DNA from: an uncultured Alphaproteobacteria bacterium
GTDB taxonomy: Bacteria > Pseudomonadota > Alphaproteobacteria > Rs-D84
DNA: 64,000 nucleotides
Assembly (NCBI GenBank): GCA_944389535.1
Contig: CALXMS010000002.1
Coordinates: 1-64,000 of the forward strand
Direction: 5' to 3'
Part shown: positions 1 through 64,000 of the stretch, piece by piece
Layout of the letters: each line of letters starts with the position of its first letter
Position numbering within the stretch: the first letter of the stretch is position 1
The notes under the pieces: model-generated
Told to the model about the DNA's origin: nothing
The model's input: the letters and a program-made list of their open reading frames with translations, nothing else
Databases searched by the model: none
Program-made: the position numbers and the translations under genes

Positions 1-3
1 ATT

Positions 4-84
4 CCTGTTGGGGATACCAACAGGAAGCGAACCTGTGATGAAGGTTCGAACCGTAGCAAAAAGGCGGACGGAAGTACGCCGGTT
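4..84 (+). promoter_or_regulatory. Structured leader RNA upstream of small membrane protein
   Basis: Three hairpins lie in a row. Positions 4-11 pair with 17-24 (8 bp, loop GGATA). Positions 28-34 pair with 42-48 (7 bp). Positions 49-53 pair with 80-84 around an inner stem capped by a GGAA tetraloop (70-73). The ATG follows at 113 with AAAGG at about 100. I cannot assign a riboswitch class, and the element may begin before the window. A cis-regulatory leader is inferred from position and structure only. Confidence 0.45.
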
Positions 85-112
85 TATTTTGTCAGCCGTA
101 AAGGTTTTTATT

Positions 113-442
113 ATGAAAAATAAAGCAGTAAAAATAGGTATTATCGCAAGTATTTTACCACACTTATTTTGTTGTATATTACCGATAGCGTTGTCCGTTG
201 TAAGTTTGTTTGTGCCAGAAGTTGCTCATGCCGAATTTATTCCGCGTTGGTTTGAACCCTGGTTGTTTGTTTTTTCTGGTTTAATGTTATGTTTATCGTG
301 GGTACTGGTTTTTCGTGATTGTCATTGCGATTGTGAACAATGTCATGGCAGTCATAATCATCGGGCGCAAAAGATTATTATAGGGGTGATAACGCTTATA
401 TTCATTATCAGTATAATTTTGCATTTAATGACCCATCATTAA
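113..442 (+). CDS. Small Cys/His-rich inner-membrane protein, MerC-like
   Basis: A protein of 109 residues starting at ATG 113, behind AAAGG. The frame is open further upstream, but that part overlaps the structured leader. There are about three hydrophobic segments. The first contains an HLFCC motif within a membrane helix, and a cytoplasmic or periplasmic loop carries a Cys/His cluster (HCDCEQCHGSHNH). Paired membrane cysteines plus a His/Cys loop resemble MerC/MerT-type metal-handling membrane proteins, so a heavy-metal role is inferred, not shown. It stands alone, ends in a strong terminator and converges on pepO. Confidence 0.5.
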   Translation: MKNKAVKIGIIASILPHLFCCILPIALSVVSLFVPEVAHAEFIPRWFEPWLFVFSGLMLCLSWVLVFRDCHCDCEQCHGSHNHRAQKIIIGVITLIFIISIILHLMTHH

Positions 443-445
443 AAT

Positions 446-471
446 AAAAAACCGGCATTTGCCGGTTTTTT
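446..471. terminator. Bidirectional intrinsic terminator
   Basis: AACCGGC and GCCGGTT form a stem with an ATTT loop, followed by a T run on the + strand and preceded by an A run that serves the - strand. It lies between two convergent genes. Confidence 0.85.
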
Positions 472-2464
472 ACCATATTTTCACGCGTTTTTCTGGTGCT
501 AAATACATTTTATTTTCTGGCGATATATTGAAGGCTTCGTACCAATAATTTATATGTGGTAAAATACCGTTTACCCGCCATTTACCCAATGAATGTACAT
601 CCATTTTTGTCAGACGTAAAGCTTCTTCTTTTCGCATATTTTGTGCCCAGACGCCCGCATAAGCGATAAAGAATCTTTGTTCCGGACTTAGATCATTTAC
701 TGTTGTGCTTGGCGTTGCAAAGTTTTTATAGGCAGTGTACGCGACAGTTACACCGCCATAATCGGCTAAATTTTCGCCAAGCGTAAATTCACCGTTTGCA
801 TGTACTTCAGGGGTAATTTCAATTTGATTAAAGAATTCTTTCATAACGTTTGCGCGCTTTGTGAATTCATCTGCATCTTCTGCAGTCCACCAATCACGTA
901 AATTTCCGTCATTATCAAAGTGGCGTCCAGAATCATCAAACCCGTGCGTCATTTCATGACCGATTACGCTGCCGATGGCACCGTAGTTAAACGCATCATC
1001 TGCAGACATATCAAAGAACGGGTATTGTAATATCCCTGCAGGAAAACATACTTCGTTCGTAGATGGGTCATAATAAGCGTTTACTTCGTGCGCATTCATA
1101 TACCAAATAGTCGGGTCTTTTTTCTGACCGATTTTCTTTAACCAAAAAGCGTCTTCAAATTTAGAAACGTTTATTACGTTTTCCCATAACGATTTGTCAG
1201 CGCTTACATTTAATTCGGAATAATCCCGCCACTTGTCTGGATAACCGATTTTGGCTTTAAATGTGTTTAATTTTTCTAAAGCTTGCTTTTTTGTTTCATC
1301 GGACATCCATGTCAGATTTTCTATGCGTATTCCTAAGGCGCGTTGCAAGTTCTTTACCAATGTTTGCATACGTTCTTTGGCATCTGCAGAGAAATATTTT
1401 TTTACATACAAATGACCGATTTCTTCTCCTAAAGAAGAGTTTAGCAAAGCAACGGCGCGTTTCCAACGTGGTTTTTGTTCTTTTTGCCCAGCCATCGTTC
1501 GATTGTAGAAATCAAACGATATTTCATACGTATCATCATCTAACACAGTGCCGGCAGAACTTATTATACGATATTTTAAATAGTCTTTTATTAAATCTAG
1601 TTCGGTATCGTTTATGATTGCTATTGATTCCGCAATTGCTTCAGGTTGATTGATATTTATCTCTTTTGCAGCTGATGCACCGCGCATTTGTAGGTATGTG
1701 TCCCAATCAAAGTTTGGAAATTTTTCTTTTACTTCGGTTATAGTCATTTTATGATAGTTTGCATTCGGATCACGTAGTTTTTCTTTAGGATAAAAAGATT
1801 TTGCCATACGCTCTTCCAATGAATATAACTTATCTACGTCAATAGAAAGACCGAAATTTTTGGTTTGTTTTGCTATGAATTCGTGATACTTCTTTCGAAT
1901 TTCAATTGATTTTTCGTCTTTATCAAAATAGTAATCTCTTGATAAACCTAGACCACCTTGACCTATATTATATAAATAATATTCGCTGTTTTTTTCGTCC
2001 AATGCCACCCCGTCAGACCAAAACGCAGATGAAAAATGGTGCATCTTGCCCAAATATGCAGGTAATTCAGATTTTGATTTTATTGCATCTATTTCATCTA
2101 AATATGTTTTAACAGGTGTTGTTTTTTCGGCGTTTAATTTTTCTTCGTTCATTGCAACTGAATATAAAGTTCCTATTTTTCCTTTATCACTTTCTGCAAT
2201 TTCTTTTACGCGTTCCAAATTTGTATCCCGTAAAATTTCAAACGCCCCGTAACGAGAGTAATCGTCCGGAATTGGGTTACTTTTCTGCCAACCAAAATTT
2301 ACATAATCATAAAAATTATCACCGGGATTAACAGATGTATCCATGTTTTCAACCTTAATACCTGTTGTCATAACTGTCTCCTTTGGTATAGTAATAAAGT
2401 ATATCGCAATAACGGCAATTACAACCGAAATTATTCCAAGGGCATTTAAAAATTTGTTTTGCAT
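470..2464 (-). CDS. pepO: M13 family zinc metallopeptidase (PepO/neprilysin-like)
   Basis: A protein of 664 residues, full length for the family. The N-terminal hydrophobic stretch (about residues 8-27) is a signal anchor, placing the enzyme outside the inner membrane. Catalytic zinc motif HEMTH is at 503-507, and the third ligand motif ENLAD at 564-568; the NAYY substrate motif is also present. M13 enzymes cut oligopeptides. The C-terminal CxxW cysteine of mammalian neprilysins is absent (ending KIW), as in many bacterial members. It starts 5 bp after hemW, so the two are probably co-transcribed. Confidence 0.93.
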   Translation of the reverse strand: MQNKFLNALGIISVVIAVIAIYFITIPKETVMTTGIKVENMDTSVNPGDNFYDYVNFGWQKSNPIPDDYSRYGAFEILRDTNLERVKEIAESDKGKIGTLYSVAMNEEKLNAEKTTPVKTYLDEIDAIKSKSELPAYLGKMHHFSSAFWSDGVALDEKNSEYYLYNIGQGGLGLSRDYYFDKDEKSIEIRKKYHEFIAKQTKNFGLSIDVDKLYSLEERMAKSFYPKEKLRDPNANYHKMTITEVKEKFPNFDWDTYLQMRGASAAKEININQPEAIAESIAIINDTELDLIKDYLKYRIISSAGTVLDDDTYEISFDFYNRTMAGQKEQKPRWKRAVALLNSSLGEEIGHLYVKKYFSADAKERMQTLVKNLQRALGIRIENLTWMSDETKKQALEKLNTFKAKIGYPDKWRDYSELNVSADKSLWENVINVSKFEDAFWLKKIGQKKDPTIWYMNAHEVNAYYDPSTNEVCFPAGILQYPFFDMSADDAFNYGAIGSVIGHEMTHGFDDSGRHFDNDGNLRDWWTAEDADEFTKRANVMKEFFNQIEITPEVHANGEFTLGENLADYGGVTVAYTAYKNFATPSTTVNDLSPEQRFFIAYAGVWAQNMRKEEALRLTKMDVHSLGKWRVNGILPHINYWYEAFNISPENKMYLAPEKRVKIW

Positions 2465-2469
2465 TCAAA

Positions 2470-3528
2470 TTACCTCACTAAATTTAGAGTCAAATCGTCC
2501 AAAATCAACATTCCTTTTTCTGTTGCAGCAAGTCTGTCATCAGACGTAAATTGGAACAAATCTGGATTAGATTTTACGTATTGCATATTTATTATTTTTT
2601 TTACCTGGCTGTCAAGATAAACACCGCGTACTTGTCGAATACCGGTTATTATGCGCTCTTCAGCGCGCGCTGTGGTAGATAGTTTTTCAAACTTTTTACC
2701 GCCCCCCATTTGTTCGTACCATTGATTGTCAATAAGAATGCGACCGGCGGCACCTTGCCCGATTCCAATATAAGCTTGACCGTCCCATATGTTTAGATTA
2801 TGTATGCACTCGTTCCCCGGCGTCGCATAGTTTGAAACTTCATAGCGCGGTAAATGCAAGGTTTCTGAAATTGCACAATACATATCGGCCATTTCGTCGT
2901 TGGAAGGCATTTGTAAATTCATTTTACTAAATGGGGTCCCCGGTTCTATTGTAAGTTCGTACATAGAACAATGTGTAAGCCCTAAAGAGTTTATGTTTTT
3001 ACAAGTTTCTATAATATCACTTACTGTTTCATCCGGCAGTCCATAAATAAAATCAGCAGATAATTTAATAGGTTTCTTTTGAACGGTTTCTATCAATTTA
3101 ATGGCAGTTTTTGTGTCATGACGTCGACCTAAGAATTGCAATGTATTATCGTTCAGTGATTGAACGCCGATTGAAAGACGATTGACACCAATTTGTATAA
3201 AGCTATTAAGTTTATATTCATCTATTGTTCCTGGGTTGGCTTCTAAGGTTATTTCACAATCAGAAGATAGTTTAAATTTAGATGTCAATGTTTGAATAAT
3301 GCTGTTAAACGTTTTATTAGGCATAAAAGAAGGGGTGCCGCCGCCAAAAAATATTGTTGGCACAGAAATAGACCCCAAAGTATCAGCCCAAAATTCTATT
3401 TCGTTTATTATGTTTTTTTCATAATCGTTCCAGTCAGGATTTTTACAGGCATGGGAAAAAAACGCGCAATAATTGCATTTCGAAGCACAAAAAGGCACGT
3501 GAATATAGATATTATGTGGTACAATCAT
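2470..3528 (-). CDS. hemW: Radical SAM heme chaperone HemW
   Basis: A protein of 352 residues with the radical-SAM cysteines C14, C18 and C21 (CxxxCxxC) next to an HVPFC motif and a GGGTPS motif near residue 60. This layout is HemW, formerly called oxygen-independent coproporphyrinogen oxidase-like; the family binds heme and one [4Fe-4S] cluster and delivers heme to membrane proteins. True HemN has further N-terminal sequence and a fourth cysteine that are not seen here. First gene of a hemW-pepO pair. Confidence 0.88.
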   Translation of the reverse strand: MIVPHNIYIHVPFCASKCNYCAFFSHACKNPDWNDYEKNIINEIEFWADTLGSISVPTIFFGGGTPSFMPNKTFNSIIQTLTSKFKLSSDCEITLEANPGTIDEYKLNSFIQIGVNRLSIGVQSLNDNTLQFLGRRHDTKTAIKLIETVQKKPIKLSADFIYGLPDETVSDIIETCKNINSLGLTHCSMYELTIEPGTPFSKMNLQMPSNDEMADMYCAISETLHLPRYEVSNYATPGNECIHNLNIWDGQAYIGIGQGAAGRILIDNQWYEQMGGGKKFEKLSTTARAEERIITGIRQVRGVYLDSQVKKIINMQYVKSNPDLFQFTSDDRLAATEKGMLILDDLTLNLVR

Positions 3529-3638
3529 ATACGTATTGTATATAAAAGACGTAATAAATCCAGTATTTGATTATATATTTAAAAAATTGCTTTTCATAGA
3601 AATGAAATTTATGTTACAATATATCTAACAATGTAGGT

Positions 3639-5114
3639 ATGAACATAGGAAGGTTATCTTTTTTATGTGGGCTAATGGTTCCCTTTACGGCTTTTGCGTC
3701 GAATGAAGGGGTGCCTTCGTATTATCAAACGAATACGTATCAAAACGCTAATCAATCTGCTTATGGTCAATATGCCAGCCAGGGCTATACAAAGTACGTC
3801 GGGCAGTCTGGTAGTAAGCAAATAGTTGGTAGTCAATCTTATTCTTATCAAGTTCCACGTCAGACTATGGTTACCAATAATGGTGCCATGACTGTAAATG
3901 GTATTTCTGTTCCAACCAAAGATAAAACAACCGTTTATGCGACTTATACGCGTCGTTTTGCTGATTTTGAATTTAAAACGGGTGTAAATTCTGTTCTTGA
4001 ATGGGACGATATGGTGTTTAATGAAATTGGTGTCGGTTTACAACATAATTTCAGCGTACGCAATTTCGATATGTTTGCATACGGGGAATATAGCATGGGC
4101 TTTATGTCACACGGTGGTATGTCCATGGACTATGATTTGGAACCATACGATGCGTCAAAGCAATATGAAGGAATATTTACAATTTCAGTTGGTGATCAGA
4201 CTGGGCGAACAAATCATTTCAAAGTAGGTATTGGGGCTCATCACGTATGGGACATTGCGGGGTGGAAGCTGTCACCATCTTTTGGGTATGAGATATTCAA
4301 TCATAATCTTGAAATGTCGGACCACTATTATCCAAATCCCGGTATCTTTTTACCGCTTATGACGAACAATGGGGATTATGTATACGGTGATCTTGAAGGG
4401 AATTATTATTCTGTACCGATTAATATGGAAGCACCAGATGATTGGTATCAGGTTTGTATGTCTCCGGAAGATATAAAATTAGTTCAAACGTCTAATTCCG
4501 GTGGCATTTTTGGTTTAGGTACCAGTTTAGTAACGGGTGATTATAACCCAGATATGGGTTATGTACCTTGGGGCGTTGATTCCGGTGAGTGTGTAATTAT
4601 TGGTGGTGATGGTCCAGTTATTGTTGAAGGAACAACCCACATTTATAATACTACGTGGTCTGGTTTTTATATTGGTTTGGAAATAGAAAAGCAGATGACA
4701 TTAGCCGATAAATTGCGTTTTTATTTCCAAGTGGGTAAACCGAAATATTCATCTGAAGGTACGTGGCCAAATCGTACAGATTGGCAACAGAACCCCAGCT
4801 TTATTGACGAAGGAAGTAATGATTCTTATTCATATGCTGCGGAAATGGAATATAATTATAGAATATCTGATCGCATGCAATTAGCAATAAAGGTTGATAC
4901 AGATTTATTCTATGTTGGAAACATTGGCGGTGAATTGTATCTTGCGGAATATACAAGTTGGTTGGTGGACGAAAACGGTTATTACATTTTGGATGATAAT
5001 GGTTTACCTATTTTAGAAACTGTTCCGGCACAGACTGTGTATATTAGTGATCAACTAGAACATGCAACTTGGCAGTCGTTCGGGTTGCATATCGGTCTGA
5101 AATACTCGTTTTAA
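3639..5114 (+). CDS. Outer-membrane beta-barrel protein, Tyr/Gln/Asn-rich N-terminus
   Basis: A protein of 491 residues. It has a signal peptide ending near AFA-SNEG, then about 60 residues rich in Tyr, Gln, Asn and Ser, then alternating amphipathic strands with many Tyr/Trp and a C-terminal phenylalanine (KYSF), as expected for a BAM-inserted barrel. I do not recognise a specific family. The 3-bp gap to mltB implies one transcript. The ribosome-binding site is weak (TAGGT). Confidence 0.6.
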   Translation: MNIGRLSFLCGLMVPFTAFASNEGVPSYYQTNTYQNANQSAYGQYASQGYTKYVGQSGSKQIVGSQSYSYQVPRQTMVTNNGAMTVNGISVPTKDKTTVYATYTRRFADFEFKTGVNSVLEWDDMVFNEIGVGLQHNFSVRNFDMFAYGEYSMGFMSHGGMSMDYDLEPYDASKQYEGIFTISVGDQTGRTNHFKVGIGAHHVWDIAGWKLSPSFGYEIFNHNLEMSDHYYPNPGIFLPLMTNNGDYVYGDLEGNYYSVPINMEAPDDWYQVCMSPEDIKLVQTSNSGGIFGLGTSLVTGDYNPDMGYVPWGVDSGECVIIGGDGPVIVEGTTHIYNTTWSGFYIGLEIEKQMTLADKLRFYFQVGKPKYSSEGTWPNRTDWQQNPSFIDEGSNDSYSYAAEMEYNYRISDRMQLAIKVDTDLFYVGNIGGELYLAEYTSWLVDENGYYILDDNGLPILETVPAQTVYISDQLEHATWQSFGLHIGLKYSF

Positions 5115-5126
5115 GGGGTGCGTGTT

Positions 5127-6215
5127 ATGAGAAGACATGGTTTTATCGCGCGCCTTATTGGCGTGGCGATGGTGTTGATGTTGCCTGTTTGTGTACGTGC
5201 AGAATCTGGGAATTTCGATGTAGAACGTTGGTATCAGATTCTGGGTGACGTTCGTGCGCGTGCAACTGCTCAAAACATATCCAAAGAAACAATTGATGCA
5301 ACGTTAAAGTATCCTGCATTCATACCTTCCATTGTAAAAAGTGATAGGAATCAGGCAGAGTTTAAACTTACCTTAGACGAATATTTAGCAAGGATGGTAA
5401 ACTCTAAACGTGTAGAAGACGGTAGACAAATGCGCCTTACTTATCCGACATTATTGTCACGTGTGGAAAATAAATATGATGTTCAACCGCATGTAATTCT
5501 AGCTTTTTGGGGGCTTGAATCGAATTATGGTGAGTATCGTGCAGCGCATAAACTTACAGACGCTTTTTTAACTTTAATTTACGAAGGACGGCGAGAAAAA
5601 TTTTTTGGTAATCAATTATTAGCCTTGATGAAAATTGCCGACGATAACGATCTGGATATAGATGATATAAGAGGTAGTTGGGCAGGTGCTATGGGACATT
5701 TTCAGTTTATACCGACGACGTTACAGCAATATGGTTCTGACGGAAACGGAGATGGGCGTATAGATATAATTCATAGTGTCGGTGACGCCATGTTCAGTGC
5801 TGGTAATTATTTACATCAAATGGGGTGGAACCCAAATGAAAAAATAGTTAGACGTGTTATGCTTCCGGGGAACTTTGATGTATCTTTATTAGATGGCGGA
5901 ACAAAAAAAACATTGGCCGAATGGTCGGCCATGGGGGTTACTAAGCCAGATGGTACTACCATACCTATTGCTGATATGACCGCAGGTTTAGTGGCAGACG
6001 TTAATCTGATTCAGCAGCAACGTGCCGAAGCTATTGCTGCCGCAGCAAGCACGATCGGTGCAGTTGATCCAAATGCAATAGATACTGATGTTGCCCCACA
6101 ACCCGTTATATACGCTTATTTAACTTATCCGAATTTTTATAGAATAAAAAGATGGAATAGTTCAAATTGGTATGCCATTGCCGTCGCTTTGTTGGCAGAC
6201 GAATTAAAGCAATAA
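5127..6215 (+). CDS. mltB: Lytic murein transglycosylase B
   Basis: A protein of 362 residues. An in-frame GTG exists at 5118, but the AAGGGG at 5113-5118 is correctly spaced for ATG 5127, so that start is used. There is a signal peptide ending CVRA. The catalytic glutamate is E131 in a GLESNYG motif, and the AGAMGHFQFIPTT and SDGNGDGRID motifs are typical of MltB (GH103). The enzyme cuts the MurNAc-GlcNAc bond of peptidoglycan to give 1,6-anhydro ends. No lipobox is seen, so it is probably a soluble periplasmic form. Confidence 0.9.
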   Translation: MRRHGFIARLIGVAMVLMLPVCVRAESGNFDVERWYQILGDVRARATAQNISKETIDATLKYPAFIPSIVKSDRNQAEFKLTLDEYLARMVNSKRVEDGRQMRLTYPTLLSRVENKYDVQPHVILAFWGLESNYGEYRAAHKLTDAFLTLIYEGRREKFFGNQLLALMKIADDNDLDIDDIRGSWAGAMGHFQFIPTTLQQYGSDGNGDGRIDIIHSVGDAMFSAGNYLHQMGWNPNEKIVRRVMLPGNFDVSLLDGGTKKTLAEWSAMGVTKPDGTTIPIADMTAGLVADVNLIQQQRAEAIAAAASTIGAVDPNAIDTDVAPQPVIYAYLTYPNFYRIKRWNSSNWYAIAVALLADELKQ

Positions 6216-6286
6216 AAACAATTGAAAACGGCGGAATACTTTGATATTCTTGACATATATTATAAGCTGCATAAAGGATATATGTT

Positions 6287-7246
6287 ATGGCTATTAAAGT
6301 TCGTGATTATGAAGTTCGTCTTACCAGAAATAAGGAAGAAAGGCGCCAGGTACGGCAATTGCGCTATGACGTGTTTGTGGAAGAAGAAGGTGCAACTGCA
6401 ACGGAAGAACAAAAAAATCTGCGGGAAGAATACGATTCTTTTGATAGATTTGCGGATTATATGGCGGTATTCCATAATGGAAAAGTTGTTGGTACTTATC
6501 GTATAATTGATCGTAATGCTGCCGAAAAAATGGGCAGTTTTTATACCGAATCAGAATTTAATATATCAAAAATAAAAAAATATAACGGCAAAATCGCAGA
6601 AATGTCACGTGCATGTGTGGATAAAGCATATAGGGAAAATGCGCTGGTCATGAGAATGTTGTGGGCAGGATTAGGTGAGTATATAGTTAGACGTAAAATT
6701 GCTGTTTTGTTTGGCGTTGCTTCTTGGGTGGGGACGAAATCTGTTGTGTCTGCCCAGGCTATATCATATTTATACTATAACCATCTTTCACCGTTAAGAT
6801 TGCGTGCAACTGTTGCGACAGAAAAGTTTGCAGATGATGTTAATCCGAAATTATCTAGGATGAACATTTTACCTAAGGAATTTGTTGATGAAACAGAGGC
6901 ACGTCGTCAGATGACTCCGTTAATAAAAGGGTATCTTCGTTTAGGGGCAACTTTTGGTAAAGGGGTTTTTATAGATAAAAGGTTTAATTCATATGATGTA
7001 TTTGTAATGATGCAAACGAAAAATATAGATGCGGCATATCAGAAACATTTCTTAGGTCGTGAAAACGCTTTGGAAGGTCTTGAAGAAAAAGACGGAGCGT
7101 TAAAAACGATGGGTAAAATAATGTTATTACCTGTAACCGGATCTTTTAAAATGGTTCGTGCGTTTTTTGAATTTCTATTGCGTGAAGACGCAGCTGATGC
7201 GGAATATATTGATGATTCAAAAGAAGTTTATGAGGAACGAGAATAA
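6287..7246 (+). CDS. olsB: Ornithine-acyl[ACP] N-acyltransferase (OlsB-like)
   Basis: A protein of 319 residues with the OlsB/GNAT-type acyltransferase layout: an N-terminal RxLRYxVFVEE motif (residues 23-33), VVGTYRII near 66-73 and an AEMSRACVDKAYR motif. OlsB moves a 3-hydroxyacyl group from ACP to the alpha-amino group of ornithine, giving lyso-ornithine lipid. The next gene overlaps by 1 bp (TAATG) and encodes a PlsC-type acyltransferase, matching the OlsB-OlsA pathway for phosphorus-free ornithine lipids. The long C-terminal region (about 230-319) goes beyond the core domain. Confidence 0.75.
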   Translation: MAIKVRDYEVRLTRNKEERRQVRQLRYDVFVEEEGATATEEQKNLREEYDSFDRFADYMAVFHNGKVVGTYRIIDRNAAEKMGSFYTESEFNISKIKKYNGKIAEMSRACVDKAYRENALVMRMLWAGLGEYIVRRKIAVLFGVASWVGTKSVVSAQAISYLYYNHLSPLRLRATVATEKFADDVNPKLSRMNILPKEFVDETEARRQMTPLIKGYLRLGATFGKGVFIDKRFNSYDVFVMMQTKNIDAAYQKHFLGRENALEGLEEKDGALKTMGKIMLLPVTGSFKMVRAFFEFLLREDAADAEYIDDSKEVYEERE

Positions 7247-8073
7247 TGGGACGCGTTAGACGACAGAATGTTTTTAATACCATGGGTGCGGTAATAAAAT
7301 TTGCTGCGTTCTGGATCATGGTGGTTGTTCAGTTGCCAATAATTCTTTTATTGCCAAAAGGGCGCGCTTCTGTTTGGTACATGGGTGTCTTTATGCGAAT
7401 TTTATTGGTTTTATCAGGTATTAAAATTCGCGTGCATGGCAAGATTTCTTCGCATAGGCCTTTGTTGGTTATATCAAATCATATTTCTATTTTTGAGATT
7501 GCGACTTTCCCTGTGGCGTTTGGGGGAAGTTTCATTGCAAAAAAAGAAATGGAAACGTGGCCATTGGTCGGATGGGTTTCAAAAAAGTTCGGGGTTGTTT
7601 TCATTGATCGTAGACCATCTCATGCGGTTGAGGCTTTGAAACAAGTTCAAGAAACTCTTGCAAATGTGTCTTATCCAGTGTTCTTATTTCCAGAAGGTAC
7701 AACCACGAATGGGTCTTATGTAAAACCTTTTAAAAGTACATTATTTAACTTTGTTGAAAATTCTGATGTGACAGTTCAACCTATGGTTATGCATTATCGT
7801 TATCGTGACGGTGACGTGATTAGTGACGAAGATTTGGCAGAACATTTCGGTTATTTCGCAAATGAAAAACAAGAAAAGGGTCCGTTATGCTCTCGTGAAC
7901 GTAGCGCTTTCGGACAAGTGTTTCACATTATGATGTTAGGTGGTTTCATGGTAGAGTTGACTGTTCTGCCGCCACCGCCCCTGGCGGGTATGGATAGAAA
8001 GCAGATTGCGGAAACGCTGCAGAAAATTGTTTCCGATAAATATATGGAATTAAAAAATAAAAAAGCACAATAA
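7246..8073 (+). CDS. olsA: 1-acyl-glycerol-3-phosphate / lyso-ornithine lipid acyltransferase (PlsC/OlsA)
   Basis: A protein of 275 residues with an N-terminal membrane segment (about 15-37). The family HX4D catalytic motif reads NHISIFE at residues 78-84, so glutamate (E84) replaces the usual aspartate; FPEGTT at 148-153 is intact. The 1-bp overlap with the olsB-like gene suggests OlsA activity (O-acylation of lyso-ornithine lipid), but phosphatidic acid synthesis (PlsC) is equally possible if no other plsC exists in the genome. Confidence 0.78.
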   Translation: MGRVRRQNVFNTMGAVIKFAAFWIMVVVQLPIILLLPKGRASVWYMGVFMRILLVLSGIKIRVHGKISSHRPLLVISNHISIFEIATFPVAFGGSFIAKKEMETWPLVGWVSKKFGVVFIDRRPSHAVEALKQVQETLANVSYPVFLFPEGTTTNGSYVKPFKSTLFNFVENSDVTVQPMVMHYRYRDGDVISDEDLAEHFGYFANEKQEKGPLCSRERSAFGQVFHIMMLGGFMVELTVLPPPPLAGMDRKQIAETLQKIVSDKYMELKNKKAQ

Positions 8074-8089
8074 AAAATAAAGAGATTTT

Positions 8090-9529
8090 ATGATGAAAAC
8101 AGCAATTACTCCGACGCGGGCGGAAAATTTTAGTGAATGGTATCAGAATTTAATTACTGCGGCAGATTTGGCAGAAAACGCCCCTGTACGCGGTTGTATG
8201 ACTATAAAACCATATGGATGGGCGATATGGGAATTGATGCGTGACGAACTGGATAAACGTATAAAAGCGATGGGGGTACAAAACGCGCAGTTCCCATTGT
8301 TGATACCAATTAACTTTTTTAATAAAGAAGCAGAACATGTGGCTGGGTTTGCTAAAGAAGCCGCAGTTGTAACACACTATCGTTTAAAAGCAATAGACGG
8401 TGTATTGCAACCGGATCCTGACGCAAAACTTACAGAACCTTATATAATTCGTCCGACGTCCGAAACGATTATAGGTGACGCTATGTCACGTTGGGTACAG
8501 TCTTATCGTGATTTACCTATGAAGTTAAATCAATGGGTAAATGTTATGCGCTGGGAAATGCGGCCGCGCTTGTTCTTGCGTACATCTGAATTCTATTGGC
8601 AGGAAGGCCATAACGCATTTGCCACGCACGAAGAAGCAAATGAGGATGCGCGTAAAATGCACAAAGTATACGGTGACTACATGCGTGACATTTTGGCCAT
8701 TCCTTCTATAATGGGTGAAAAAACGCCCGAAGAACGTTTTGCAGGTGCTGACCATACATACACGTTGGAACATATAATGCAGGACGGTAAAGCATTACAG
8801 GCCGGTACTTCGCATGATTTAGGTCAGCATTTTTCAAAATCGTTCGGTATTCAATACTTGGGCACAGACGGACAATTAAAACATGCTTGGACGACTTCTT
8901 GGGGTGTGTCGACCCGTATGATGGGCAGCTTATTTATGACGCATTCTGATGATGATGGATTGGTCTTACCGCCAGCTGTTGCCCCTTATCAGGTTGTCAT
9001 AATTCCAATTACGCGGGACGAAAACGTTAAGATTTTAAACCAATATTCTGAAAAACTTGGCGATCAATTGCGTAATATCGGTATTCGTGTTTTTGTTGAT
9101 ACGTCAGATATGCGCGCACCCGACAAGATGTGGAAATGGATTAAGCGCGGTGTCCCATTGCGTGTCGAAATCGGTGCACGTGAAATGGATGAAAATAATA
9201 TAAGCGTGACGCGACGTGATTTAGGTAAAGCTTCCAAAAAGACAATACCAGTTGATGCGTTTATTGCAAGCATAAAAGATATGTTGGCACAAATTCAAAA
9301 CGATATGTACGAAGCGGTTGTTAAACGTAACAAGACGATGATACATGATGTTGTTGATTTGGCGGCATTGGAATCGGCATTGGCGTCTGGTAAGATTGGT
9401 TTTTTCCGCATTAGAAATGAACAGACTCAGAATCAAGAATTTGAGAGCCTGATGGAAAAATATAAGATATCGCGTCGGTGTTTAGATGATACTGATCCTG
9501 AATATGTATACGTAGCAAAGTCGTATTAA
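8090..9529 (+). CDS. proS: Prolyl-tRNA synthetase, archaeal/eukaryal (ProS type 3) form
   Basis: A protein of 479 residues. Class II motifs are visible: RPTSET near residue 122, the motif 2 region (VMRWEMRPRLFLRTSEFYWQ broken around 150-170), and an HxLGQHFSK stretch. The order and the C-terminal zinc-like tail region match the eukaryote/archaeon-type ProRS found also in Bacteroides, Mycoplasma and Deinococcus, rather than the bacterial type usual in Alphaproteobacteria. It charges tRNA-Pro with proline. It follows the olsBA-like pair by 16 bp and ends at a strong terminator. Confidence 0.92.
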   Translation: MMKTAITPTRAENFSEWYQNLITAADLAENAPVRGCMTIKPYGWAIWELMRDELDKRIKAMGVQNAQFPLLIPINFFNKEAEHVAGFAKEAAVVTHYRLKAIDGVLQPDPDAKLTEPYIIRPTSETIIGDAMSRWVQSYRDLPMKLNQWVNVMRWEMRPRLFLRTSEFYWQEGHNAFATHEEANEDARKMHKVYGDYMRDILAIPSIMGEKTPEERFAGADHTYTLEHIMQDGKALQAGTSHDLGQHFSKSFGIQYLGTDGQLKHAWTTSWGVSTRMMGSLFMTHSDDDGLVLPPAVAPYQVVIIPITRDENVKILNQYSEKLGDQLRNIGIRVFVDTSDMRAPDKMWKWIKRGVPLRVEIGAREMDENNISVTRRDLGKASKKTIPVDAFIASIKDMLAQIQNDMYEAVVKRNKTMIHDVVDLAALESALASGKIGFFRIRNEQTQNQEFESLMEKYKISRRCLDDTDPEYVYVAKSY

Positions 9530-9556
9530 AAAATCGCCCGCATGGGCGATTTTTTA
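9529..9556. terminator. Intrinsic terminator after proS
   Basis: AAATCGCCC and GGGCGATTT form a 9-bp stem with a GCAT loop and a T6 run. Confidence 0.88.
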
Positions 9557-9595
9557 TGATATAATGTTACTATAAGATAAAAGAGGAAATTAATT

Positions 9596-10528
9596 ATGAA
9601 AATAGCAATAATCGGTGTAGGTACAGTTGGTTCTGCTGTCGCAACAGCCGTAAAGAATACTGGTTTTGTACATGAAATAGTTTTGTTTGATAGGGACGGT
9701 ATTCGTGCACGCGCGGCTGCAGAAGATTTGGGGCATGCCGCTAGTTTCGGTTTTGACGTCAAGATAACTGCTGTAAATAATTATCGTGGGATTAAAGGCA
9801 GTGAAATTATAATAATAGCAGCCGGTGCGAATCAGAAACCGGGTGAAACACGTATGGATTTATTAAATAAAAATGCAACGGTTATTAAAGATATTATTCC
9901 GCGAGTAATGGCAAACGTTGATACCAAAAACGTAAAAATAATTATTCTGACAAATCCATTAGATGTAATGGTAATGTTGGCGACAAAATTATCAAAACTA
10001 CCTTCTTCGCGTGTAATTGGAACGGGTACGATGTTAGATACAGCTCGTTTACGTACAATATTATCTCGTCAGCTGGATATATCTACGCAGTCAATAAACG
10101 CATATGTTTTAGGAGAACATGGTGACAGCAGCGTTGTTGATTGGACAAGCGCAACAGTTGGTGCTTTAACGCTGGATGATTTTTGTAGGCAGATGAAAAT
10201 ATCATTGCCAGAAACTACACGCAATACGATTTCGCATCGGGTTCGTAATGCTGCATATGAAATTATTCGCGGTCGCGGTGCAACGTGGGATGGTATAGGG
10301 GCAGCGGCGGCAGACTTATTACGTTGCATAATAAATGACGAACACAGAATTTTAACGGTTAGTTCTACGTCCGGGACAGGATTAGATATGATTGCAATGT
10401 CTTTACCGCGTGTTGTGGGTAATGGTGGCATAGTTGCCACATTACGACCGAAACTTTCAAGTACAGAATCCGCGGCTTTACGTCGTAGCGGGAAAATTAT
10501 ACGTAAAAATTATGATGCCATTATATAA
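9596..10528 (+). CDS. ldh: L-lactate dehydrogenase
   Basis: A protein of 310 residues. The Rossmann motif GVGTVG starts at residue 7, and Asp32 after strand 2 indicates NAD preference. The substrate-specificity residue is Gln80 in GANQKPGETR (Gln102 in classical LDH numbering; malate dehydrogenases carry Arg), followed by the catalytic loop Arg86. The active-site histidine is H175 in GEHGDSS. It therefore reduces pyruvate to L-lactate, regenerating NAD+ in fermentation. It is probably monocistronic, with RBS GAGG upstream of ATG 9596. Confidence 0.86.
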   Translation: MKIAIIGVGTVGSAVATAVKNTGFVHEIVLFDRDGIRARAAAEDLGHAASFGFDVKITAVNNYRGIKGSEIIIIAAGANQKPGETRMDLLNKNATVIKDIIPRVMANVDTKNVKIIILTNPLDVMVMLATKLSKLPSSRVIGTGTMLDTARLRTILSRQLDISTQSINAYVLGEHGDSSVVDWTSATVGALTLDDFCRQMKISLPETTRNTISHRVRNAAYEIIRGRGATWDGIGAAAADLLRCIINDEHRILTVSSTSGTGLDMIAMSLPRVVGNGGIVATLRPKLSSTESAALRRSGKIIRKNYDAII

Positions 10529-10599
10529 GGCTGCGGATAACAATCCGATTTATAATGAAAGGCCCTCGTGTTATAGTTTTAAATACGGGAGCTTTTAAT

Positions 10600-10902
10600 A
10601 TGGCTGACATAAATGTTTCATATGATCTTTTCCCAAACGAACAAGGTTTTTATGCGAACTGTGATGGACGTCATGTCGGAGAAATAACATTTGTTCGCGT
10701 CGGTGGAGATAAAATTATTATAGATCATACAGACGTTTCTGAAAAATATAGACATGCTAAAATAGGTTTGAATCTTGTTCGTTGCGCGGCAGATTTTGCG
10801 CGTAAGAAAAAATGTAAGGTCATTACAATGTGTCCTTTTGCAAAAGCTATGTTCAGTCGATATTCTGAATTTGACGATGTGCGTTTCCTTCATACCAGAT
10901 AA
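10600..10902 (+). CDS. GNAT-type N-acetyltransferase, COG2388-like
   Basis: A protein of 100 residues. The frame is open from 10555, but GGGAG upstream of ATG 10600 supports the later start. The short domain resembles the GNAT_acetyltr_2 family: an IDHTDVSEKYRHAKIG stretch (acetyl-CoA loop) and a CPFAKAMFSR segment. These small proteins acetylate unknown amines. It is 71 bp after ldh with no terminator between, so it may be read through from ldh. Confidence 0.65.
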   Translation: MADINVSYDLFPNEQGFYANCDGRHVGEITFVRVGGDKIIIDHTDVSEKYRHAKIGLNLVRCAADFARKKKCKVITMCPFAKAMFSRYSEFDDVRFLHTR

Positions 10903-10970
10903 CAAAATTTTCATACTTGAACGGATTAGTTTTTTTTACTAGCATTTTTGACGTAATGGGGTAAAGGAAT

Positions 10971-12362
10971 ATGTCTCATAAATTACGTATCTGGTTGACG
11001 TTTTTAATCTTTCTAAATGGTTACATAAGTTTGTCTTTAGAGCTGGTTGTTTTAAGGCAACTATCTTTTTGGGTCGGTTCCAGTGCCGTTATAACCAGTA
11101 TAATAATGGGAATATTTCTGGGGTTTATGTCAATAGGATATTTCATCGGTTCTTCAGAAAAAATTAAAATAGGTAAAATAAAAAACATACTTGGATTGAG
11201 TTTTATTGTTATTGCTTTATTTGCTTTCTTTGCGTCTAGTTTCCCATTAGTGGCTGAATATTTTATGCAACTTTATATGTGGGGAATTACGTCCAGCGTG
11301 ATTCAAACATTTATTTTCTCGTTTATATTTTTATCTGTCGGACCTTTCTTATTCGGTTTTAATACGACCTTATTGTCAAGGTTGTTGCATAAGTATAATA
11401 CAAATTATACCGGTAATATAATGGCATGGGATACCATTGGATCAGTACTGGGATCTTTATTGACTACTTTGATTTTGATGCCTTTTATCGGCGTAAATTA
11501 TACAGTTATGCTTATCGTATTACTGGCTTCTTTTGCTGCGATGGTTACCCGACCAAAATTGTGGGTGGGTTTGTTGTGCATAGCGGTAATTGTTCCTACG
11601 TGTATGATAAACAGTGACTATGTACAACAAAAAGGTTTTGGTATACTTGTGAATAACGCAAATTCAACAATTTCTGTTTCAGAACAATCTAATGGTGATC
11701 GTGTTTTATATATGAACGGTTTACCAATGTCTATTTATAACCCTGTTACAAAACAGGGGGCAGAATATATAAATTATATAAATCAACATTTTATATATAA
11801 TATCCCAAATGATAGAAAATATAAAATTCTTGTCTTAGGCGCAGGTGGATTTACCGCAGGTTTAGAAGATAAATATAATGAGTATGTTTTCGTTGATATA
11901 GAGCATACGCTAAAAGATATATCAGAGAACTTTTTCCTTAACCAAAAAATATCTCCAAATAAAAAATTCGTTGTTCAGGATGCAAGTCAATATTTGAAAA
12001 ATTGTAAAGAGAAATATGATCTGATTTTATTGGATGTATATTCTAATTCATTTCAGGTACCGGAAGGCTTCATTACGGCAGAATTTATGCAAAGAGTCAA
12101 ATCTAGGGTGGCAGAAAACGGTATATTGATTATGAATATAATTTCAAGTCAATCTTTTCAAGATAGGTATTCAAAAGTATTTGATAATACATTTCATACT
12201 GTTTTTCCGTATAATACGCAACGGCAAGTTATCGGCTATTCTGATCCGTGGTCATATAATGATGTATCAAACATTTTATACGTGTGGTATAATCGAGATA
12301 TAGATGAAAGAATTTATACTATAAATAAAACGCCTGTAATTTATGATAGGTATATAAAATAA
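10971..12362 (+). CDS. Membrane-fused spermidine-synthase-like protein
   Basis: A protein of 463 residues. The N-terminal half (about 1-205) has six or more hydrophobic helices. The C-terminal half carries a SAM-type Rossmann fold: ILVLGAGGFT (motif I), an acidic VFVDIE strand end, VVQDASQYL and YDLILLDVYS, as in spermidine synthase-like methyltransferase folds. Such integral-membrane relatives are widespread but their substrates are unknown, so polyamine synthesis is not claimed. RBS GGGGTAAAGG precedes ATG 10971. Confidence 0.72.
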   Translation: MSHKLRIWLTFLIFLNGYISLSLELVVLRQLSFWVGSSAVITSIIMGIFLGFMSIGYFIGSSEKIKIGKIKNILGLSFIVIALFAFFASSFPLVAEYFMQLYMWGITSSVIQTFIFSFIFLSVGPFLFGFNTTLLSRLLHKYNTNYTGNIMAWDTIGSVLGSLLTTLILMPFIGVNYTVMLIVLLASFAAMVTRPKLWVGLLCIAVIVPTCMINSDYVQQKGFGILVNNANSTISVSEQSNGDRVLYMNGLPMSIYNPVTKQGAEYINYINQHFIYNIPNDRKYKILVLGAGGFTAGLEDKYNEYVFVDIEHTLKDISENFFLNQKISPNKKFVVQDASQYLKNCKEKYDLILLDVYSNSFQVPEGFITAEFMQRVKSRVAENGILIMNIISSQSFQDRYSKVFDNTFHTVFPYNTQRQVIGYSDPWSYNDVSNILYVWYNRDIDERIYTINKTPVIYDRYIK

Positions 12363-12386
12363 AAATCGGGAATATTCCCGATTTTT
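12361..12386. terminator. Bidirectional terminator between convergent genes
   Basis: AAAAATCGGGA and TCCCGATTTTT form a near-perfect stem with T runs on both strands. Confidence 0.88.
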
Positions 12387-12969
12387 ATTTTATTTGCTCT
12401 AATACGAAATCCCAGTTTACTAAGTTATTCAAAAATGCATCTATAAAATCTGCTCGGCGGTTCTGATAATCAAGGTAATAGGCGTGTTCCCAAACGTCAA
12501 GCGTCATAAGCGGTTTTATATCATGGGCAATGGGGGTATCTGCGTTTAAAGTCGTTATTATTTGTATTTTATCATTATTTTTTACTAACCATGCCCAACC
12601 GCTTCCGAATATACCCGTTGCTGCGGTTTTAAATTCATTGATAAAAGTTTCTGAACTTCCAAAAGAGCTTGTAATTATTTCCGGTATCGTACAACCACCG
12701 TTTTGAGTTAAACATTTAAAAAAGAAGTTGTGGTTGAAAACTTGGGCTGCGTTATTAAAAATTTTTTTTGCGTTTTGATCTTTGGCGGACTTTGTAATTA
12801 TTTCATATAAAGGCATTGCTTCGTATTCTGTGCCGACTATTAAATCATTAAGGTTTTTTATATAAGTGGCCAGATGTTTACCGTGATGAAATTGTAACGT
12901 TGTATCTGACATATACGGCATTAACGAACTTTCATTAAAAGGCAGCGGAAATTCTGTAATTGAAAACAT
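12385..12969 (-). CDS. sodB: Superoxide dismutase, iron type
   Basis: A protein of 194 residues from ATG 12969, which has AAGGAG six bases upstream; the frame runs 20 codons further but without an RBS. Metal ligands are H28 (FHHGKH), H80 (AAQVFNH), D158 and H162 (DVWEHAYYLDYQNRR). Gln76 in AAQ, before the second His ligand, is the position typical of iron enzymes. It removes superoxide in the cytoplasm, consistent with an oxygen-sensitive, mostly anaerobic cell. Monocistronic. Confidence 0.92.
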   Translation of the reverse strand: MFSITEFPLPFNESSLMPYMSDTTLQFHHGKHLATYIKNLNDLIVGTEYEAMPLYEIITKSAKDQNAKKIFNNAAQVFNHNFFFKCLTQNGGCTIPEIITSSFGSSETFINEFKTAATGIFGSGWAWLVKNNDKIQIITTLNADTPIAHDIKPLMTLDVWEHAYYLDYQNRRADFIDAFLNNLVNWDFVLEQIK

Positions 12970-13064
12970 TATGTATTCTCCTTTTAAAAACTTGTATACA
13001 AATAGTGCATAATAGTATGAAAAAAACAATAGAATTTTTTTCCGGCGTTTAAATGAAAAATGGC

Positions 13065-13093
13065 TTGCACCATTATGGTCAGACTTTTATAAT
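13065..13093 (+). promoter_or_regulatory. Sigma-70-type promoter
   Basis: A -35 TTGCAC (13065-13070), a 17-bp spacer and a perfect -10 TATAAT (13088-13093), 25 bp before the thioredoxin-like gene, whose RBS is AAAGGAG. Confidence 0.75.
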
Positions 13094-13117
13094 TCAAATC
13101 AAGATAAAGGAGAAAAA

Positions 13118-13711
13118 ATGAAAAAGTTATCAATTATTTCAGCATTAGCAGGTTTGTTGTTTTTTGGTGCTGCATCTGCGGCAGATATTACGCTATATTA
13201 TTCACCATATTGTCCGCATTGTCATCATGCGCAAGAGTTTTTCGTAAATAAAATGATTTATGAATATCCTAACTTGCGGGTTGTACAAGTTAACGTTATG
13301 GAAGAACCTAATCTGCCGGCGTTTCAAGAGGCCTTGCAGAAATGTAAATACGACAACGGGGGGGTACCTGTAATCGTTGTTGGTGATAAATGTTTTCAGG
13401 GTTATGCTGATTTTATGGAACAGGAATTGCGCGACGCTGTAGAGGTTGATTTATCCGATGCAGATAAAAAGACTGCCGCTGAAAATAAAAAAGCATTGGA
13501 AGCCAATCCAGAGGATTTCAAGGCAAAACATGCAGATCGCCCGAAAGCCGTTACAGAATATAATCCTGCCGTAGAAGCAGCAGCGGCAAAAATGGCGGCC
13601 GAAAAAAAAAGTAGTGAAGGTTCTTCTGTTTATTTCTATGTATTGTTGATTGTTTTAGTTGCTGCATTGGGCTTCGTCTTAGTAAGAAAAGATAATAAGA
13701 AGAAAAAATAA
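13118..13711 (+). CDS. Periplasmic thioredoxin/glutaredoxin-fold protein with C-terminal membrane anchor
   Basis: A protein of 197 residues. The signal peptide ends near ASA-AD. A CPHC redox pair sits at C32-C35, followed by a glutaredoxin-like fold with GGVPVIVVG (the cis-Pro loop) and an extra CFQGYAD motif. An Ala/Lys/Glu-rich linker leads to a membrane helix at about 172-190 and a lysine-rich tail. It is likely a thiol-disulfide protein held at the outer face of the inner membrane; the partner is unknown. A strong promoter lies just upstream, and cvpA follows by 32 bp. Confidence 0.7.
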   Translation: MKKLSIISALAGLLFFGAASAADITLYYSPYCPHCHHAQEFFVNKMIYEYPNLRVVQVNVMEEPNLPAFQEALQKCKYDNGGVPVIVVGDKCFQGYADFMEQELRDAVEVDLSDADKKTAAENKKALEANPEDFKAKHADRPKAVTEYNPAVEAAAAKMAAEKKSSEGSSVYFYVLLIVLVAALGFVLVRKDNKKKK

Positions 13712-13743
13712 TATTTTTTAATTTATGTTATTGAGGCGGAACG

Positions 13744-14574
13744 ATGTTTGATTTAACTACTTTGGATTATATTTATGTGGGCGTCATAGTGGCGTCCACC
13801 GTTTGGGCCAGCGTTCGCGGTGGAATATTTGAAACCGTGGCAACGCTGTCATGGGTGGTTGCAGCGTTTGCGGCACGTTTTATTTCACCCATGCTAGATA
13901 AATTATTACAAGGTTGGTTTGATTTATCTGATTCGACCGTTGGGACTTTGGTTGCATCATATTTCATCGTATTTTTTGTAATATTGTTGTTGGTCGGGTT
14001 CTTTAATCAGCGCTTACGTGAAAGAATTCAGAATAGCGTTATGAAAGTGACGGATCGTACACTTGGCATAATATTCGGTATAATTCGAGGTATTGTTGTT
14101 ATGGGGTTGGTATATTGGGCGGCGCTGTGGTATTATTCTGATGCACCACGTCCAGCACCATGGGTTGAAAATGCTCGTACGCGTCCAATAATGCAACTTA
14201 CTGCCGTAAAGTTGGATGAATGGTTCTTCCCAGGACCAGAAAGTAAGCTTTTGGCGCGAGACATGACCGGAAGTCAAGCTTCTAAAGAAATTTTTGATAA
14301 TTTAATAAATCCTGCTGTATCTGATGCTAAAGACGCGGCTTCTGATAATAATAAAGAAGACGAAAGTCAGACAAGTGAAACAGGGTATAAGTCATCAGAA
14401 AGATCTGCGTTGGAAAAGCAATTATTACAAATTGAAAATGCCGCTCGTGCAGAAGAAGAAAGAGCTGCTGCTGCTGAAGAACCAGTTGTTACAGAAGATG
14501 TAACCGTTGAAACAGAAACTGTGGTTTCTTCACCTGAATATGGCAGCGAAGATGCTCCGGTTACATCAGATTAA
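13744..14574 (+). CDS. cvpA: CvpA family inner-membrane protein
   Basis: A protein of 276 residues with an N-terminal CvpA domain of four hydrophobic helices (about 1-130), including SVRGGIFETVATLSW and a GIIFGIIRG segment. The C-terminal 120 residues are acidic, low-complexity and probably disordered. CvpA proteins are needed for colicin V production and envelope robustness in enterobacteria; their molecular role is unsettled. In many proteobacteria cvpA precedes purF, but purF is not next to it here. Confidence 0.82.
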   Translation: MFDLTTLDYIYVGVIVASTVWASVRGGIFETVATLSWVVAAFAARFISPMLDKLLQGWFDLSDSTVGTLVASYFIVFFVILLLVGFFNQRLRERIQNSVMKVTDRTLGIIFGIIRGIVVMGLVYWAALWYYSDAPRPAPWVENARTRPIMQLTAVKLDEWFFPGPESKLLARDMTGSQASKEIFDNLINPAVSDAKDAASDNNKEDESQTSETGYKSSERSALEKQLLQIENAARAEEERAAAAEEPVVTEDVTVETETVVSSPEYGSEDAPVTSD

Positions 14575-14599
14575 GTTACTTTTTTGTTATTTTGTTGTG

Positions 14600-14626
14600 C
14601 CCGCCAATATTTTGGCGGGTTTTTGT
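14600..14626 (+). terminator. Intrinsic terminator after cvpA
   Basis: CCCGCCA and TGGCGGG form a stem with loop ATATTT followed by T5. Confidence 0.85.
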
Positions 14627-14679
14627 TCCTACTGATTTTTTATTTCGTTTAATAAACAATATTTATGCAGGAGTAAAAA

Positions 14680-15432
14680 ATGAAAAAAACATATGTTATT
14701 TTAGGAACGTTTTTAGTGTTTCCATTTTCTTCATTTGCAGATAGCGCTATTAAAGGTGTTAACCCAGCCGATAACGTTACGAAAATGGAATTATTACCAA
14801 GTTTAAACGTTATGGACGTAGAAGGGAAACCTTCTGTTACAACTCTTGGATTAAAATATGATAAAGAGTTGTATAAGATATTCGGTATTAACTTTGAATT
14901 ACCGTTAAGCCATTTTTCTGGATACGGTATTTCAGATGCAGGTATCGGTGATTTAAGAGTTCGTGGGCGAGCGCAATACAGATACGGCAGAAACGTATTC
15001 ATAGGAGCTACGGAGTTCGTATTACCAACGGCAACGTCTGATACGCTTGGAACACGGCAATATACCTTTGACCCAACTTTAGCTTATGTTTATGCTTTCA
15101 GCGCTAATTTCTTTACCGCGCTTGTGGGTAAGCAGTTTATTTCTATGTACAATCTGGATAAAGAAAAATATCAAGATACTAATCAGACTCAGGTTCGGAT
15201 GCTGATGGGGTACTTATCTAATAATGGTTGGTGGGCTGCGCTGGACCCACAGGTATGGATAAATAATGAAGACGGTCGTGTGGAGTATCTTGTTGAAGGA
15301 GAGCTGGGAACCATGTTAAATAGAACTACGGGTGTATGGACGCGTGTCGGTAAAAGGGTTGGTGGCGACTGGCACAGAAACGATTGGTCTGTTCTGCTTG
15401 GTATAAGATTTATTCCGGGACAGAAAGATTAA
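14680..15432 (+). CDS. Outer-membrane beta-barrel protein, phenol-degradation 'MetA' type
   Basis: A protein of 250 residues. The signal peptide ends SSFA-DS. The GIGDLRVRGRAQYRYG stretch followed by FVLPTATSD and an FDPTLAYVYAFS strand resembles the Phenol_MetA_deg/transporter family of small outer-membrane barrels. No substrate can be named. RBS AGGAG precedes the ATG; the next gene follows by 19 bp with its own AAGGAG, so the two form an operon. Confidence 0.6.
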   Translation: MKKTYVILGTFLVFPFSSFADSAIKGVNPADNVTKMELLPSLNVMDVEGKPSVTTLGLKYDKELYKIFGINFELPLSHFSGYGISDAGIGDLRVRGRAQYRYGRNVFIGATEFVLPTATSDTLGTRQYTFDPTLAYVYAFSANFFTALVGKQFISMYNLDKEKYQDTNQTQVRMLMGYLSNNGWWAALDPQVWINNEDGRVEYLVEGELGTMLNRTTGVWTRVGKRVGGDWHRNDWSVLLGIRFIPGQKD

Positions 15433-15451
15433 AAAACAAAAGGAGAAAAGA

Positions 15452-15973
15452 ATGTTTTTAAAAGCAAAAATTGGTTTAACCATAGTTTCATTGTATGAAA
15501 TTCTGGTTGTTATTTTATTGCAAAGTCAGCGCGTTTGTGACGCTATGTTTGGCGTAGCGTTTTGTGACGCGGATGTTTTTAAATATTTTATAATGTGCTT
15601 TGCGGTTCCTATGATAGTATTTCTTATCGTTATGTGGATTATGGAAATAATATACAGGGTTCGTCATCGGCGTACTTTATTTTATAAGGCGACGCATGCG
15701 ATGAAAAATATTGTAGAAAATGTAAAAGACCGCGTTTCTGAAAACGTTTCATCGGGAGATTTAGAGAAACTTATCACTGCCGCATTAATGGCCGGACTAA
15801 AGAAATATTCAGACCGAAGCACAAACGCGCGAAACGTTTTAAACGAAATGAATAAGGTAGACGCAGATTATGACGAATATGACGACGCGGAAGACGAAGA
15901 TTTCGAAGATGTTAGTTCATATAAAAAAAGACAGAAACCCAATCAAAGAAAAAATAAGAAAAAAGATAAATAA
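15452..15973 (+). CDS. Hypothetical two-helix membrane protein with charged tail
   Basis: A protein of 173 residues. Two hydrophobic helices (about 7-25 and 46-68) are followed by a cytoplasmic-looking region and an acidic stretch (DYDEYDDAEDEDFEDV near 148) ending in a Lys/Gln/Asn-rich tail. No family is recognised. Two cysteines (C29, C38) lie in the loop between helices and could form a periplasmic disulfide. Confidence 0.45.
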   Translation: MFLKAKIGLTIVSLYEILVVILLQSQRVCDAMFGVAFCDADVFKYFIMCFAVPMIVFLIVMWIMEIIYRVRHRRTLFYKATHAMKNIVENVKDRVSENVSSGDLEKLITAALMAGLKKYSDRSTNARNVLNEMNKVDADYDEYDDAEDEDFEDVSSYKKRQKPNQRKNKKKDK

Positions 15974-15983
15974 TTTAAAATGA

Positions 15984-16010
15984 AAAAGACGGTTTTAAAC
16001 CGTCTTTTTT
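15984..16010. terminator. Bidirectional terminator
   Basis: AAAGACGGTTT and AAACCGTCTTT form an 11-bp inverted repeat with flanking A and T runs. It serves the membrane protein (+) and tRNA-Thr (-). Confidence 0.85.
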
Positions 16011-16015
16011 AATTC

Positions 16016-16091
16016 TGGTGCCAGTTGTCGGACTTGAACCAACGACCCTCTGATTACAAATCAGATGCTCTACCAGCTGAGCTAAACTGGC
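16016..16091 (-). tRNA. tRNA-Thr (anticodon TGT)
   Basis: A cloverleaf of 76 nt including encoded CCA. Acceptor GCCAGTT pairs with AACTGGC; the anticodon loop TTTGTAA gives TGT; the T-arm is GTTGG-TTCAAGT-CCGAC. Confidence 0.96.
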
Positions 16092-16188
16092 AATGTGATT
16101 TACTATACATTGTCCATTTATAAATTTCAAGCCCAAAAATTCATAAAATGCTTGCATTATCTAAATAACAGTAAAAAATATATACACT

Positions 16189-17433
16189 ATGATTAAATTA
16201 CCTGAACTTTTGGCACCAGCAGGAACGCTGGACGCTTTCAAAACCGCCATTCTATATGGCGCAGATGCTATTTATGCCGGATTACCTGGTTTTTCTATGC
16301 GCGCACGCGCAAAAATTACAACAGATGAAGTTAAACAGGGGATTGATATCGCGCACGCAGCAGGTAAGAAAGTATATCTGGCTTTTAACTTATTTGCTCA
16401 TGAGCGGGACTTCTTAAATATGAATCGCGTTAGCGAAACAATTGATTATTTGAAACCAGATGCACTTATCATATCTGATCCCGGTGTAATGATGTGGGTA
16501 CGTGAACATAACCCAGATGTACCTATACATGTATCTACGCAGGCAAATATCTGTTCGGCAGAGTCCGTTAAATTTTGGCAAATGGCAGGTGCAAGGTTAT
16601 GCGTGTTGGCCAGAGAAGTTTCTCATCAAGAGTTTAAGATAATTCGTCAAAAGTGCCCGGATATAGGACTAGAAATTTTCGTTCATGGCGCAATGTGTAT
16701 GAGTTATTCTGGGCGGTGCTTGCTGTCTAACTTTATAACAGGTCGTCCAGCCAACCGCGGTGCTTGTGCGCAACTGTGTCGGTGGAAGTACGATGTAATT
16801 TTGCGCGAATGCGAGTCAGGTATTGAAATGCCCATAGAGGAAGATGAACATGGCGCCTATATCATGAATTCAAAAGATTTATGTCTTATGCCACGTTTGC
16901 GCGAAGTCATAGAATCAAAACCGAATTCGTTAAAAGTAGAAGGACGTAATCGCAGTGAATATTATGTAGGCTGTGTTGTTCATGCATATCGTGGTGCGCT
17001 GGACGCTTATGCGCGTGATCCGGACAGTTTTAATCCGGCACCATTTATGGACGAGTTAAATCGTTTGGAAACGCGCGGTTACACGACGGCTTTTTTTGAC
17101 GGTAATCTTGGGGCAGATGCGCATAATTATGAAACTACGCGTTCGTCGTCTGATTGGCATGCGGCCGGCGTCATAACAAAAATTGATGCTGAAAAAATTA
17201 CTTTGGAATTACGAAACGAAATTAAAGCAGGCGATGAAATAACATTCGTTTTACCGGGATGTGATTCTGATAAATCCATAGTTTTACGGCAAATAATAAA
17301 TGCCAAGAATGGTGAGCAGGTGCCTAAGATGTCCGCGGGGCAACATAACAGTTTGATAATTCCACGTGCATGGATTAATGATGATCGCTTGGATAAATTT
17401 GTTCCGTATGTTTTGGCATATAAGCATAAATAA
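16189..17433 (+). CDS. trhP: U32 family tRNA 5-hydroxyuridine hydroxylation protein
   Basis: A protein of 414 residues with the U32 signature EIFVHGAMCMSYSGRCLLS (about 165-183) and the downstream cysteines of GACAQLCRWKY, which together make the family iron-sulfur site. Length and C-terminal beta-domain match TrhP (YegQ), which makes 5-hydroxyuridine at tRNA position 34 in a prephenate-dependent manner; RlhA is longer, so less likely. Start ATG 16189 has only a weak RBS. It sits divergently next to tRNA-Thr. Confidence 0.82.
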   Translation: MIKLPELLAPAGTLDAFKTAILYGADAIYAGLPGFSMRARAKITTDEVKQGIDIAHAAGKKVYLAFNLFAHERDFLNMNRVSETIDYLKPDALIISDPGVMMWVREHNPDVPIHVSTQANICSAESVKFWQMAGARLCVLAREVSHQEFKIIRQKCPDIGLEIFVHGAMCMSYSGRCLLSNFITGRPANRGACAQLCRWKYDVILRECESGIEMPIEEDEHGAYIMNSKDLCLMPRLREVIESKPNSLKVEGRNRSEYYVGCVVHAYRGALDAYARDPDSFNPAPFMDELNRLETRGYTTAFFDGNLGADAHNYETTRSSSDWHAAGVITKIDAEKITLELRNEIKAGDEITFVLPGCDSDKSIVLRQIINAKNGEQVPKMSAGQHNSLIIPRAWINDDRLDKFVPYVLAYKHK

Positions 17434-17457
17434 AAAATCCCCAATCGGGGATTTTTT
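17433..17457. terminator. Bidirectional terminator
   Basis: AAAAAATCCCC and GGGGATTTTTT with an AATC loop; it serves both convergent genes. Confidence 0.86.
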
Positions 17458-17968
17458 ATGATGCCATACCTTTTTGACGTTGTTTTTGTAAAAACCATAA
17501 AGGTATTTGTTGAGTAGCTTTTTTGAAGGTCATTTGTTCAGTTGGCGTATAAGCTTTAATTGTTTCATTTAGCATGGTTAATGCGTTACTTATATTTTTA
17601 GAAGCAATTTGATTCCAGTTTTGTTTCTGTTCTGGTGTAGGTTGTAAAACATCGTCACGATGTTTACTGGTCATCATGACTTGAGCCCATTTCGTCTTAT
17701 TTGATGCAAAAATCTGACGTAGATATAATGATGCGGGGTTATTAGATTTTTTTGATGTTATAAACTGTTCTAATTGATTTAATGCTGTGTACCAAGATTC
17801 ACCAAGTTTTTTACCGCGCAACCAATTGTTGTATGTCAAATTGAAGAATAATTTAAAATAACTTTCTGATAACTTGTTTTTATCTTGTTCGGAAAGTTGT
17901 TTTGACTGATTGTCGTGCATGTTTTCACCGGCAATAATGCGCATGTTTTTTTCAAAAGCTTCATTCAT
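17456..17968 (-). CDS. Hypothetical cytoplasmic helical protein
   Basis: A protein of 170 residues from ATG 17968, chosen because AAGGAG lies upstream (the frame stays open 21 codons further). It is rich in Lys, Gln and Asn, predicted mostly helical, with no signal peptide or membrane segment. No family is recognised. Monocistronic. Confidence 0.5.
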   Translation of the reverse strand: MNEAFEKNMRIIAGENMHDNQSKQLSEQDKNKLSESYFKLFFNLTYNNWLRGKKLGESWYTALNQLEQFITSKKSNNPASLYLRQIFASNKTKWAQVMMTSKHRDDVLQPTPEQKQNWNQIASKNISNALTMLNETIKAYTPTEQMTFKKATQQIPLWFLQKQRQKGMAS

Positions 17969-18119
17969 GTTGCGCTCCTTCTGGTTATAAAAATATTTTG
18001 CTTGTATTGATATAGGTAAGAAATCGCACATTTCAAGTTTTTGTCAAAAGGTAAAATTGTTTTGACTTTATTCATATAATATAGCACCCTAAGAACGTTT
18101 ATATCAGAACAACGTGCTA

Positions 18120-18170
18120 TTGCCAATAATGGGTGGTACGGATATAAACCCCGGTCTTGCCAATAATGGG
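18120..18170 (+). repeat. Two 14-bp direct repeats in the leader of a barrel gene
   Basis: TTGCCAATAATGGG occurs at 18120-18133 and again at 18157-18170, a 37-bp spacing, within the untranslated leader of the beta-barrel gene at 18204. The element could be an operator pair or an RNA target; nothing in the sequence decides which. Confidence 0.6.
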
Positions 18171-18203
18171 GGCCGCGGTATTTCATCTAAAAACAAGGAG
18201 TAA

Positions 18204-19220
18204 ATGATGAAAAAAAGTTTGAAATTAGCAGTTGCAGCGTCAGTATTGGCGACACCTGCAATGGCGGCTAATTTGGAAAATCCGTTATATTTACCAACTG
18301 CTGGTGAATTTTATTCTAAAACGGGTGCTGGCGTTATGTACAAAGTTACAGACGATACAGATGCAAATAAATTGAAAGATCATGCTGGGGCAACAGAGTT
18401 CCCAATTTGGCGTATAAGTGAAGAATTAGGTATCGGTATCACAGACAGCATTGCGCTGCGTGGTTCCTTTGCATACACTCAGGCGGATGATATTGACCGT
18501 AAGGGTTTAAATCATGGTCGTTTAGGCTTGATTTGGCGTCCAATTGAAACGACAGATAATATCGTATTGGATATCTACGCAGATGCACACTTGGGTGGCG
18601 TAAACAAAATGCGTGGTTCTTATACTTTAGATAAGGGCTTTAAATACGACAATTATTCTAATGGTCGTTGGGGTGCGGATGTTGGTGTTCGCTTTGGTAA
18701 AACATGGAGCAAATTGACGACTAGCGCATTTTTTGAAGTATTGAAAACGTTTGGAAACAACAATAACGTTATCGACGTTTCCGGCTTGTATGCACCTGTT
18801 ACAGATGTTGGTTTAGTTCCTGTTTCAATATTGGGAATACCAGACGAAATTTCTGTTGATTTGAAATCTACAACAGAAATCAATTTTGGTTTGAATGCAT
18901 TTTATCAGTTGGATGACCGCTGGTCGTTCGGTGGTGGTTTCAAATATAATCATCATGCTGATAACGGTGTAAAAAGCTTGTCAACAGGTGTTACAAATCC
19001 TGCTGGTCAGCAATTTGCAGGTGCATTAATATCTCAGTTGTCTGACATGAATGATGGTTTTGATGAATACATCTTATCTTTAGCTGTTGCAAATCAGTTG
19101 ACCGATACGGTTCAGGTTGCTTTGTACGGTGAATATACGTTTGATACTGCACATGCGAATTCTCAGAACGGTTCTGACGTAAAGGCAGAATTGGGCGTTC
19201 GTTTGAATTTGCAGTTCTAA
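18204..19220 (+). CDS. Outer-membrane porin-like beta-barrel protein
   Basis: A protein of 338 residues. The signal peptide ends AMA-AN. Repeated amphipathic strands and a C-terminal LNLQF with terminal phenylalanine indicate a BAM-dependent barrel of perhaps 12-14 strands. RBS AAGGAG is seven bases upstream. A duplicated 14-bp motif lies in its leader. It is followed by a terminator and by a second, unrelated barrel gene. No substrate can be inferred. Confidence 0.65.
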   Translation: MMKKSLKLAVAASVLATPAMAANLENPLYLPTAGEFYSKTGAGVMYKVTDDTDANKLKDHAGATEFPIWRISEELGIGITDSIALRGSFAYTQADDIDRKGLNHGRLGLIWRPIETTDNIVLDIYADAHLGGVNKMRGSYTLDKGFKYDNYSNGRWGADVGVRFGKTWSKLTTSAFFEVLKTFGNNNNVIDVSGLYAPVTDVGLVPVSILGIPDEISVDLKSTTEINFGLNAFYQLDDRWSFGGGFKYNHHADNGVKSLSTGVTNPAGQQFAGALISQLSDMNDGFDEYILSLAVANQLTDTVQVALYGEYTFDTAHANSQNGSDVKAELGVRLNLQF

Positions 19221-19252
19221 ACACATAAAGTAAATTAACATATATTGGACAT

Positions 19253-19282
19253 TTACCCCACATAACGTGGGGTAATTTTTTT
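19253..19282 (+). terminator. Intrinsic terminator
   Basis: TACCCCA and TGGGGTA form a stem with loop CATAACG, then T7. Confidence 0.85.
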
Positions 19283-19360
19283 AGTGATATGAATTTTACT
19301 AAATACTTTTATCTGGGGCCTTTTTATGATATAATAAAGCCAAAGGAAAACGGAAAGAGA

Positions 19361-20458
19361 ATGAAAAAAGTCGGCTTTTTTGCGGCATTGGCGGGGTTTC
19401 TGTTCGGTGCGTCTGGTGGGGCTGGTGCCGCCGCTATATATCCTGTGTATAACGGTTACCAGGGTACAAATGTCGCCGGTCAGGTCGTTCTGTTGCCAAC
19501 TACCAGTGGTACAGTCGTTCCAACGACAAATCCTAATGCGGCCAGTGCAACACGTATTACTGGGGCTTTACCACAGGTTGGCTCTAATGTAACAAATGCG
19601 TCAAGTACAACTGTGGCGGGAAGGCAATATTATCAACCGTCTGATTTTGATAGATTGGCGGATAGCGGTTTGTATGTTGGTTTATCTGTTGGATATTCCG
19701 TTAGTGTCAGTGGCGCCATGCTGTCTGACTATATGAATGAAGATAAGGGGCAGTTTGTACCTGGGGCTTTCCAAGAAGCTAATTTTGATACAGATACAGT
19801 CATTCCTTTACAAATGTCTGTCGGGGCATCAATTAACAATGATTTTCGTGTAGATTTTTCGTACCTTCGTTATACAGGTATTGCTTATCCAAGTATGGTT
19901 AAGTCGTCTGACGGTGTCGGCGGTTATGTTGATGCGGTCGTTGACGGGGGGGCAATCACGGCAAATGCAACTATGTTGAATTTATATTACAACATAGATT
20001 CTTATACTGGTTATTTAGCCGGTGGAATGTTGCGTCCGTACATTGGTGCCGGTGTAGGTATTTCGCTGAATACTATCGCTGATTATGTCGTTTATGATAA
20101 TACGTTTTATTCTGAAATGGAACCAAGCGTTGCAGACCCTGGTGATTTGACAGGTATTTCGGACGTTTATGCTTATCACAACGGTGGAACGTCTGAACAG
20201 TTGGCGTTTATGTTTGAAGGTGGTTTGACGACGGAAATGGACGGCGGTATAAAGATTGATTTCTTTGTAAGGTATATGAATTTGGGGCAGGTAAGAACGT
20301 CTGGCAGCATCATATTGTCGCAAACAGAATGGTTGGGTGACGGCAGCGGTCTAGAATTCCCAGCAGATTATGATAGTGTATACCATTATACTAACTGGTA
20401 TGAAAGCGGCAGATTAAGCACAATAGATATTGGCGCGAGACTAAGATTACAATTCTGA
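19361..20458 (+). CDS. Outer-membrane beta-barrel protein (opacity/Omp25-like)
   Basis: A protein of 365 residues from ATG 19361 (GGAAAGAG upstream; the frame extends 24 codons earlier without an RBS). A signal peptide is followed by a Thr/Val/Asn-rich low-complexity region (about 35-95), then an eight-strand-type barrel with RPYIGAGVGISLN and a closing RLRLQF strand. The PYIGAG motif is typical of OmpA/Omp25/opacity-type barrels. The next gene follows by 56 bp. Confidence 0.68.
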   Translation: MKKVGFFAALAGFLFGASGGAGAAAIYPVYNGYQGTNVAGQVVLLPTTSGTVVPTTNPNAASATRITGALPQVGSNVTNASSTTVAGRQYYQPSDFDRLADSGLYVGLSVGYSVSVSGAMLSDYMNEDKGQFVPGAFQEANFDTDTVIPLQMSVGASINNDFRVDFSYLRYTGIAYPSMVKSSDGVGGYVDAVVDGGAITANATMLNLYYNIDSYTGYLAGGMLRPYIGAGVGISLNTIADYVVYDNTFYSEMEPSVADPGDLTGISDVYAYHNGGTSEQLAFMFEGGLTTEMDGGIKIDFFVRYMNLGQVRTSGSIILSQTEWLGDGSGLEFPADYDSVYHYTNWYESGRLSTIDIGARLRLQF

Positions 20459-20514
20459 TAAGTTTATTTCAGAGTATGGATTACGCAGATATTGCGTAAA
20501 AATGAGGCGTATAA

Positions 20515-22212
20515 ATGAAGGCAAATCGTGCAATTATTCACTATTCTTTATTTGCAGCATTAATTGGTTTTTCAGCAATGAATGCTGATGCTGCGTTACG
20601 TGTTGGAAATCATTCGCGTAGTTATGCCGAAGCTTATCAGCAAGTAAATGCTTTACGTAATAATGTTGCCGCAACCGAAGTTCCGGTTGTAACGACACCT
20701 TCAACGGATACAGAAAATAATTTACCTGTACGCGTTGCAGACGAAGAACTGTTGCAACAGGTTGTTAACGAAGCAGGTGGCGATTCCAAAGCTTATAATC
20801 AATTAGAACAATGTTCAATGATTTATCCTAATGGTGAGTTTGCCTGGGACAGACCTACGATTGGGCGTGGAAGTGGCGGTGCTAATACTTGCGTTGCCGT
20901 TGTTGAATTACGTGGGTATCAGGCTGGTTTAGACGGTTCTGATTTGGTTTTGGCACGCGCCAATTTGGCAGCAGGTGATTCCATACAGTGTAATATTGAA
21001 TCTTTCCCAGAAGCTACTATGAATGTGGGGGCTGTAGAAAGTTTTACTTTCCCAGCAGACGCCGCACCTACGATGGATGACGTGGTAAAACAAATGAATC
21101 AAGAACAAAAGAAAAACGCTGGGTTAAAAATTGCTGCTGGTGTTATTATTGGTGGTTTGGGCGGTAATATTTCTGGTGCTAATGATCCTGGTAACGATAG
21201 TTTGCTGGGAACAGATAAGGGAAAAATGCAGAACACTGTTATAGGTGCCGGTATTGGTGGTGCTATTGCTGCGGGTAGCGCATACGCCGGAAAAGTTGGT
21301 GGGGACGTGATTCTGTCTACTGGTGTAAACGCTGCTGCTGCGGGTTTGATTGGTAATATGTCGGGAACAGGAAATTCCGTTTTACGAATTGAGGATTGTA
21401 CACTACCAGATGGTACAAAAACAACATGCCTGTGGGGTGCCTTAGCAACAACGGAACCGCTATCTGCCAATCAGACAGCATTTTATAATATAGACACGGA
21501 TACAACGTATGTATGTGATAATAATTTAAATAATTGCGATGATGTTACTTTGGTATCTATTAAATTGGAAGAGTATTCAAATAAAGATATAGAAGAGGTT
21601 ACAGAAGAAAACTTTGAAACAATACGTTCAGATGCATCAAAGCAATATTATATGGCGGTTGCAGACGGTAAAACCAGAATGGTTGCCGCAAATGACGCAA
21701 AAGAAAACGACAATGTTAATGCTAATATGGGGATATACGCAAAAATATCAGAAGCGGCAACAGTTGAAAGACAAATACCGGCAATGATAGAAATGCGTGA
21801 CAAAGCATTTGGCAGAACACAGTCTGATTGGCGTGAATGGAAAAGTAATAATAAAAATGTTACTATATATGGCAGATCTGGTACCGGAACCGCGTATGAT
21901 TTACCCGATACCACGCAGGCAGATATTCAAAACTTTTATCCGATGATGTTAAACGCAGAAGATGGAAGTTTGATTGATTTTGGTAATAAAGCGCGTCTGA
22001 AAAGTACTTTGATAGGTGCCGGTATTGGTGGTGCGCTTGGGGCGTTTTCTGGATATCAGGGTGCTCAGCAGGATATTCAAAATCGTTGGGTTACTGCAGT
22101 AAGAGAATATGAGGATTCTTTAACAAAGGTATATTGCGCAACGGGTAACAGGTATTTAAGTCAATATAATGATACTGTTTTCATACCGCAGATGACGCAA
22201 GTGACAGAATAA
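20515..22212 (+). CDS. Exported protein with repeated glycine-zipper segments
   Basis: A protein of 565 residues. The signal peptide ends NADA-AL. Three glycine-zipper stretches are seen (GVIIGGLGGNISG near 205, VIGAGIGGAIAAG near 243, and LIGAGIGGALGAF near 500), separated by globular regions with several cysteines. Glycine zippers are typical of envelope proteins that pack in or against membranes. No family is recognised. It may be co-transcribed with the preceding barrel gene. Confidence 0.55.
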   Translation: MKANRAIIHYSLFAALIGFSAMNADAALRVGNHSRSYAEAYQQVNALRNNVAATEVPVVTTPSTDTENNLPVRVADEELLQQVVNEAGGDSKAYNQLEQCSMIYPNGEFAWDRPTIGRGSGGANTCVAVVELRGYQAGLDGSDLVLARANLAAGDSIQCNIESFPEATMNVGAVESFTFPADAAPTMDDVVKQMNQEQKKNAGLKIAAGVIIGGLGGNISGANDPGNDSLLGTDKGKMQNTVIGAGIGGAIAAGSAYAGKVGGDVILSTGVNAAAAGLIGNMSGTGNSVLRIEDCTLPDGTKTTCLWGALATTEPLSANQTAFYNIDTDTTYVCDNNLNNCDDVTLVSIKLEEYSNKDIEEVTEENFETIRSDASKQYYMAVADGKTRMVAANDAKENDNVNANMGIYAKISEAATVERQIPAMIEMRDKAFGRTQSDWREWKSNNKNVTIYGRSGTGTAYDLPDTTQADIQNFYPMMLNAEDGSLIDFGNKARLKSTLIGAGIGGALGAFSGYQGAQQDIQNRWVTAVREYEDSLTKVYCATGNRYLSQYNDTVFIPQMTQVTE

Positions 22213-22234
22213 AAACGCCCAAACGGGCGTTTTT
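22211..22234. terminator. Bidirectional terminator
   Basis: AAAAACGCCC and GGGCGTTTTT around AAAC, between two convergent genes. Confidence 0.88.
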
Positions 22235-23603
22235 ATTTTTCGTTTTTTGTTATTATTTCCATTACTTTTTTCGGTACTTCGGAAATAGCAACGCGTTCTT
22301 GAGCCATTGAATCGCGGTAGCGTAAGGTAACTGTATTATCTTCCAGCGATTGGTGGTCAACTGTTATGCAAACTGGTGTTCCTATTTCATCGTGACGGCG
22401 ATAGTTTTTACCAATGTTACCAGAATTTTCAAGTTCTATGCGCCCGATATTTAATTTACGTAAATCGTTTTCAATATCTGTTGCAAGAGTCACAAGTTCC
22501 GGAACGTTCCTAGCTAATGGTATAACAGCTGCTTTTACTGGGGCTAAGTCCGGTTTTAATTTTAATACAATACGAGATTTACCGTCTGGCAACTCCTCTT
22601 CCGTATAAGCGTCTAGCATAACAGCAAACATTGCGCGATTTACCCCCATAGCCGTTTCAATGACAAATGGTATAAAGCTTTCACCTGTTTGTGGATCGCT
22701 ATACGCCAATTTTACCGTACTATCTTTGTTGTCTAAAACCTTGGCCTGGATATTAAACTCCTTTTGACCCTTTGTGTGAGATCCTAAATCAAAGTCTTGA
22801 CGGTTATGAATGCCTTCTACTTCATCAAAACCGTCTGGAAATTCGTATTCAATATCACCAGCAGCTTTGGCATAATGAGCTAATTTTTCATGCGGAGTAA
22901 AACGTAATTTTTCCGCAGGAATACCAAGCGTATCAATCCACCAAGCCATACGGGTCTTTTTCCACATTTCAAAATATTTTTCATCTTCGTCTGGTTTTAC
23001 GAAATATTGCATTTCTGCCTGTTCAAATTCACGCATGCGGAATACGAACCCACGCGGTGAAATTTCGTTACGAAAAGCTTTACCTATTTGTACTATACCA
23101 AAAGGTAACTTATGCGGACAGGCATCCATAACATTTTTAAAGTTTACATATGTGGTTGTTGCAGTTTCAGGACGTAAATAAGCGTTTATTTCACCGTCTG
23201 CAGTCGCCCCGATAGATAACCCCATCATAAGTTGATATGCGCGCGGTTCCGTTAAGTCGGTGCTGCCGCAATTATCACATTTAGTCGGGTCTTTCATCTT
23301 ATCTTGACGCATGCGGGCACCACACTTTTTACATTCTACCAGCGGGTCAGAAAAACTGCCTTCATGCCCAGAATATTTCCACATTAACCTGTTGCTGATA
23401 AGGGCTGCATCTAACCCTTCTATGTCATTGCGAGAATATACCATCGCATTCCACCATGCGTTACGGATGTTTTTCATCAATTCTACGCCATATGGGCCAT
23501 AATCATATGCACCACCCAAACCCCCGTATATTTCTGAACCTGTGAAAATAAAACCGCGACGCTTACATAATGCGACGATATCATTAACTGTTTTTGCTGG
23601 CAT
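22233..23603 (-). CDS. glyS: Glycyl-tRNA synthetase, dimeric alpha2 type
   Basis: A protein of 456 residues. Class II motifs include YDYGPYG near residue 33, RPETA (motif for amino acid binding), GKAFRNEISPRGFVFRMREFEQAE (motif 2, about 180-200) and an ETAMGVNRA motif 3 region. A zinc-type CxxC pair (CKKC ... CDNC) lies at about 88-112. This is the single-chain alpha2 enzyme shared by eukaryotes, archaea, Firmicutes and Bacteroidetes; most proteobacteria have the alpha2beta2 GlyQ/GlyS enzyme instead. It charges tRNA-Gly. Confidence 0.93.
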   Translation of the reverse strand: MPAKTVNDIVALCKRRGFIFTGSEIYGGLGGAYDYGPYGVELMKNIRNAWWNAMVYSRNDIEGLDAALISNRLMWKYSGHEGSFSDPLVECKKCGARMRQDKMKDPTKCDNCGSTDLTEPRAYQLMMGLSIGATADGEINAYLRPETATTTYVNFKNVMDACPHKLPFGIVQIGKAFRNEISPRGFVFRMREFEQAEMQYFVKPDEDEKYFEMWKKTRMAWWIDTLGIPAEKLRFTPHEKLAHYAKAAGDIEYEFPDGFDEVEGIHNRQDFDLGSHTKGQKEFNIQAKVLDNKDSTVKLAYSDPQTGESFIPFVIETAMGVNRAMFAVMLDAYTEEELPDGKSRIVLKLKPDLAPVKAAVIPLARNVPELVTLATDIENDLRKLNIGRIELENSGNIGKNYRRHDEIGTPVCITVDHQSLEDNTVTLRYRDSMAQERVAISEVPKKVMEIITKNEK

Positions 23604-23673
23604 TTGTTTTCCTCTAATTTTTACCGATTTATTGTTATACAGAATTTATACTTTTGCAACTGTTATTAAAAAT

Positions 23674-23700
23674 AAAAACGGGGGTTTTGCCCCCGTTTTT
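23674..23700 (-). terminator. Terminator after ferredoxin gene
   Basis: AAAAACGGGGG and CCCCCGTTTTT form a stem with a TTTTG loop. On the - strand it follows the ferredoxin gene by 15 bp. Confidence 0.85.
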
Positions 23701-23714
23701 GATATAAAGTTATT

Positions 23715-23897
23715 TTATTTTGCGTCTGGGGCAATGGCAGCAACAGGGCAAACAGCCGCACATGTACCGCAAGACATACATTTTGCCGGGTCAATCACAC
23801 ATTTACCGTCTGCGCCCGCGGAAATCGCCATAACAGGGCATGCCCCCATGCATGTATGACAACCTATACATTTTGATGGATCTATTTTATATGCCAT
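23715..23897 (-). CDS. 2[4Fe-4S] ferredoxin, clostridial type
   Basis: A protein of 60 residues with two CxxCxxCxxxCP motifs (C10, C13, C16, C20 and C40, C43, C46, C50), each preceded by an Ile-Asp-Pro turn. It is a low-potential soluble electron carrier, typical of anaerobes; possible users nearby are the radical-SAM enzymes NrdG and HemW, by inference only. A further cysteine is C33. It lies 20 bp downstream of the BI-1 gene, probably co-transcribed. Confidence 0.92.
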   Translation of the reverse strand: MAYKIDPSKCIGCHTCMGACPVMAISAGADGKCVIDPAKCMSCGTCAAVCPVAAIAPDAK

Positions 23898-23917
23898 TTT
23901 TATACTCCGTCTTATTT

Positions 23918-24661
23918 TTAATTTCTGTTTAATAAGCTTAATAAATATTCAAACATACCTATGAAAGATATGTACAAGTGCAGGGCACCTAATACAGCTA
24001 ACTGATTTTTCTGCGTACCATCACCAAGGACTGCGTATGCACGTTTTAAAGATTGCATATCATATGCTGTAAACAAAGCGAAAATCAGTACGCCGATGAA
24101 GCATACTATTGTACCAAATGTTCCGCCCATTATTGCAGGCCATATTAAAGATGCCAAACCTACTAATATTAAACCTATCATACCCATGAACAAAAATACG
24201 CCCATAAAAGATAAGTCTTTTACAGTTTTATATCCGAATAAAGCCATGCAAGCGAACATAACAGCGGCAATTACAAAGGCCGATAAAATTGTAAACGGAT
24301 TGTTTGTTACGGCAACCAATAACAGCGGCGTCATTACGATACCAGTTAACACGGCATATAGCAGTAATAATAATATACCCGTTGATGGTTTGAAGCTAAA
24401 TGCGCGAACCTGAGCCCATATAGCCAGTCCCAGACCACCAAAAAGCAATATATAATAAAAAGCTGATAAGCCCGTTGATGTGAACAATATTGACCATAAA
24501 GGTGTTGCCATTGTTATGAAAGACGCCAATGCAGTGATACCAACGGCACCGAACATCAATGCAAAAATGCGTTTTAGATATAATTCTATTCCGCCACCAG
24601 ATTTAACGCGTTGCGGTGCGTCGGGGGCTTTGGTTTTAAGAGCAATATTTCTTACTGCCAT
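23918..24661 (-). CDS. Bax inhibitor-1 / YccA family membrane protein
   Basis: A protein of 247 residues from ATG 24661, which has AAGGAG upstream (the frame is open 14 codons earlier). Seven hydrophobic helices and the conserved IFALFTAYDMQSLKR and LYISFIGMFEYLL segments match the BI-1/YbhL/YccA family. Bacterial members act as pH-sensitive calcium leak channels or modulate FtsH. The ferredoxin gene follows it. Confidence 0.88.
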   Translation of the reverse strand: MAVRNIALKTKAPDAPQRVKSGGGIELYLKRIFALMFGAVGITALASFITMATPLWSILFTSTGLSAFYYILLFGGLGLAIWAQVRAFSFKPSTGILLLLLYAVLTGIVMTPLLLVAVTNNPFTILSAFVIAAVMFACMALFGYKTVKDLSFMGVFLFMGMIGLILVGLASLIWPAIMGGTFGTIVCFIGVLIFALFTAYDMQSLKRAYAVLGDGTQKNQLAVLGALHLYISFIGMFEYLLSLLNRN

Positions 24662-24736
24662 TTTTTTCTCCTTGTTAGTTATCATATTATATAATATAAT
24701 CAAACTTGTAATTCAAGTGAAACAAAAGGAAAAAAA

Positions 24737-24934
24737 ATGGTAGCAAAAGCCCCAAAATCAAAAAAATATAAACCAGATTTTAATAAAAGAGATTCTGGTA
24801 GAATACAAAAGTTACATAATGAATATATAGAAGCGTATAAAGTATTAAAAGAGTTAGAAAAATCTGAACCAGCAGATAGCCCAAAATTACTTAAATATGA
24901 AGAAATTGTATCTAATCTATCGAAATATCGTTAA
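24737..24934 (+). CDS. Small basic hypothetical protein
   Basis: A protein of 65 residues with AAAAGGA upstream of its ATG. It has a lysine-rich N-terminus and a helical C-terminus with heptad-like Leu spacing. No family is recognised. It precedes lgt by 18 bp, so it is probably the first gene of that transcript. Confidence 0.5.
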   Translation: MVAKAPKSKKYKPDFNKRDSGRIQKLHNEYIEAYKVLKELEKSEPADSPKLLKYEEIVSNLSKYR

Positions 24935-24952
24935 TAAGAGTTACGTTATATT

Positions 24953-25780
24953 ATGGCGATAGTAATAAACCCGATTTCACCAGTAGCTTTTTCTGTTTTT
25001 GGTTTAGATATACGTTGGTATGCGCTGGCGTATGTTGCGGCGTTTGTTATAGGGTATTTTTTATTGCGATACTTTATGGGTAAAAACGATAGTCAGATAA
25101 AATTAAATAAAAAACAATTGGATGATTTGTTTACTGCTTTGATATTGGGCGTTATTATAGGTGGCCGTTTGGGATACGTCTTGTTTTATAACTTGTCGTT
25201 CTTTTTATCGCATCCATTGGAAATATTTGCGGTTTGGCATGGGGGGATGAGTTTTCATGGTGGTTTAATCGGTGTAATAGTTGCAACGTTTTTATTTGCG
25301 TGGAACCAGAACAAAAGTGGTGGACTAAGCGGTGGTATATATAAAACAGCGTTTAATTTATTAGATATAATGGCTGTTGTTGCGCCTATTGGTTTATTTT
25401 TTGGGCGTATAGCTAATTTTATAAATATGGAAGTAATGGGGCGCGTTACAGATGTTCCATGGGCAGTGGTCTTTGCAGGTCAGCCGGATTTGCCGCGGCA
25501 TCCCAGTCCTTTGTATGAGGCCGCTACAGAAGGAATATTATTATTTATAATAATGTATTGCTTATATAAATTTACGAAGCTACGTAAATATCCTGGTGCT
25601 TTGGGTGGAATATTGGGGATGCTTTATGCTTTGTTTAGAATATTCTGCGAGCAGTTTCGTGCGCCTGACGTACAGATTGGTTTTTTAACCAGTTGGGGTT
25701 TGACAATGGGACAATTGTTATCCGCTGTAATGTTTGTGGCAGGTGCGTTGATATTTAGTATTGCAATTAAGAAAAAATAA
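24953..25780 (+). CDS. lgt: Prolipoprotein diacylglyceryl transferase
   Basis: A protein of 275 residues with seven membrane helices. The Lgt signature GRIANFINMEVMGR is near residues 149-162, and HGGMSFHGG around 97-105 carries the essential histidine. Lgt moves diacylglycerol from phosphatidylglycerol to the lipobox cysteine of prolipoproteins such as the LptE and META lipoproteins in this window. The usual length and start near the N-terminal helix are kept. Confidence 0.93.
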   Translation: MAIVINPISPVAFSVFGLDIRWYALAYVAAFVIGYFLLRYFMGKNDSQIKLNKKQLDDLFTALILGVIIGGRLGYVLFYNLSFFLSHPLEIFAVWHGGMSFHGGLIGVIVATFLFAWNQNKSGGLSGGIYKTAFNLLDIMAVVAPIGLFFGRIANFINMEVMGRVTDVPWAVVFAGQPDLPRHPSPLYEAATEGILLFIIMYCLYKFTKLRKYPGALGGILGMLYALFRIFCEQFRAPDVQIGFLTSWGLTMGQLLSAVMFVAGALIFSIAIKKK

Positions 25781-25809
25781 TATAAAATAGGCAGGGTAAA
25801 AAAAGTTTA

Positions 25810-25845
25810 GGATGGGTGGCAGAGCGGTCGAATGCGACGGTCTTG
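25810..25845 (+). pseudogene. Duplicated 5' half of tRNA-Ser
   Basis: These 36 bases are identical to the first 36 of the intact tRNA-Ser 163 bp downstream, up to the anticodon loop (...GGTCTTG); the identity also extends about 10 bp upstream (AAAAGTTTAG). After the break the sequence turns into a hairpin, GTCTTGC pairing with GCAAGAC (25840-25863), and about 110 bp of unique sequence. It cannot form a tRNA. It may be transcribed ahead of the real gene. Confidence 0.85.
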
Positions 25846-25972
25846 CATACGAGTCAGCAAGACGAACGTAGAGAAGTCGAGCGCGAACGAGTGGTGAGCA
25901 GCATCGAAAGGTGCAAAAAGCGAACAAAACCGCAGGTTTGAAAGACCGGCGGGTAATAAAAAGAAAAGTTTA

Positions 25973-26062
25973 GGATGGGTGGCAGAGCGGTCGAATGCGA
26001 CGGTCTTGAAAACCGCTGTGGGGGCAACTCCACCGGGGGTTCGAATCCCTCCCCATCCGCCA
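25973..26062 (+). tRNA. tRNA-Ser (anticodon TGA)
   Basis: A molecule of 90 nt with encoded CCA: acceptor GGATGGG pairs with CCCATCC, anticodon loop CTTGAAA gives TGA, a long variable arm is present, and the T-arm is GGGGG-TTCGAAT-CCCTC. Position 27-43 in the anticodon stem is an A-C mismatch. Confidence 0.94.
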
Positions 26063-26069
26063 GAAAAAT

Positions 26070-26098
26070 AAAACGCCCCAGCTGGGGCGTTTGTTTTT
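26070..26098. terminator. Bidirectional terminator after tRNA-Ser
   Basis: AACGCCCCAG and CTGGGGCGTT form a 10-bp palindrome with T-rich flanks; it serves tRNA-Ser and the convergent barrel gene. Confidence 0.86.
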
Positions 26099-26112
26099 AG
26101 TTCCGTCTTTGT

Positions 26113-26856
26113 TTAGAACAAGTAACGAGCACCAATTTTTACCTCATGAGCGTATACAAATTCATCTTCAACTGTAGAAGAGTTAAATCTGTATCCGATA
26201 TCTAAAGCCCAGTCTTCATTAAAGTTATATGTTGCACCCAAACCAACTTGCCATTCAAATTCTGTTAGCGTGTCATCAGCAACCGTCATGTCGCCACGTG
26301 GGATCATAGATGAGATTGCTGGCGGAATTCCGGCCAATGCGGCTTCATCAATATCAATGTCAACTGTCGCCTTTTGTTTATATGTACCAAAACCTACACC
26401 TGCGCCTATGTATGGCGTCCACTTTGAATCAGATATCGCGAAATCATAATACAAGTTTGCCATATATGAGTTATGACGAACTGATGTAGATGTTTCTATT
26501 TCGGCAGGAAGAAAACTTGCGATAGTTCCACTGAAAATTTCATAATCGTCTTCGGATGCACTGCGGATAGCAACCTCTAATTCACCACGTACGTTACCAT
26601 ATTTAATACCCGCTGTAATTTCGCCGGCAAATGCCATGTCAAAATCCATATTACTTCCCGCGTTCGCTACAAAAGCGTTACCGAATGTTTCAGGGTCCAT
26701 CGGGTTTATAGCGTTTTGATCAAATTTTACGCGTTTAGCTGTTGTCCCTGCCTTATCAAGAACTATTCCTAAGCCAACGTATGGGGTTATTTCTGCTGCA
26801 AATGCCGATGGGGCAAACATTGCGGCGGCCATAAATAATGCAAATGTTTTTTTCAT
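26113..26856 (-). CDS. Outer-membrane opacity-type beta-barrel protein
   Basis: A protein of 247 residues with signal peptide MKKTFALFMAAAM...AFA. The barrel motifs TPYVGLGI at the start of the mature protein, WTPYIGAGVGFG in the middle and a final KIGARYLF strand are typical of eight-stranded Omp25/opacity-type proteins. RBS AAGGAG lies upstream. It shares the PYIGAG motif with the barrel at 19361 but is otherwise divergent. Confidence 0.75.
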   Translation of the reverse strand: MKKTFALFMAAAMFAPSAFAAEITPYVGLGIVLDKAGTTAKRVKFDQNAINPMDPETFGNAFVANAGSNMDFDMAFAGEITAGIKYGNVRGELEVAIRSASEDDYEIFSGTIASFLPAEIETSTSVRHNSYMANLYYDFAISDSKWTPYIGAGVGFGTYKQKATVDIDIDEAALAGIPPAISSMIPRGDMTVADDTLTEFEWQVGLGATYNFNEDWALDIGYRFNSSTVEDEFVYAHEVKIGARYLF

Positions 26857-26945
26857 TGTTTCTCCTTACAATAAGTTTTAGGTTTAAAAACCTATAAAGT
26901 AATATAAAAGCTAGCCCATATTACTTTTTAAGTCAATAAAAAACA

Positions 26946-26968
26946 TAAAAAAAGTCGGCATTTGCCGG
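26946..26968 (-). terminator. Terminator after nrdG
   Basis: On the - strand CCGGCAAATGCCG forms a short stem followed by a T7 run. Confidence 0.7.
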
Positions 26969-26974
26969 AATGTT

Positions 26975-27682
26975 TTAATTAGATTCTCGCCATGTAACAA
27001 ATTCAAATAAGGAATTTATGTTATTACGTAGATTTTCGTCATTGAAAAATTGATTGCGCTGTTCCGGCGTCGTATTATGCGTTGAATCTTCGAAATGTGG
27101 AATATATTTTTGTACGGCAAATTTTTTTACCCCACGTGTGTGAAGGTCTTTCGCTATTTCCATTAAATCTAGTTTCGTAATGAAACGCGGATCACACGTT
27201 ATACGAACCTCAAAATCTTTACCCGTTGCTAACCACGTATCAAGACTTCGTATCATATGATCGTGGGCAATGTTTTGCCCGACTAATTCTGGATATTTCG
27301 AACGTGTAGCCTTATAATCTAATCCGATCCAATCAACAATATTAGATGCTTTTTGTAATGTTTCTGGATAGAAACCGTTTGTATGTAGCCCGATTAAGAA
27401 ACCAAGTTCTTTCACACGACGCATATAATCAATTATTGCATCGCCTTGCATCAAGGCTTCGCCACCAGAAAAAACGACGGCTTCTAATTTACCAACGCGG
27501 TTTTTTAACCATTCAAAAACCTTTTCTGCGTCATATTCACCGTCGTGTACACTTAACAGATGGGGATTGGAACAGTATGCACAACGTAACGGGCATCCTA
27601 CCAGAAACACTACTGCTGCCAGTTTACCAGGATAGTCTATTGTCGTAAAAGAAACCAATCCACCAATCTGAATTTCTTTCAT
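26975..27682 (-). CDS. nrdG: Anaerobic ribonucleotide reductase-activating protein
   Basis: A protein of 235 residues. Radical-SAM cysteines C30, C34 and C37 lie in GCPLRCAYC, with FSGGEAL near residue 71. It belongs to the longer NrdG/pyruvate-formate-lyase-activase-like branch (the E. coli form is about 154 residues). It cleaves SAM to place a radical on the glycine of class III RNR. It is the last gene of the operon nrdD, glycyl-radical subunit, nrdG, only 3 bp after the second gene. Confidence 0.9.
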   Translation of the reverse strand: MKEIQIGGLVSFTTIDYPGKLAAVVFLVGCPLRCAYCSNPHLLSVHDGEYDAEKVFEWLKNRVGKLEAVVFSGGEALMQGDAIIDYMRRVKELGFLIGLHTNGFYPETLQKASNIVDWIGLDYKATRSKYPELVGQNIAHDHMIRSLDTWLATGKDFEVRITCDPRFITKLDLMEIAKDLHTRGVKKFAVQKYIPHFEDSTHNTTPEQRNQFFNDENLRNNINSLFEFVTWRESN

Positions 27683-27685
27683 AAT

Positions 27686-27874
27686 TTATGCAGCTTTTTT
27701 CATCAGTTCACAATGTCTTTGACCCGTTGTCAAGCTGTTTGCTTCTGTAAACGTTTTCCTTTCGCAGAATTCTGAATATTTACCGATGTTAAAATTTGAT
27801 ACAGGTCTGATGAATCCCATAGAACGTGAAAAGATTTCGCATGGTGTTCTTTGTGCGGTTGATGTTACTGTCAT
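27686..27874 (-). CDS. Separate glycyl-radical subunit of class III ribonucleotide reductase
   Basis: A protein of 62 residues with its own RBS (GGGAGG, 8 bases before ATG). The SRSMGFIRPVSNFNIGKYSEF block (split: SRSMGF, 16-21; RPVSNFN, 23-29) matches the C-terminal glycyl-radical region of NrdD proteins, where the sequence is usually SRVTGYxRPV; the radical glycine would be G20. The preceding nrdD stops just before this region. Both genes are in the same frame and only one TAA separates them, with 15 open codons between. A stop-codon mutation is possible, but the well-placed RBS and clean N-terminus favour a real two-subunit arrangement. Confidence 0.75.
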   Translation of the reverse strand: MTVTSTAQRTPCEIFSRSMGFIRPVSNFNIGKYSEFCERKTFTEANSLTTGQRHCELMKKAA

Positions 27875-27919
27875 AATATTTTTCCTCCCTTTATAGTTTT
27901 GTTTTTTTGAAACTGTGTT

Positions 27920-29959
27920 TTATTCCTTATTTTCTGCGTTCTGGTTTGCCGCAATTTCTGCGTCGCATTTCGGGCAGAATTCGTAACGCCCAGGCAGATA
28001 ACCGTGCTTTGGACATATAGAGAATGTCGGCGTTAGCGTCATATATGGAATCTTATAGTTTTCAAATATCGTTCGTACGATTTTCTGTGCGGCTTCACCG
28101 CTAGATACGGGTTCGCCCATATAAAGATGTAACATCGTACCACCGGTATATTTACGTTGTAGTTCTTCCTGATGTTCCAGCGCAACAAATGGGTCATCCG
28201 TATAATTAACAGGAAGTTGCGTGGAATTTGTATAATAAGGTGCATCTTTCGTGCCGGCCGTAATTATATCAGGGAAATTCTTTACGTCTGTTTTTGCAAA
28301 TCGATATGAACAACCTTCTGCGGGTGTTGCTTCAAGGTTATATAGGTTCCCTGTTTGTTCTTGGAATGTCGCTAAGTTCTCTCTAATAAAATCCATTAAT
28401 TCCAAAACTAATTTTTTCCCAAATGGCGTTGCGATGTTTTCTTTACCATTTGTGAAATTTAAAACCATTTCATTAGCACCGTTCACGCCAATCGTAGAAA
28501 AGTGATGATCCCAGTTCCCTAAATAACGGCGGGTAAACGGATATAAACCGCGTTCCATATTTTTTGAGATTATACGGCGCTTAATTTCAAGCGAATCGCG
28601 CCCCAAATCTAATAAACGCTTTAGTTCCCGGAATAAACCTTCGCGGTCGCCTTTGTGGGTATAGCCTAAGCGTGCTAAGTTAATTGTTACAACGCCGATT
28701 GACCCCGTCTTTTCTGCTGACCCGAATAAACCGCCACCGCGTTTTAATAATTCGCGCACGTCAAGACGTAAACGACAACACATAGAACGTACGTCAGTCG
28801 GATTTAGGTCAGAATTTAAGAAATTCTGGAAATTAGGAATTCCATATTTCGCGGCTAAATCAAACAGCGGTTTTACGTTTGGGTGATCCCATGGAAAATC
28901 GTTCGTGATGTTGTATGTTGGTATAGGGAAGGTAAATGGGCGCCCTTGCGCATCACCCTCTGTCATGACCTCTAAGAATGCTTTATTGATGGTATCCATT
29001 TCTTCTTGTAAGTCACCATAGGTAAAATCAACTTGCTTTTTACCAATAAATGGATGTTGATTCTTCAAATCTTCTGGACAAGTCCAATCGAAAGTAAAGT
29101 TGATGAATGGTGTTTGTGTGCCCCAGCGACATGGAACCGCGCAATTAAATACTAACGTTTGCATCGCGTTTTTTACGTCCGCATATGATAATTTATCAAC
29201 GCGTACATATGGTGCTAAGTATGTATCAACAGAAGAGAAGGCCTGTGCCCCGGCAAATTCGTTTTGTAACGTGCCTAAGAAATTTACCATATGTGAAATA
29301 GCCGTTGCCATGTGCTTTGCCGGTTCGCATTGCAAATAACCTGGAACACCGTTGAAACCTTCGTATAAAAGCTCGCGTAAAGACCAACCAGCACAATAAC
29401 CAGTTAACCACCCAAGATCATGAATATGAATAGATGCGTTTTTGTGCGCTTCTGATATTTCCTTTGGGTATAAATTCAACCAATATTCCGCTGTAACGTG
29501 TTCGCTAGTTCTTAAAATCAAACCACCAATAGAATAACCGATATTAGCGTTTTCTTTAATGCGCCAGTTAGACCCACCAACGTAACCTTCAATTACTTCA
29601 ACTGCGTCAACGTAAGAATCGCGAATTTCTGTACGTTTTTGGCGATATATTATATATGATTGAGCCGTTTTATAAGCCTTTGCATCCATCAAAGATTCTA
29701 TAACCGCCTCTTGTACATCTTCGACGTTTGGGTTTTTATCCGTGAACAAGTTTTCTAGTTTATTTAGCGCGTTTTGCGTTATTTCGGCGATTTTTTCGTC
29801 TGATATTTCATGGGTTACTGCAACTGCCTTTTTTATGGCGTCAAAAATTTTTTTTGCGTCAAAAGGTACAGATTCACCGGAACGCTTTTGAACCACTTTC
29901 AGCTTGGTAGTAAGTGTCGGAATTATCTGCATTTTATTTTCTGTTTCTGGCGTAGACAT
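27920..29959 (-). CDS. nrdD: Anaerobic (class III) ribonucleoside-triphosphate reductase, catalytic part
   Basis: A protein of 679 residues. An ATP-cone occupies about 20-105. The catalytic barrel shows GAQAFSSVDTYLAP, NCAVPCRWGTQTPF and the MCCRLRLD finger-loop cysteines. A zinc site near the end is formed by C649, H652, C662 and C665. The glycyl-radical motif that should follow is missing and is encoded by the next gene. The enzyme makes dNTPs from NTPs under anaerobic conditions. Upstream lie a promoter and two NrdR boxes. Confidence 0.92.
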   Translation of the reverse strand: MSTPETENKMQIIPTLTTKLKVVQKRSGESVPFDAKKIFDAIKKAVAVTHEISDEKIAEITQNALNKLENLFTDKNPNVEDVQEAVIESLMDAKAYKTAQSYIIYRQKRTEIRDSYVDAVEVIEGYVGGSNWRIKENANIGYSIGGLILRTSEHVTAEYWLNLYPKEISEAHKNASIHIHDLGWLTGYCAGWSLRELLYEGFNGVPGYLQCEPAKHMATAISHMVNFLGTLQNEFAGAQAFSSVDTYLAPYVRVDKLSYADVKNAMQTLVFNCAVPCRWGTQTPFINFTFDWTCPEDLKNQHPFIGKKQVDFTYGDLQEEMDTINKAFLEVMTEGDAQGRPFTFPIPTYNITNDFPWDHPNVKPLFDLAAKYGIPNFQNFLNSDLNPTDVRSMCCRLRLDVRELLKRGGGLFGSAEKTGSIGVVTINLARLGYTHKGDREGLFRELKRLLDLGRDSLEIKRRIISKNMERGLYPFTRRYLGNWDHHFSTIGVNGANEMVLNFTNGKENIATPFGKKLVLELMDFIRENLATFQEQTGNLYNLEATPAEGCSYRFAKTDVKNFPDIITAGTKDAPYYTNSTQLPVNYTDDPFVALEHQEELQRKYTGGTMLHLYMGEPVSSGEAAQKIVRTIFENYKIPYMTLTPTFSICPKHGYLPGRYEFCPKCDAEIAANQNAENKE

Positions 29960-29982
29960 ATTTACACTCCGAAATTATAAAA

Positions 29983-29998
29983 ACACAATATATAGTAG
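29983..29998. promoter_or_regulatory. NrdR box (proximal)
   Basis: ACACAATATATAGTAG matches the known NrdR box pattern (ACACwATATwTwGTGT-like). It lies 33 bp from a second copy, that is three helical turns, the usual NrdR spacing, between promoter and nrdD start. Confidence 0.75.
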
Positions 29999-30015
29999 TT
30001 GTTTTTGTTGTTTTA

Positions 30016-30031
30016 TAACAATATATAGTAA
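30016..30031. promoter_or_regulatory. NrdR box (distal), overlapping the nrdD -10
   Basis: TAACAATATATAGTAA. It covers the proposed -10 of the nrdD promoter (30020-30025), so NrdR binding with ATP/dATP would block RNA polymerase. Confidence 0.75.
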
Positions 30032-30048
30032 TCGGCTTTCCGTGACAA
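30020..30048 (-). promoter_or_regulatory. nrdD promoter
   Basis: On the - strand: -35 TTGTCA (30048-30043), a 17-bp spacer and -10 TATATT (30025-30020). It is the best sigma-70-type site upstream of nrdD. Confidence 0.65.
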
Positions 30049-30402
30049 TACAGAAAAATGAAAAAAATTTTTATTTTTCGCTTTACTTTTTAAAAAGGGG
30101 GTTTTCTAAGGGGTTCAGGCACAGGCGATTCATTTGAATGTTACACTAAACAGTGTTTTGTGTAATAAAAGTATGTTTTTTTATACAGGAAATGATTCGT
30201 TTTTTTCAAAAAAAACACAAAATATAGTTGTTTTTTAACAGATTATAACTATATGTTGACAAGAGTTCGTTTTTTATGCGTTTTTACGATGTTTTTTGTT
30301 TTTTACATATTATAGGTTGTTATTCCTGTTAAAAAATGTGTATACTGTTCTTAATAAAGACGCGGTCATGGGGACTGTGTTCAAACAAAAGAGTAATTTA
30401 TA

Positions 30403-31989
30403 ATGATAAAAAATATTTACGATATGTTGTATCAGGTATGTCAGCAGAATAAAGATCGTATTTTCTTTGTCAGACAGAATGAAACATATTCGGATTTGTT
30501 GAAAAAAGTAAAGCAACGTGCGGTATTGTTGGCTAAAAAGTTTGGCATAAAACAGGGGGATACAGTTGCGATTCTTTCTGGTAATACGCCTGATTTCATT
30601 CGGTCTTACTTTGCTGTTACGTCACAAGGTGCCCGCGTGTTGATGTTAGACACGGGGTTATCAACTGCTGAACATCTTAACATGATGAAACGTACAAAAT
30701 GTAAATTGGTTTTAGCCCAAAAAGATAAGTTTATAAAAGGTGGGTCCAAAATGTACGATATCGAATCTATTGATACCACGGATGCGCGCGAATTTAAAGC
30801 TGCCCAAGTAAAACGTGAAGAAATTGCTATGTTGTCTTTTACTTCGGGTTCAACTGGTAATCCAAAAGTTGTCGGATTGACGCATGATAACATAATATCT
30901 TTGGGTGAAGGGGCGTTATTTTATAAGTCTGTAATTTTACCGGGCTACACATTTTACGGCTTTTTACCGCTTTATCATATATATGGTGTTGTAATAAATA
31001 TAATTGCGCCTTTGGTCTTGCGGGGAAAGCTTTTGTTACAGCCTGTATTAAACCCTCGTGAATTTTTAAATGACTTTAAAAACTATAAACCAGAAGTTAT
31101 ACCAGCGGTACCAAGAATATGGGAAACCTTTTATAAGAAAATAGTTGCCACAGCAAAAGAAAAGCATGTATATACTATAATGCGTATTGTAATTTCTATG
31201 CGTAAAGTATTACGCGCAATAGGCTTGGGAATAATAGTGGATAAGGTTACTAAACCCGTACATGATTTATTCGGCGGAAATACAAAAGTGTTGGTATCTG
31301 CCGGTGCCACGTTAAAACCTACAATCAGAAAGTTTTTTGAAAGCCTTGGTTTCGTTGTAGGTGATTGTTATGGGTTAACAGAAACAACGGGCCCCGCTAA
31401 CTTTAATTTTGCGTTTCGTAAACCAGACGGTTCTATGCATTACGCCGGCCCATTACCGGGTAATGAAATAGAAATTCATAACCCCGATAAAGATGGTATC
31501 GGTGAAATCTGGGTTCGTGGGAATTTAGTTATGCCTGGGTACGTCGATAATGATGAGGCTAATGCAGAGGCCTTTGAAAATGGTTGGTTTAAAACAGGTG
31601 ATATCGGTAAATTAGATAAGTATGGTCGATTGATCGTAAAGGGGAGAAAAAAACAAGTTATAGTTTTAGATAGCGGTAAAAACGTTTATCCAGACGAATT
31701 GGAAGACCTTTATATGCAGAATAAAGAAATTCTGGCTGCGGCCGTATTTGAATACGTTATAAAAGGAAAAACTGTTCCTTTTGCCGTGTTTCAGGTTGAG
31801 CCAGGTACCAGTATCACAAAGGTTAGCATGTTATTAAAAGCTTCGAACCTGAAAATAGCGCCTTATAAGTGGGTTAACCATTTCGCTATAACAGAAGAAG
31901 AATTACCTCAAACATCTGCTAGGAAAATCAAACATTTTGCGGTACGTGAAATGCTTGATCGGGGGGCGTTCTCTGTCGCAGCGCAATAA
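30403..31989 (+). CDS. AMP-forming acyl-CoA synthetase / ligase
   Basis: A protein of 528 residues. AMP-binding motifs: SFTSGSTGNPKVVGLTH (P-loop, about 147), YGLTETTG (A5) and WFKTGDIG with GRKKQVIV (A7-A8); the C-terminal lysine lies in the SARKIKHF segment. It activates a carboxylate, most likely a medium- or long-chain fatty acid (FadD-like), as acyl-AMP then acyl-CoA. A short N-terminal helix replaces the long FadD lead. The exact substrate is unknown. An oleate hydratase elsewhere in the window also handles fatty acids. Confidence 0.8.
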   Translation: MIKNIYDMLYQVCQQNKDRIFFVRQNETYSDLLKKVKQRAVLLAKKFGIKQGDTVAILSGNTPDFIRSYFAVTSQGARVLMLDTGLSTAEHLNMMKRTKCKLVLAQKDKFIKGGSKMYDIESIDTTDAREFKAAQVKREEIAMLSFTSGSTGNPKVVGLTHDNIISLGEGALFYKSVILPGYTFYGFLPLYHIYGVVINIIAPLVLRGKLLLQPVLNPREFLNDFKNYKPEVIPAVPRIWETFYKKIVATAKEKHVYTIMRIVISMRKVLRAIGLGIIVDKVTKPVHDLFGGNTKVLVSAGATLKPTIRKFFESLGFVVGDCYGLTETTGPANFNFAFRKPDGSMHYAGPLPGNEIEIHNPDKDGIGEIWVRGNLVMPGYVDNDEANAEAFENGWFKTGDIGKLDKYGRLIVKGRKKQVIVLDSGKNVYPDELEDLYMQNKEILAAAVFEYVIKGKTVPFAVFQVEPGTSITKVSMLLKASNLKIAPYKWVNHFAITEEELPQTSARKIKHFAVREMLDRGAFSVAAQ

Positions 31990-32016
31990 ATACGGGGGTT
32001 GTCCCCGTATTTTTTT
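31990..32016 (+). terminator. Intrinsic terminator
   Basis: ATACGGGG and CCCCGTAT around GTTGT, followed by T7. Confidence 0.86.
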
Positions 32017-32076
32017 AATTACCATATTGACAAATTATAAATGTGTATTATATATAGTGTGTGTAAGAGGTGAAAA

Positions 32077-32628
32077 ATGAAAAAACAAGCAAAACCAGAA
32101 TTATTTAATATTTTGAAAACTTTGGTTGATAGAAAAGTTCCATCCTTACAAAACCAGCAAAAGCTGGGTGCAGATGCTTTGTTAAAAATTAACGATTTGA
32201 AAGCAAATGTACAGTATTTAGAGGCGTACAATGAAAATAATAGGTATGATCGCGAAGAAAGAATTGAAACAGAAGCTTTAATTGAAGAAAACGAGAAAGA
32301 AATAGAACGTTTATGTGACGTAACTGCTGTTGCAAGAAAGGCAAAGTCAGAATTAAAAAGTGCCGCAAAATTTTATAAACTTTATGACGGTATACAAAAA
32401 AATGCTAGGTTAAAAAAGTTACGTAAAGAGTATCATAATTTAGATCTGCGTAGTGACGATTTATATGATTTGATGTTTTCGTGTGAAATAAACGCTGATG
32501 CGAACGAACGTTCGCAAGAATTATGTGAACAATCCATGAATGATTTGGAATATTATAAGGAAGAATATAAAGAAGTTATGGGGCGTATGGATGTTATTAT
32601 GAAAGAGATAGCTTTGTTACAGCGCTAA
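32077..32628 (+). CDS. Hypothetical coiled-coil protein
   Basis: A protein of 183 residues, almost wholly charged alpha-helix with heptad spacing (about 25-180), no signal peptide and few hydrophobic runs. No family is recognised. RBS AGAGG precedes the ATG. It is alone between two terminators. Confidence 0.5.
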   Translation: MKKQAKPELFNILKTLVDRKVPSLQNQQKLGADALLKINDLKANVQYLEAYNENNRYDREERIETEALIEENEKEIERLCDVTAVARKAKSELKSAAKFYKLYDGIQKNARLKKLRKEYHNLDLRSDDLYDLMFSCEINADANERSQELCEQSMNDLEYYKEEYKEVMGRMDVIMKEIALLQR

Positions 32629-32636
32629 GGTTAAAA

Positions 32637-32664
32637 TAAAAACGCGTCATAACGACGCGTTTTT
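32637..32664. terminator. Bidirectional terminator
   Basis: AAACGCGTC and GACGCGTTT form a stem with an ATAAC loop and flanking A/T runs between convergent genes. Confidence 0.85.
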
Positions 32665-33904
32665 ATTTACAAATAATTATATATGGAGATATTGAACGTT
32701 CTTTATCTATTTCGCTATCGCCACAATCCATACAATTAAATCTGCGATTTTGGGAATGTTTTGCGTCTAGTGGTATACTATACCCCTTAATATCATCGAT
32801 TTTGTTCGCATAAGAATATGTTGGAAAGCCGAAATAAAAACCGCGATGATTTCCGGTACATTCATCTGGATCACCAGGATAGCACTTCGGATCATTTATT
32901 TTTGATGGGTCTGGTATACAAGCTGTTTCGCATGTATCGTAATTTGTGACCATTGTTTCACAATCCGTACAAGACGATGATGGCACACGAACTGTTGTAC
33001 CAACCGCACCGAAAATCGCACCCTGGGAAAGATTTTCACATTTTTTTGTATCTTTTATTGCGCCTGGGTCAGTAACGCATTCCCATTCCAGCGTTGTATA
33101 ATTAAGACGTGCGGTCATACCTTCTGGACAAACTTTTTCTGGGAATGGGTTAACACACTCCCAAACGCTGTCGACCAAAACAGCTGTTTGTTGTTCGGCG
33201 CAAAGAGGTTTTTTTGATTCGTCGGCAATACACGTTAGTAACTCTGAATCCCATATCATATCGCCACCGCAATCCGTTTTCGTATTATATCCTATACATT
33301 GCCATCTGCCAAAACGATAAGTTTTTACAGTACCAACTGGACAATTAATATCTGTTTGCGCAGAGACGTTAAAAACGTTATTTTCGTCTGGTATTTCGTA
33401 TTGAGTTAAATACACTAATTGACCATTTTCTAGTCCCATTTTATCTATAATTGCATCTGGTACTATGCGGGCACTGGATAGGCCGCCAAGCATGATTTTT
33501 CCGTCAGTAAATATCCCGAATGTTCCAGCGTCAGGAAAATATCGTTCTAATATTTCTAGCATATTATTGTAATACTTTGTGTCTAATGCTTTTGTCGTAG
33601 TAACGATATACGTATGTTCAGGTTTTTGATTTCTTACATTTTCACAGTTAGTTATACGCATGCCGCTGTTTAAGCATATAAGTTCACTGGTTATTGAATT
33701 TTGTTCTGTGCATATATCTTTAAATTCATAGCCCCTAAGTTGAGAATTATGTTTAGCTGACGCACATTCTGCTATAGAACGTAAATCGGACTGTGTAATT
33801 GCATATTCTGTTTCTTGTTGAATTACGCGTTGACTGGGACTGCTGATCATGTAAAAACCAAGCATAAATACCGCAACTAAAATCATCATAAAAATATTCA
33901 TCAT
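32663..33904 (-). CDS. Membrane-anchored cysteine-rich extracytoplasmic protein
   Basis: A protein of 413 residues. One N-terminal membrane helix (about 3-20) is followed by a roughly 150-residue globular part, then a cysteine-rich half in which a module recurs: an aromatic-x-C (WQC, WEC, WEC) followed by short linkers and CPxGM or CGGDM turns. About 26 cysteines point to many disulfides in the periplasm. No family is recognised; a surface adhesin or pilus-associated role is only a guess. It is divergent from lptE. Confidence 0.5.
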   Translation of the reverse strand: MMNIFMMILVAVFMLGFYMISSPSQRVIQQETEYAITQSDLRSIAECASAKHNSQLRGYEFKDICTEQNSITSELICLNSGMRITNCENVRNQKPEHTYIVTTTKALDTKYYNNMLEILERYFPDAGTFGIFTDGKIMLGGLSSARIVPDAIIDKMGLENGQLVYLTQYEIPDENNVFNVSAQTDINCPVGTVKTYRFGRWQCIGYNTKTDCGGDMIWDSELLTCIADESKKPLCAEQQTAVLVDSVWECVNPFPEKVCPEGMTARLNYTTLEWECVTDPGAIKDTKKCENLSQGAIFGAVGTTVRVPSSSCTDCETMVTNYDTCETACIPDPSKINDPKCYPGDPDECTGNHRGFYFGFPTYSYANKIDDIKGYSIPLDAKHSQNRRFNCMDCGDSEIDKERSISPYIIICK

Positions 33905-33979
33905 TCCCTCTTGCGATTTATTAAAAGTCTAGGTAATATAAGGATAAAAAGCAATAGGAAAAACAAATCGGTTATTAAA

Positions 33980-34462
33980 ATGAAAAAATATATACTGCTA
34001 TTATTCTTAACCGCGTGCGGTTTCCAGCCAATGTATACCGAACAAGATACGGACATTTATGTTGCCCCAATAGCTGGTATTAATGGAATTGATTTACGTA
34101 ATAGTTTAAACGCCAAATTCGGTGGGGTCAGAGATTCAAACGCAAAGTATAGTCTAGTTGTAAAGTTAAATGAACCCATGACGCGGTATAAGGCATTAGA
34201 AACTACTGGTGATGCAACGTGGCAGGAAATTTCTATTTCCGCAAGTTATACTTTGTCTGCGGACGGAAAGCAGATAGCAAGAGGTTCAGAAAAAGCCTCA
34301 GAATCATATACATTTGTTAGATACTTAGTTGCGGCGAATGCGTCTTATAATAATGCCGTTCAAAATACCATACAGGTTTTATCGGAAAAAATAGGTGCTC
34401 GTGTAATAGCAGAAACTTATCGTTATGAGCAGAAAAATAAAACCAAAGATACTGCCAAGTAA
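33980..34462 (+). CDS. lptE: LPS-assembly lipoprotein LptE
   Basis: A protein of 160 residues from ATG 33980; the longer frame from 33911 would destroy the signal peptide. The lipobox LTACGFQPMY (Cys at residue 12) and the GFQPMY start of the mature protein are hallmarks of alphaproteobacterial LptE. LptE plugs the LptD barrel and places LPS in the outer membrane. It is followed 3 bp later by holA, the conserved lptE-holA order. Confidence 0.88.
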   Translation: MKKYILLLFLTACGFQPMYTEQDTDIYVAPIAGINGIDLRNSLNAKFGGVRDSNAKYSLVVKLNEPMTRYKALETTGDATWQEISISASYTLSADGKQIARGSEKASESYTFVRYLVAANASYNNAVQNTIQVLSEKIGARVIAETYRYEQKNKTKDTAK

Positions 34463-34465
34463 ATA

Positions 34466-35455
34466 ATGAAGTGGAAAGAAACCGATTTTAATGGCGGAAT
34501 TGATAAAATTCGAGCTGTATTAATTTATGGCCCTGATGCGGGACAGGTAGATGAGCTATGCGATCGGGCCACTGAAAAGTTGGAAATAGAAAAAGATAAT
34601 TTATTTGCTTTAGATTCTGACGAGTTGCGCGAAAAACAAGACGCTTTGTTTGCGGAAAGTTGCAGTCCTTCTATGTTTGGGGGGCGAAAGATGGTCATTA
34701 TATCTAATGCCGCCGACAGTGATGCATCAATAATAACTGATTTAATAACGCATTCTGGATTATGCGCAACCGTTATAATAACGGCTGGGGATTTAAGAGC
34801 AGGGGGGGGATTAAGAAGTTTTTTTGAAAACAGTGATATTGCAGCCGCTTTACCGTGTTATACGGATGATGCCAGGGCGCTTTCAACATTAATAAGAAAA
34901 GAATTATCGTCAGAGGCGGGAATTGAACAGATTACACCAGATGCAATGTCGTATATGACATCTCATCTTGGGGGCGATAGGGGAATTACTCGCAGTTTTT
35001 TGAATAAAATTGCTTTGTACGTATCTGATAAAAAAGTAGTAGAGTTGGAAGACGTCGAGAAATGTTTACCAGATACAGCGGCGGCTAATACGGATGATTT
35101 CTTATATTCTTTGACAGCCGGTCATATTCAGCAGACGATGACGGCGTTAGATAGATTACTGTATGATGGCGTTGATCCAAATATGTTAATTCGCATGTTA
35201 AATATACACTTTAAGCGTTTATTAACTGCGGTGGTTGACGGGCAGTTGCCAAGGCTTTTCTGGAAAGTTGCAGAAAAATTTAATCAGGCCGTAAAAATAT
35301 GGTCAGAAGAAGAGATTGTTTCCGTATTACAAAGGTTAAATGAATTAGAGCAACAGATAAGAACAACTGGTATGCCGGCTGAAATATTATTACGAGACTT
35401 TTCTTTAAAATTAGCAATAAGAACGGCAAAAATGGCTGTAAAAAGAAGGAAATAA
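34466..35455 (+). CDS. holA: DNA polymerase III subunit delta
   Basis: A protein of 329 residues with the HolA layout: an N-terminal P-loop-less RecA-like domain (VLIYGPDAGQVDEL), a SPSMFGGRKMVII segment, and a C-terminal helical collar domain (DPNMLIRMLNIHFKRLL). Delta opens the beta sliding clamp in the clamp loader. It lies between lptE and map with gaps of 3 and 1 bp, so all three are one transcript. Confidence 0.9.
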   Translation: MKWKETDFNGGIDKIRAVLIYGPDAGQVDELCDRATEKLEIEKDNLFALDSDELREKQDALFAESCSPSMFGGRKMVIISNAADSDASIITDLITHSGLCATVIITAGDLRAGGGLRSFFENSDIAAALPCYTDDARALSTLIRKELSSEAGIEQITPDAMSYMTSHLGGDRGITRSFLNKIALYVSDKKVVELEDVEKCLPDTAAANTDDFLYSLTAGHIQQTMTALDRLLYDGVDPNMLIRMLNIHFKRLLTAVVDGQLPRLFWKVAEKFNQAVKIWSEEEIVSVLQRLNELEQQIRTTGMPAEILLRDFSLKLAIRTAKMAVKRRK

Positions 35456-35456
35456 T

Positions 35457-36218
35457 ATGTTAGCGTCTGTTTATGCACCGAAAGACTTTAAACGGTTAAG
35501 AGTTGTTGGCGATTTAGTGGCAAGGTGTTTCGACTATATTACGCCGTATATAAAGGCAGGTATTTCTACGGGTGAAATAGATAGAATGGTGGCAACGTTT
35601 TTGCGTGAAAACGGTGCACGCTCTTCTGATTTAGGTTATCAGGGGTATCCTAAAAGCATATGTACGTCTGTAAATGATGTTATAGTTCACGGTATACCCA
35701 GTGATGACGTTATACTTAAAGATGGTGATATAGTTAACGTGGATTTGACGGCTGAGTATAAAGGTTTTCATGGTGATGCATCTCGTATGTTCATGATTGG
35801 TAAGGTGGAACCACGCGTACGAGAATTGGTGCAGACGTGTCAGGATGCTTTAAATGCCGCCATAGCGGTTTGTGCCCCAGGCGTGCCATTGTCGGAAATA
35901 GGTAAGACCATAGAAGAAATAGTTATACCTCATGGTTTTTCGATTTCTCGTGATTTTGTTGGTCATGGTATAGGAAAAGTTATGCATGACGACCCGCAAA
36001 TTTATCACTTTTATGATAAGCATTGGGATAAAGTAAAAATGGTACCGGGTTTAGTCTTTACAATTGAACCTATGATAAATATGGGGCGTCCGGAATGTAA
36101 GATAGATGCAGACGGTTGGACGGCAAGAACTGTTGACGGCGGTTGGTCTGCACAATGGGAACATACGTTGGGTATCACTGAAGACGGAGCAATAATTTTT
36201 ACAGAAAAAATGGTATAG
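35457..36218 (+). CDS. map: Methionine aminopeptidase, type I
   Basis: A protein of 253 residues. Metal ligands of the pita-bread fold are seen: D in VNVDLTAEYKGFHGD (two Asp), H in GHGIGKVMHDDP, E in FTIEPMI and E in WEHTLGIT; the HGIPSDD substrate histidine is present. It removes the initiator Met from new proteins. It follows holA by 1 bp. Confidence 0.95.
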   Translation: MLASVYAPKDFKRLRVVGDLVARCFDYITPYIKAGISTGEIDRMVATFLRENGARSSDLGYQGYPKSICTSVNDVIVHGIPSDDVILKDGDIVNVDLTAEYKGFHGDASRMFMIGKVEPRVRELVQTCQDALNAAIAVCAPGVPLSEIGKTIEEIVIPHGFSISRDFVGHGIGKVMHDDPQIYHFYDKHWDKVKMVPGLVFTIEPMINMGRPECKIDADGWTARTVDGGWSAQWEHTLGITEDGAIIFTEKMV

Positions 36219-36239
36219 TAATATTACATAGGGTACATT

Positions 36240-36926
36240 GTGAAAACAAAAGAAAAAGATTTATCTTTTCGTACCGGACACCGCGAACGTTTGCGTCAAA
36301 AATTTTTAGATGATAAACTGGCGGACTATGAGTTATTGGAATTATTGTTAAGTTTTGTAATACCTCGTCGTGACGTTAGACCTTTGGCTCGTGCTTTAAT
36401 AGATAAGTTTGGTAGTGTATATCAAGTTATTACAGCTCCTGCTGAAAGTTTGATGAGTTTTAATGGGGTCGGACGCAATGTAGCAATTTTTATAAAAGCA
36501 ATTCATAAAATAATGATCGCTGGATATAAGTCGAATTTAGATAAAGTTACAATATTTCATAACGAAAAGGTTCTTACCAATTATTGTTTGCTGCTGATGG
36601 GTGGTAAGACAAAAGAAGAAATTCATGTATTATATCTTGATAACAATAACCGTTTGTTGGCAGATGATTTACATAGTGTGGGTACGGTTGATTGGGCTGC
36701 GGCATATCCAAGGGAAATATTAAAAAGAGCTTTGGAACTGAATGCAAAATCAATTGTTTTGTTACATAATCATCCGACACCGAACACTTCTTTTTCAACG
36801 GAAGATATCAGATTAACAGAACAGGTAAGAGATTTATTATCTGCAGTTGGTATAGAAGTGTATGATCACTATGTCGTATCTGGTGGTATAGTATATTCAG
36901 CGCGAAATATGTTTCTATTAAAATAA
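36240..36926 (+). CDS. radC: RadC family JAB/MPN-domain protein
   Basis: A protein of 228 residues with GTG start at 36240. The N-terminal helix-hairpin-helix region (GVGRN near 77) precedes a JAMM metalloprotease-like motif: H176 and H178 in LLHNHP and D189. The family name comes from a repair phenotype now doubted; some members aid natural transformation or mobile-element stability. It is 21 bp after map. Its last 9 bp overlap the 3' end of the convergent gene. Confidence 0.9.
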   Translation: MKTKEKDLSFRTGHRERLRQKFLDDKLADYELLELLLSFVIPRRDVRPLARALIDKFGSVYQVITAPAESLMSFNGVGRNVAIFIKAIHKIMIAGYKSNLDKVTIFHNEKVLTNYCLLLMGGKTKEEIHVLYLDNNNRLLADDLHSVGTVDWAAAYPREILKRALELNAKSIVLLHNHPTPNTSFSTEDIRLTEQVRDLLSAVGIEVYDHYVVSGGIVYSARNMFLLK

Positions 36927-37547
36927 ATCTTTAACGTCACATATTGTATTTAATTGTTGCGTGTCTGTAACCGATAAAGCGTCATTATTAAATTTGTATA
37001 TTGTTTTCGTAGCCATCGTCGGTGTGTCCCAAGAATCTTGCCAGTTGCGCGATATTTTTATGACGCTAAATTCCGGAGCAAATTTAAATTGTAGTTTTTG
37101 TAAAGAACATTCTGTGCCTTCTGTCGTGCGGAAACCTTCAGGAGTTATATCTATGAAGTCACCATTTTTGTTAATCTCAATTTTATATTGATAATAAAAA
37201 TGACTTGTTCCGTTTTCATTACGTGTGCGCGTAATTCTGTCACGTAAACCATCTGCATTAATATCTATATCAAAAATATCTCGTTCCGATATCCCAGTGC
37301 CGAATTCGTCTAATGGATATTCTTCAGAAAAACTTGGATTAACAAGACCGTCTGAAAATTCTTCTGTTGATTGTTGGTCTGTATTCATTTGTTGTGTTTG
37401 CATATCCGGAGATTGTATTCCGGTACTACGATTTATTTTTGGTATTTCACCACCGGCTAAGATATAAATCAGTATCGCGATTATCAATAACATGATAACC
37501 AGAAGAATATTCAAGGTAACGTTTCCTGATTGGTTTATGCGTTTCAT
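36918..37547 (-). CDS. Single-pass extracytoplasmic protein with EF-hand-like loop
   Basis: A protein of 209 residues. One membrane helix (about 11-31) is followed by a Gln/Ser/Thr-rich linker and a C-terminal domain containing DIDINADGLRDRI (about 92-104), a canonical DxDxNxDG calcium-binding loop as in EF-hands and dockerins. Two cysteines near 147 and 203 could pair. No family is recognised. Last gene of a three-gene - strand set (39636 to 36918). Confidence 0.5.
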   Translation of the reverse strand: MKRINQSGNVTLNILLVIMLLIIAILIYILAGGEIPKINRSTGIQSPDMQTQQMNTDQQSTEEFSDGLVNPSFSEEYPLDEFGTGISERDIFDIDINADGLRDRITRTRNENGTSHFYYQYKIEINKNGDFIDITPEGFRTTEGTECSLQKLQFKFAPEFSVIKISRNWQDSWDTPTMATKTIYKFNNDALSVTDTQQLNTICDVKDLF

Positions 37548-37562
37548 TTATTCGTTCCTATG

Positions 37563-38603
37563 TTAATTATTTCTAACCTGTCCGGCTTTCCATCCTTCTA
37601 TTTGCCGAATGGCCGATGCAACACGGCTTAACTCCGCGTCATTTAAGCTGCTCATTAATCGGTTTATGGATAAACCTGTAAGGTCTTGTAGACGTCTGTG
37701 GTATGCCGATGTGTCGTTCTCTTGCGGTGGTGCATATCTGCTTATTGCACCTGCTACGGTTAGTCGGTTATAGCTGTCACTTTTTAATAATTGGCTTATC
37801 GCCCGCATACCGGTTTCTTCGTCGGGGAAGACAGCGAACCCGCCGGCTTCACCTATTGCGCCGGCACGACGGGAAAACTCAGAATATCTTATGTTTCCTG
37901 GATTATTATTTCGCCATGCTCTGGTTCCGCCGGTTTTTCTGTACTGCGAACCATCTGAATTTGTGTATATCACATCTTTTGAAAATTCTCTGGCACGAGC
38001 AGGGCGGGATGAACTTGTTTGAGGTTGCAAGTTATTTTGCCGTGTATCGGTTTTGTCGTTGTCGGTTGAAAATATGGTATTATCATCTGCTGTTACAGAA
38101 ACGCTTGTTAATGCCGGTGGAACATCCGTTGCCATAATGGGGGCGTTTATATAAGGTTCTTCATAAACGGCGCCAGAATCGTAAATATCTATGTTTTCAT
38201 AAATTTTAAATTCGTCATATTCTGAAAGTTTTAAATCTCTGGAATCAAGTATTTCGTTTATTTCTGTCATGGATACTTTTATTGTTCTGCAACCGCGAGC
38301 AAACAAGTCGTCACCCCATATCAAGTTAACAATCGGAATAACTGCGGAAACAGTACCAAGTATAATGATAAGATTGCGAAGGTTGGTAAAGTAATCAGTC
38401 TTTGCACCACGTATCATTGATATGGCCCAACCAAACAAAAATACGCCAGTTATACATATTATTGCCAACCATGCATATTCAATAAAAGTTTCGAAACTGC
38501 GCAATATGCAAGAAGGGTCTTCAAGATATAAAAAATCCCCTTCCATCCCTAAAATATGGAATCCAGAATTTTGTAACAATCTAAGAATTGTATCTGTATT
38601 CAT
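37563..38603 (-). CDS. Two-helix membrane protein with C-terminal P5-like domain
   Basis: A protein of 346 residues. Two membrane helices (about 43-63 and 78-96), a long Ser/Thr/Asp-rich linker (about 130-230), and a C-terminal domain with RAWRNNNPGNIRYSEF, AGGFAVFPDEETGMRA and SRYAPPQENDT. That domain matches the small module annotated 'structural protein P5' in phages and many gut bacteria, often beside cell-wall enzymes. The same domain is in the exported protein at 40228. A peptidoglycan role is inferred. It lies 15 bp before the EF-hand-loop gene. Confidence 0.6.
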   Translation of the reverse strand: MNTDTILRLLQNSGFHILGMEGDFLYLEDPSCILRSFETFIEYAWLAIICITGVFLFGWAISMIRGAKTDYFTNLRNLIIILGTVSAVIPIVNLIWGDDLFARGCRTIKVSMTEINEILDSRDLKLSEYDEFKIYENIDIYDSGAVYEEPYINAPIMATDVPPALTSVSVTADDNTIFSTDNDKTDTRQNNLQPQTSSSRPARAREFSKDVIYTNSDGSQYRKTGGTRAWRNNNPGNIRYSEFSRRAGAIGEAGGFAVFPDEETGMRAISQLLKSDSYNRLTVAGAISRYAPPQENDTSAYHRRLQDLTGLSINRLMSSLNDAELSRVASAIRQIEGWKAGQVRNN

Positions 38604-38622
38604 TAGGACTCATATATTACGC

Positions 38623-39636
38623 CTATTTTTTTGAAGCCGCATTTGTAAAGAATCCAGGAATTGCGAAATCATCGTCGTTTGCAGCTATTCCTGCCCAACC
38701 AAACAAATCTCCCATTAAACCGGTTTCATCTTTTTTAGCTTTTTTAAACGGTAAAATATTTTTTAACTTACCGATTTTGCTATGAGTTTCGTTCTTTGGT
38801 TGCACTGGTATTTTGTCTTGATTTTCTGCAAATTCTGCTGCCAATTGTTCTAGGGTTGCGTCTGCGTCATCTGCGGTAATGCTGTCAGAAGAGCTTTCTG
38901 TATATTGGTTTTCATCTGTAATTTCCGCTTCTTTTGTAAAGTCTTCTGTTACATCTTCTTGTAAAGGCGTCATGCTTTCTAATAATTGTTCTAATGTTTT
39001 TTCTGTCGGTGCCTCTGGTGCATCGTCAGTAATCATATCGGCGATGAATTCATGACCCATTTTTTCATCTTCGGAAACATTACTTGTTTCTGTTTCGGTG
39101 GTTATATCAATATCGGAAATGGATACAATATTTTCTTCGGTTTCTTCTTGAACTTCTTTAACGCCTGATTTTTCGGCGTCATCATAAGTTTCTTTCTTTG
39201 CAGCTAAAATAGATAAAATAGGTATTATTTTTTTGTCTTCTTTTACCGATTCGCTTTGTTCTGTTATGGAATCTGTCACTTCACTTTCGACTTTTTCGCG
39301 TACGCGCGTTTTTCTGGGGGTACTTTTTTTAATGTTTTTTTCTGCTAAGTCAGGAGTTTTCAATTCTTTATGGCTTGGTACCTCTATGGTTTCGTTAGTA
39401 CAGATTTTTGGTTCAATGTCGTTTTCTATGACCTGTTTCGGTTCTGCGGCTTTTTGGATGCTTTTTTCATTGATGTTATTTAGAGCATTTAAAGAGTCAT
39501 CATTATCTACTGGTACACCGAACATAACTGTATCTTCATCCAAACCTAAAGTATTACGTACTTCTTCAAAAGCAGCTCTTATATCAGCCATATCAAAAGC
39601 TTCATTACCTGAAATGTAAATGATTTTTGTTTTCAT
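38623..39636 (-). CDS. Acidic low-complexity hypothetical protein
   Basis: A protein of 337 residues from ATG 39636 (GGGGGAT upstream; an earlier ATG at 39693 lacks an RBS). A short folded N-terminus (about 1-45) is followed by about 230 residues very rich in Glu, Asp, Thr and Ser, probably disordered, and a hydrophobic C-terminal patch (LMGDLFGWAGIA). No family is recognised. It is followed 19 bp later by the P5-like membrane gene, which suggests a shared role at the membrane. Confidence 0.45.
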   Translation of the reverse strand: MKTKIIYISGNEAFDMADIRAAFEEVRNTLGLDEDTVMFGVPVDNDDSLNALNNINEKSIQKAAEPKQVIENDIEPKICTNETIEVPSHKELKTPDLAEKNIKKSTPRKTRVREKVESEVTDSITEQSESVKEDKKIIPILSILAAKKETYDDAEKSGVKEVQEETEENIVSISDIDITTETETSNVSEDEKMGHEFIADMITDDAPEAPTEKTLEQLLESMTPLQEDVTEDFTKEAEITDENQYTESSSDSITADDADATLEQLAAEFAENQDKIPVQPKNETHSKIGKLKNILPFKKAKKDETGLMGDLFGWAGIAANDDDFAIPGFFTNAASKK

Positions 39637-39718
39637 CGAAAAAAATCCCCCACTAGATGCGAGCATTATATCACATTTTGCTGTTGAACGCATGCAAAAA
39701 ATATCTTAAACTGCAAAT

Positions 39719-39928
39719 ATGTCAGATATTAAAGAACAAATTTTTCAGGAACTGAATTCTCTGGAAGAAGCAGCGGCCAGATTACGTTCTGTTGCGGTAA
39801 ACGCCGGTAAACAGACAGATTTAGAAGTTGCAATTTTAACGGAACAGGTCAAAGGGTTACGCGAAAAAAATAGCCGTGCGACCGACATGATAAACCAAAC
39901 AATATCTATATTAAAGAATCTAAAATGA
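39719..39928 (+). CDS. Small coiled-coil protein upstream of zapA
   Basis: A protein of 69 residues, one long heptad-repeat helix. Its position directly before zapA with a 4-bp ATGA overlap, and its coiled-coil form, recall the ZapB/DUF4164-type partners of ZapA in Alphaproteobacteria. No clear RBS is seen; it starts 81 bp from the divergent acidic-protein gene. Confidence 0.55.
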   Translation: MSDIKEQIFQELNSLEEAAARLRSVAVNAGKQTDLEVAILTEQVKGLREKNSRATDMINQTISILKNLK

Positions 39929-40200
39929 GCGTCGTATCAATACCTATAGTTAATAAAAATTATCCAATGGGATGTGAAGACGGTCAAGAAGCCCGTTTGA
40001 TAGAATTGGGGAAGATGGTAGATGTTCGTGCCCGGGAAATTCTTGATAAAATCGGACCATTGCCAGAAAATGCTTTGTTGGCAACTTTGTGTATTGTATT
40101 AGCGGATGAAATTCATAATAAACCGGCGCCGTCTGTTACAGATGCGGATTTACGTGAAATATTGGCAAGAATTCGTGAAATAAAAAATAAATTAAGTTAA
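39925..40200 (+). CDS. zapA: Cell division protein ZapA
   Basis: A protein of 91 residues with the ZapA fold: an N-terminal beta part with the NKNYPMGCEDGQEARLIELGKMVDxR pattern (about 10-36) and a C-terminal helix. ZapA cross-links FtsZ filaments in the Z ring. It overlaps the preceding coiled-coil gene by 4 bp. Shorter C-terminal helix than in E. coli (109 residues). Confidence 0.8.
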   Translation: MSVVSIPIVNKNYPMGCEDGQEARLIELGKMVDVRAREILDKIGPLPENALLATLCIVLADEIHNKPAPSVTDADLREILARIREIKNKLS

Positions 40201-40226
40201 AAAAACGCGCGTTTGCGCGTTTTTTC
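40201..40226. terminator. Bidirectional terminator
   Basis: AAAAACGCGC and GCGCGTTTTT around GTTT; it serves zapA and the convergent P5-like gene. Confidence 0.88.
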
Positions 40227-40227
40227 G

Positions 40228-40953
40228 TTAAAGCGTTTTTTCAAGTGATCTTTGTATAATTTGTTTCTGTGCATTTGCATACAGATCCATGGTATCAACA
40301 GGTGTTGTTTGGATGAATGTTTCTTTACCTATACGCCAACCCTCTACGATACGAATTGCTTTTACTACTTTCATTATTTGATCGTTATTTAAAGCGGATA
40401 ATTTGGTATTGATTTGCAACCCTGTCATTTCCCTTAAACTTGCGTTATAATGTTCCGTATCATTTTCATGTGGTGGCGCGTATTTACTAATTGCCTGTGA
40501 TATTGTTAATTTTTTGTATTTATCTGATTTTAGTAATGCCGAAATGGCACGCATACCAGTTTCTTCGTCTGGAAATACTGCAAATCCACCTGCTTCGCCT
40601 ATTGCGCCCTGATGTTTTGTGAAATCAGAATAACGTAAGCATCCTGGATTGTTATTTCTCCATGCGCGCGTTCCACCGCTACGAATTAACTTATTCCCAT
40701 CGCTACGTGTATATACAACATCGTGTTTTTGAGAAGATGCATTAATGGCAACGGCATCAGTAGAAACCATACTATCTATGTCATATTTATGTTGTATATG
40801 GTTGTTTGTTTTCGTTACCAAACAAATTTTATTAGTTGGTGCTTTTTCTGATAAAGACGAAGTTGTCTTATCGTTAGACCTCATAGAATGTGCACCCAAT
40901 AGCATTAATGCTGTGCTGGTTATAACGTATGGTACTGTGCGTTTAAAAATCAT
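40228..40953 (-). CDS. Exported P5-like domain protein (paralogue)
   Basis: A protein of 241 residues. An N-terminal hydrophobic segment (about 8-22) acts as signal peptide or anchor. The region 78-215 repeats the P5-like domain of the gene at 37563: RAWRNNNPGCLRYSDF, AGGFAVFPDEETGMRA, KYAPPHENDT and a final VEGWRIG, with clear identity over about 130 residues. RBS AAAGGGAG precedes the ATG. It has a long structured leader with a promoter and ends at a strong terminator. Confidence 0.6.
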   Translation of the reverse strand: MIFKRTVPYVITSTALMLLGAHSMRSNDKTTSSLSEKAPTNKICLVTKTNNHIQHKYDIDSMVSTDAVAINASSQKHDVVYTRSDGNKLIRSGGTRAWRNNNPGCLRYSDFTKHQGAIGEAGGFAVFPDEETGMRAISALLKSDKYKKLTISQAISKYAPPHENDTEHYNASLREMTGLQINTKLSALNNDQIMKVVKAIRIVEGWRIGKETFIQTTPVDTMDLYANAQKQIIQRSLEKTL

Positions 40954-41026
40954 TTTCTATCTCCCTTTGCAATCAAAGTGACATACCGGATTACCGGTTG
41001 TAATGTTGTTTACTGTTTTGTTTTGA

Positions 41027-41137
41027 TTGGTTCGTTGCTATAGAGCATATTTAGCAACGTACATTCAGACGAAACTATAATTAGTAGTACCGCCCCGACT
41101 TATCTTTACCGACAGCCCGCCCCATACAGGGAACCAA
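41027..41137 (-). promoter_or_regulatory. Structured leader RNA of the P5-like gene
   Basis: The transcript from the promoter at 41155-41185 would fold with TTGGTTC (41137-41131) pairing GAACCAA (41033-41027), closing a 111-nt domain. Inside, GTTGCTA/TAGCAAC (41058-41052 with 41040-41034) forms a 7-bp hairpin, and the 5' part is G-rich. No known RNA family is recognised. It sits about 75-185 nt before the start codon. A small RNA rather than a leader is possible. Confidence 0.45.
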
Positions 41138-41154
41138 AGTTTGTATATACAATA

Positions 41155-41185
41155 TATATAGCGAAAAAAATAAATTTCAAGTCAA
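41155..41185 (-). promoter_or_regulatory. Putative promoter for the P5-like gene
   Basis: -35 TTGACT (41185-41180) and -10 TATATA (41160-41155) on the - strand with a 19-bp spacer; shifting the -10 by one gives 18. Confidence 0.5.
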
Positions 41186-41294
41186 AAAATAAAAAAATGT
41201 AACTTTTCTTTCATATACGGTAAATCTTGCTTTTTTTCTGTTGTTATTTTTTTGCAAATGTTTTAAATTCTTTGGTGCTATGAGTAAGGAAATA

Positions 41295-43511
41295 ATGGAA
41301 AAAATTGATTCTCAACAATTATCAGATGCGCTGTCTGAGCGGTATTTGTCGTATGCGGTTAGTACAATCGTATCACGTGCTTTACCTGACGTTCGTGACG
41401 GTTTAAAGCCGGTTCATCGTCGTATATTGTATTCTATGTTGCGTCAAAAATTGTCGCCTTCTGCGGCGTTTCGTAAATGCGCGACCGTAGTCGGAGACGT
41501 GTTGGGGCACTATCATCCGCATGGGGACTCGTCCGTTTATGATGCAATGGTGCGTCTTGCACAGGATTTTTCTGTGCGATATCCGTTGATAGATGGGCAG
41601 GGGAATTTCGGTAATATTGACGGTGACCCGCAGGCTGCCTATCGTTACACGGAATCTAAGATGACAGATGCCGCCATGCTTATAATGGAAGGTATTGATG
41701 AAGATAGCGTTGATATGGTGCCTAATTTTGACGGCACTACAGTAGAACCTGCTGTTATGCCGGGGGCGTTTCCCAATCTTTTGGCAAATGGCGGTATGGG
41801 AATCGCTGTTGGTATGGCAACTAATATCCCAACCCATAACGTGGCAGAGGTTTGTGATGCGTTAACGTTGGTCGTGGATAAACCTGACGCCACAACTGCT
41901 CAGATAATGAAAAAGATGATAGGACCGGACTTCCCAACGGGCGGTGTTCTGATAGACTCTTTTGACACGATAGTAAAAAATTATGAACAGGGACGTGGGG
42001 CGTTCCGCGTTCGGGCAAAATGGGAAGTGGAAAAGTTAGAACGCGGTGCAGAACAGGTTGTAATTACTGAAATACCGTACGGCATAATAAAATCAAAACT
42101 GGTTGAACAAATCGCTAATTTGATTGATGCGAAAAAATTACCGCTGGTTGACGACGTCGTGGACGAGTCTACCACAGACGTAAGAATAGTTATTACCCCA
42201 AAAACTAGAAATGTTCCTGCCGATAAAATGATGGCGCATTTATTTGCCATGACCGATTTAGAATATCGGTTTAACATGAATTTTAACGTGATTGATTCAC
42301 GTGGGGTGCCTCGCGTTATGGGGATTGGGGATGTTTTGCGTGAATTTATTGCTCATCAGAAAAATGTATTGGTACGTCGGACAAATTGGCGTTTGGGTAA
42401 TATCGCTCGTCGGTTAGAAATATTAGGTGGGCTACTTATTGTCTATTTAAACCTAGACAGGGTCATTGAAATCATAAGAAACGAGGATGAACCGAAAGCG
42501 GTTTTGATGGAAGAATTTAAACTTACGGAAATTCAGGTTGAGGCTATATTAAATACTCGACTTCGCTCATTGCGTAAGCTAGAAGAAATGGAAATTCGTC
42601 GTGAAGATGCTGCGTTGCTGGCGGAACAAAAGCAGTTACAAAATTTATTGGCCAGTCCGGATATGCAGAACGAACAATTAAAGGCATGGTTTGCAGACAT
42701 TAAAAAGCGTTATGATAAGAAAACTTCGTTGGGGCGTCGTCGGACTCAGTGGTTACCGCAAACGGAAGAAATCGTAGTAAACGCTGAAGAGTTCATTGAA
42801 AAAGAACCTATTACTGTAATTTTGTCATCTATGGGATGGATTAGGGCGGCAAAAGGTCATTTAGATTTAAATAATTTGGATTTAAAATTTAAAGAGGGTG
42901 ATGAACTTCAGTTCGCTTTACATGCGCAGTCCACGGATAAGATAAATTTATTTGTAAGTGGCGGTAAGATGTTTTCTTTGAACGCAAGTGAACTGCCTTC
43001 TGCCCGCGGGTTCGGTGAATCTGTTCGTATGATGGCCGATATCGGTGCCGATGAAACCATTGTATCTGCGTTTGTTTTGGACGTAAGCGCAAAATATTTA
43101 TTAGTTGCTCGTCATGGTACAGGCTTCGTTGTGTCTGGTGATAACTGTTTGGCTCAGACTCGTACCGGAAAGCAGGTTATGAATACAGACGAAAAGAATC
43201 CTGCGGTTATGTGTGTGCCTGTTACGGGTGATAGCATTGCAATGTCAGGATCAAACGATAAATTACTGATATTTTCTACAAATGAGATACCAGAAATGAC
43301 ACGCGGTAAAGGGGTAATATTACAGAAATATAATGCAGAACGTACGTATGTGTTGGATGTAATGTTCTTTAACGCTTCAGATGGTTTTGGTTGGACAACA
43401 GGTCGTGGAACAACGAAAATGGACGATTGGACGCCTTGGGTTGGTAAGCGGGCGTCTCAGGGAAGAACCATACCAGTAGGTTTCCCACGCAGCGGTAAGT
43501 TCGGAAAATAA
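41295..43511 (+). CDS. parC: DNA topoisomerase IV subunit A
   Basis: A protein of 738 residues. ATG 41295 is preferred because AAGGA lies six bases upstream; in-frame ATGs at 41280 and 41241 are alternatives. The DNA-gate region has [10 protein letters not shown] (quinolone pocket, Ser79/Asp83) and catalytic Tyr118 in AYRYTESKM. The C-terminal part is shorter and less regular than GyrA, without a clear GyrA box, which favours ParC. With ParE it decatenates chromosomes. Confidence 0.88.
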
Positions 43512-43591
43512 TTTCATTTGTAATATCATAAAAATCCCCTTGTATAATGGTTGCATAGTTTATACAATTCATATAAATAAAGGGGTTAAAA

Positions 43592-44788
43592 ATGAGGATG
43601 TTTCCGTATTACTTAGTTTTTGTGCTTTTGTTTACATCTGCCTGTAATGATTTAGGAACCCCTTCGTGTGTGGGGCCGAATGGTTCATGTGGTATTGAAG
43701 GGCTTGTTCCAGACTATAACAGATTTAATGATCCTGCCACAAATAGTAATAAAAACGTTACAAATATGTTTGCGTTAAATGACGCCCAGGTTACAGCATA
43801 TGTGCAACATAAGTTAAATGGGTACATAGGTGACGGTTCTACAGATTATTTGGCAATTGCCGAAGCTGCTTTGGACATTGCGGGTGGGGCATCTTTGTCT
43901 GGAATTTCTGACGGCGTATTAGAACCTGCGATGTATATTGTAAGTCCGGAATTATATGCAACGTGTGGCAATTCAACGGATATTTCTTCTTGTGTTTCTG
44001 GTTGGAATGTAGAAAACGCGGCTTTGGTGGCGTTGCGATTAAAAGAATTGCGTGCTCGTGCAGAATTGTTAGATATAGAAAAAGTTGATTTTGCAACGAC
44101 AGCGGGCGCAACAGATAATTTAAATTTTTCTATTGATGCCAGCGGTAAAATTATAGGTGTAACTGTGGGTGGCGTTGATTACGTAAGAAATGGAAATACA
44201 AATACCTTTTCAAATGCTGATGCCACTTTAACTTATAATTCTTGGGTTTTGAACGAAGATTCTGGTATTTCGAATTTGTCTTATTCTGATTTCGGGGTAT
44301 ATCAGGTGACTTCGGACGGTGTTGCAGGAAATAATATTCCTTTTGCTGGTGGGTATGCATCTCAAAAAATCGCGGAAAACGACGTTCAAACTGCGATAAA
44401 TTCAGATATAACTTTTGCTGGGGCGGCAGTCGGTACAGTAACGAATGCAGATGACGGAGTACTAAATATTGTAGATAATAGGGCGTCTTTGGTGTTTAGC
44501 AAGGATACTGGTGCTTCAACTTTGACGGCAAATTTTTCCGATTGGTATAATATATCAGTTACGAAAGCTTTGAACGAAACAGACGCAAGCATTACGTTCT
44601 CTGGTTATAATGGGACATCGGAATTTCAATTGCCAAGCGGCGTTACCAGTGGAACCGCTAATGTAAATATGGGTTATTATGGACCTAATCCAACTTCCGG
44701 AATACCGACAGAAACAACTGGTTTGATAGAATTTGCCGATCCCAGCGGTATAAATATGGGCGTTGCTTTTGGTGGCGTTATTAAATAA
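43592..44788 (+). CDS. Surface lipoprotein with beta-rich C-terminal domain
   Basis: A protein of 398 residues. The lipobox LFTSACND puts the acylated cysteine at residue 18. The remainder is Gly/Ser/Thr/Asn-rich and beta-strand-like. The last 60 residues, ending in FADPSGINMGVAFGGVIK (18 residues), resemble the C-terminal barrel domain of TbpB or Slam-dependent surface lipoproteins, but only loosely. RBS AAAGGGG precedes the ATG. It ends at a terminator shared with rpmG. Confidence 0.55.
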   Translation: MRMFPYYLVFVLLFTSACNDLGTPSCVGPNGSCGIEGLVPDYNRFNDPATNSNKNVTNMFALNDAQVTAYVQHKLNGYIGDGSTDYLAIAEAALDIAGGASLSGISDGVLEPAMYIVSPELYATCGNSTDISSCVSGWNVENAALVALRLKELRARAELLDIEKVDFATTAGATDNLNFSIDASGKIIGVTVGGVDYVRNGNTNTFSNADATLTYNSWVLNEDSGISNLSYSDFGVYQVTSDGVAGNNIPFAGGYASQKIAENDVQTAINSDITFAGAAVGTVTNADDGVLNIVDNRASLVFSKDTGASTLTANFSDWYNISVTKALNETDASITFSGYNGTSEFQLPSGVTSGTANVNMGYYGPNPTSGIPTETTGLIEFADPSGINMGVAFGGVIK

Positions 44789-44802
44789 TTTAAATTTGTT
44801 TA

Positions 44803-44836
44803 TAAAAAAACAGCACAAAATCGTGCTGTTTTTTTA
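44803..44836. terminator. Bidirectional terminator
   Basis: AAAACAGCAC and GTGCTGTTTT form a 10-bp stem with loop AAAATC; it lies between convergent genes. Confidence 0.88.
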
Positions 44837-44849
44837 TTTAATTTTACAA

Positions 44850-45029
44850 CTAGTGCGACATTTTACCTTCTGTCATTTTGACATGTTTGCGCAACTTTGG
44901 ATCATATTTACGGAAAGACATTTTGCCTGCCGTATTTTCTGATTTTGTATTTTTAGTAGTCGTATAGTAATAGCCGGTTTCTTTGTTTTCCAGCTTTACT
45001 ACTTCTTTGCTGCCTTTTTTAGATGCCAT
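44850..45029 (-). CDS. rpmG: Ribosomal protein bL33
   Basis: A protein of 59 residues, found by reading the - strand. It starts MASKKGSKEVVKLENKETGY and continues with YYTTTKN, then KMSFRKYDPKLRKHV and a short tail, the alphaproteobacterial L33 pattern without the zinc cysteines (C- form). It is part of the large subunit near the E site. It has a weak AAAAAGG RBS, stands alone and ends at the shared terminator. Confidence 0.93.
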   Translation of the reverse strand: MASKKGSKEVVKLENKETGYYYTTTKNTKSENTAGKMSFRKYDPKLRKHVKMTEGKMSH

Positions 45030-45152
45030 ATTATAAACCTTTTTATTTATTACTGCGTGAAATTTTATGTTAAAAATTACTGGAAATCAAGTAATTTTTA
45101 TCATAATATATAAACTCACGTGTTAGAAACGTGAAACTGTATTGTTCATATT

Positions 45153-45237
<85 letters not shown>

Positions 45238-45300
45238 AAATTCTTGATTTGTCTGAGTATCTTTTTTACAATTATTCCTATATATGTATGGGGTGGGCTG

Positions 45301-46224
45301 ATGGAAAAGAAATACGATAAAAAGCGAAAAGATATAACGTTTTGTACAATGTTGTTTAAATTACCTGAACAGCAGAATCTGAATAAATTAAAAAGGATGG
45401 ATAGAAAGTTTGAAAACTTTTATCTGCCTTCGTTGGAAAAGCTTATTAAGACTTTTGAACGTGTAGCGTTATGGTGCGATCATGAAACAGCAGATTATTT
45501 AAAGCGCGCTGGTTTAGATAAAAAAATAATGATGCGCGTAATGGATTTTACAGAACTGCCCCATTATGTTGAGCGCGAAGAATGGTTGAAAATGTTGCAC
45601 AAAATGCGTAAAAACACTGGTTTTTTATTGCACCATAAAACCCCCGAACAATGGGTTGATTATATGATTTTAATTGCCGCAAAACCGGCGGTGGTTGATT
45701 GGGCGGCAAAGCACGATAAATTTAAATCGGATTATTTTATGTGGTTTGACGCAGGGGCGTTTAATTCAATTTACGAGGGTTTTTGGTACGGGTGGACTGG
45801 TACGATTGATGCGCACCCAGAAAGGTGTCGTATAACTATTGCGCCGACTTTGGGGAAAACTCATCCTAGATGGGTGCCAAAATTCATCTATGACATTTAT
45901 AGTAAATATCGCGGTCCAATTAAAGATGCGACGACGGAATCCGTTACTCGTCAGAATTTAACGGATATTGCGATGATAAACGCAGACTATGACGTTCCTG
46001 CCAGCTCGTTCATAATTCCTAAAGATTTAGCGCATAAATTTTATACTCAATTTGAAACTGTTCGGAAAATTATGAAAAAACATGGTTTGGTGTCAACAGA
46101 ACAAGCCGTATTTCAAGCGATGATGAAATTTGACGTAGATGCATTATTTGAGGTTTGTTATATTCGCGGATATACGGGCGTCTATGCTACTGTTTCAAAA
46201 GAAAAACCTGATTATTTGTTATAG
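45301..46224 (+). CDS. HtrL/WlaTC (YibB) family protein
   Basis: A protein of 307 residues from ATG 45301; the frame is open from 45244, but that extension touches tRNA-Leu. A glycosyltransferase-like pattern is seen: VALWCDHET early, then DYFMWFDAGAFNSIYEG in the middle, as in the HtrL_YibB/WlaTC family linked to surface polysaccharide loci. The fold suggests nucleotide-sugar binding (the D in WFDAG), but no acceptor is known. It stands alone after tRNA-Leu. Confidence 0.6.
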   Translation: MEKKYDKKRKDITFCTMLFKLPEQQNLNKLKRMDRKFENFYLPSLEKLIKTFERVALWCDHETADYLKRAGLDKKIMMRVMDFTELPHYVEREEWLKMLHKMRKNTGFLLHHKTPEQWVDYMILIAAKPAVVDWAAKHDKFKSDYFMWFDAGAFNSIYEGFWYGWTGTIDAHPERCRITIAPTLGKTHPRWVPKFIYDIYSKYRGPIKDATTESVTRQNLTDIAMINADYDVPASSFIIPKDLAHKFYTQFETVRKIMKKHGLVSTEQAVFQAMMKFDVDALFEVCYIRGYTGVYATVSKEKPDYLL

Positions 46225-46472
46225 TTAGATTTTAGTATACTGGATAACTGCGTGGGAATGAAGAGTCTGGTCTTTGCAGTTCAGACTTTACGCCACATGC
46301 TGTTAGAGAGAAAATGGAAATAAACAAAAAACTTAAAATAATTTTTTTCATACGCTTATTATAATATCTCTTTTTATGATATGTCAAATTTTTCGGGGCT
46401 GGAATTCAGTCCTGTTTATTTATATACGCTGTACGTTCTACAATTTATGTATACCATAAAAAAGGAGAGGTT
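46225..46472 (+). other. Intergenic region with a two-tier stem-loop
   Basis: No gene is seen. GCGTG (46250-46254) pairs with CATGC (46296-46300) around AGTCTG/CAGACT (46264-46269 with 46282-46287). It may be a small RNA or part of the leader of the oleate hydratase gene; there is no clear terminator after it. Confidence 0.35.
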
Positions 46473-48245
46473 ATGTATCACAGCAATGGAAATTATGAAG
46501 CGTTTGCGAATCCAATTCCACCGGCGGACGCAGCAAAAAAATCAGCTTATATAATTGGTGGTGGCTTGGCGGGGCTTGCAGCTGCAGTGTTTATGATTCG
46601 TGACGGTAAGATGAAAGGTAATAAAATTCATATATTTGAAGAATTAGCTTTAGCGGGGGGCAGTATGGACGGTATATTAAATCCTGCGCGCGGATATATA
46701 ATTCGCGGTGGGCGTGAAATGGAAGCCCATTTTGAAACTTTGTGGGACTTGTTTCGGTCAATACCATCGCTAGAAAATCCAGAAGTTTCTGTATTAGATG
46801 AATTTTATTGGTTAAATAAAAAAGACCCAAGTTTTTCGCATTGTCGCGCCATAGAAAAGCGCGGTAAGCGTATGAAAGATGACGGAAAATTAACCTTAAC
46901 ACCGAAAGCGATACGAGAATTGATTGATTTGGCTTTAACGCCAGAAGACAAATTACAAGACGTTCAAATTGACCAAGTTTTTACAGAAGAATTTTTTGAA
47001 TCAAATTTTTGGTTATATTGGGCGACTATGTTTGCGTTTGAAAAATGGTCAAGTGCTATGGAAATGCGAAGGTATATTTTGCGCTTTATTCATCACGTTG
47101 GAAAACTGGCGGATATGTCGGCACTAAAGTTTACAAAATACAACCAGTACGAGTCTTTGATAACACCATTGGTTCGTTGGCTGGAAGGAAAAGGGGTAAA
47201 ATTTCATTTTGATACAACGATTACTAACGTAATTGTGGATTGTAAAGCAGCTAAGAAAGTCGCAAAGAAAATAGAGATGATAAAATCTGGGCGCAAAAAA
47301 GAAATTAGTTTAACGACAGATGATTTAGTTTTTGTAACTAATGGTTCCATAACTGAAAGCACTACTTACGGTGATAATGATACCGCAGCAGATACACGTC
47401 ATGAATTGGGGGCCAGTTGGCAGTTGTGGAAAAATATGGCAAAACAGTGCAAAGAATTCGGGCGGCCTGAAAAGTTCTGTGAAAACATACCAGCAGCGAA
47501 TTGGGTTATGTCTGCAACGATAACTTTGACCGATGATACGGTTGTTCCGTATATTGAAAAAATATGTAAAAAGAATCCCCATAGTGGCTCTATTGTCAGC
47601 AGCGGTCCTGTAACGATAAAAGATTCAAATTGGTTTTATGGTTTTAGTATTTCTCGTCAGCCACATTTCCGTAGTCAGAAACCTAATGAAATCATAGTTT
47701 GGACTTACGGTTTGCTGTCCGATACAGAGGGTAATTATGTTAAAAAGAAAATCGCCGATTGTACAGGTGCTGAATTATGTGCAGAATGGTTATACCATAT
47801 TGGCGTTCCAGAATCACAGATAGAAGATATTGCACATAATCGTTCTAATACAGTACCATCTCATATGCCATACATAACGACATACTTTATGCCACGTGCG
47901 CTTGGCGACAGACCGTTAGTCGTACCAAAAGGTTCCGTGAATTTGGCTTTTATAGGTAATTATGCAGAAACGGAAAGAGACACAGTGTTTACCACTGAAT
48001 ATTCTGTTCGTACAGCAATGGAGGCGGTTTATACTTTACTGAATATAGACCGCGGTGTGCCAGAAGTATTTGATTCTTGCTTTGACGTTCGTATGCTGTT
48101 GCAGAGTATATATTACTTAAACGATAGAAAAAAGCTTCATGAAATAGATGTTCCATGGGTTTTAAAACTGCTGGAAAAGCAAGGATTGAAAAAAGTAAAA
48201 GGAACGTATTTAGAAGAATTATTAAGAGAAGCAAAGCTTATATAA
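46473..48245 (+). CDS. ohyA: Oleate hydratase (myosin-cross-reactive antigen family)
   Basis: A protein of 590 residues, usual length. The FAD Rossmann motif [12 protein letters not shown] is at 27-38, with [17 protein letters not shown] (catalytic Glu region) near 75-90 and a NAEVERDTVFT-like segment ([18 protein letters not shown]) near the end. It adds water to the cis-9 bond of oleate to give 10-hydroxystearate, a detoxification step common in gut bacteria. RBS AAGGAGAGG is strong. Monocistronic. Confidence 0.95.
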
Positions 48246-48249
48246 GCAT

Positions 48250-48276
48250 TAAAGCCACCCGAAAGGGTGGTTCTTT
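48250..48276. terminator. Bidirectional terminator
   Basis: AAGCCACCC and GGGTGGTTC around GAAA, between convergent genes. Confidence 0.75.
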
Positions 48277-48499
48277 AATGTATAAATCGACCGAATTCTT
48301 CTGGTGAAAGTTTAGCAAATTCTGCGACTTTGGAAAGAGTGTTGCCAGATGGCCAGTGTGGTTTACCATACTTTGATACGCGTTTACTTTTGTTAAAAGC
48401 AGTAGGGTCTAGGCCGCAAGCTTTGGCAAGACCAGAGCAACTTAAACCCATTTCAGCGGCAATTTTATCAATTGCTGCCCATATATGACTATGTGTCAT
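48275..48499 (-). CDS. Small XRE-type HTH regulator
   Basis: A protein of 74 residues, a single helix-turn-helix domain (GLSCSGLAKACGLDPTAFNK, about 19-38). The SGLAKACGLDPTAFNKSKR pattern is that of alphaproteobacterial S24/LexA-like phage repressors, but the C-terminal peptidase half is missing. It could be a truncated repressor or a stand-alone DNA-binding protein. RBS GGAGAG lies upstream. It marks the left edge of the accessory island. Confidence 0.7.
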   Translation of the reverse strand: MTHSHIWAAIDKIAAEMGLSCSGLAKACGLDPTAFNKSKRVSKYGKPHWPSGNTLSKVAEFAKLSPEEFGRFIH

Positions 48500-48599
48500 A
48501 ATACTCTCTCCATTTTTTCTAGGATTGTATTCTAGGTATAGTTGAATTATGTATTTATTTCTATTAAAAGTACAGAAGTAAAAATTCCTATATAAAACA

Positions 48600-48809
48600 T
48601 TATATATTAAAATTCCAAAGTCCTAATCGGCCGTTAGTTTTAATTGGTTGGTTAATAGTTTTAATGTTTTCTAGTTTCCAGGCATATCGACCTATGTCCC
48701 AATTACCGAAATCAAGTTCTGATTTTGATTGTTGGCGCTTAAAATCTTCTGTGATCGGGATGCAACCGATCAAATTGCATTCTAATAAAATTGCGCCAGC
48801 TTCTGGTTA
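48600..48809 (-). pseudogene. 3' remnant of an ASCH-domain protein
   Basis: An open stretch of 69 codons on the - strand, ending with TAA at 48600-48602, with no start codon and an in-frame stop just upstream. The translation contains AGAILLECNLIGC, ELDFGNWDIGRYAWKLENI and NGRLGLWNF, matching the conserved end of ASCH-type proteins of phages (FGxxxxGRYAW...LENV...GLWNW). The 5' half is gone. The ASCH fold binds RNA or modified nucleosides. Confidence 0.65.
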
Positions 48810-48858
48810 AGGCTTTCATATTATGGATTATAAAATATATGGTGTTGTGAATAAAATA

Positions 48859-48882
48859 AAAACGACCTTTTCAGGTCGTTTT
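48859..48882. terminator. Hairpin terminator beside core repeat 1
   Basis: AAAACGACCT and AGGTCGTTTT around TTTC. The same stem (CGACCT/AGGTCG) recurs beside core repeat 4. Confidence 0.8.
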
Positions 48883-48885
48883 ATC

Positions 48886-48916
48886 TTGGCAGAATCTACT
48901 GTGCAATTCTCGGACT
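48886..48916 (+). repeat. Core repeat 1 (31 bp)
   Basis: Begins TTGGCAGAATCTACTGTG and ends TTCTCGGACT. Identical to core repeat 4 over all 31 bp. It lies directly after a terminator hairpin and before a cargo gene. Confidence 0.85.
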
Positions 48917-48994
48917 GATGAGATAACATATTGAATATAGAATTTTGTTGAATTTTTTGTGATTCTATTGTAGCCTAAATTCAAAGGTCGTATT

Positions 48995-50005
48995 ATGACA
49001 GATGCGAAAATAATAGAAACAATCAAACTTATATTAAATAAAATGAATGACCCCAAAACGGGATGTCGCTCTTTTGGTAATAAATTACGAGATAGTGGTG
49101 TGTCTGGTAAACAATATGACCAAGCCATTAAAAATAAAATATCTGAAATGGCTGATAAATATGGTATGAAAGACTCATTGTTTGATGAACAAATTTTTAG
49201 ATTATCTGGAAAAGATATTGTGGAAAATGGGTTGTCACGTTCTTGTGGTCATGCAGCAAAAGCATTTTGTTATATAAATTCACAGCTGCCCAAAGATGAA
49301 CGTTTGGATGTAGCTATAATGATAAGCGTTCGTTCAGATCATTTGATAGATGCTATGTATGCTCATACTCTTCCTTGTGTAAAGATGTCGGATGGAAAGT
49401 ATCAGGCAATAGATCCTCAAGTAACAATGACAAAATCTAATCCGAGTGTGCCTTTTATTTCGGGTGAAATAAAAGAAGGGAATATAATACATCATATTTT
49501 ACCGGCCATAATAGAAGAGGGAAATCAACCTTATAAAATTACAAAGATTTTGTCGTGGGAAGAGTATGAAACTAAACTTTCAGATTTTAGTAAATTTTTA
49601 GATGTTGCGTCAGAACGTAAAGGGAAAACGAAACTAGTTTGTGGGACTATAAAAACTGTTCTTTTGCATAAAAATTTTTCGAAATATGAAAACGAGTTTC
49701 AACAGGTCTATGAGTTTTGTAATGAGATAAAAAATAAGAAGCTTCCTATAAAAGTATTTGTGTATAAAGGTATAAAAGGTAATTCAAACAAAAGAATTGT
49801 TTTCGCAAATGTAGAGCTAGAGGGTAAATGGTATAAAATAGGTTTAAATAGAAATTACTTTTTCCTTCATTTACAAGATGATATAAATAATTTTGAATCT
49901 AGGTCGCAGAAATTTGTTTTAGAACGACAGCTTTCGCCATCAGAATATATGAAAGAATATGAAGAATATATGATGAAAGCAAAGAATAAAGAAAACATAC
50001 ACTAA
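48995..50005 (+). CDS. Transglutaminase-like (papain-fold) cargo protein
   Basis: A protein of 336 residues, not recognised as a named family. The order C84 (SRSCGHAAKAF), H124 (MYAHTLPCVKM) and D140 (KYQAIDPQ) reproduces the Cys-His-Asp triad spacing of transglutaminase-like peptidases. No signal peptide. The rest is Lys/Ile/Asn-rich and more A+T-rich than core genes, suggesting transfer. It sits between core repeats 1 and 2. RBS is AAAGG. Confidence 0.55.
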   Translation: MTDAKIIETIKLILNKMNDPKTGCRSFGNKLRDSGVSGKQYDQAIKNKISEMADKYGMKDSLFDEQIFRLSGKDIVENGLSRSCGHAAKAFCYINSQLPKDERLDVAIMISVRSDHLIDAMYAHTLPCVKMSDGKYQAIDPQVTMTKSNPSVPFISGEIKEGNIIHHILPAIIEEGNQPYKITKILSWEEYETKLSDFSKFLDVASERKGKTKLVCGTIKTVLLHKNFSKYENEFQQVYEFCNEIKNKKLPIKVFVYKGIKGNSNKRIVFANVELEGKWYKIGLNRNYFFLHLQDDINNFESRSQKFVLERQLSPSEYMKEYEEYMMKAKNKENIH

Positions 50006-50032
50006 AAAATCCGCTCAGATGGGCGTTTTTAT
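50004..50032 (+). terminator. Hairpin terminator beside core repeat 2
   Basis: CGCTC and GGGCG pair (one G-U) around AGAT, followed by TTTTTATTTT. Confidence 0.65.
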
Positions 50033-50033
50033 T

Positions 50034-50064
50034 TTGGCAGAGCCTACTATGCAATTCTCGGATT
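50034..50064 (+). repeat. Core repeat 2 (31 bp)
   Basis: TTGGCAGAGCCTACTATG then CAATTCTCGGATT; 26 of 31 positions match core repeats 1 and 4. Confidence 0.85.
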
Positions 50065-50117
50065 ATTAATAGATATTTTATTTGAAAAACGGCTAAAAAG
50101 TGTGTATTCTGATATAG

Positions 50118-50990
50118 ATGATAAAAATGAAATATAATTTTAATTTAGAGTTGTTGAACGATTATTCAGATGTAAAACATCATATTAAAAGTCCTATGTT
50201 GGCTGTATTTGAGTTTGACGATAAAAAATTATTATATTTAGGAACAAAACATAATTTAAAAGGTTCAAGAAGTCCAAAAACTTTTTATGCAATAAATTAT
50301 TGCTTTGATAATTTTGATATTGATTTTATCGTTACGGAATGTGCACATTCTAATAAATTAATCAATTATAAAAATACTTTTGGTGCGCCTGATATGAATG
50401 AACTTATATATGCGCCGCTGTTGGGTAGCCAAAGAAAAATAAAATATGCTTTTATAGATTCTGATGAAAAGGATTGGTTTAAGGATGTTGTTGCAGTTAA
50501 TAAAGAAAACATAAAAATGATGCAAGCATTTTTTATGTTAAATGACGCATATAAATATAAACAAGCATTTGGTAAGAATTTTTCAATACAAAATGCAATT
50601 GACAATGTTGTATATAAGTTTTGGGAAAAAACTTATCCTGACCCTATGAATAAACAGGAGTTTCAAAGATTTTTTAAGCAAGAATTTGGTTTTGGCGTAT
50701 TTGATAAAAATCTTAGTGATATTTTAATGAAAAATCCTGATTGGAATGAACCGAATATTAGTGGAAATATAATTAACAAAGCATGGTCTTATATAAATAT
50801 TTATTCGCGCGATATAAGAATGCTAAAAGGAATTTTTAATGCTGTAAATAAATATAAATGTGTTTTAGTGACAATTGGGGCAGGGCATTTTGATAATCAA
50901 AGACGAGTTTTAGAGCAAGCTTTCGGCAAACCTACGTTCTTTTATAATTTCCCCAAAAGTATAAGACAAGATACTAAAATTCAAAAATAA
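50118..50990 (+). CDS. TraB/TIKI (EreA/ChaN-like) superfamily cargo protein
   Basis: A protein of 290 residues. Three motifs fit the TraB/GumN/TIKI superfamily of metal-dependent peptidase-like proteins: LGTKHN (about 41-46), DFIVTECAHSN (about 69-79) and a C-terminal VTIGAGHFDNQ...VLEQAFGKP. No signal peptide is seen, so it is cytoplasmic unless exported otherwise. No clear RBS; ATG 50127 is an alternative. It lies between core repeats 2 and 3. A/T-rich codon use. Confidence 0.55.
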   Translation: MIKMKYNFNLELLNDYSDVKHHIKSPMLAVFEFDDKKLLYLGTKHNLKGSRSPKTFYAINYCFDNFDIDFIVTECAHSNKLINYKNTFGAPDMNELIYAPLLGSQRKIKYAFIDSDEKDWFKDVVAVNKENIKMMQAFFMLNDAYKYKQAFGKNFSIQNAIDNVVYKFWEKTYPDPMNKQEFQRFFKQEFGFGVFDKNLSDILMKNPDWNEPNISGNIINKAWSYINIYSRDIRMLKGIFNAVNKYKCVLVTIGAGHFDNQRRVLEQAFGKPTFFYNFPKSIRQDTKIQK

Positions 50991-51002
50991 GGTTAAATAT
51001 TT

Positions 51003-51047
51003 AAAATAAAAACACCGCCCAAACGGACGGTGAATCAAGTTTGGCAG
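51003..51047 (-). repeat. 45-bp copy of the tRNA-Glu terminator and CCA end
   Basis: Identical over 45 bp to 56721-56765, which is the terminator of tRNA-Glu plus the last six bases of that tRNA. On the - strand it reads CTGCCAAACTTGATTCACCG, then a hairpin and TTTTTATTTT. It is oriented for the - strand, although the adjacent gene is on the + strand. Confidence 0.9.
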
Positions 51048-51071
51048 AGCATACTGCGCAATTCGCAGACT
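51041..51071 (+). repeat. Core repeat 3 (31 bp)
   Basis: TTGGCAGAGCATACTGCG then CAATTCGCAGACT, the most divergent copy; CTGCG-CAATT-CGCAG makes a perfect 5-bp stem-loop here. Confidence 0.8.
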
Positions 51072-51241
51072 GGTGGAAAGTTTGCTATTCTTGAGCGCAG
51101 ATATTAAAAAACGCGGTTCACCAGAATATTTGAGGAGTTTATATATTGTTTGAAAGTGCAATTTATGATATAATTTAATAAAATAGGAAGGTGTAGTACC
51201 CTTTTTTGGGGTTTGTGCTTTATTATATAATGAGAAAAAAA

Positions 51242-52129
51242 ATGAAAAGAATATTGATCTCTTTGGTTTGTGTGTTGACGTTACCAGCGTTTGCGGCATC
51301 ACCAGAACTAGATGCAGCAATTCAGAATGTACGCGCAGCATGTGGTAATATTTCAAATGATTTTGACCACATAAAAACAATAGCAGGTGTAAATACTGCT
51401 GTCACGGGTGTTGGTACAGCGGTTGGGGTTGGTGCGACAGCGGTTGGCATCGCAAAATCCAGTTTGGATAAAAACATTGAGAAAAATTTGCATAAATTAG
51501 ATGTTGGCGATCAAAATCAATTTAAGGTTGAAGTGCGTGAGTATGCAGAAAATTTAAAAAATGAATTACCTGAACCAATGAACGCGCAAGAAAAGCGATC
51601 TATACAAATGGGTAATTGGCGCACTGGATTGTTGGCAACTAATGCTGCTACAAATATCGCTGGTGCTGTCATAGCTGGAACAAACAAAGTAAAAAAAGAT
51701 TTAAAATCTCAAATAAATAATTGTTTGGCATCAGTTAAGGTTCTGTCAAATGCGTATATGCAGGCGCGCCTCAGTCAAACTGCAAGTGAGTCGGAATTAA
51801 AATATGCCGAAAACATTGTTCAGGCCTGCAACGAATGGTCAACTGTTAATGTAGATTCTATCAATAATAAATCTGGTGGTGCAACATTAAGTTCTGGTAT
51901 TGGGGCTGGGGTCGGTTTGGTTGGAACAATTGTATCTGCCAGTGCAAACTCACAAAAAACACGCCAAGGTGATGACGGCAAAGAAAAAAAACTGAATACA
52001 GCGGCAAATGTAATGGCTGGCGGTGCAACGGTTGCTAGTGGCGTTGCAACTATATTTAATGCAACACAAATTAGCGCTGCCAAACGTGCAATAGATGTCG
52101 CAGAAAAATGTGAGGGGGCATTACAATGA
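51242..52129 (+). CDS. Exported hypothetical protein with glycine-rich hydrophobic segments
   Basis: A protein of 295 residues from ATG 51242. The signal peptide ends LPAFA-AS. Several Gly/Ala/Val-rich stretches (GVGTAVGVGATAVGIAK near 52; GIGAGVGLVGTIV and ANVMAGGATVASGVATI later) look like glycine zippers able to insert in membranes. Cysteines C35, C171, C201 and C293 may form disulfides. It overlaps the next gene by 4 bp. No family is recognised. Confidence 0.5.
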   Translation: MKRILISLVCVLTLPAFAASPELDAAIQNVRAACGNISNDFDHIKTIAGVNTAVTGVGTAVGVGATAVGIAKSSLDKNIEKNLHKLDVGDQNQFKVEVREYAENLKNELPEPMNAQEKRSIQMGNWRTGLLATNAATNIAGAVIAGTNKVKKDLKSQINNCLASVKVLSNAYMQARLSQTASESELKYAENIVQACNEWSTVNVDSINNKSGGATLSSGIGAGVGLVGTIVSASANSQKTRQGDDGKEKKLNTAANVMAGGATVASGVATIFNATQISAAKRAIDVAEKCEGALQ

Positions 52130-52749
52130 TAAAAACAGTTGGGGTTTTATTAGGTGCTTTGTTGTTGTGCAATGGTGCATTTGCGGAAGAACCAAATCCA
52201 CAAATGATAAGTTTAGAATCTAAGGTGTATTGGTATACACCAGGTGTAAATTTAGGTTTTTATTACAATGTTTGTAATAAGGATGGTGAGGCGTATGAGA
52301 TATTTCAGAGTTGCTTGGGAGAGCAACCGTGGTCGGTGGCGGATATTATAAAATGTTGTATGGAAAATTATAATCAGTCTGATAATGTTGATAAGTGTAC
52401 AGAATTAATTGAATTTGCTATTGATCAACATAATAAATATATATCCAACAATATAACACAAAATGTTGCATCTTTGGATCGTGATACACCAATTAAATGG
52501 GATGGCGTATCTATAGCTAGTGCGCTTAGGGCTGTGTACGGTAGTACAGAAAAATTACCTGATTTAATAGAACGTATAAGTGCAATAAATTCAGATTACA
52601 TAATGACTGTTGATGACTTAGAGTTGGCATGCAAAGATGTGTTTAATGAAATAACAGGGGAGCCAACATGTTCAAAATTTGTTGAAAGTGTAATAGAAAT
52701 ACAAGAGCGCGCAAAAATTGGATTGGATGAGATTGAAAAAACGTTTTGA
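52126..52749 (+). CDS. Exported cysteine-containing hypothetical protein
   Basis: A protein of 207 residues. The signal peptide ends NGAFA-EEP. Seven mature-part cysteines include CC in IIKCCMENY near 80. Mostly helical. The ATGA overlap with the preceding exported protein suggests the two act together. No family is recognised. Confidence 0.5.
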   Translation: MIKTVGVLLGALLLCNGAFAEEPNPQMISLESKVYWYTPGVNLGFYYNVCNKDGEAYEIFQSCLGEQPWSVADIIKCCMENYNQSDNVDKCTELIEFAIDQHNKYISNNITQNVASLDRDTPIKWDGVSIASALRAVYGSTEKLPDLIERISAINSDYIMTVDDLELACKDVFNEITGEPTCSKFVESVIEIQERAKIGLDEIEKTF

Positions 52750-52823
52750 TTATACTTGAAAATGTACGTTGAATATGTTTAAATGCATAACAAAAGATTT
52801 TACAATAATAAAGGTTTTTTAAA

Positions 52824-53126
52824 ATGACTATAAAAGAGCAATTAGATTCAGTTATTCAAGACTATGGCTATATTAAAAAGTTCCCAGATGGGGCATTAGC
52901 AGGTCGTAGTAGTGATATGGTTGAATATATGGTTATACAACCTAAACCGGGTAAAAAAGAAGAATTGCGCGCGGCTGCGGCACGTATGAATATATTATTG
53001 AACGAGGATATGTTGAAAATGCCAGGTGGTACGGCAAAAGAAGAAGTGTTGACATTCCGACCGATGTATCAACCAGAATTGTATAATATGGTGCGCGAAA
53101 TTGTAAAAAGTCGCGGAAGAAAATAA
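52824..53126 (+). CDS. Small hypothetical cargo protein
   Basis: A protein of 100 residues, basic, soluble, with no signal peptide and no recognised family. It has an AAAGG RBS upstream. Last + strand gene of the third island unit. Confidence 0.45.
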   Translation: MTIKEQLDSVIQDYGYIKKFPDGALAGRSSDMVEYMVIQPKPGKKEELRAAAARMNILLNEDMLKMPGGTAKEEVLTFRPMYQPELYNMVREIVKSRGRK

Positions 53127-53180
53127 AAACATTTTATCCACCGGAATTTTTGAATTTATTTAATGTTTTGAAAATTAAAC

Positions 53181-53208
53181 ATAAAAAACGACCTGGAAAG
53201 GTCGTTAT
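53181..53208. terminator. Hairpin terminator beside core repeat 4
   Basis: AACGACCT and AGGTCGTT around GGAA, with T runs on both sides. The stem matches the one beside core repeat 1 and, with the following TATTTATTTTGGCAG, the one at 56560-56590. Confidence 0.82.
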
Positions 53209-53213
53209 TTATT

Positions 53214-53244
53214 TTGGCAGAATCTACTGTGCAATTCTCGGACT
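53214..53244 (+). repeat. Core repeat 4 (31 bp)
   Basis: Identical to core repeat 1 over 31 bp. Its end overlaps the stop codon of the convergent GNAT gene. Confidence 0.88.
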
Positions 53245-53821
53245 ATTTTTTATACTCTGATTTCAGTTTTGACCAGAACATAACGTCATATACTTTGTTG
53301 TCTGGATATACACCGCTCTGACGAGAAATACCATCAAGATGAAAACCGGACGATTTGATAGATTTTGCAGAGCGAACATTTTCTGTACTGCATTGGCGGG
53401 TTATTCTGTTGGCCCCCAGAGTATAAAAAGCAATTGCTTCTATTTTATCTGATGTCTCTTTGGCAAAGCCATTACCCCACGCAGAACGGGTCAACCATAC
53501 TATAGACATCTGAAGTGTTTTGGTGGCATCGTCAAAGAAATGAAATCTGCGATATCCGATTAGTTTGTCAGTGTGAAATATGTAATAATTTGCGCCGTTT
53601 GATTTAGAATATTCGTCTTCTTGTTGCATTTTTTTTAACATCTCTTTTACCGTTTTAGGTACGGTGTTTTTTGCTATTGGATTAAAATAAAAGTCAGTGG
53701 GATTTTCATTCTTTACCGCATCAAAAACTAACTTTGCATTTTCTGACGTTGCGTTCAGTTGGCGCATTTCAAGACGCTTTGTTTTTATAACTTTGGGTAA
53801 TTTCTTTATTGGATTTATCAT
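53243..53821 (-). CDS. RimJ/RimL-type GNAT acetyltransferase
   Basis: A protein of 192 residues with the layout of RimJ/RimL-like GNAT enzymes: an N-terminal KTKRLEMRQL strand, a central IGYRRFHFFDD strand, WLTRSAWGNGFAKET (acetyl-CoA loop; the QxxGxG/A motif here is WGNGFA) and ANRITRQCSTENVRS near the end. Target unknown. Its stop codon lies inside core repeat 4. It follows the S41 gene by 24 bp. Confidence 0.78.
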   Translation of the reverse strand: MINPIKKLPKVIKTKRLEMRQLNATSENAKLVFDAVKNENPTDFYFNPIAKNTVPKTVKEMLKKMQQEDEYSKSNGANYYIFHTDKLIGYRRFHFFDDATKTLQMSIVWLTRSAWGNGFAKETSDKIEAIAFYTLGANRITRQCSTENVRSAKSIKSSGFHLDGISRQSGVYPDNKVYDVMFWSKLKSEYKK

Positions 53822-53845
53822 ATTTTACCTCTAAAAATATTATTT

Positions 53846-54985
53846 TCATTTATTTCTACCGCTATATATCATTGCTTGTTGCAGTAAGAGATTTTTATCT
53901 ATATCTGCTAATGCAACTTCTAAAGCGTCTTTACCTTCATCGCATTTTATGTCAGGTTCATATCCATTAAGCTCAAAATTATCTTTAACCAGCACTCTGT
54001 AATTCAGCCCTATAAATACTTTTATCTGACTATTTTTTAGAAATGTGTTGCCCATATTTCCAAATGTTTCCATGCCTGCCGAATTGTCGCCGACAACTTT
54101 TACGCAAGGGTGATGAATCATACGCAGTAAAAACATTTCTGCACTGGAACCTGTAATCCTATCTGTTAAAATATAAATAGGTTTCATATATGCTTTATTT
54201 TTGTCTATTGAATAATTTTTACCTTCTCTAAAAAATATAAAATCTTCAGATTCTGGTAAGCCAGCCCAAAAGGCATTTGGCGAAGATTGTTGTTGTATTT
54301 TTTGCGCTTCTGGTGTGGCTCTGACATATAATTTACGAAAACTATCTATTTTTGTGCCACACAAATAATTTGCGAATTTGTCGGAATAAGTACTGTTACC
54401 ACCACTGTTTCCGCGTAAATCTATTATTAGTGCTTTAGATTTTGGTAATATCTCATTTATAAAAGCTTCGATAGTGTCATTAAATTCATCGGTTCTTACC
54501 ATTCTCTTAAATCCGATGATCGCGATATTATTTTTGAGCATTTTAAATGATATATCAGCATTTTGCGATATGTTTGCACCAACATTTTTGTGCTTTTTTC
54601 TTTTGGTTGTTATCGCTTTAACGCCATTGAAAGACATACTAATATGATTATCCGGTATGCAGCCAATAACAGACTTTATTGAATCAAAAAATTCTAGGGA
54701 AGTCGTATCGCACGCATTATTGTAAATGTCAATTAATTGCTTTAAAACTTTCCTTTTTATAAAAACGTTAAGAACCGGCCAACCAACATAAGCGCGAATA
54801 AGCAACCGTGCAAGAATAGAAACATCCTGTTTAACTTCTTCGGCAGTTAATTTTTTAGTAGGTTCTTGTTTAACCGATGTTGATACTGAAATATCGTCAA
54901 CAGATGAATTTTTTAATAAAATTTCTTCCATTTTAGAAATATTCAAAAAGAGACTAGTTATAGACATATTTATTTTACCTTTCAT
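53846..54985 (-). CDS. S41 family (C-terminal-processing-like) serine peptidase
   Basis: A protein of 379 residues. The S41 core is visible: ALIIDLRGNSGGN (185-197), then YILTDRITGSSAEMF with the nucleophile at S280 and E283, and a CVKVVGDNSAGMETFGN strand. No PDZ domain and no clear signal peptide. ATG 54967 has a better-spaced AAAGG and is an equally good start. Catalytic Lys is not obvious, so the peptidase activity is inferred. Confidence 0.68.
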   Translation of the reverse strand: MKGKINMSITSLFLNISKMEEILLKNSSVDDISVSTSVKQEPTKKLTAEEVKQDVSILARLLIRAYVGWPVLNVFIKRKVLKQLIDIYNNACDTTSLEFFDSIKSVIGCIPDNHISMSFNGVKAITTKRKKHKNVGANISQNADISFKMLKNNIAIIGFKRMVRTDEFNDTIEAFINEILPKSKALIIDLRGNSGGNSTYSDKFANYLCGTKIDSFRKLYVRATPEAQKIQQQSSPNAFWAGLPESEDFIFFREGKNYSIDKNKAYMKPIYILTDRITGSSAEMFLLRMIHHPCVKVVGDNSAGMETFGNMGNTFLKNSQIKVFIGLNYRVLVKDNFELNGYEPDIKCDEGKDALEVALADIDKNLLLQQAMIYSGRNK

Positions 54986-55013
54986 TATATGACAACGTTA
55001 AACTCAAAATCAA

Positions 55014-55604
55014 CTAATGCGCAAAGTTTTTCCCGTCCCAAATTAATTTTACATAGTCACAATTGTTGATTTTTGCGTCCCCCATACCTACCATATTTAA
55101 AATACCACGCATAACTACGCTGTGTGTGGAAATTGCTATTGCGTCATAAGGTGCGCTTTTAACGATTTCTGTAATCGCCTTTTGGGCTCGTGACCAACAT
55201 TCTGTGCGCGATTCTCCCCCGTCTGGTTTCCAGTTGTTGTCATTTAATTGTGCTGCCGGTAAGAACAATTCTAGTTGATTATAATCTGTTTGGTATTCAT
55301 CTGGATTGTCTGTGCCATGTACGATGTGCCCCTGTAGTTTTCCGTTGTTTCGTTCCATCAAGCGTTCGTCGAGGATAATTGGTGCGCCGATTTTATCCGC
55401 CAATATTTGTGCAGTTTGTTTTGCACGTGACAGGGGGGAAGAGTATATGATTTTTATTTGTTCTTTGGATATTTTGTTAGCCAGTTCGACAGCTTGTGCT
55501 TGACCAGTTTTATTTAATGGGATATCCAATTGCCCCATGACACGACGGGTCACATTATAATCTGTTTGTCCATGTCTGAAAATATAGATTGTTTTTGTGG
55601 CCAT
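55014..55604 (-). CDS. Histidine phosphatase family protein (phosphoglycerate-mutase-like)
   Basis: A protein of 196 residues. The RHG motif IFRHGQTDYN puts the nucleophile at H11, followed by SPLSRAKQTA and a C-terminal ISTHSVVMRG with the second histidine. Such enzymes remove phosphate from small metabolites or proteins; the substrate cannot be named (GpmB/CobC-like). It has no clear RBS and is 28 bp before the S41 gene. Confidence 0.82.
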   Translation of the reverse strand: MATKTIYIFRHGQTDYNVTRRVMGQLDIPLNKTGQAQAVELANKISKEQIKIIYSSPLSRAKQTAQILADKIGAPIILDERLMERNNGKLQGHIVHGTDNPDEYQTDYNQLELFLPAAQLNDNNWKPDGGESRTECWSRAQKAITEIVKSAPYDAIAISTHSVVMRGILNMVGMGDAKINNCDYVKLIWDGKNFAH

Positions 55605-55674
55605 GTTTATACAATATCATAGAGACGTTACAAAGTCAAAATATGTACTTAGGTGGTAAAAGTTTATATGGCAA

Positions 55675-56415
55675 TTACCTTTCTTTTTTAGACTGGGATT
55701 GAATTTCTTTATAGTCCGTCATCATTTTTGCGACAACACCAGTCAAGTTCGTTTTTATCGCTTCCGGTGTTATATATGCATTTGCAAATGATTTTTCAAA
55801 CATTGATTGAACAGGTTTATTAAATAACTCTAGCCCGATGATGTCGACAATACGTTCTTTTAAATCTTGTGGAACGTTGTATTTAGCAATAATTTGTTCT
55901 TCTATTAAAATGTGAACAAATTCGTGTAACATTGTCCGGCATATACCAAAGTCATTTCTTTTGGCGTTACTTACTCTCAATATTATTTTCGCATTTTTGC
56001 CTGTGCCGTATCCTGCGCCAAATCCATATGTACATAAGATTGTAAGTGTTTCTGGCATTGTTGTGTTCCAAGCGCCTAGCAAAGGTTTTATGCGTTTTTC
56101 TATTGTTTGCTGAAATATAGGAATAGCATTTTTTATATTTTCATCCTGTTTCGTTAAAAGCATTGGGTTATGTATTTCATGAATAAATACATCATGATAA
56201 TGCCGAATTTGTTCATCCGACAGTTCTGGAAACTGAAACATTTCATACATTCTAATATCGTTTGGTATGAAACCATTAGGGCTATAATTAAACTTTTTAA
56301 GTTTTAATTGGTAACGTTTATATGCTTGCAGTATGTATTGCCACGCTTCCTCAGCATTCATGTGCTTAAGTATTATTTGCATTTTTGCAGACCCTGTTAT
56401 TTTTTCAAAGATCAT
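55675..56415 (-). CDS. Zinc-metallopeptidase-like (HExxH) cargo protein
   Basis: A protein of 246 residues (ATG at 56382 is an alternative start). MLHEFVHILIEEQ gives an HExxH motif at H164, E165 and H168, and ERIVDIIGLELF at 187-198 supplies a possible third ligand, E187 or D191. No signal peptide. No named family is recognised. It may share a - strand transcript with the histidine phosphatase, S41 and GNAT genes. Confidence 0.55.
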   Translation of the reverse strand: MIFEKITGSAKMQIILKHMNAEEAWQYILQAYKRYQLKLKKFNYSPNGFIPNDIRMYEMFQFPELSDEQIRHYHDVFIHEIHNPMLLTKQDENIKNAIPIFQQTIEKRIKPLLGAWNTTMPETLTILCTYGFGAGYGTGKNAKIILRVSNAKRNDFGICRTMLHEFVHILIEEQIIAKYNVPQDLKERIVDIIGLELFNKPVQSMFEKSFANAYITPEAIKTNLTGVVAKMMTDYKEIQSQSKKER

Positions 56416-56487
56416 TATAGCATAAAAAGACGTTTTTTAGCGAAGAATTTTCAAGTTTAGTGGTTGTATTGTTTAGTTACTATCAGC

Positions 56488-56547
56488 TTGCTTGTTTTCA
56501 CCAACTATCGTGTCGAACTGTACCAGTTCAAATCTGGGGCGCAGACA
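56488..56547 (+). repeat. 60-bp direct repeat, copy A
   Basis: Starts TTGCTTGTTTTCACCAACTA and ends GGGGCGCAGACA; identical to 56660-56719. It includes CCAG-TTCAAAT-CTGG, which looks like a tRNA T-arm on the + strand. Confidence 0.9.
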
Positions 56548-56583
56548 GCAAAATAAAAAACGACCCGAAGGTCGTTATTTATT

Positions 56584-56603
56584 TTGGCAGCCCCAACCAG
56601 ATT
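56584..56603 (-). pseudogene. 3' fragment of tRNA-Glu
   Basis: On the - strand AATCTGGTTGGGGCTGCCA is identical to the last 19 bases of tRNA-Glu, followed by a hairpin terminator (56560-56575). The rest of the tRNA is missing. Confidence 0.85.
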
Positions 56604-56659
56604 GTTCGCTTTTCGCAACTATCGTTGTGGCTCACCACACGTAAGGTTCAAACTTCGCT

Positions 56660-56719
56660 TTGCTTGTTTTCACCAACTATCGTGTCGAACTGTACCAGTT
56701 CAAATCTGGGGCGCAGACA
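56660..56719 (+). repeat. 60-bp direct repeat, copy B
   Basis: Identical to 56488-56547, offset 172 bp. Both copies are followed by a hairpin terminator and then the tRNA-Glu end. Confidence 0.9.
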
Positions 56720-56720
56720 A

Positions 56721-56752
56721 AAAATAAAAACACCGCCCAAACGGACGGTGAA
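56721..56752 (-). terminator. Terminator of tRNA-Glu
   Basis: On the - strand CACCG and CGGTG enclose an imperfect stem, then TTTTTATTTT. Duplicated exactly at 51003. Confidence 0.8.
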
Positions 56753-56759
56753 TCAAGTT

Positions 56760-56835
56760 TGGCAGCCCCAACCAGATTCGAACTGGTGTTCTCGCCTTGA
56801 AAGGGCGGTGTCCTGGGCCTCTAGACGATGGGGCC
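56760..56835 (-). tRNA. tRNA-Glu (anticodon TTC)
   Basis: A molecule of 76 nt with encoded CCA: acceptor GGCCCCA pairs with TGGGGCT (first pair G-U), anticodon loop CTTTCAA gives TTC, T-arm is ACCAG-TTCGAAT-CTGGT. Position 27-43 is a C-A mismatch. It is the apparent target site of the island to its left. Confidence 0.95.
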
Positions 56836-56934
56836 AAAACTGCCGTATTCTTACTCGAAACGCCGCCAAATTATAACCGGCTTTCTTACCTTTGTCAAGG
56901 TTTTTATGCCGGTTATGTTTGGTTCTTTAACCTT

Positions 56935-57408
56935 TTATTTCGATGCAGTCGGTTCCGACGCAACCGCTGGTGCTTCTTCCGTAACAACCTCGGTTTCAAC
57001 AACTTCGGCTTGTTCTTCTACCGCGTCTACCTGCTGAAATACCATTTCTTTCCCTTCTGCATTCTTTAACGTCAATTGACCGTCTTTCAAATCATAAGAT
57101 TCAACTGTCGTCATAAATTGAAAATATTCCTGTTCGGTTTCCATCGCTTCAATCGGTCCCATCATCATCGTTGATGCAAATGGACTGAACTTTATGCTGG
57201 CACCTTCCGCTTCGTATGAACCGTTATAAAGATTTACTACCTGACCATTTACTCGCATTTCGTTCGCATCAAAGGATAGAGTGATATCAGTACCGTTTTC
57301 AGACGTAATAAAACTTTCACCTTTTAACATTTCTGGATTTGGAACCTTGTCACCACATGCCGCCAACGCCAAAACACCGGCAATAATCGAAAAAGATTTT
57401 AAGTTCAT
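56935..57408 (-). CDS. META/HslJ-domain lipoprotein
   Basis: A protein of 157 residues from ATG 57408 (AAGGGGAAA upstream). The lipobox LALAACGD gives the acylated cysteine at residue 18. The META-type fold is suggested by ITLSFDANEMRVNGQVVNLYNGSY-like strands, an MGPIEAMETEQEYFQFMTTVESY helix region (in pieces) and LTLKNAEGKEMVF. META proteins are heat-inducible or novobiocin-resistance lipoproteins of unclear mechanism. The Glu/Val/Ala-rich tail is unusual. Confidence 0.72.
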   Translation of the reverse strand: MNLKSFSIIAGVLALAACGDKVPNPEMLKGESFITSENGTDITLSFDANEMRVNGQVVNLYNGSYEAEGASIKFSPFASTMMMGPIEAMETEQEYFQFMTTVESYDLKDGQLTLKNAEGKEMVFQQVDAVEEQAEVVETEVVTEEAPAVASEPTASK

Positions 57409-57498
57409 GTTTTCCCCTTTTGTTTTTTGAGTTCGCTTATAAGTATACAAATGCGCTAAGATATAGCAACAGAATATTATTCCAAATTTATAGGAAAA

Positions 57499-57524
57499 TA
57501 AAAACGCGTCCCAATGTACGCGTT
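57499..57524 (-). terminator. Terminator of tRNA-Asp
   Basis: On the - strand AAACGCGT and ACGCGTTT form a stem around ACATTGGG with a following T run. Confidence 0.78.
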
Positions 57525-57532
57525 TAATTAAC

Positions 57533-57610
57533 TGGCGGGATTGACGGGGCTCGAACCCGCGACCTTCTGCGTGACAGGCAGACGCTCTAAACCAGCTGAG
57601 CTACAACCCC
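57533..57610 (-). tRNA. tRNA-Asp (anticodon GTC)
   Basis: A molecule of 78 nt with encoded CCA: acceptor GGGGTTG pairs with CAATCCC, anticodon loop CTGTCAC gives GTC, T-arm is GCGGG-TTCGAGC-CCCGT. Confidence 0.95.
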
Positions 57611-57675
57611 TTAAAGCAACGTCTATGTTATACTGTCGTCGGAATAAAAGCAAGCGATTTTTTTTTGAATTTTTA

Positions 57676-57697
57676 AACCCCGTATTTCTACGGGGTT
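57676..57697 (-). terminator. Terminator-like hairpin after gap
   Basis: AACCCCGTA and TACGGGGTT with a four-base loop; the T run on the - strand is weak. Confidence 0.6.
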
Positions 57698-57703
57698 ATT
57701 TTC

Positions 57704-58705
57704 TTATTTTATCAATTTTCCCATCGCAACTGCGGTATCACCCATGCGGTTAGAAAATCCCCATTCGTTATCGTACCAAGCCGTTACGTGTACTAATTTA
57801 TCTTCCAGTACCTTCGTTTGGGACGCGTCAAATATAGAACTGTGCGCATCTCCTTTAAAGTCTACAGATACTAACGGTTTATCGTTATAACCAAATGTCT
57901 TAGATTCTGCCGCCTTCATCGCTGCGTTAACTTCTTCAACTGTTGCAGATTTTTCTAAGTTTACAACAAGTTCAACAACTGATACGTCAGGCGTCGGTAC
58001 GCGAATTGCCATACCGTCTAGTTTCCCAGCTAGTTTCGGTAATACCAACCCAATTGCTTTTGCCGCACCTGTGCTGGTTGGAATCATTGATAAACCTGCT
58101 GCGCGCGCGCGACGGAAGTCTTTATGATTCTTGTCTAATAATTGCTGGTCACCGGTGTACGCGTGTACCGTCGTCATCCAACCAGAAATTATACCGAACG
58201 TATCATCAAGAACTTTTGCAACCGGAGCCAAACAATTAGTCGTGCATGATGCGTTAGATACTATCAAATCTTCTGGTGTTAATGTATCTTGGTTTACGCC
58301 GAATACAATCGTTTTATCGGCACCGGCACTTGGTGCGGAAACCAGCACGCGCTTTGCACCGCATTCTAGATGTACTTTTGCTTTTTCTGCGGCGGTAAAT
58401 ATACCCGTACATTCCATAACAATATCAATGTCTAAATCTTTCCAAGGTAATTTTGTCGGGTCTTTTTCCGCTATGCATTTAATCTTTTGATTGCCTACAA
58501 TTATATATTCGCCTTCCAGTTTTACCTCCATAGGTAATTTACCGTGCACGGAATCATATTGTAATAAATATGCGTTTTGTTCTGCTGGGGCTAAGTCATT
58601 TACGGCGACGAATTCAATATCATCGCGACCTGATACCAATGCCGCACGTAATACCAAACGACCGATACGACCGAAACCGTTTATAGCAACTCTTACTTTT
58701 GACAT
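57704..58705 (-). CDS. gap: Glyceraldehyde-3-phosphate dehydrogenase
   Basis: A protein of 333 residues. The NAD-binding motif INGFGRIGR starts at residue 8, N36-D37 favours NAD+ over NADP+, and the catalytic C154 lies in SNASCTTNCLAP. It converts glyceraldehyde-3-phosphate and phosphate to 1,3-bisphosphoglycerate in glycolysis. RBS AAGGAAA. No pgk follows, so the usual gap-pgk order is broken. Confidence 0.95.
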   Translation of the reverse strand: MSKVRVAINGFGRIGRLVLRAALVSGRDDIEFVAVNDLAPAEQNAYLLQYDSVHGKLPMEVKLEGEYIIVGNQKIKCIAEKDPTKLPWKDLDIDIVMECTGIFTAAEKAKVHLECGAKRVLVSAPSAGADKTIVFGVNQDTLTPEDLIVSNASCTTNCLAPVAKVLDDTFGIISGWMTTVHAYTGDQQLLDKNHKDFRRARAAGLSMIPTSTGAAKAIGLVLPKLAGKLDGMAIRVPTPDVSVVELVVNLEKSATVEEVNAAMKAAESKTFGYNDKPLVSVDFKGDAHSSIFDASQTKVLEDKLVHVTAWYDNEWGFSNRMGDTAVAMGKLIK

Positions 58706-58834
58706 AATTTTTTCCTTTCTTTATTTCTTATTGGACCAGGTTATTTTAGCACCATAAGAAAAATGTGCAATCTGATTTTTTTAACGGGGCTTATGCTTGA
58801 ATTATTCGAACATCCAATTTATAATCATCTGCAT

Positions 58835-59695
58835 ATGAAAGAAAAATTTGCCTCTTATATAGTTACTGGTCCAACCGCGTCTGGTAAGTCAGACTTTGCG
58901 CATAAATTAGCACTTGATATAAACGGCGTAATAATAAATTGTGACAGCGTACAAATTTATCGCGGCATCGAAAATATTTCAGCCAGTCCTTTCGCAGGGC
59001 GTGAGTTAGCTGGTGACATAGACGGCATACCGTACAGGTTGTTTTCTATATTGCCGCTGTCAGCGCAGATAAGTGTGGCAGATTATTTAACTATGGCGCG
59101 AAAAGAATACGAAAATGCTATTTCTGCTGGTTTAACGCCTATTTTTGTCGGGGGGACAGGGTATTATATTAATGCTATAATTAACGGTATATCCCCGATA
59201 CCAGAGGTGTCAGAAGAAAGTCGTCTAAGAGCAAGAGGTGCCGTTGCCCACGATATAATGGCGGCGCGTAAATTGTTGCCGAAAGATTTTAAAGCAACTG
59301 ATCCGCAGCGGGTGGCACGTGCGCTGGAAGTTTTTTTTGAAACAGGGCGACACTTAACAGATTGGCAGTCGTTACCGCGAACTGGGGCCATAACGCCGAC
59401 GCCGTATAAAATTTTAATTAATCCAGATATAAAGGAATTACATGATCGTATTGCTGCCCGCATACCTAAAATGATAGCAGGGGGGGCGTTGGATGAAGCA
59501 AATGCCATAATAGCAAGCGGTTGGGATGAAAAGCGCGCTATTGGTGCCGCACAATTATGCAATTTCGTTAGGGGTAAGATTTCTAGACAACAGTGCATAG
59601 AAGATTGGATTAACAAGACAAATCAATATGCAAAAAGACAGCGAACTTGGTTTAGAACCCAGTTCGCTGCAGATGAAGAAATAAAAACTTTATAG
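58835..59695 (+). CDS. miaA: tRNA dimethylallyltransferase
   Basis: A protein of 286 residues if ATG 58835 is used, which puts the P-loop GPTASGKS at residue 11 as in the family; in-frame ATGs at 58763 and 58793 are alternatives and none has a strong RBS. DSVQIYRG and the IFVGGTGYYINAI motif follow. MiaA adds a dimethylallyl group to A37 of tRNAs reading UNN codons. Convergent neighbour at 59703. Confidence 0.88.
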   Translation: MKEKFASYIVTGPTASGKSDFAHKLALDINGVIINCDSVQIYRGIENISASPFAGRELAGDIDGIPYRLFSILPLSAQISVADYLTMARKEYENAISAGLTPIFVGGTGYYINAIINGISPIPEVSEESRLRARGAVAHDIMAARKLLPKDFKATDPQRVARALEVFFETGRHLTDWQSLPRTGAITPTPYKILINPDIKELHDRIAARIPKMIAGGALDEANAIIASGWDEKRAIGAAQLCNFVRGKISRQQCIEDWINKTNQYAKRQRTWFRTQFAADEEIKTL

Positions 59696-59702
59696 TCAAG
59701 GG

Positions 59703-60236
59703 TTAGCGTATTTTGCTGTTAGTGCTTGCAACTAAGATTGCTTGTTTAACGCTTTTTTGCGCATTTTGAACTTGTTGTTTTTTATGCGAAGGACGTTTGT
59801 ATTGATTGCGGATAGCATTGTTTTGTTTTTCACGTTTATATGCTTGTCTTTCAATCATGTTTTTAATGTATTGAAATTCGTCATATAATTTTAACTTTAA
59901 AATTTCTTTGGCTTTTTTTCTGTTTTGCATTTCATCAGATCGCATTGTGTACACAGATAGATAGTCTGAAATAGAACGTATCAAAGATTTTAGAAAGTCT
60001 GGATTTGTGTAATTCGGGTTGCGAGAATCTAAAGTTATTATATAAACCCGTGTTTTTAGAATAATATATTCTTCAATTTCTTTGGAAAAAGGCACAGAAT
60101 AACGCCACTCGTTTTTTATGTCTTCATAGTTTGATAGCGTTGGACCGTATTTTTTTATGATTTTGTTTGATATATATTTTGTATAGTAAGAAAATGTGCG
60201 TTGCGTCGCTGTTTGTGGAATAGAAAATTTATTCAT
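59703..60236 (-). CDS. Basic hypothetical protein
   Basis: A protein of 177 residues, helical, with a Lys/Arg/Gln/Asn-rich C-terminal tail (about 135-177), no signal peptide and no recognised family. The basic tail would suit nucleic-acid binding, which is a guess. Monocistronic. Confidence 0.45.
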   Translation of the reverse strand: MNKFSIPQTATQRTFSYYTKYISNKIIKKYGPTLSNYEDIKNEWRYSVPFSKEIEEYIILKTRVYIITLDSRNPNYTNPDFLKSLIRSISDYLSVYTMRSDEMQNRKKAKEILKLKLYDEFQYIKNMIERQAYKREKQNNAIRNQYKRPSHKKQQVQNAQKSVKQAILVASTNSKIR

Positions 60237-60316
60237 TTTTTGGCTCTTTATTTAAAGTTTGACGGAAATAATATAGTTCCAAAAAATAGTTTTGTCAACA
60301 AATAAGATGGCTTAGC

Positions 60317-61051
60317 TTAACTTTTTTTAGATTCTGAATCAGATATTGATTTATAGTGTGACATTACCGCAATTTGTAGACCGGAATCACGGACTTTTTT
60401 TGAATAGGCGACAATATTATTGAATTCTGTTTCTAGCAGTCCCCAACCGGCATATTCCCAGTCTATAAGACCGGCTATTTTCATAGTTTTTTTATCAACT
60501 ATTATGTTATTGCACATATCATTATGGTTCCAACCGTCACCTTTAACGTTAGTGCGTAAGTCTTCTATTTCTGCCGGGCGAGAGTTATGAACTTTATATA
60601 TAAACTCCGCCAGTTGTTCACCCCAAGCCCAAGCGTGTTTTTCAATCGTTCGCTGAGAGAAGGTGTTTAAGTTTTTCCCGGGAATGAAGTCGTATTTATA
60701 AAATGTATATTTACCTGCTTTAACAATTTCAATTTTTGGTATTCGTAAAGGTGATATACTTTGAAAAGCATCTGTTATTCTTTTCTCGCGCGTAATTTTT
60801 TCTGCGGGCGTTGACGATTCAAAACGTTTTCTTATTTTAAAAACATATTTATTATCTACAATAAAACCTATGTTCCAACCACCTTTTATCATGCGAGTCC
60901 GGTGAAAATCAAGTTCTGGAAATTTTTTTCGTAATGCGTTGTATTTATTATGCCAATCAAATAATTGCTTAGTTCTTAATTTATTGCGAATTCTGCGATT
61001 AGGTATTAACCCACAGCCGAAATAACAAATTTCAAAAAATAATTTCCACAT
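60317..61051 (-). CDS. Aminoglycoside-phosphotransferase / choline-kinase-fold protein
   Basis: A protein of 244 residues. Kinase-like motifs: K72 in VFKIRK, HNDMCNN with catalytic D178 and N181 (Brenner's motif) and LIDWEYAG with metal-binding D197. The fold covers aminoglycoside kinases, choline kinases and sugar kinases such as lipopolysaccharide kinases. The N-terminal helix is hydrophobic (about 1-16), hinting at membrane attachment. The substrate is unknown; resistance is not implied. Confidence 0.68.
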   Translation of the reverse strand: MWKLFFEICYFGCGLIPNRRIRNKLRTKQLFDWHNKYNALRKKFPELDFHRTRMIKGGWNIGFIVDNKYVFKIRKRFESSTPAEKITREKRITDAFQSISPLRIPKIEIVKAGKYTFYKYDFIPGKNLNTFSQRTIEKHAWAWGEQLAEFIYKVHNSRPAEIEDLRTNVKGDGWNHNDMCNNIIVDKKTMKIAGLIDWEYAGWGLLETEFNNIVAYSKKVRDSGLQIAVMSHYKSISDSESKKS

Positions 61052-61120
61052 ATTTTATATCTTTATATAACGATTATAAATGGTATTGAAAAAAAAGAAA
61101 AAAACAAGTACTTTGTAAGT

Positions 61121-63328
61121 ATGTTTAAAACAGGTGATGTTGTTAAAATTTTAATACCTAACGTTGTTAATGCAGGTTATGATTATCGATTGACTGCACC
61201 TGCAGATCTGGGTACGTTCGTTCGCGTTAACGTAATGAATAAACCTTATATAGGTGTTGTTTATGGCATCGGTGACAGCGGGTTACCAGCAGAAAAAATT
61301 AAAGATACTATCGAAGTTTTTCCGTACAAGTTATCTGTAAATGACCTGCAATGGATTCAAAAAATGTCTGATTGGACGCTGATGACGCCTGGGGCAGTAT
61401 TGCGCTTGATAATTAATGTACCTGATGCTTTTTTGCCACCGCGTTTTGAACAGTTGTACAATTATAACCCGGATACAAAACTTCGTATGACAAGCGCAAG
61501 GCAGTCAGTTGCAGATGCTTTTTCTGCTAATGATAATGATTCCATGTCAATTTCAGATATTAAAAATATTGCGCATGTTAGTACGTCAGTAATTAACGGT
61601 ATGATTCAACAAGGTTTTTTAGTGCCCTGTAATGTACGTGTGAAAGAAGAAAATTTTTGCCATCAGATTTATAAAGATATGGGGACTGTTCAGTTAAATG
61701 AAGAACAGTCTGTGGCGGCGGCAGAGATAAAAAAATCAATCACTTCGGGTGGTTTTTCTGCTTATTTATTAGATGGTATTACAGGAAGCGGAAAAACGCA
61801 GGTATATTTTGACGCCGCTTGGCGCGCGTATAGTCAAGGGGCGTCTGTATTATTGATGATGCCTGAAATTGCGCTTACCGCACAGTTTATGAACCGTTAT
61901 ACGCAGCGTTTTGGAGCGCCTCCTGTCGTATGGCATAGTAATTTGACGGCGGCTAGAAGAAGGCAGATTTGGAAGGGGGTATTGCGCGGTGATATCAGAA
62001 TGGTTGTCGGTACGCGCAGCGCGTTATTTTTACCTTGGCAGAATCTTGGTTTGATTGTCGTAGATGAAGAACATGATGGCTCTTATAAGCAAGAAGATAT
62101 GGGTAACTATCATGCACGTGATATGGCAGTATTACGCGCAAAAATTTCTGGTTTCCCGATAATTCTTGCCAGTGCAACGCCATCTGCCGAAACATTACAG
62201 AACGTTGCAGATGGTAAGTATGTCAGACTGCGTCTTACGTCTAGATTTGGTGGGGCGTCGTTACCAAAAATAGAAACGATAGACATGCGGGAAAATCGAC
62301 CAGCACAGTATACTTTACCAGACGATAAAGAAGACACACCGCCACATGTTGGTTTTTTGTCACCTGTATTATGTGATGCTATTGGTGAAACGTTGCATGA
62401 CTCTTGTCAGGTTATGCTGTTTATAAATAGACGTGGTTTTGCTCCTATTGTTCAATGTAAGAAGTGTGGTTGGATTTCTCAGTGTCCGGATTGTAGCGTT
62501 GGTATGACGTATCATAAACATATGGGTAAATTATTATGTCATATGTGCGGTCGTACGTCTGTTATGCCGGAAAAATGCCCTGTATGTGGTGAATCTGTAT
62601 CTTATCGCGGGGCCGGGCTAGAAAAAATTCAAGAAGAAGTAAACGCAAGATTTCCTAATGCAAGAACGGCACTTGTTTCCAGTGACACCATGTTATCGCG
62701 TCAGGCTTTAGAGCGATTGGTAAAAAGAATGGAAACCGGTGAAATAGATATTGTAATTGGTACGCAGATTCTGGCCAAAGGGCATCATTTTCCTAATCTT
62801 ACTTTGGTCGGTGTCGTTGATGCAGATATGGGGTTGTTTGGTACAGATTTTCGTGCGGCAGAACATACTTTCCAACAGTTGTTCCAAGTTGCAGGACGTG
62901 CTGGGCGCGGTGAAATACCTGGGCGCGTTCTGATGCAGACATACCAACCAGACCACCCTGTGTTACGGGCAATATGCGACGGAGATAGGGACGCTTTTAT
63001 GTTGTCAGACATGGCGGCTCGTCGCAGTGCAAAAATGCCGCCGTATGGTCAATTAGTTGCCATTGTTGTAGAGGCAAATAAAGAATCTACGTTAAAAAAA
63101 TTCTGTGCAGAATTATCTGCCGCTGCACCAGTCGCGTCTGGCGTTAAGATAATGGGACCTATTGCAGCGCAGATTTATCAGGTACGAAATTGGTACAGAA
63201 TGCGCTTTTTGGTAGCAGGTGACGCGAAGGCAATGCTGCAACCGTTGGTAAAACATTGGATTGCTAAAGTTCGTGTGCCTGCAAATGTAAGGGTAAAAAT
63301 AGACGTAAATCCTCAGAACTTTATGTAA
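61121..63328 (+). CDS. priA: Primosomal replication-restart helicase PriA
   Basis: A protein of 735 residues. The N-terminal 3'-end-binding domain is followed by a Walker A motif GITGSGKTQ near 220, DEEHD (motif II), and the PriA zinc region with CKKC, CPDC, CHMC and CPVC pairs near 450-490, then helicase motifs V-VI (QLFQVAGRAGRG). It reloads DnaB at stalled forks. It starts from ATG 61121 without a strong RBS. Divergent from the APH-fold gene. Confidence 0.95.
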   Translation: MFKTGDVVKILIPNVVNAGYDYRLTAPADLGTFVRVNVMNKPYIGVVYGIGDSGLPAEKIKDTIEVFPYKLSVNDLQWIQKMSDWTLMTPGAVLRLIINVPDAFLPPRFEQLYNYNPDTKLRMTSARQSVADAFSANDNDSMSISDIKNIAHVSTSVINGMIQQGFLVPCNVRVKEENFCHQIYKDMGTVQLNEEQSVAAAEIKKSITSGGFSAYLLDGITGSGKTQVYFDAAWRAYSQGASVLLMMPEIALTAQFMNRYTQRFGAPPVVWHSNLTAARRRQIWKGVLRGDIRMVVGTRSALFLPWQNLGLIVVDEEHDGSYKQEDMGNYHARDMAVLRAKISGFPIILASATPSAETLQNVADGKYVRLRLTSRFGGASLPKIETIDMRENRPAQYTLPDDKEDTPPHVGFLSPVLCDAIGETLHDSCQVMLFINRRGFAPIVQCKKCGWISQCPDCSVGMTYHKHMGKLLCHMCGRTSVMPEKCPVCGESVSYRGAGLEKIQEEVNARFPNARTALVSSDTMLSRQALERLVKRMETGEIDIVIGTQILAKGHHFPNLTLVGVVDADMGLFGTDFRAAEHTFQQLFQVAGRAGRGEIPGRVLMQTYQPDHPVLRAICDGDRDAFMLSDMAARRSAKMPPYGQLVAIVVEANKESTLKKFCAELSAAAPVASGVKIMGPIAAQIYQVRNWYRMRFLVAGDAKAMLQPLVKHWIAKVRVPANVRVKIDVNPQNFM

Positions 63329-63396
63329 ACAGTGCGTATTGAATATGGAGCATTTATGTAATATAATAATAGTATAACATAAAAAAGGAGAAAAAG

Positions 63397-63720
63397 ATGT
63401 TAGAAGTCATTTTTGCTTTTTTGATAATGTTTTGTGTGGCAGTAATTTTTGTTGCTCTTTTATCGATACCAATTTTGATTGCTAACGCTCGTGGTATTTG
63501 TGGATCTGAACATACTGCAATTGTAGTGCTGTCTATACTAGGTGTATTTTTTGGTATAACGTGGTTCGTGGCGTTAATTTTGTCCGTGGTATGGAAGGGC
63601 GAATGTATGGTAGAAACAGATCTTGATAAACTTGAAAAAGCTTCAAAATTATATAAAAATAAATCAATAACAAAAGAAGAATATGAAAAAATAAAATCGA
63701 AGCTGTTATCGAATAAATAA
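63397..63720 (+). CDS. Superinfection-immunity-like membrane protein with SHOCT domain
   Basis: A protein of 107 residues. Two membrane helices (about 5-28 and 44-68) around an IANARGICGSEHTAIV turn match the small superinfection-immunity (T4 Imm-like) domain, which in phages blocks DNA entry. The last 35 residues, DLDKLEKASKLYKNKSITKEEYEKIKSKLL (in pieces), form a SHOCT oligomerisation module. RBS AAGGAG is strong. It may be a chromosomal membrane protein unrelated to immunity. Confidence 0.65.
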   Translation: MLEVIFAFLIMFCVAVIFVALLSIPILIANARGICGSEHTAIVVLSILGVFFGITWFVALILSVVWKGECMVETDLDKLEKASKLYKNKSITKEEYEKIKSKLLSNK

Positions 63721-63746
63721 AAATGGTCCGCATCGGACCATTTTTA
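63720..63746. terminator. Bidirectional terminator
   Basis: AAATGGTCCG and CGGACCATTT form a stem with loop CAT and flanking A/T runs. Confidence 0.85.
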
Positions 63747-63959
63747 TTTATGTTTTTTTTGGGTGTTACATAATAGTTTAATTAATATATCTATAAAGTC
63801 CTTTTTATCTAACAATTGTTGTTCTTTTTTTTCTGCTAGTAATAACTTTTCTGCGCTATATCGTTTTAGTTTTTCATCAAGCGTTTGGTTAGAATACCTA
63901 AAATTAGGCTCAGATATTGTTATCGGTTCTCTTTTCATTTTATTTGCCTTTTTTATCAT
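63744..63959 (-). CDS. Small hypothetical protein
   Basis: A protein of 71 residues; its ATG overlaps the stop of the upstream partial gene by 4 bp (ATGA), which supports start 63959, though AAAAAAGG before ATG 63938 makes a 64-residue form possible. Helical, lysine-rich, no recognised family. Confidence 0.5.
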   Translation of the reverse strand: MIKKANKMKREPITISEPNFRYSNQTLDEKLKRYSAEKLLLAEKKEQQLLDKKDFIDILIKLLCNTQKKHK

Positions 63960-64000
63960 ACGACTTCTGTTACCGCACGTAAAGCGCCGTCTCTAGATAA
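63956..64000 (-). CDS. 3' end of an unknown gene, cut by the window edge
   Basis: Fourteen codons (LSRDGALRAVTEVV) before TGA, overlapping the next gene by 4 bp. Too short to identify. Confidence 0.4.
   Translation of the reverse strand, partial: LSRDGALRAVTEVV

What the first reader, a model, noticed from the sequence alone, without database searches (positions are those of the whole stretch)
51003..56835. Nested direct repeats join the accessory island to the 3' end of tRNA-Glu
The 45 bp at 51003-51047 are identical to 56721-56765, the tRNA-Glu terminator plus the last six bases of the tRNA. A second pair is nested inside: the hairpin plus TATTTATTTTGGCAG at 53181-53220 and again at 56560-56590. 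At the left copies the shared block runs into the 31-bp core repeat; at the right copies it runs into tRNA-Glu sequence. That switch, exactly at TTTGGCAG, is what repeated recombination between a cassette site and the CCA end of tRNA-Glu would leave. I see no integrase, so the enzyme would act in trans. This would be an integron-like cassette array with a tRNA end as the receiving site.
Basis: partly seen in the sequence, partly recalled or inferred. Interest (0 to 1): 0.8.

Follow-up and report, generated by a model that had tools for sequence, protein, structure and literature searches.

The report
tRNA-Glu-anchored gene-cassette array
In a genus of gut bacteria with very small genomes, small gene cassettes pile up one after another behind a tRNA-Glu gene and move between distantly related species, much as in an integron but with no integron integrase in sight.

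Summary
The window comes from Candidatus Enterousia (Alphaproteobacteria, ~0.9 Mb). Four copies of a 29-bp core lie at 48886, 50034, 51041 and 53214, the only ones in the genome; the core shares TTGGCAG with the 3' end of tRNA-Glu. Related sites occur in 86 of 146 congeners, in arrays of 1-8 units about 1 kb apart. All 92 sites tested near a tRNA-Glu lie behind its 3' end in one orientation. Cargo differs between species. One cassette is 100% identical over 818 bp in three species although the xerC regions of two of them are only 78% identical, and its flanks differ. Relative G109 has an empty site: left flank, terminator, tRNA-Glu. No integrase gene was found in any array; XerC/XerD are the only tyrosine recombinases detected in some array-bearing genomes; no integron integrase passes the cut-off. 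So this is a tRNA-anchored cassette array that works like an integron without being one. Tandem accretion at RNA-gene ends is known; mostly one-gene, integrase-free units with a shared compound site, exchanged across a genus, were not found in the literature searched. The enzyme is unknown. New variant of a known kind.

The parts
56760..56835 (-). tRNA-Glu(ttc), the anchor; new units are inferred to enter behind its 3' end
   Evidence: ARAGORN; all 92 sites tested near tRNA-Glu in this genus lie behind its 3' end
56721..56765 (+). right copy of the 45-bp direct repeat: present tRNA-Glu terminator plus last six bases of the tRNA
   Evidence: D4
51003..51047 (+). left copy of the 45-bp direct repeat: terminator plus TTTGGCAG in front of site 3
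   Evidence: D4
48886..48914 (+). site 1 core
50034..50062 (+). site 2 core
51041..51069 (+). site 3 core
53214..53242 (+). site 4 core
48858..48884 (.). terminator-like hairpin before site 1
   Evidence: sequence
50004..50033 (.). terminator-like hairpin before site 2
   Evidence: sequence
53184..53213 (.). terminator-like hairpin before site 4 (part of the nested repeat)
   Evidence: sequence
56553..56584 (.). terminator-like hairpin before the tRNA-Glu fragment (partner of the nested repeat)
   Evidence: sequence
56583..56603 (-). 21-bp copy of the tRNA-Glu 3' end
   Evidence: identical to 56758-56778 (D17)
56488..56547 (+). right-end element, copy 1 (holds an inverted near-copy of the tRNA-Glu T-arm)
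   Evidence: D2; the same element at the tRNA-Glu junction of G120 scores z = 6.5 for inverted similarity to tRNA-Glu
56660..56719 (+). right-end element, copy 2
   Evidence: D2
48995..50005 (+). cassette 1 cargo, 336 aa, no Pfam match
50118..50990 (+). cassette 2 cargo, 290 aa, no Pfam match
51206..53126 (+). cassette 3 cargo: three ORFs (307, 207, 100 aa), no family over its Pfam cut-off
53243..56415 (-). cassette 4 cargo: GNAT acetyltransferase, peptidase S41, histidine phosphatase, and a 246-aa ORF without Pfam match
   Evidence: 53179-56385 is 84.5% identical to G149 L073:6450-9655
48250..48797 (.). left flank that is continuous with tRNA-Glu in the empty site of G109

Best explanation
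The locus is a cassette array anchored at tRNA-Glu. Each unit consists of a site (TTGGCAG plus a core of about 30 bp, in most species followed by a tail of about 50 bp), a cargo of mostly one or two genes, a right-end element (in many species a 52-nt inverted repeat) and an intrinsic terminator. New units enter mainly next to the tRNA-Glu 3' end and push older ones outward. The shared TGGCAG keeps the CCA end of the tRNA intact, and the terminator at the junction ends its transcript. Shown here: repeats, anchoring, single orientation, differing cargo, transfer between species, an empty site, no integrase gene in the arrays. Inferred: a site-specific recombinase acts in trans at TTTGGCAG (most likely a tyrosine integrase brought by passing elements, less likely XerC/XerD), and insertion/excision cycles plus homologous exchange between the repeated junctions later reshuffle their parts.
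For: Core confined to this locus. Sites in 86 of 146 genus genomes. 92 of 92 sites near tRNA-Glu in one orientation behind its 3' end, median spacing 999 bp. Shared cassettes with different neighbours in different species; 818 bp 100% identical in G091, G079 and G078 while the xerC region of G091 and G079 is 78% identical. Empty site in G109 and interval lengths of 653 to 8518 bp between the same flanking genes. In G149 the homologue of window cassette 4 is separated from tRNA-Glu by two more sites. No integrase relative found in any array or tRNA-Glu flank held.
Against: No enzyme identified. Terminators on both sides of identical cassettes differ, so the crossover cannot always be at TTTGGCAG. 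Site tails differ between homologous cassettes whose cargo is 95-99% identical, which points to additional homologous exchange. Site and tRNA-Glu share only 6-8 certain bases. Decline of site score with distance from the tRNA is weak (rho -0.26, p 0.02).
Confidence: 0.6

Rival explanations
1. Tandem accretion of decayed integrative elements (cis-mobilizable remnants, CIMEs): each unit was once an element with its own integrase, which was lost after integration at tRNA-Glu.
For: The anatomy is that of attL/attR at a tRNA end, and the process is established elsewhere (PMC5704250). P4-type integrases occur elsewhere in some of these genomes.
Against: Units are uniformly small (quartiles 793-1297 bp) and no integrase relative was detected in any array held. 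Complete single units move between species, so they are not inert remnants.
Confidence: 0.22
2. Homologous recombination alone: conserved junctions of about 200 bp let RecA swap, add and delete cassettes after DNA uptake.
For: Site tails and right-end elements are exchanged relative to cargo in many homologous pairs, so breakpoints are scattered in the junction.
Against: It does not explain the first insertion at tRNA-Glu, which shares only 6-8 bases with the core, nor use of tRNA-Glu(ctc) in G153. Among five copies of the most recently spread cassette the left break always lies at or before column 12 of the site.
Confidence: 0.12
3. XerC/XerD perform the recombination, as in elements that exploit the dif system.
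For: XerC- and XerD-type proteins are the only tyrosine recombinases over the Pfam cut-off in array-bearing G063 (12 matches), G003 and G100.
Against: The core does not show the usual dif arms (my knowledge; dif of this genus was not located). G063 is only 94% complete.
Confidence: 0.12
4. A true integron, or a cluster of attC sites lacking an integrase (CALIN).
For: Small cassettes in direct order, mobile between species; inverted sequence boxes at the junctions.
Against: No IntI hit over the cut-off in 16 genomes. Junctions carry TGGCAG and no GTTRRRY core was seen at the boundary. Cargo genes lie in either orientation.
Confidence: 0.02
5. Chance or ordinary copies of terminators.
For: Hairpins of similar type occur elsewhere in the window.
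Against: The core is confined to this array, zero expected by chance, and it is anchored and oriented in all loci tested.
Confidence: 0.01

Closest known systems
Integrons / CALINs (PMC8618304)
   Same: Tandem small cassettes, each with a recombination site, inserted at one receiving site; cassettes move singly between genomes
   Different: No IntI over the cut-off, core is TGGCAG instead of GTTRRRY, receiving site is a tRNA end, genes in both orientations, terminators at the junctions
Dehalococcoides ssrA-specific genomic islands (PMC3146451)
   Same: Tandem units bounded by repeats of the 3' end of an RNA gene; part of them lack an integration module
   Different: There 16 islands carry a serine-recombinase integration module and islands are much larger; here no unit carries an integrase and units are about 1 kb
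CIME accretion at tRNA genes (PMC5704250)
   Same: Units without integrase between att-like repeats at a tRNA 3' end
   Different: Here units are uniform, mostly one or two genes, share a genus-wide compound site and are exchanged singly between species
Additive flexible genomic island of Ca. Methylopumilus (PMC10872708)
   Same: Reduced genome; [quoted passage not shown] not an integron
   Different: No cassette core, right-end element or movement of single units between distant species is described in the passages read

Membership tests
Integron | integron integrase gene intI | tested here: not met
   TIGR02249: no match over the cut-off in 16 genomes, 15 of them with sites
Integron | attC core GTTRRRY at cassette boundaries | tested here: not met
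   boundaries carry TGGCAG (by reading; the GTTRRRY consensus is from my knowledge)
Integron | palindromic cassette site | tested here: inconclusive
   52-nt inverted repeat at many right ends; inverted similarity between right end and tRNA-Glu strong in about half of tRNA junctions, weak at site junctions
Integron | tandem array of single-gene cassettes | tested here: met
Integron | free circular cassettes | not testable with these tools
   needs reads or PCR
CIME / tandem accretion at a tRNA gene | att-like direct repeats at a tRNA 3' end | tested here: met
CIME / tandem accretion at a tRNA gene | no integrase gene in the unit | tested here: met
   tblastn of four integrases against all held loci
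CIME / tandem accretion at a tRNA gene | derives from an integrative element that carried an integrase and was lost | tested here: inconclusive
   no ancestral element found; no full gene ends in the site tail
Element exploiting XerC/XerD | dif-like core | not tested
   dif of this genus was not located
IS200/IS605 group | Y1 transposase in the genome | tested here: not met
   PF01797: 0 of 15 genomes

The most novel reading that the evidence does not exclude
A cassette-capture system independent of integrons: a tRNA-Glu end as receiving site, cassettes with their own compound site, and catalysis by host enzymes (XerC/XerD), possibly guided by the family-wide, catalytically dead P4-type integrase found here.
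Probability: 0.15. Interest if true: 0.92.

Novelty: new variant of a known kind. Interest (0 to 1): 0.72.

Why it matters
It shows an integron-like way of collecting genes in bacteria with strongly reduced genomes, at one place and without breaking an essential tRNA. The sites define cassette borders, so the mobile gene pool of some 150 species can be catalogued, and the missing enzyme can be sought with defined substrates. If host recombinases do the work, cassette capture would not need an integron integrase.

Tried and rejected
Full-length gene ending in the site tail: none in eight genomes. Small serine resolvases: patchy, no match in G083 and G054 although both have sites. Y1 transposase: none in 15 genomes. 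Viral carriers: no hit for the core or for the 52-nt right-end element in IMG/VR. The 195-aa SAM-like/HTH protein in the array of G063 as a general factor: full-length only in G063 and G096, other hits match the HTH part. Target-site duplication of the terminator as a general rule: fits 51003/56721 but not the relatives. Scattered terminator copies: rejected. The first-noticed codon periodicity of the site tail as sign of a split integrase gene (attP inside the gene): no such gene found. Literature: no description of such arrays in Enterousia in the library searched. Searches failed for formal reasons.

Full report
Observation. The 45-bp direct repeat, the nested pair and the four core repeats are present as described. 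tRNA-Glu(ttc) is at 56760-56835 on the minus strand. The core occurs four times in the whole genome, all in this locus and on the plus strand; shuffles of the window give none. One correction: the right member of the nested pair runs into a 21-bp copy of the tRNA-Glu 3' end at 56583-56603, not into the intact tRNA.

Organism and spread. Pattern hits in a collection of about 85,000 genomes are 54 contig stretches; the titles show MAGs of Alphaproteobacteria or 'uncultured (proteo)bacteria', many from animal gut or rumen, some named Candidatus Enterousia. Enterousia belongs to order Rs-D84 with reduced genomes (PMC12306168). A tblastn with the longer site of relatives finds matches in 86 of 146 genus genomes. 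With up to 3 mismatches to the window's core no match was found in the other 12 genera of the family, and an exact pattern found none in IMG/VR.

Architecture in relatives. I fetched 40 stretches, most of them arrays. Arrays hold 1 to 8 sites with median spacing 999 bp, quartiles 793 and 1297. Where tRNA-Glu lies on the same stretch, all 92 sites lie behind its 3' end and in the same orientation. The usual anchor is tRNA-Glu(ttc); in G153 it is tRNA-Glu(ctc). The site has a conserved 27-bp part, consensus TGGCAGGGCCATCTGTGCAATTCACGA, and in most species a tail with codon periodicity reading xDFIRDLLxFGKEIKxFLQIL-stop. The window's clade has the core without the tail. Most units end with a right-end element, an intrinsic terminator and a T-rich run before the next TGGCAG. 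The commonest right-end element is an inverted repeat AGTTCGTAAAT...ACTTACGAACT, 52 nt long in 46 of the 48 distinct elements listed (elements were picked by their CGAAC box, 53 of 153 junctions). Pairing of the variable stem positions was only modestly above shuffles (144 against 135.6, sd 2.7). A related box, TTCACGAACT, lies in the site. Other right ends, that of the window's type included, carry an inverted near-copy of the tRNA-Glu T-arm.

Mobility. Cargo differs between species, and single cassettes recur in different arrays with different neighbours. The clearest case encodes a GDSL-type hydrolase: 818 bp, 100% identical in G091, G079 and G078, 99.5% in RUG13870 and 97.4% in G092, while the xerC region of G091 and G079 is 78% identical. 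The left flanks and both terminators of these copies differ. The stretch 53179-56385 of window cassette 4 is 84.5% identical to part of the array of G149, against 73-77% for the neighbouring shared stretches; in G149 two further sites lie between it and tRNA-Glu.

Empty site. Between the oleate hydratase gene and tRNA-Glu lie 8518 bp in the window, 653 bp with one site in G100, 3406 in G120, 1731 in G003, and 804 bp without a site in G109. In G109 the window's left flank 48250-48797 continues through a small ORF and a terminator straight into tRNA-Glu; in the window the similarity stops at 48797 and the array follows. In G135 and G155, with other neighbours, tRNA-Glu and its terminator also directly follow the end of a coding sequence (by reading).

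Enzyme. All 146 genus genomes have PF00589 proteins. G063 (12 site matches), G003 and G100 have only two, of XerC and XerD type. No IntI over the cut-off in 16 genomes; no Y1 transposase in 15; small serine resolvases are patchy. P4-type integrases occur in some genomes, but no relative of four such integrases was found in the arrays or tRNA-Glu flanks held. That the enzyme acts in trans is therefore inference.

Mechanism. Shown: anchoring, orientation, terminators at the junctions, exchange between species, an empty site. Inferred: insertion by site-specific recombination at TTTGGCAG, which leaves the CCA end of tRNA-Glu intact. Growth next to the tRNA is supported by G149 and by a weak decline of site score with distance (rho -0.26, p 0.02). 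Differing terminators and exchanged tails need further events; insertion/excision cycles and homologous exchange would suffice but were not tested.

Comparison. The array works like an integron but fails tested defining features (intI, GTTRRRY core). Tandem accretion at RNA-gene ends is known from CIMEs, Dehalococcoides ssrA islands and an additive island of Methylopumilus. The combination of mostly one- or two-gene units, a compound site, no integrase in the units and genus-wide exchange was not found in the papers searched; the library lacks most subscription journals. I therefore call it a new variant of a known kind.

Side finding. A core gene of the whole family (167 of 173 genomes) encodes a P4-type integrase homologue with arm-binding and central domains in which the aligned positions of the catalytic R, K, HxxR, LGH and Y are changed or missing. 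Any link to the arrays is speculative; G075 has an array and no match to this gene.

Noticed in passing
G000:C1:35184-36173(-); relatives in L255-L288: Family-wide core gene (167 of 173 genomes, 13 genera) for a P4-type integrase homologue with Arm-DNA-bind_3 and central domains but with all catalytic positions changed or missing: apparently a domesticated, catalytically dead integrase. G113 and G075 lack a match.
   Followed up: partly
site columns 28-83 in relatives, e.g. L061:213-302: The site tail shows codon periodicity and a conserved stop (xDFIRDLLxFGKEIKxFLQIL*), yet no start codon in frame and no full gene with this end was found.
   Followed up: partly
L058:14140-14727(+), G096:C7:45162-45746: Cassette gene for a 195-aa protein with a weak integrase SAM-like domain and an excisionase-like HTH; full-length only in G063 and G096 (with one stop).
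   Followed up: partly
G000:C1:200364-200840 (L130): The window's genome carries one P4-type integrase (381 aa) over the Pfam cut-off outside the array; its attachment site was not determined.
   Followed up: no
window 25798-25850 and 25961-26013: A 53-bp, 94% identical direct repeat that duplicates the 5' part of tRNA-Ser(tga) at 25973-26062 in front of the gene (D4), possibly the trace of another insertion at a tRNA gene.
   Followed up: no
window 56488-56741: Tandem copies (172 bp apart) of the right-end element plus terminator; the inner one is followed by a 21-bp fragment of the tRNA-Glu 3' end.
   Followed up: partly
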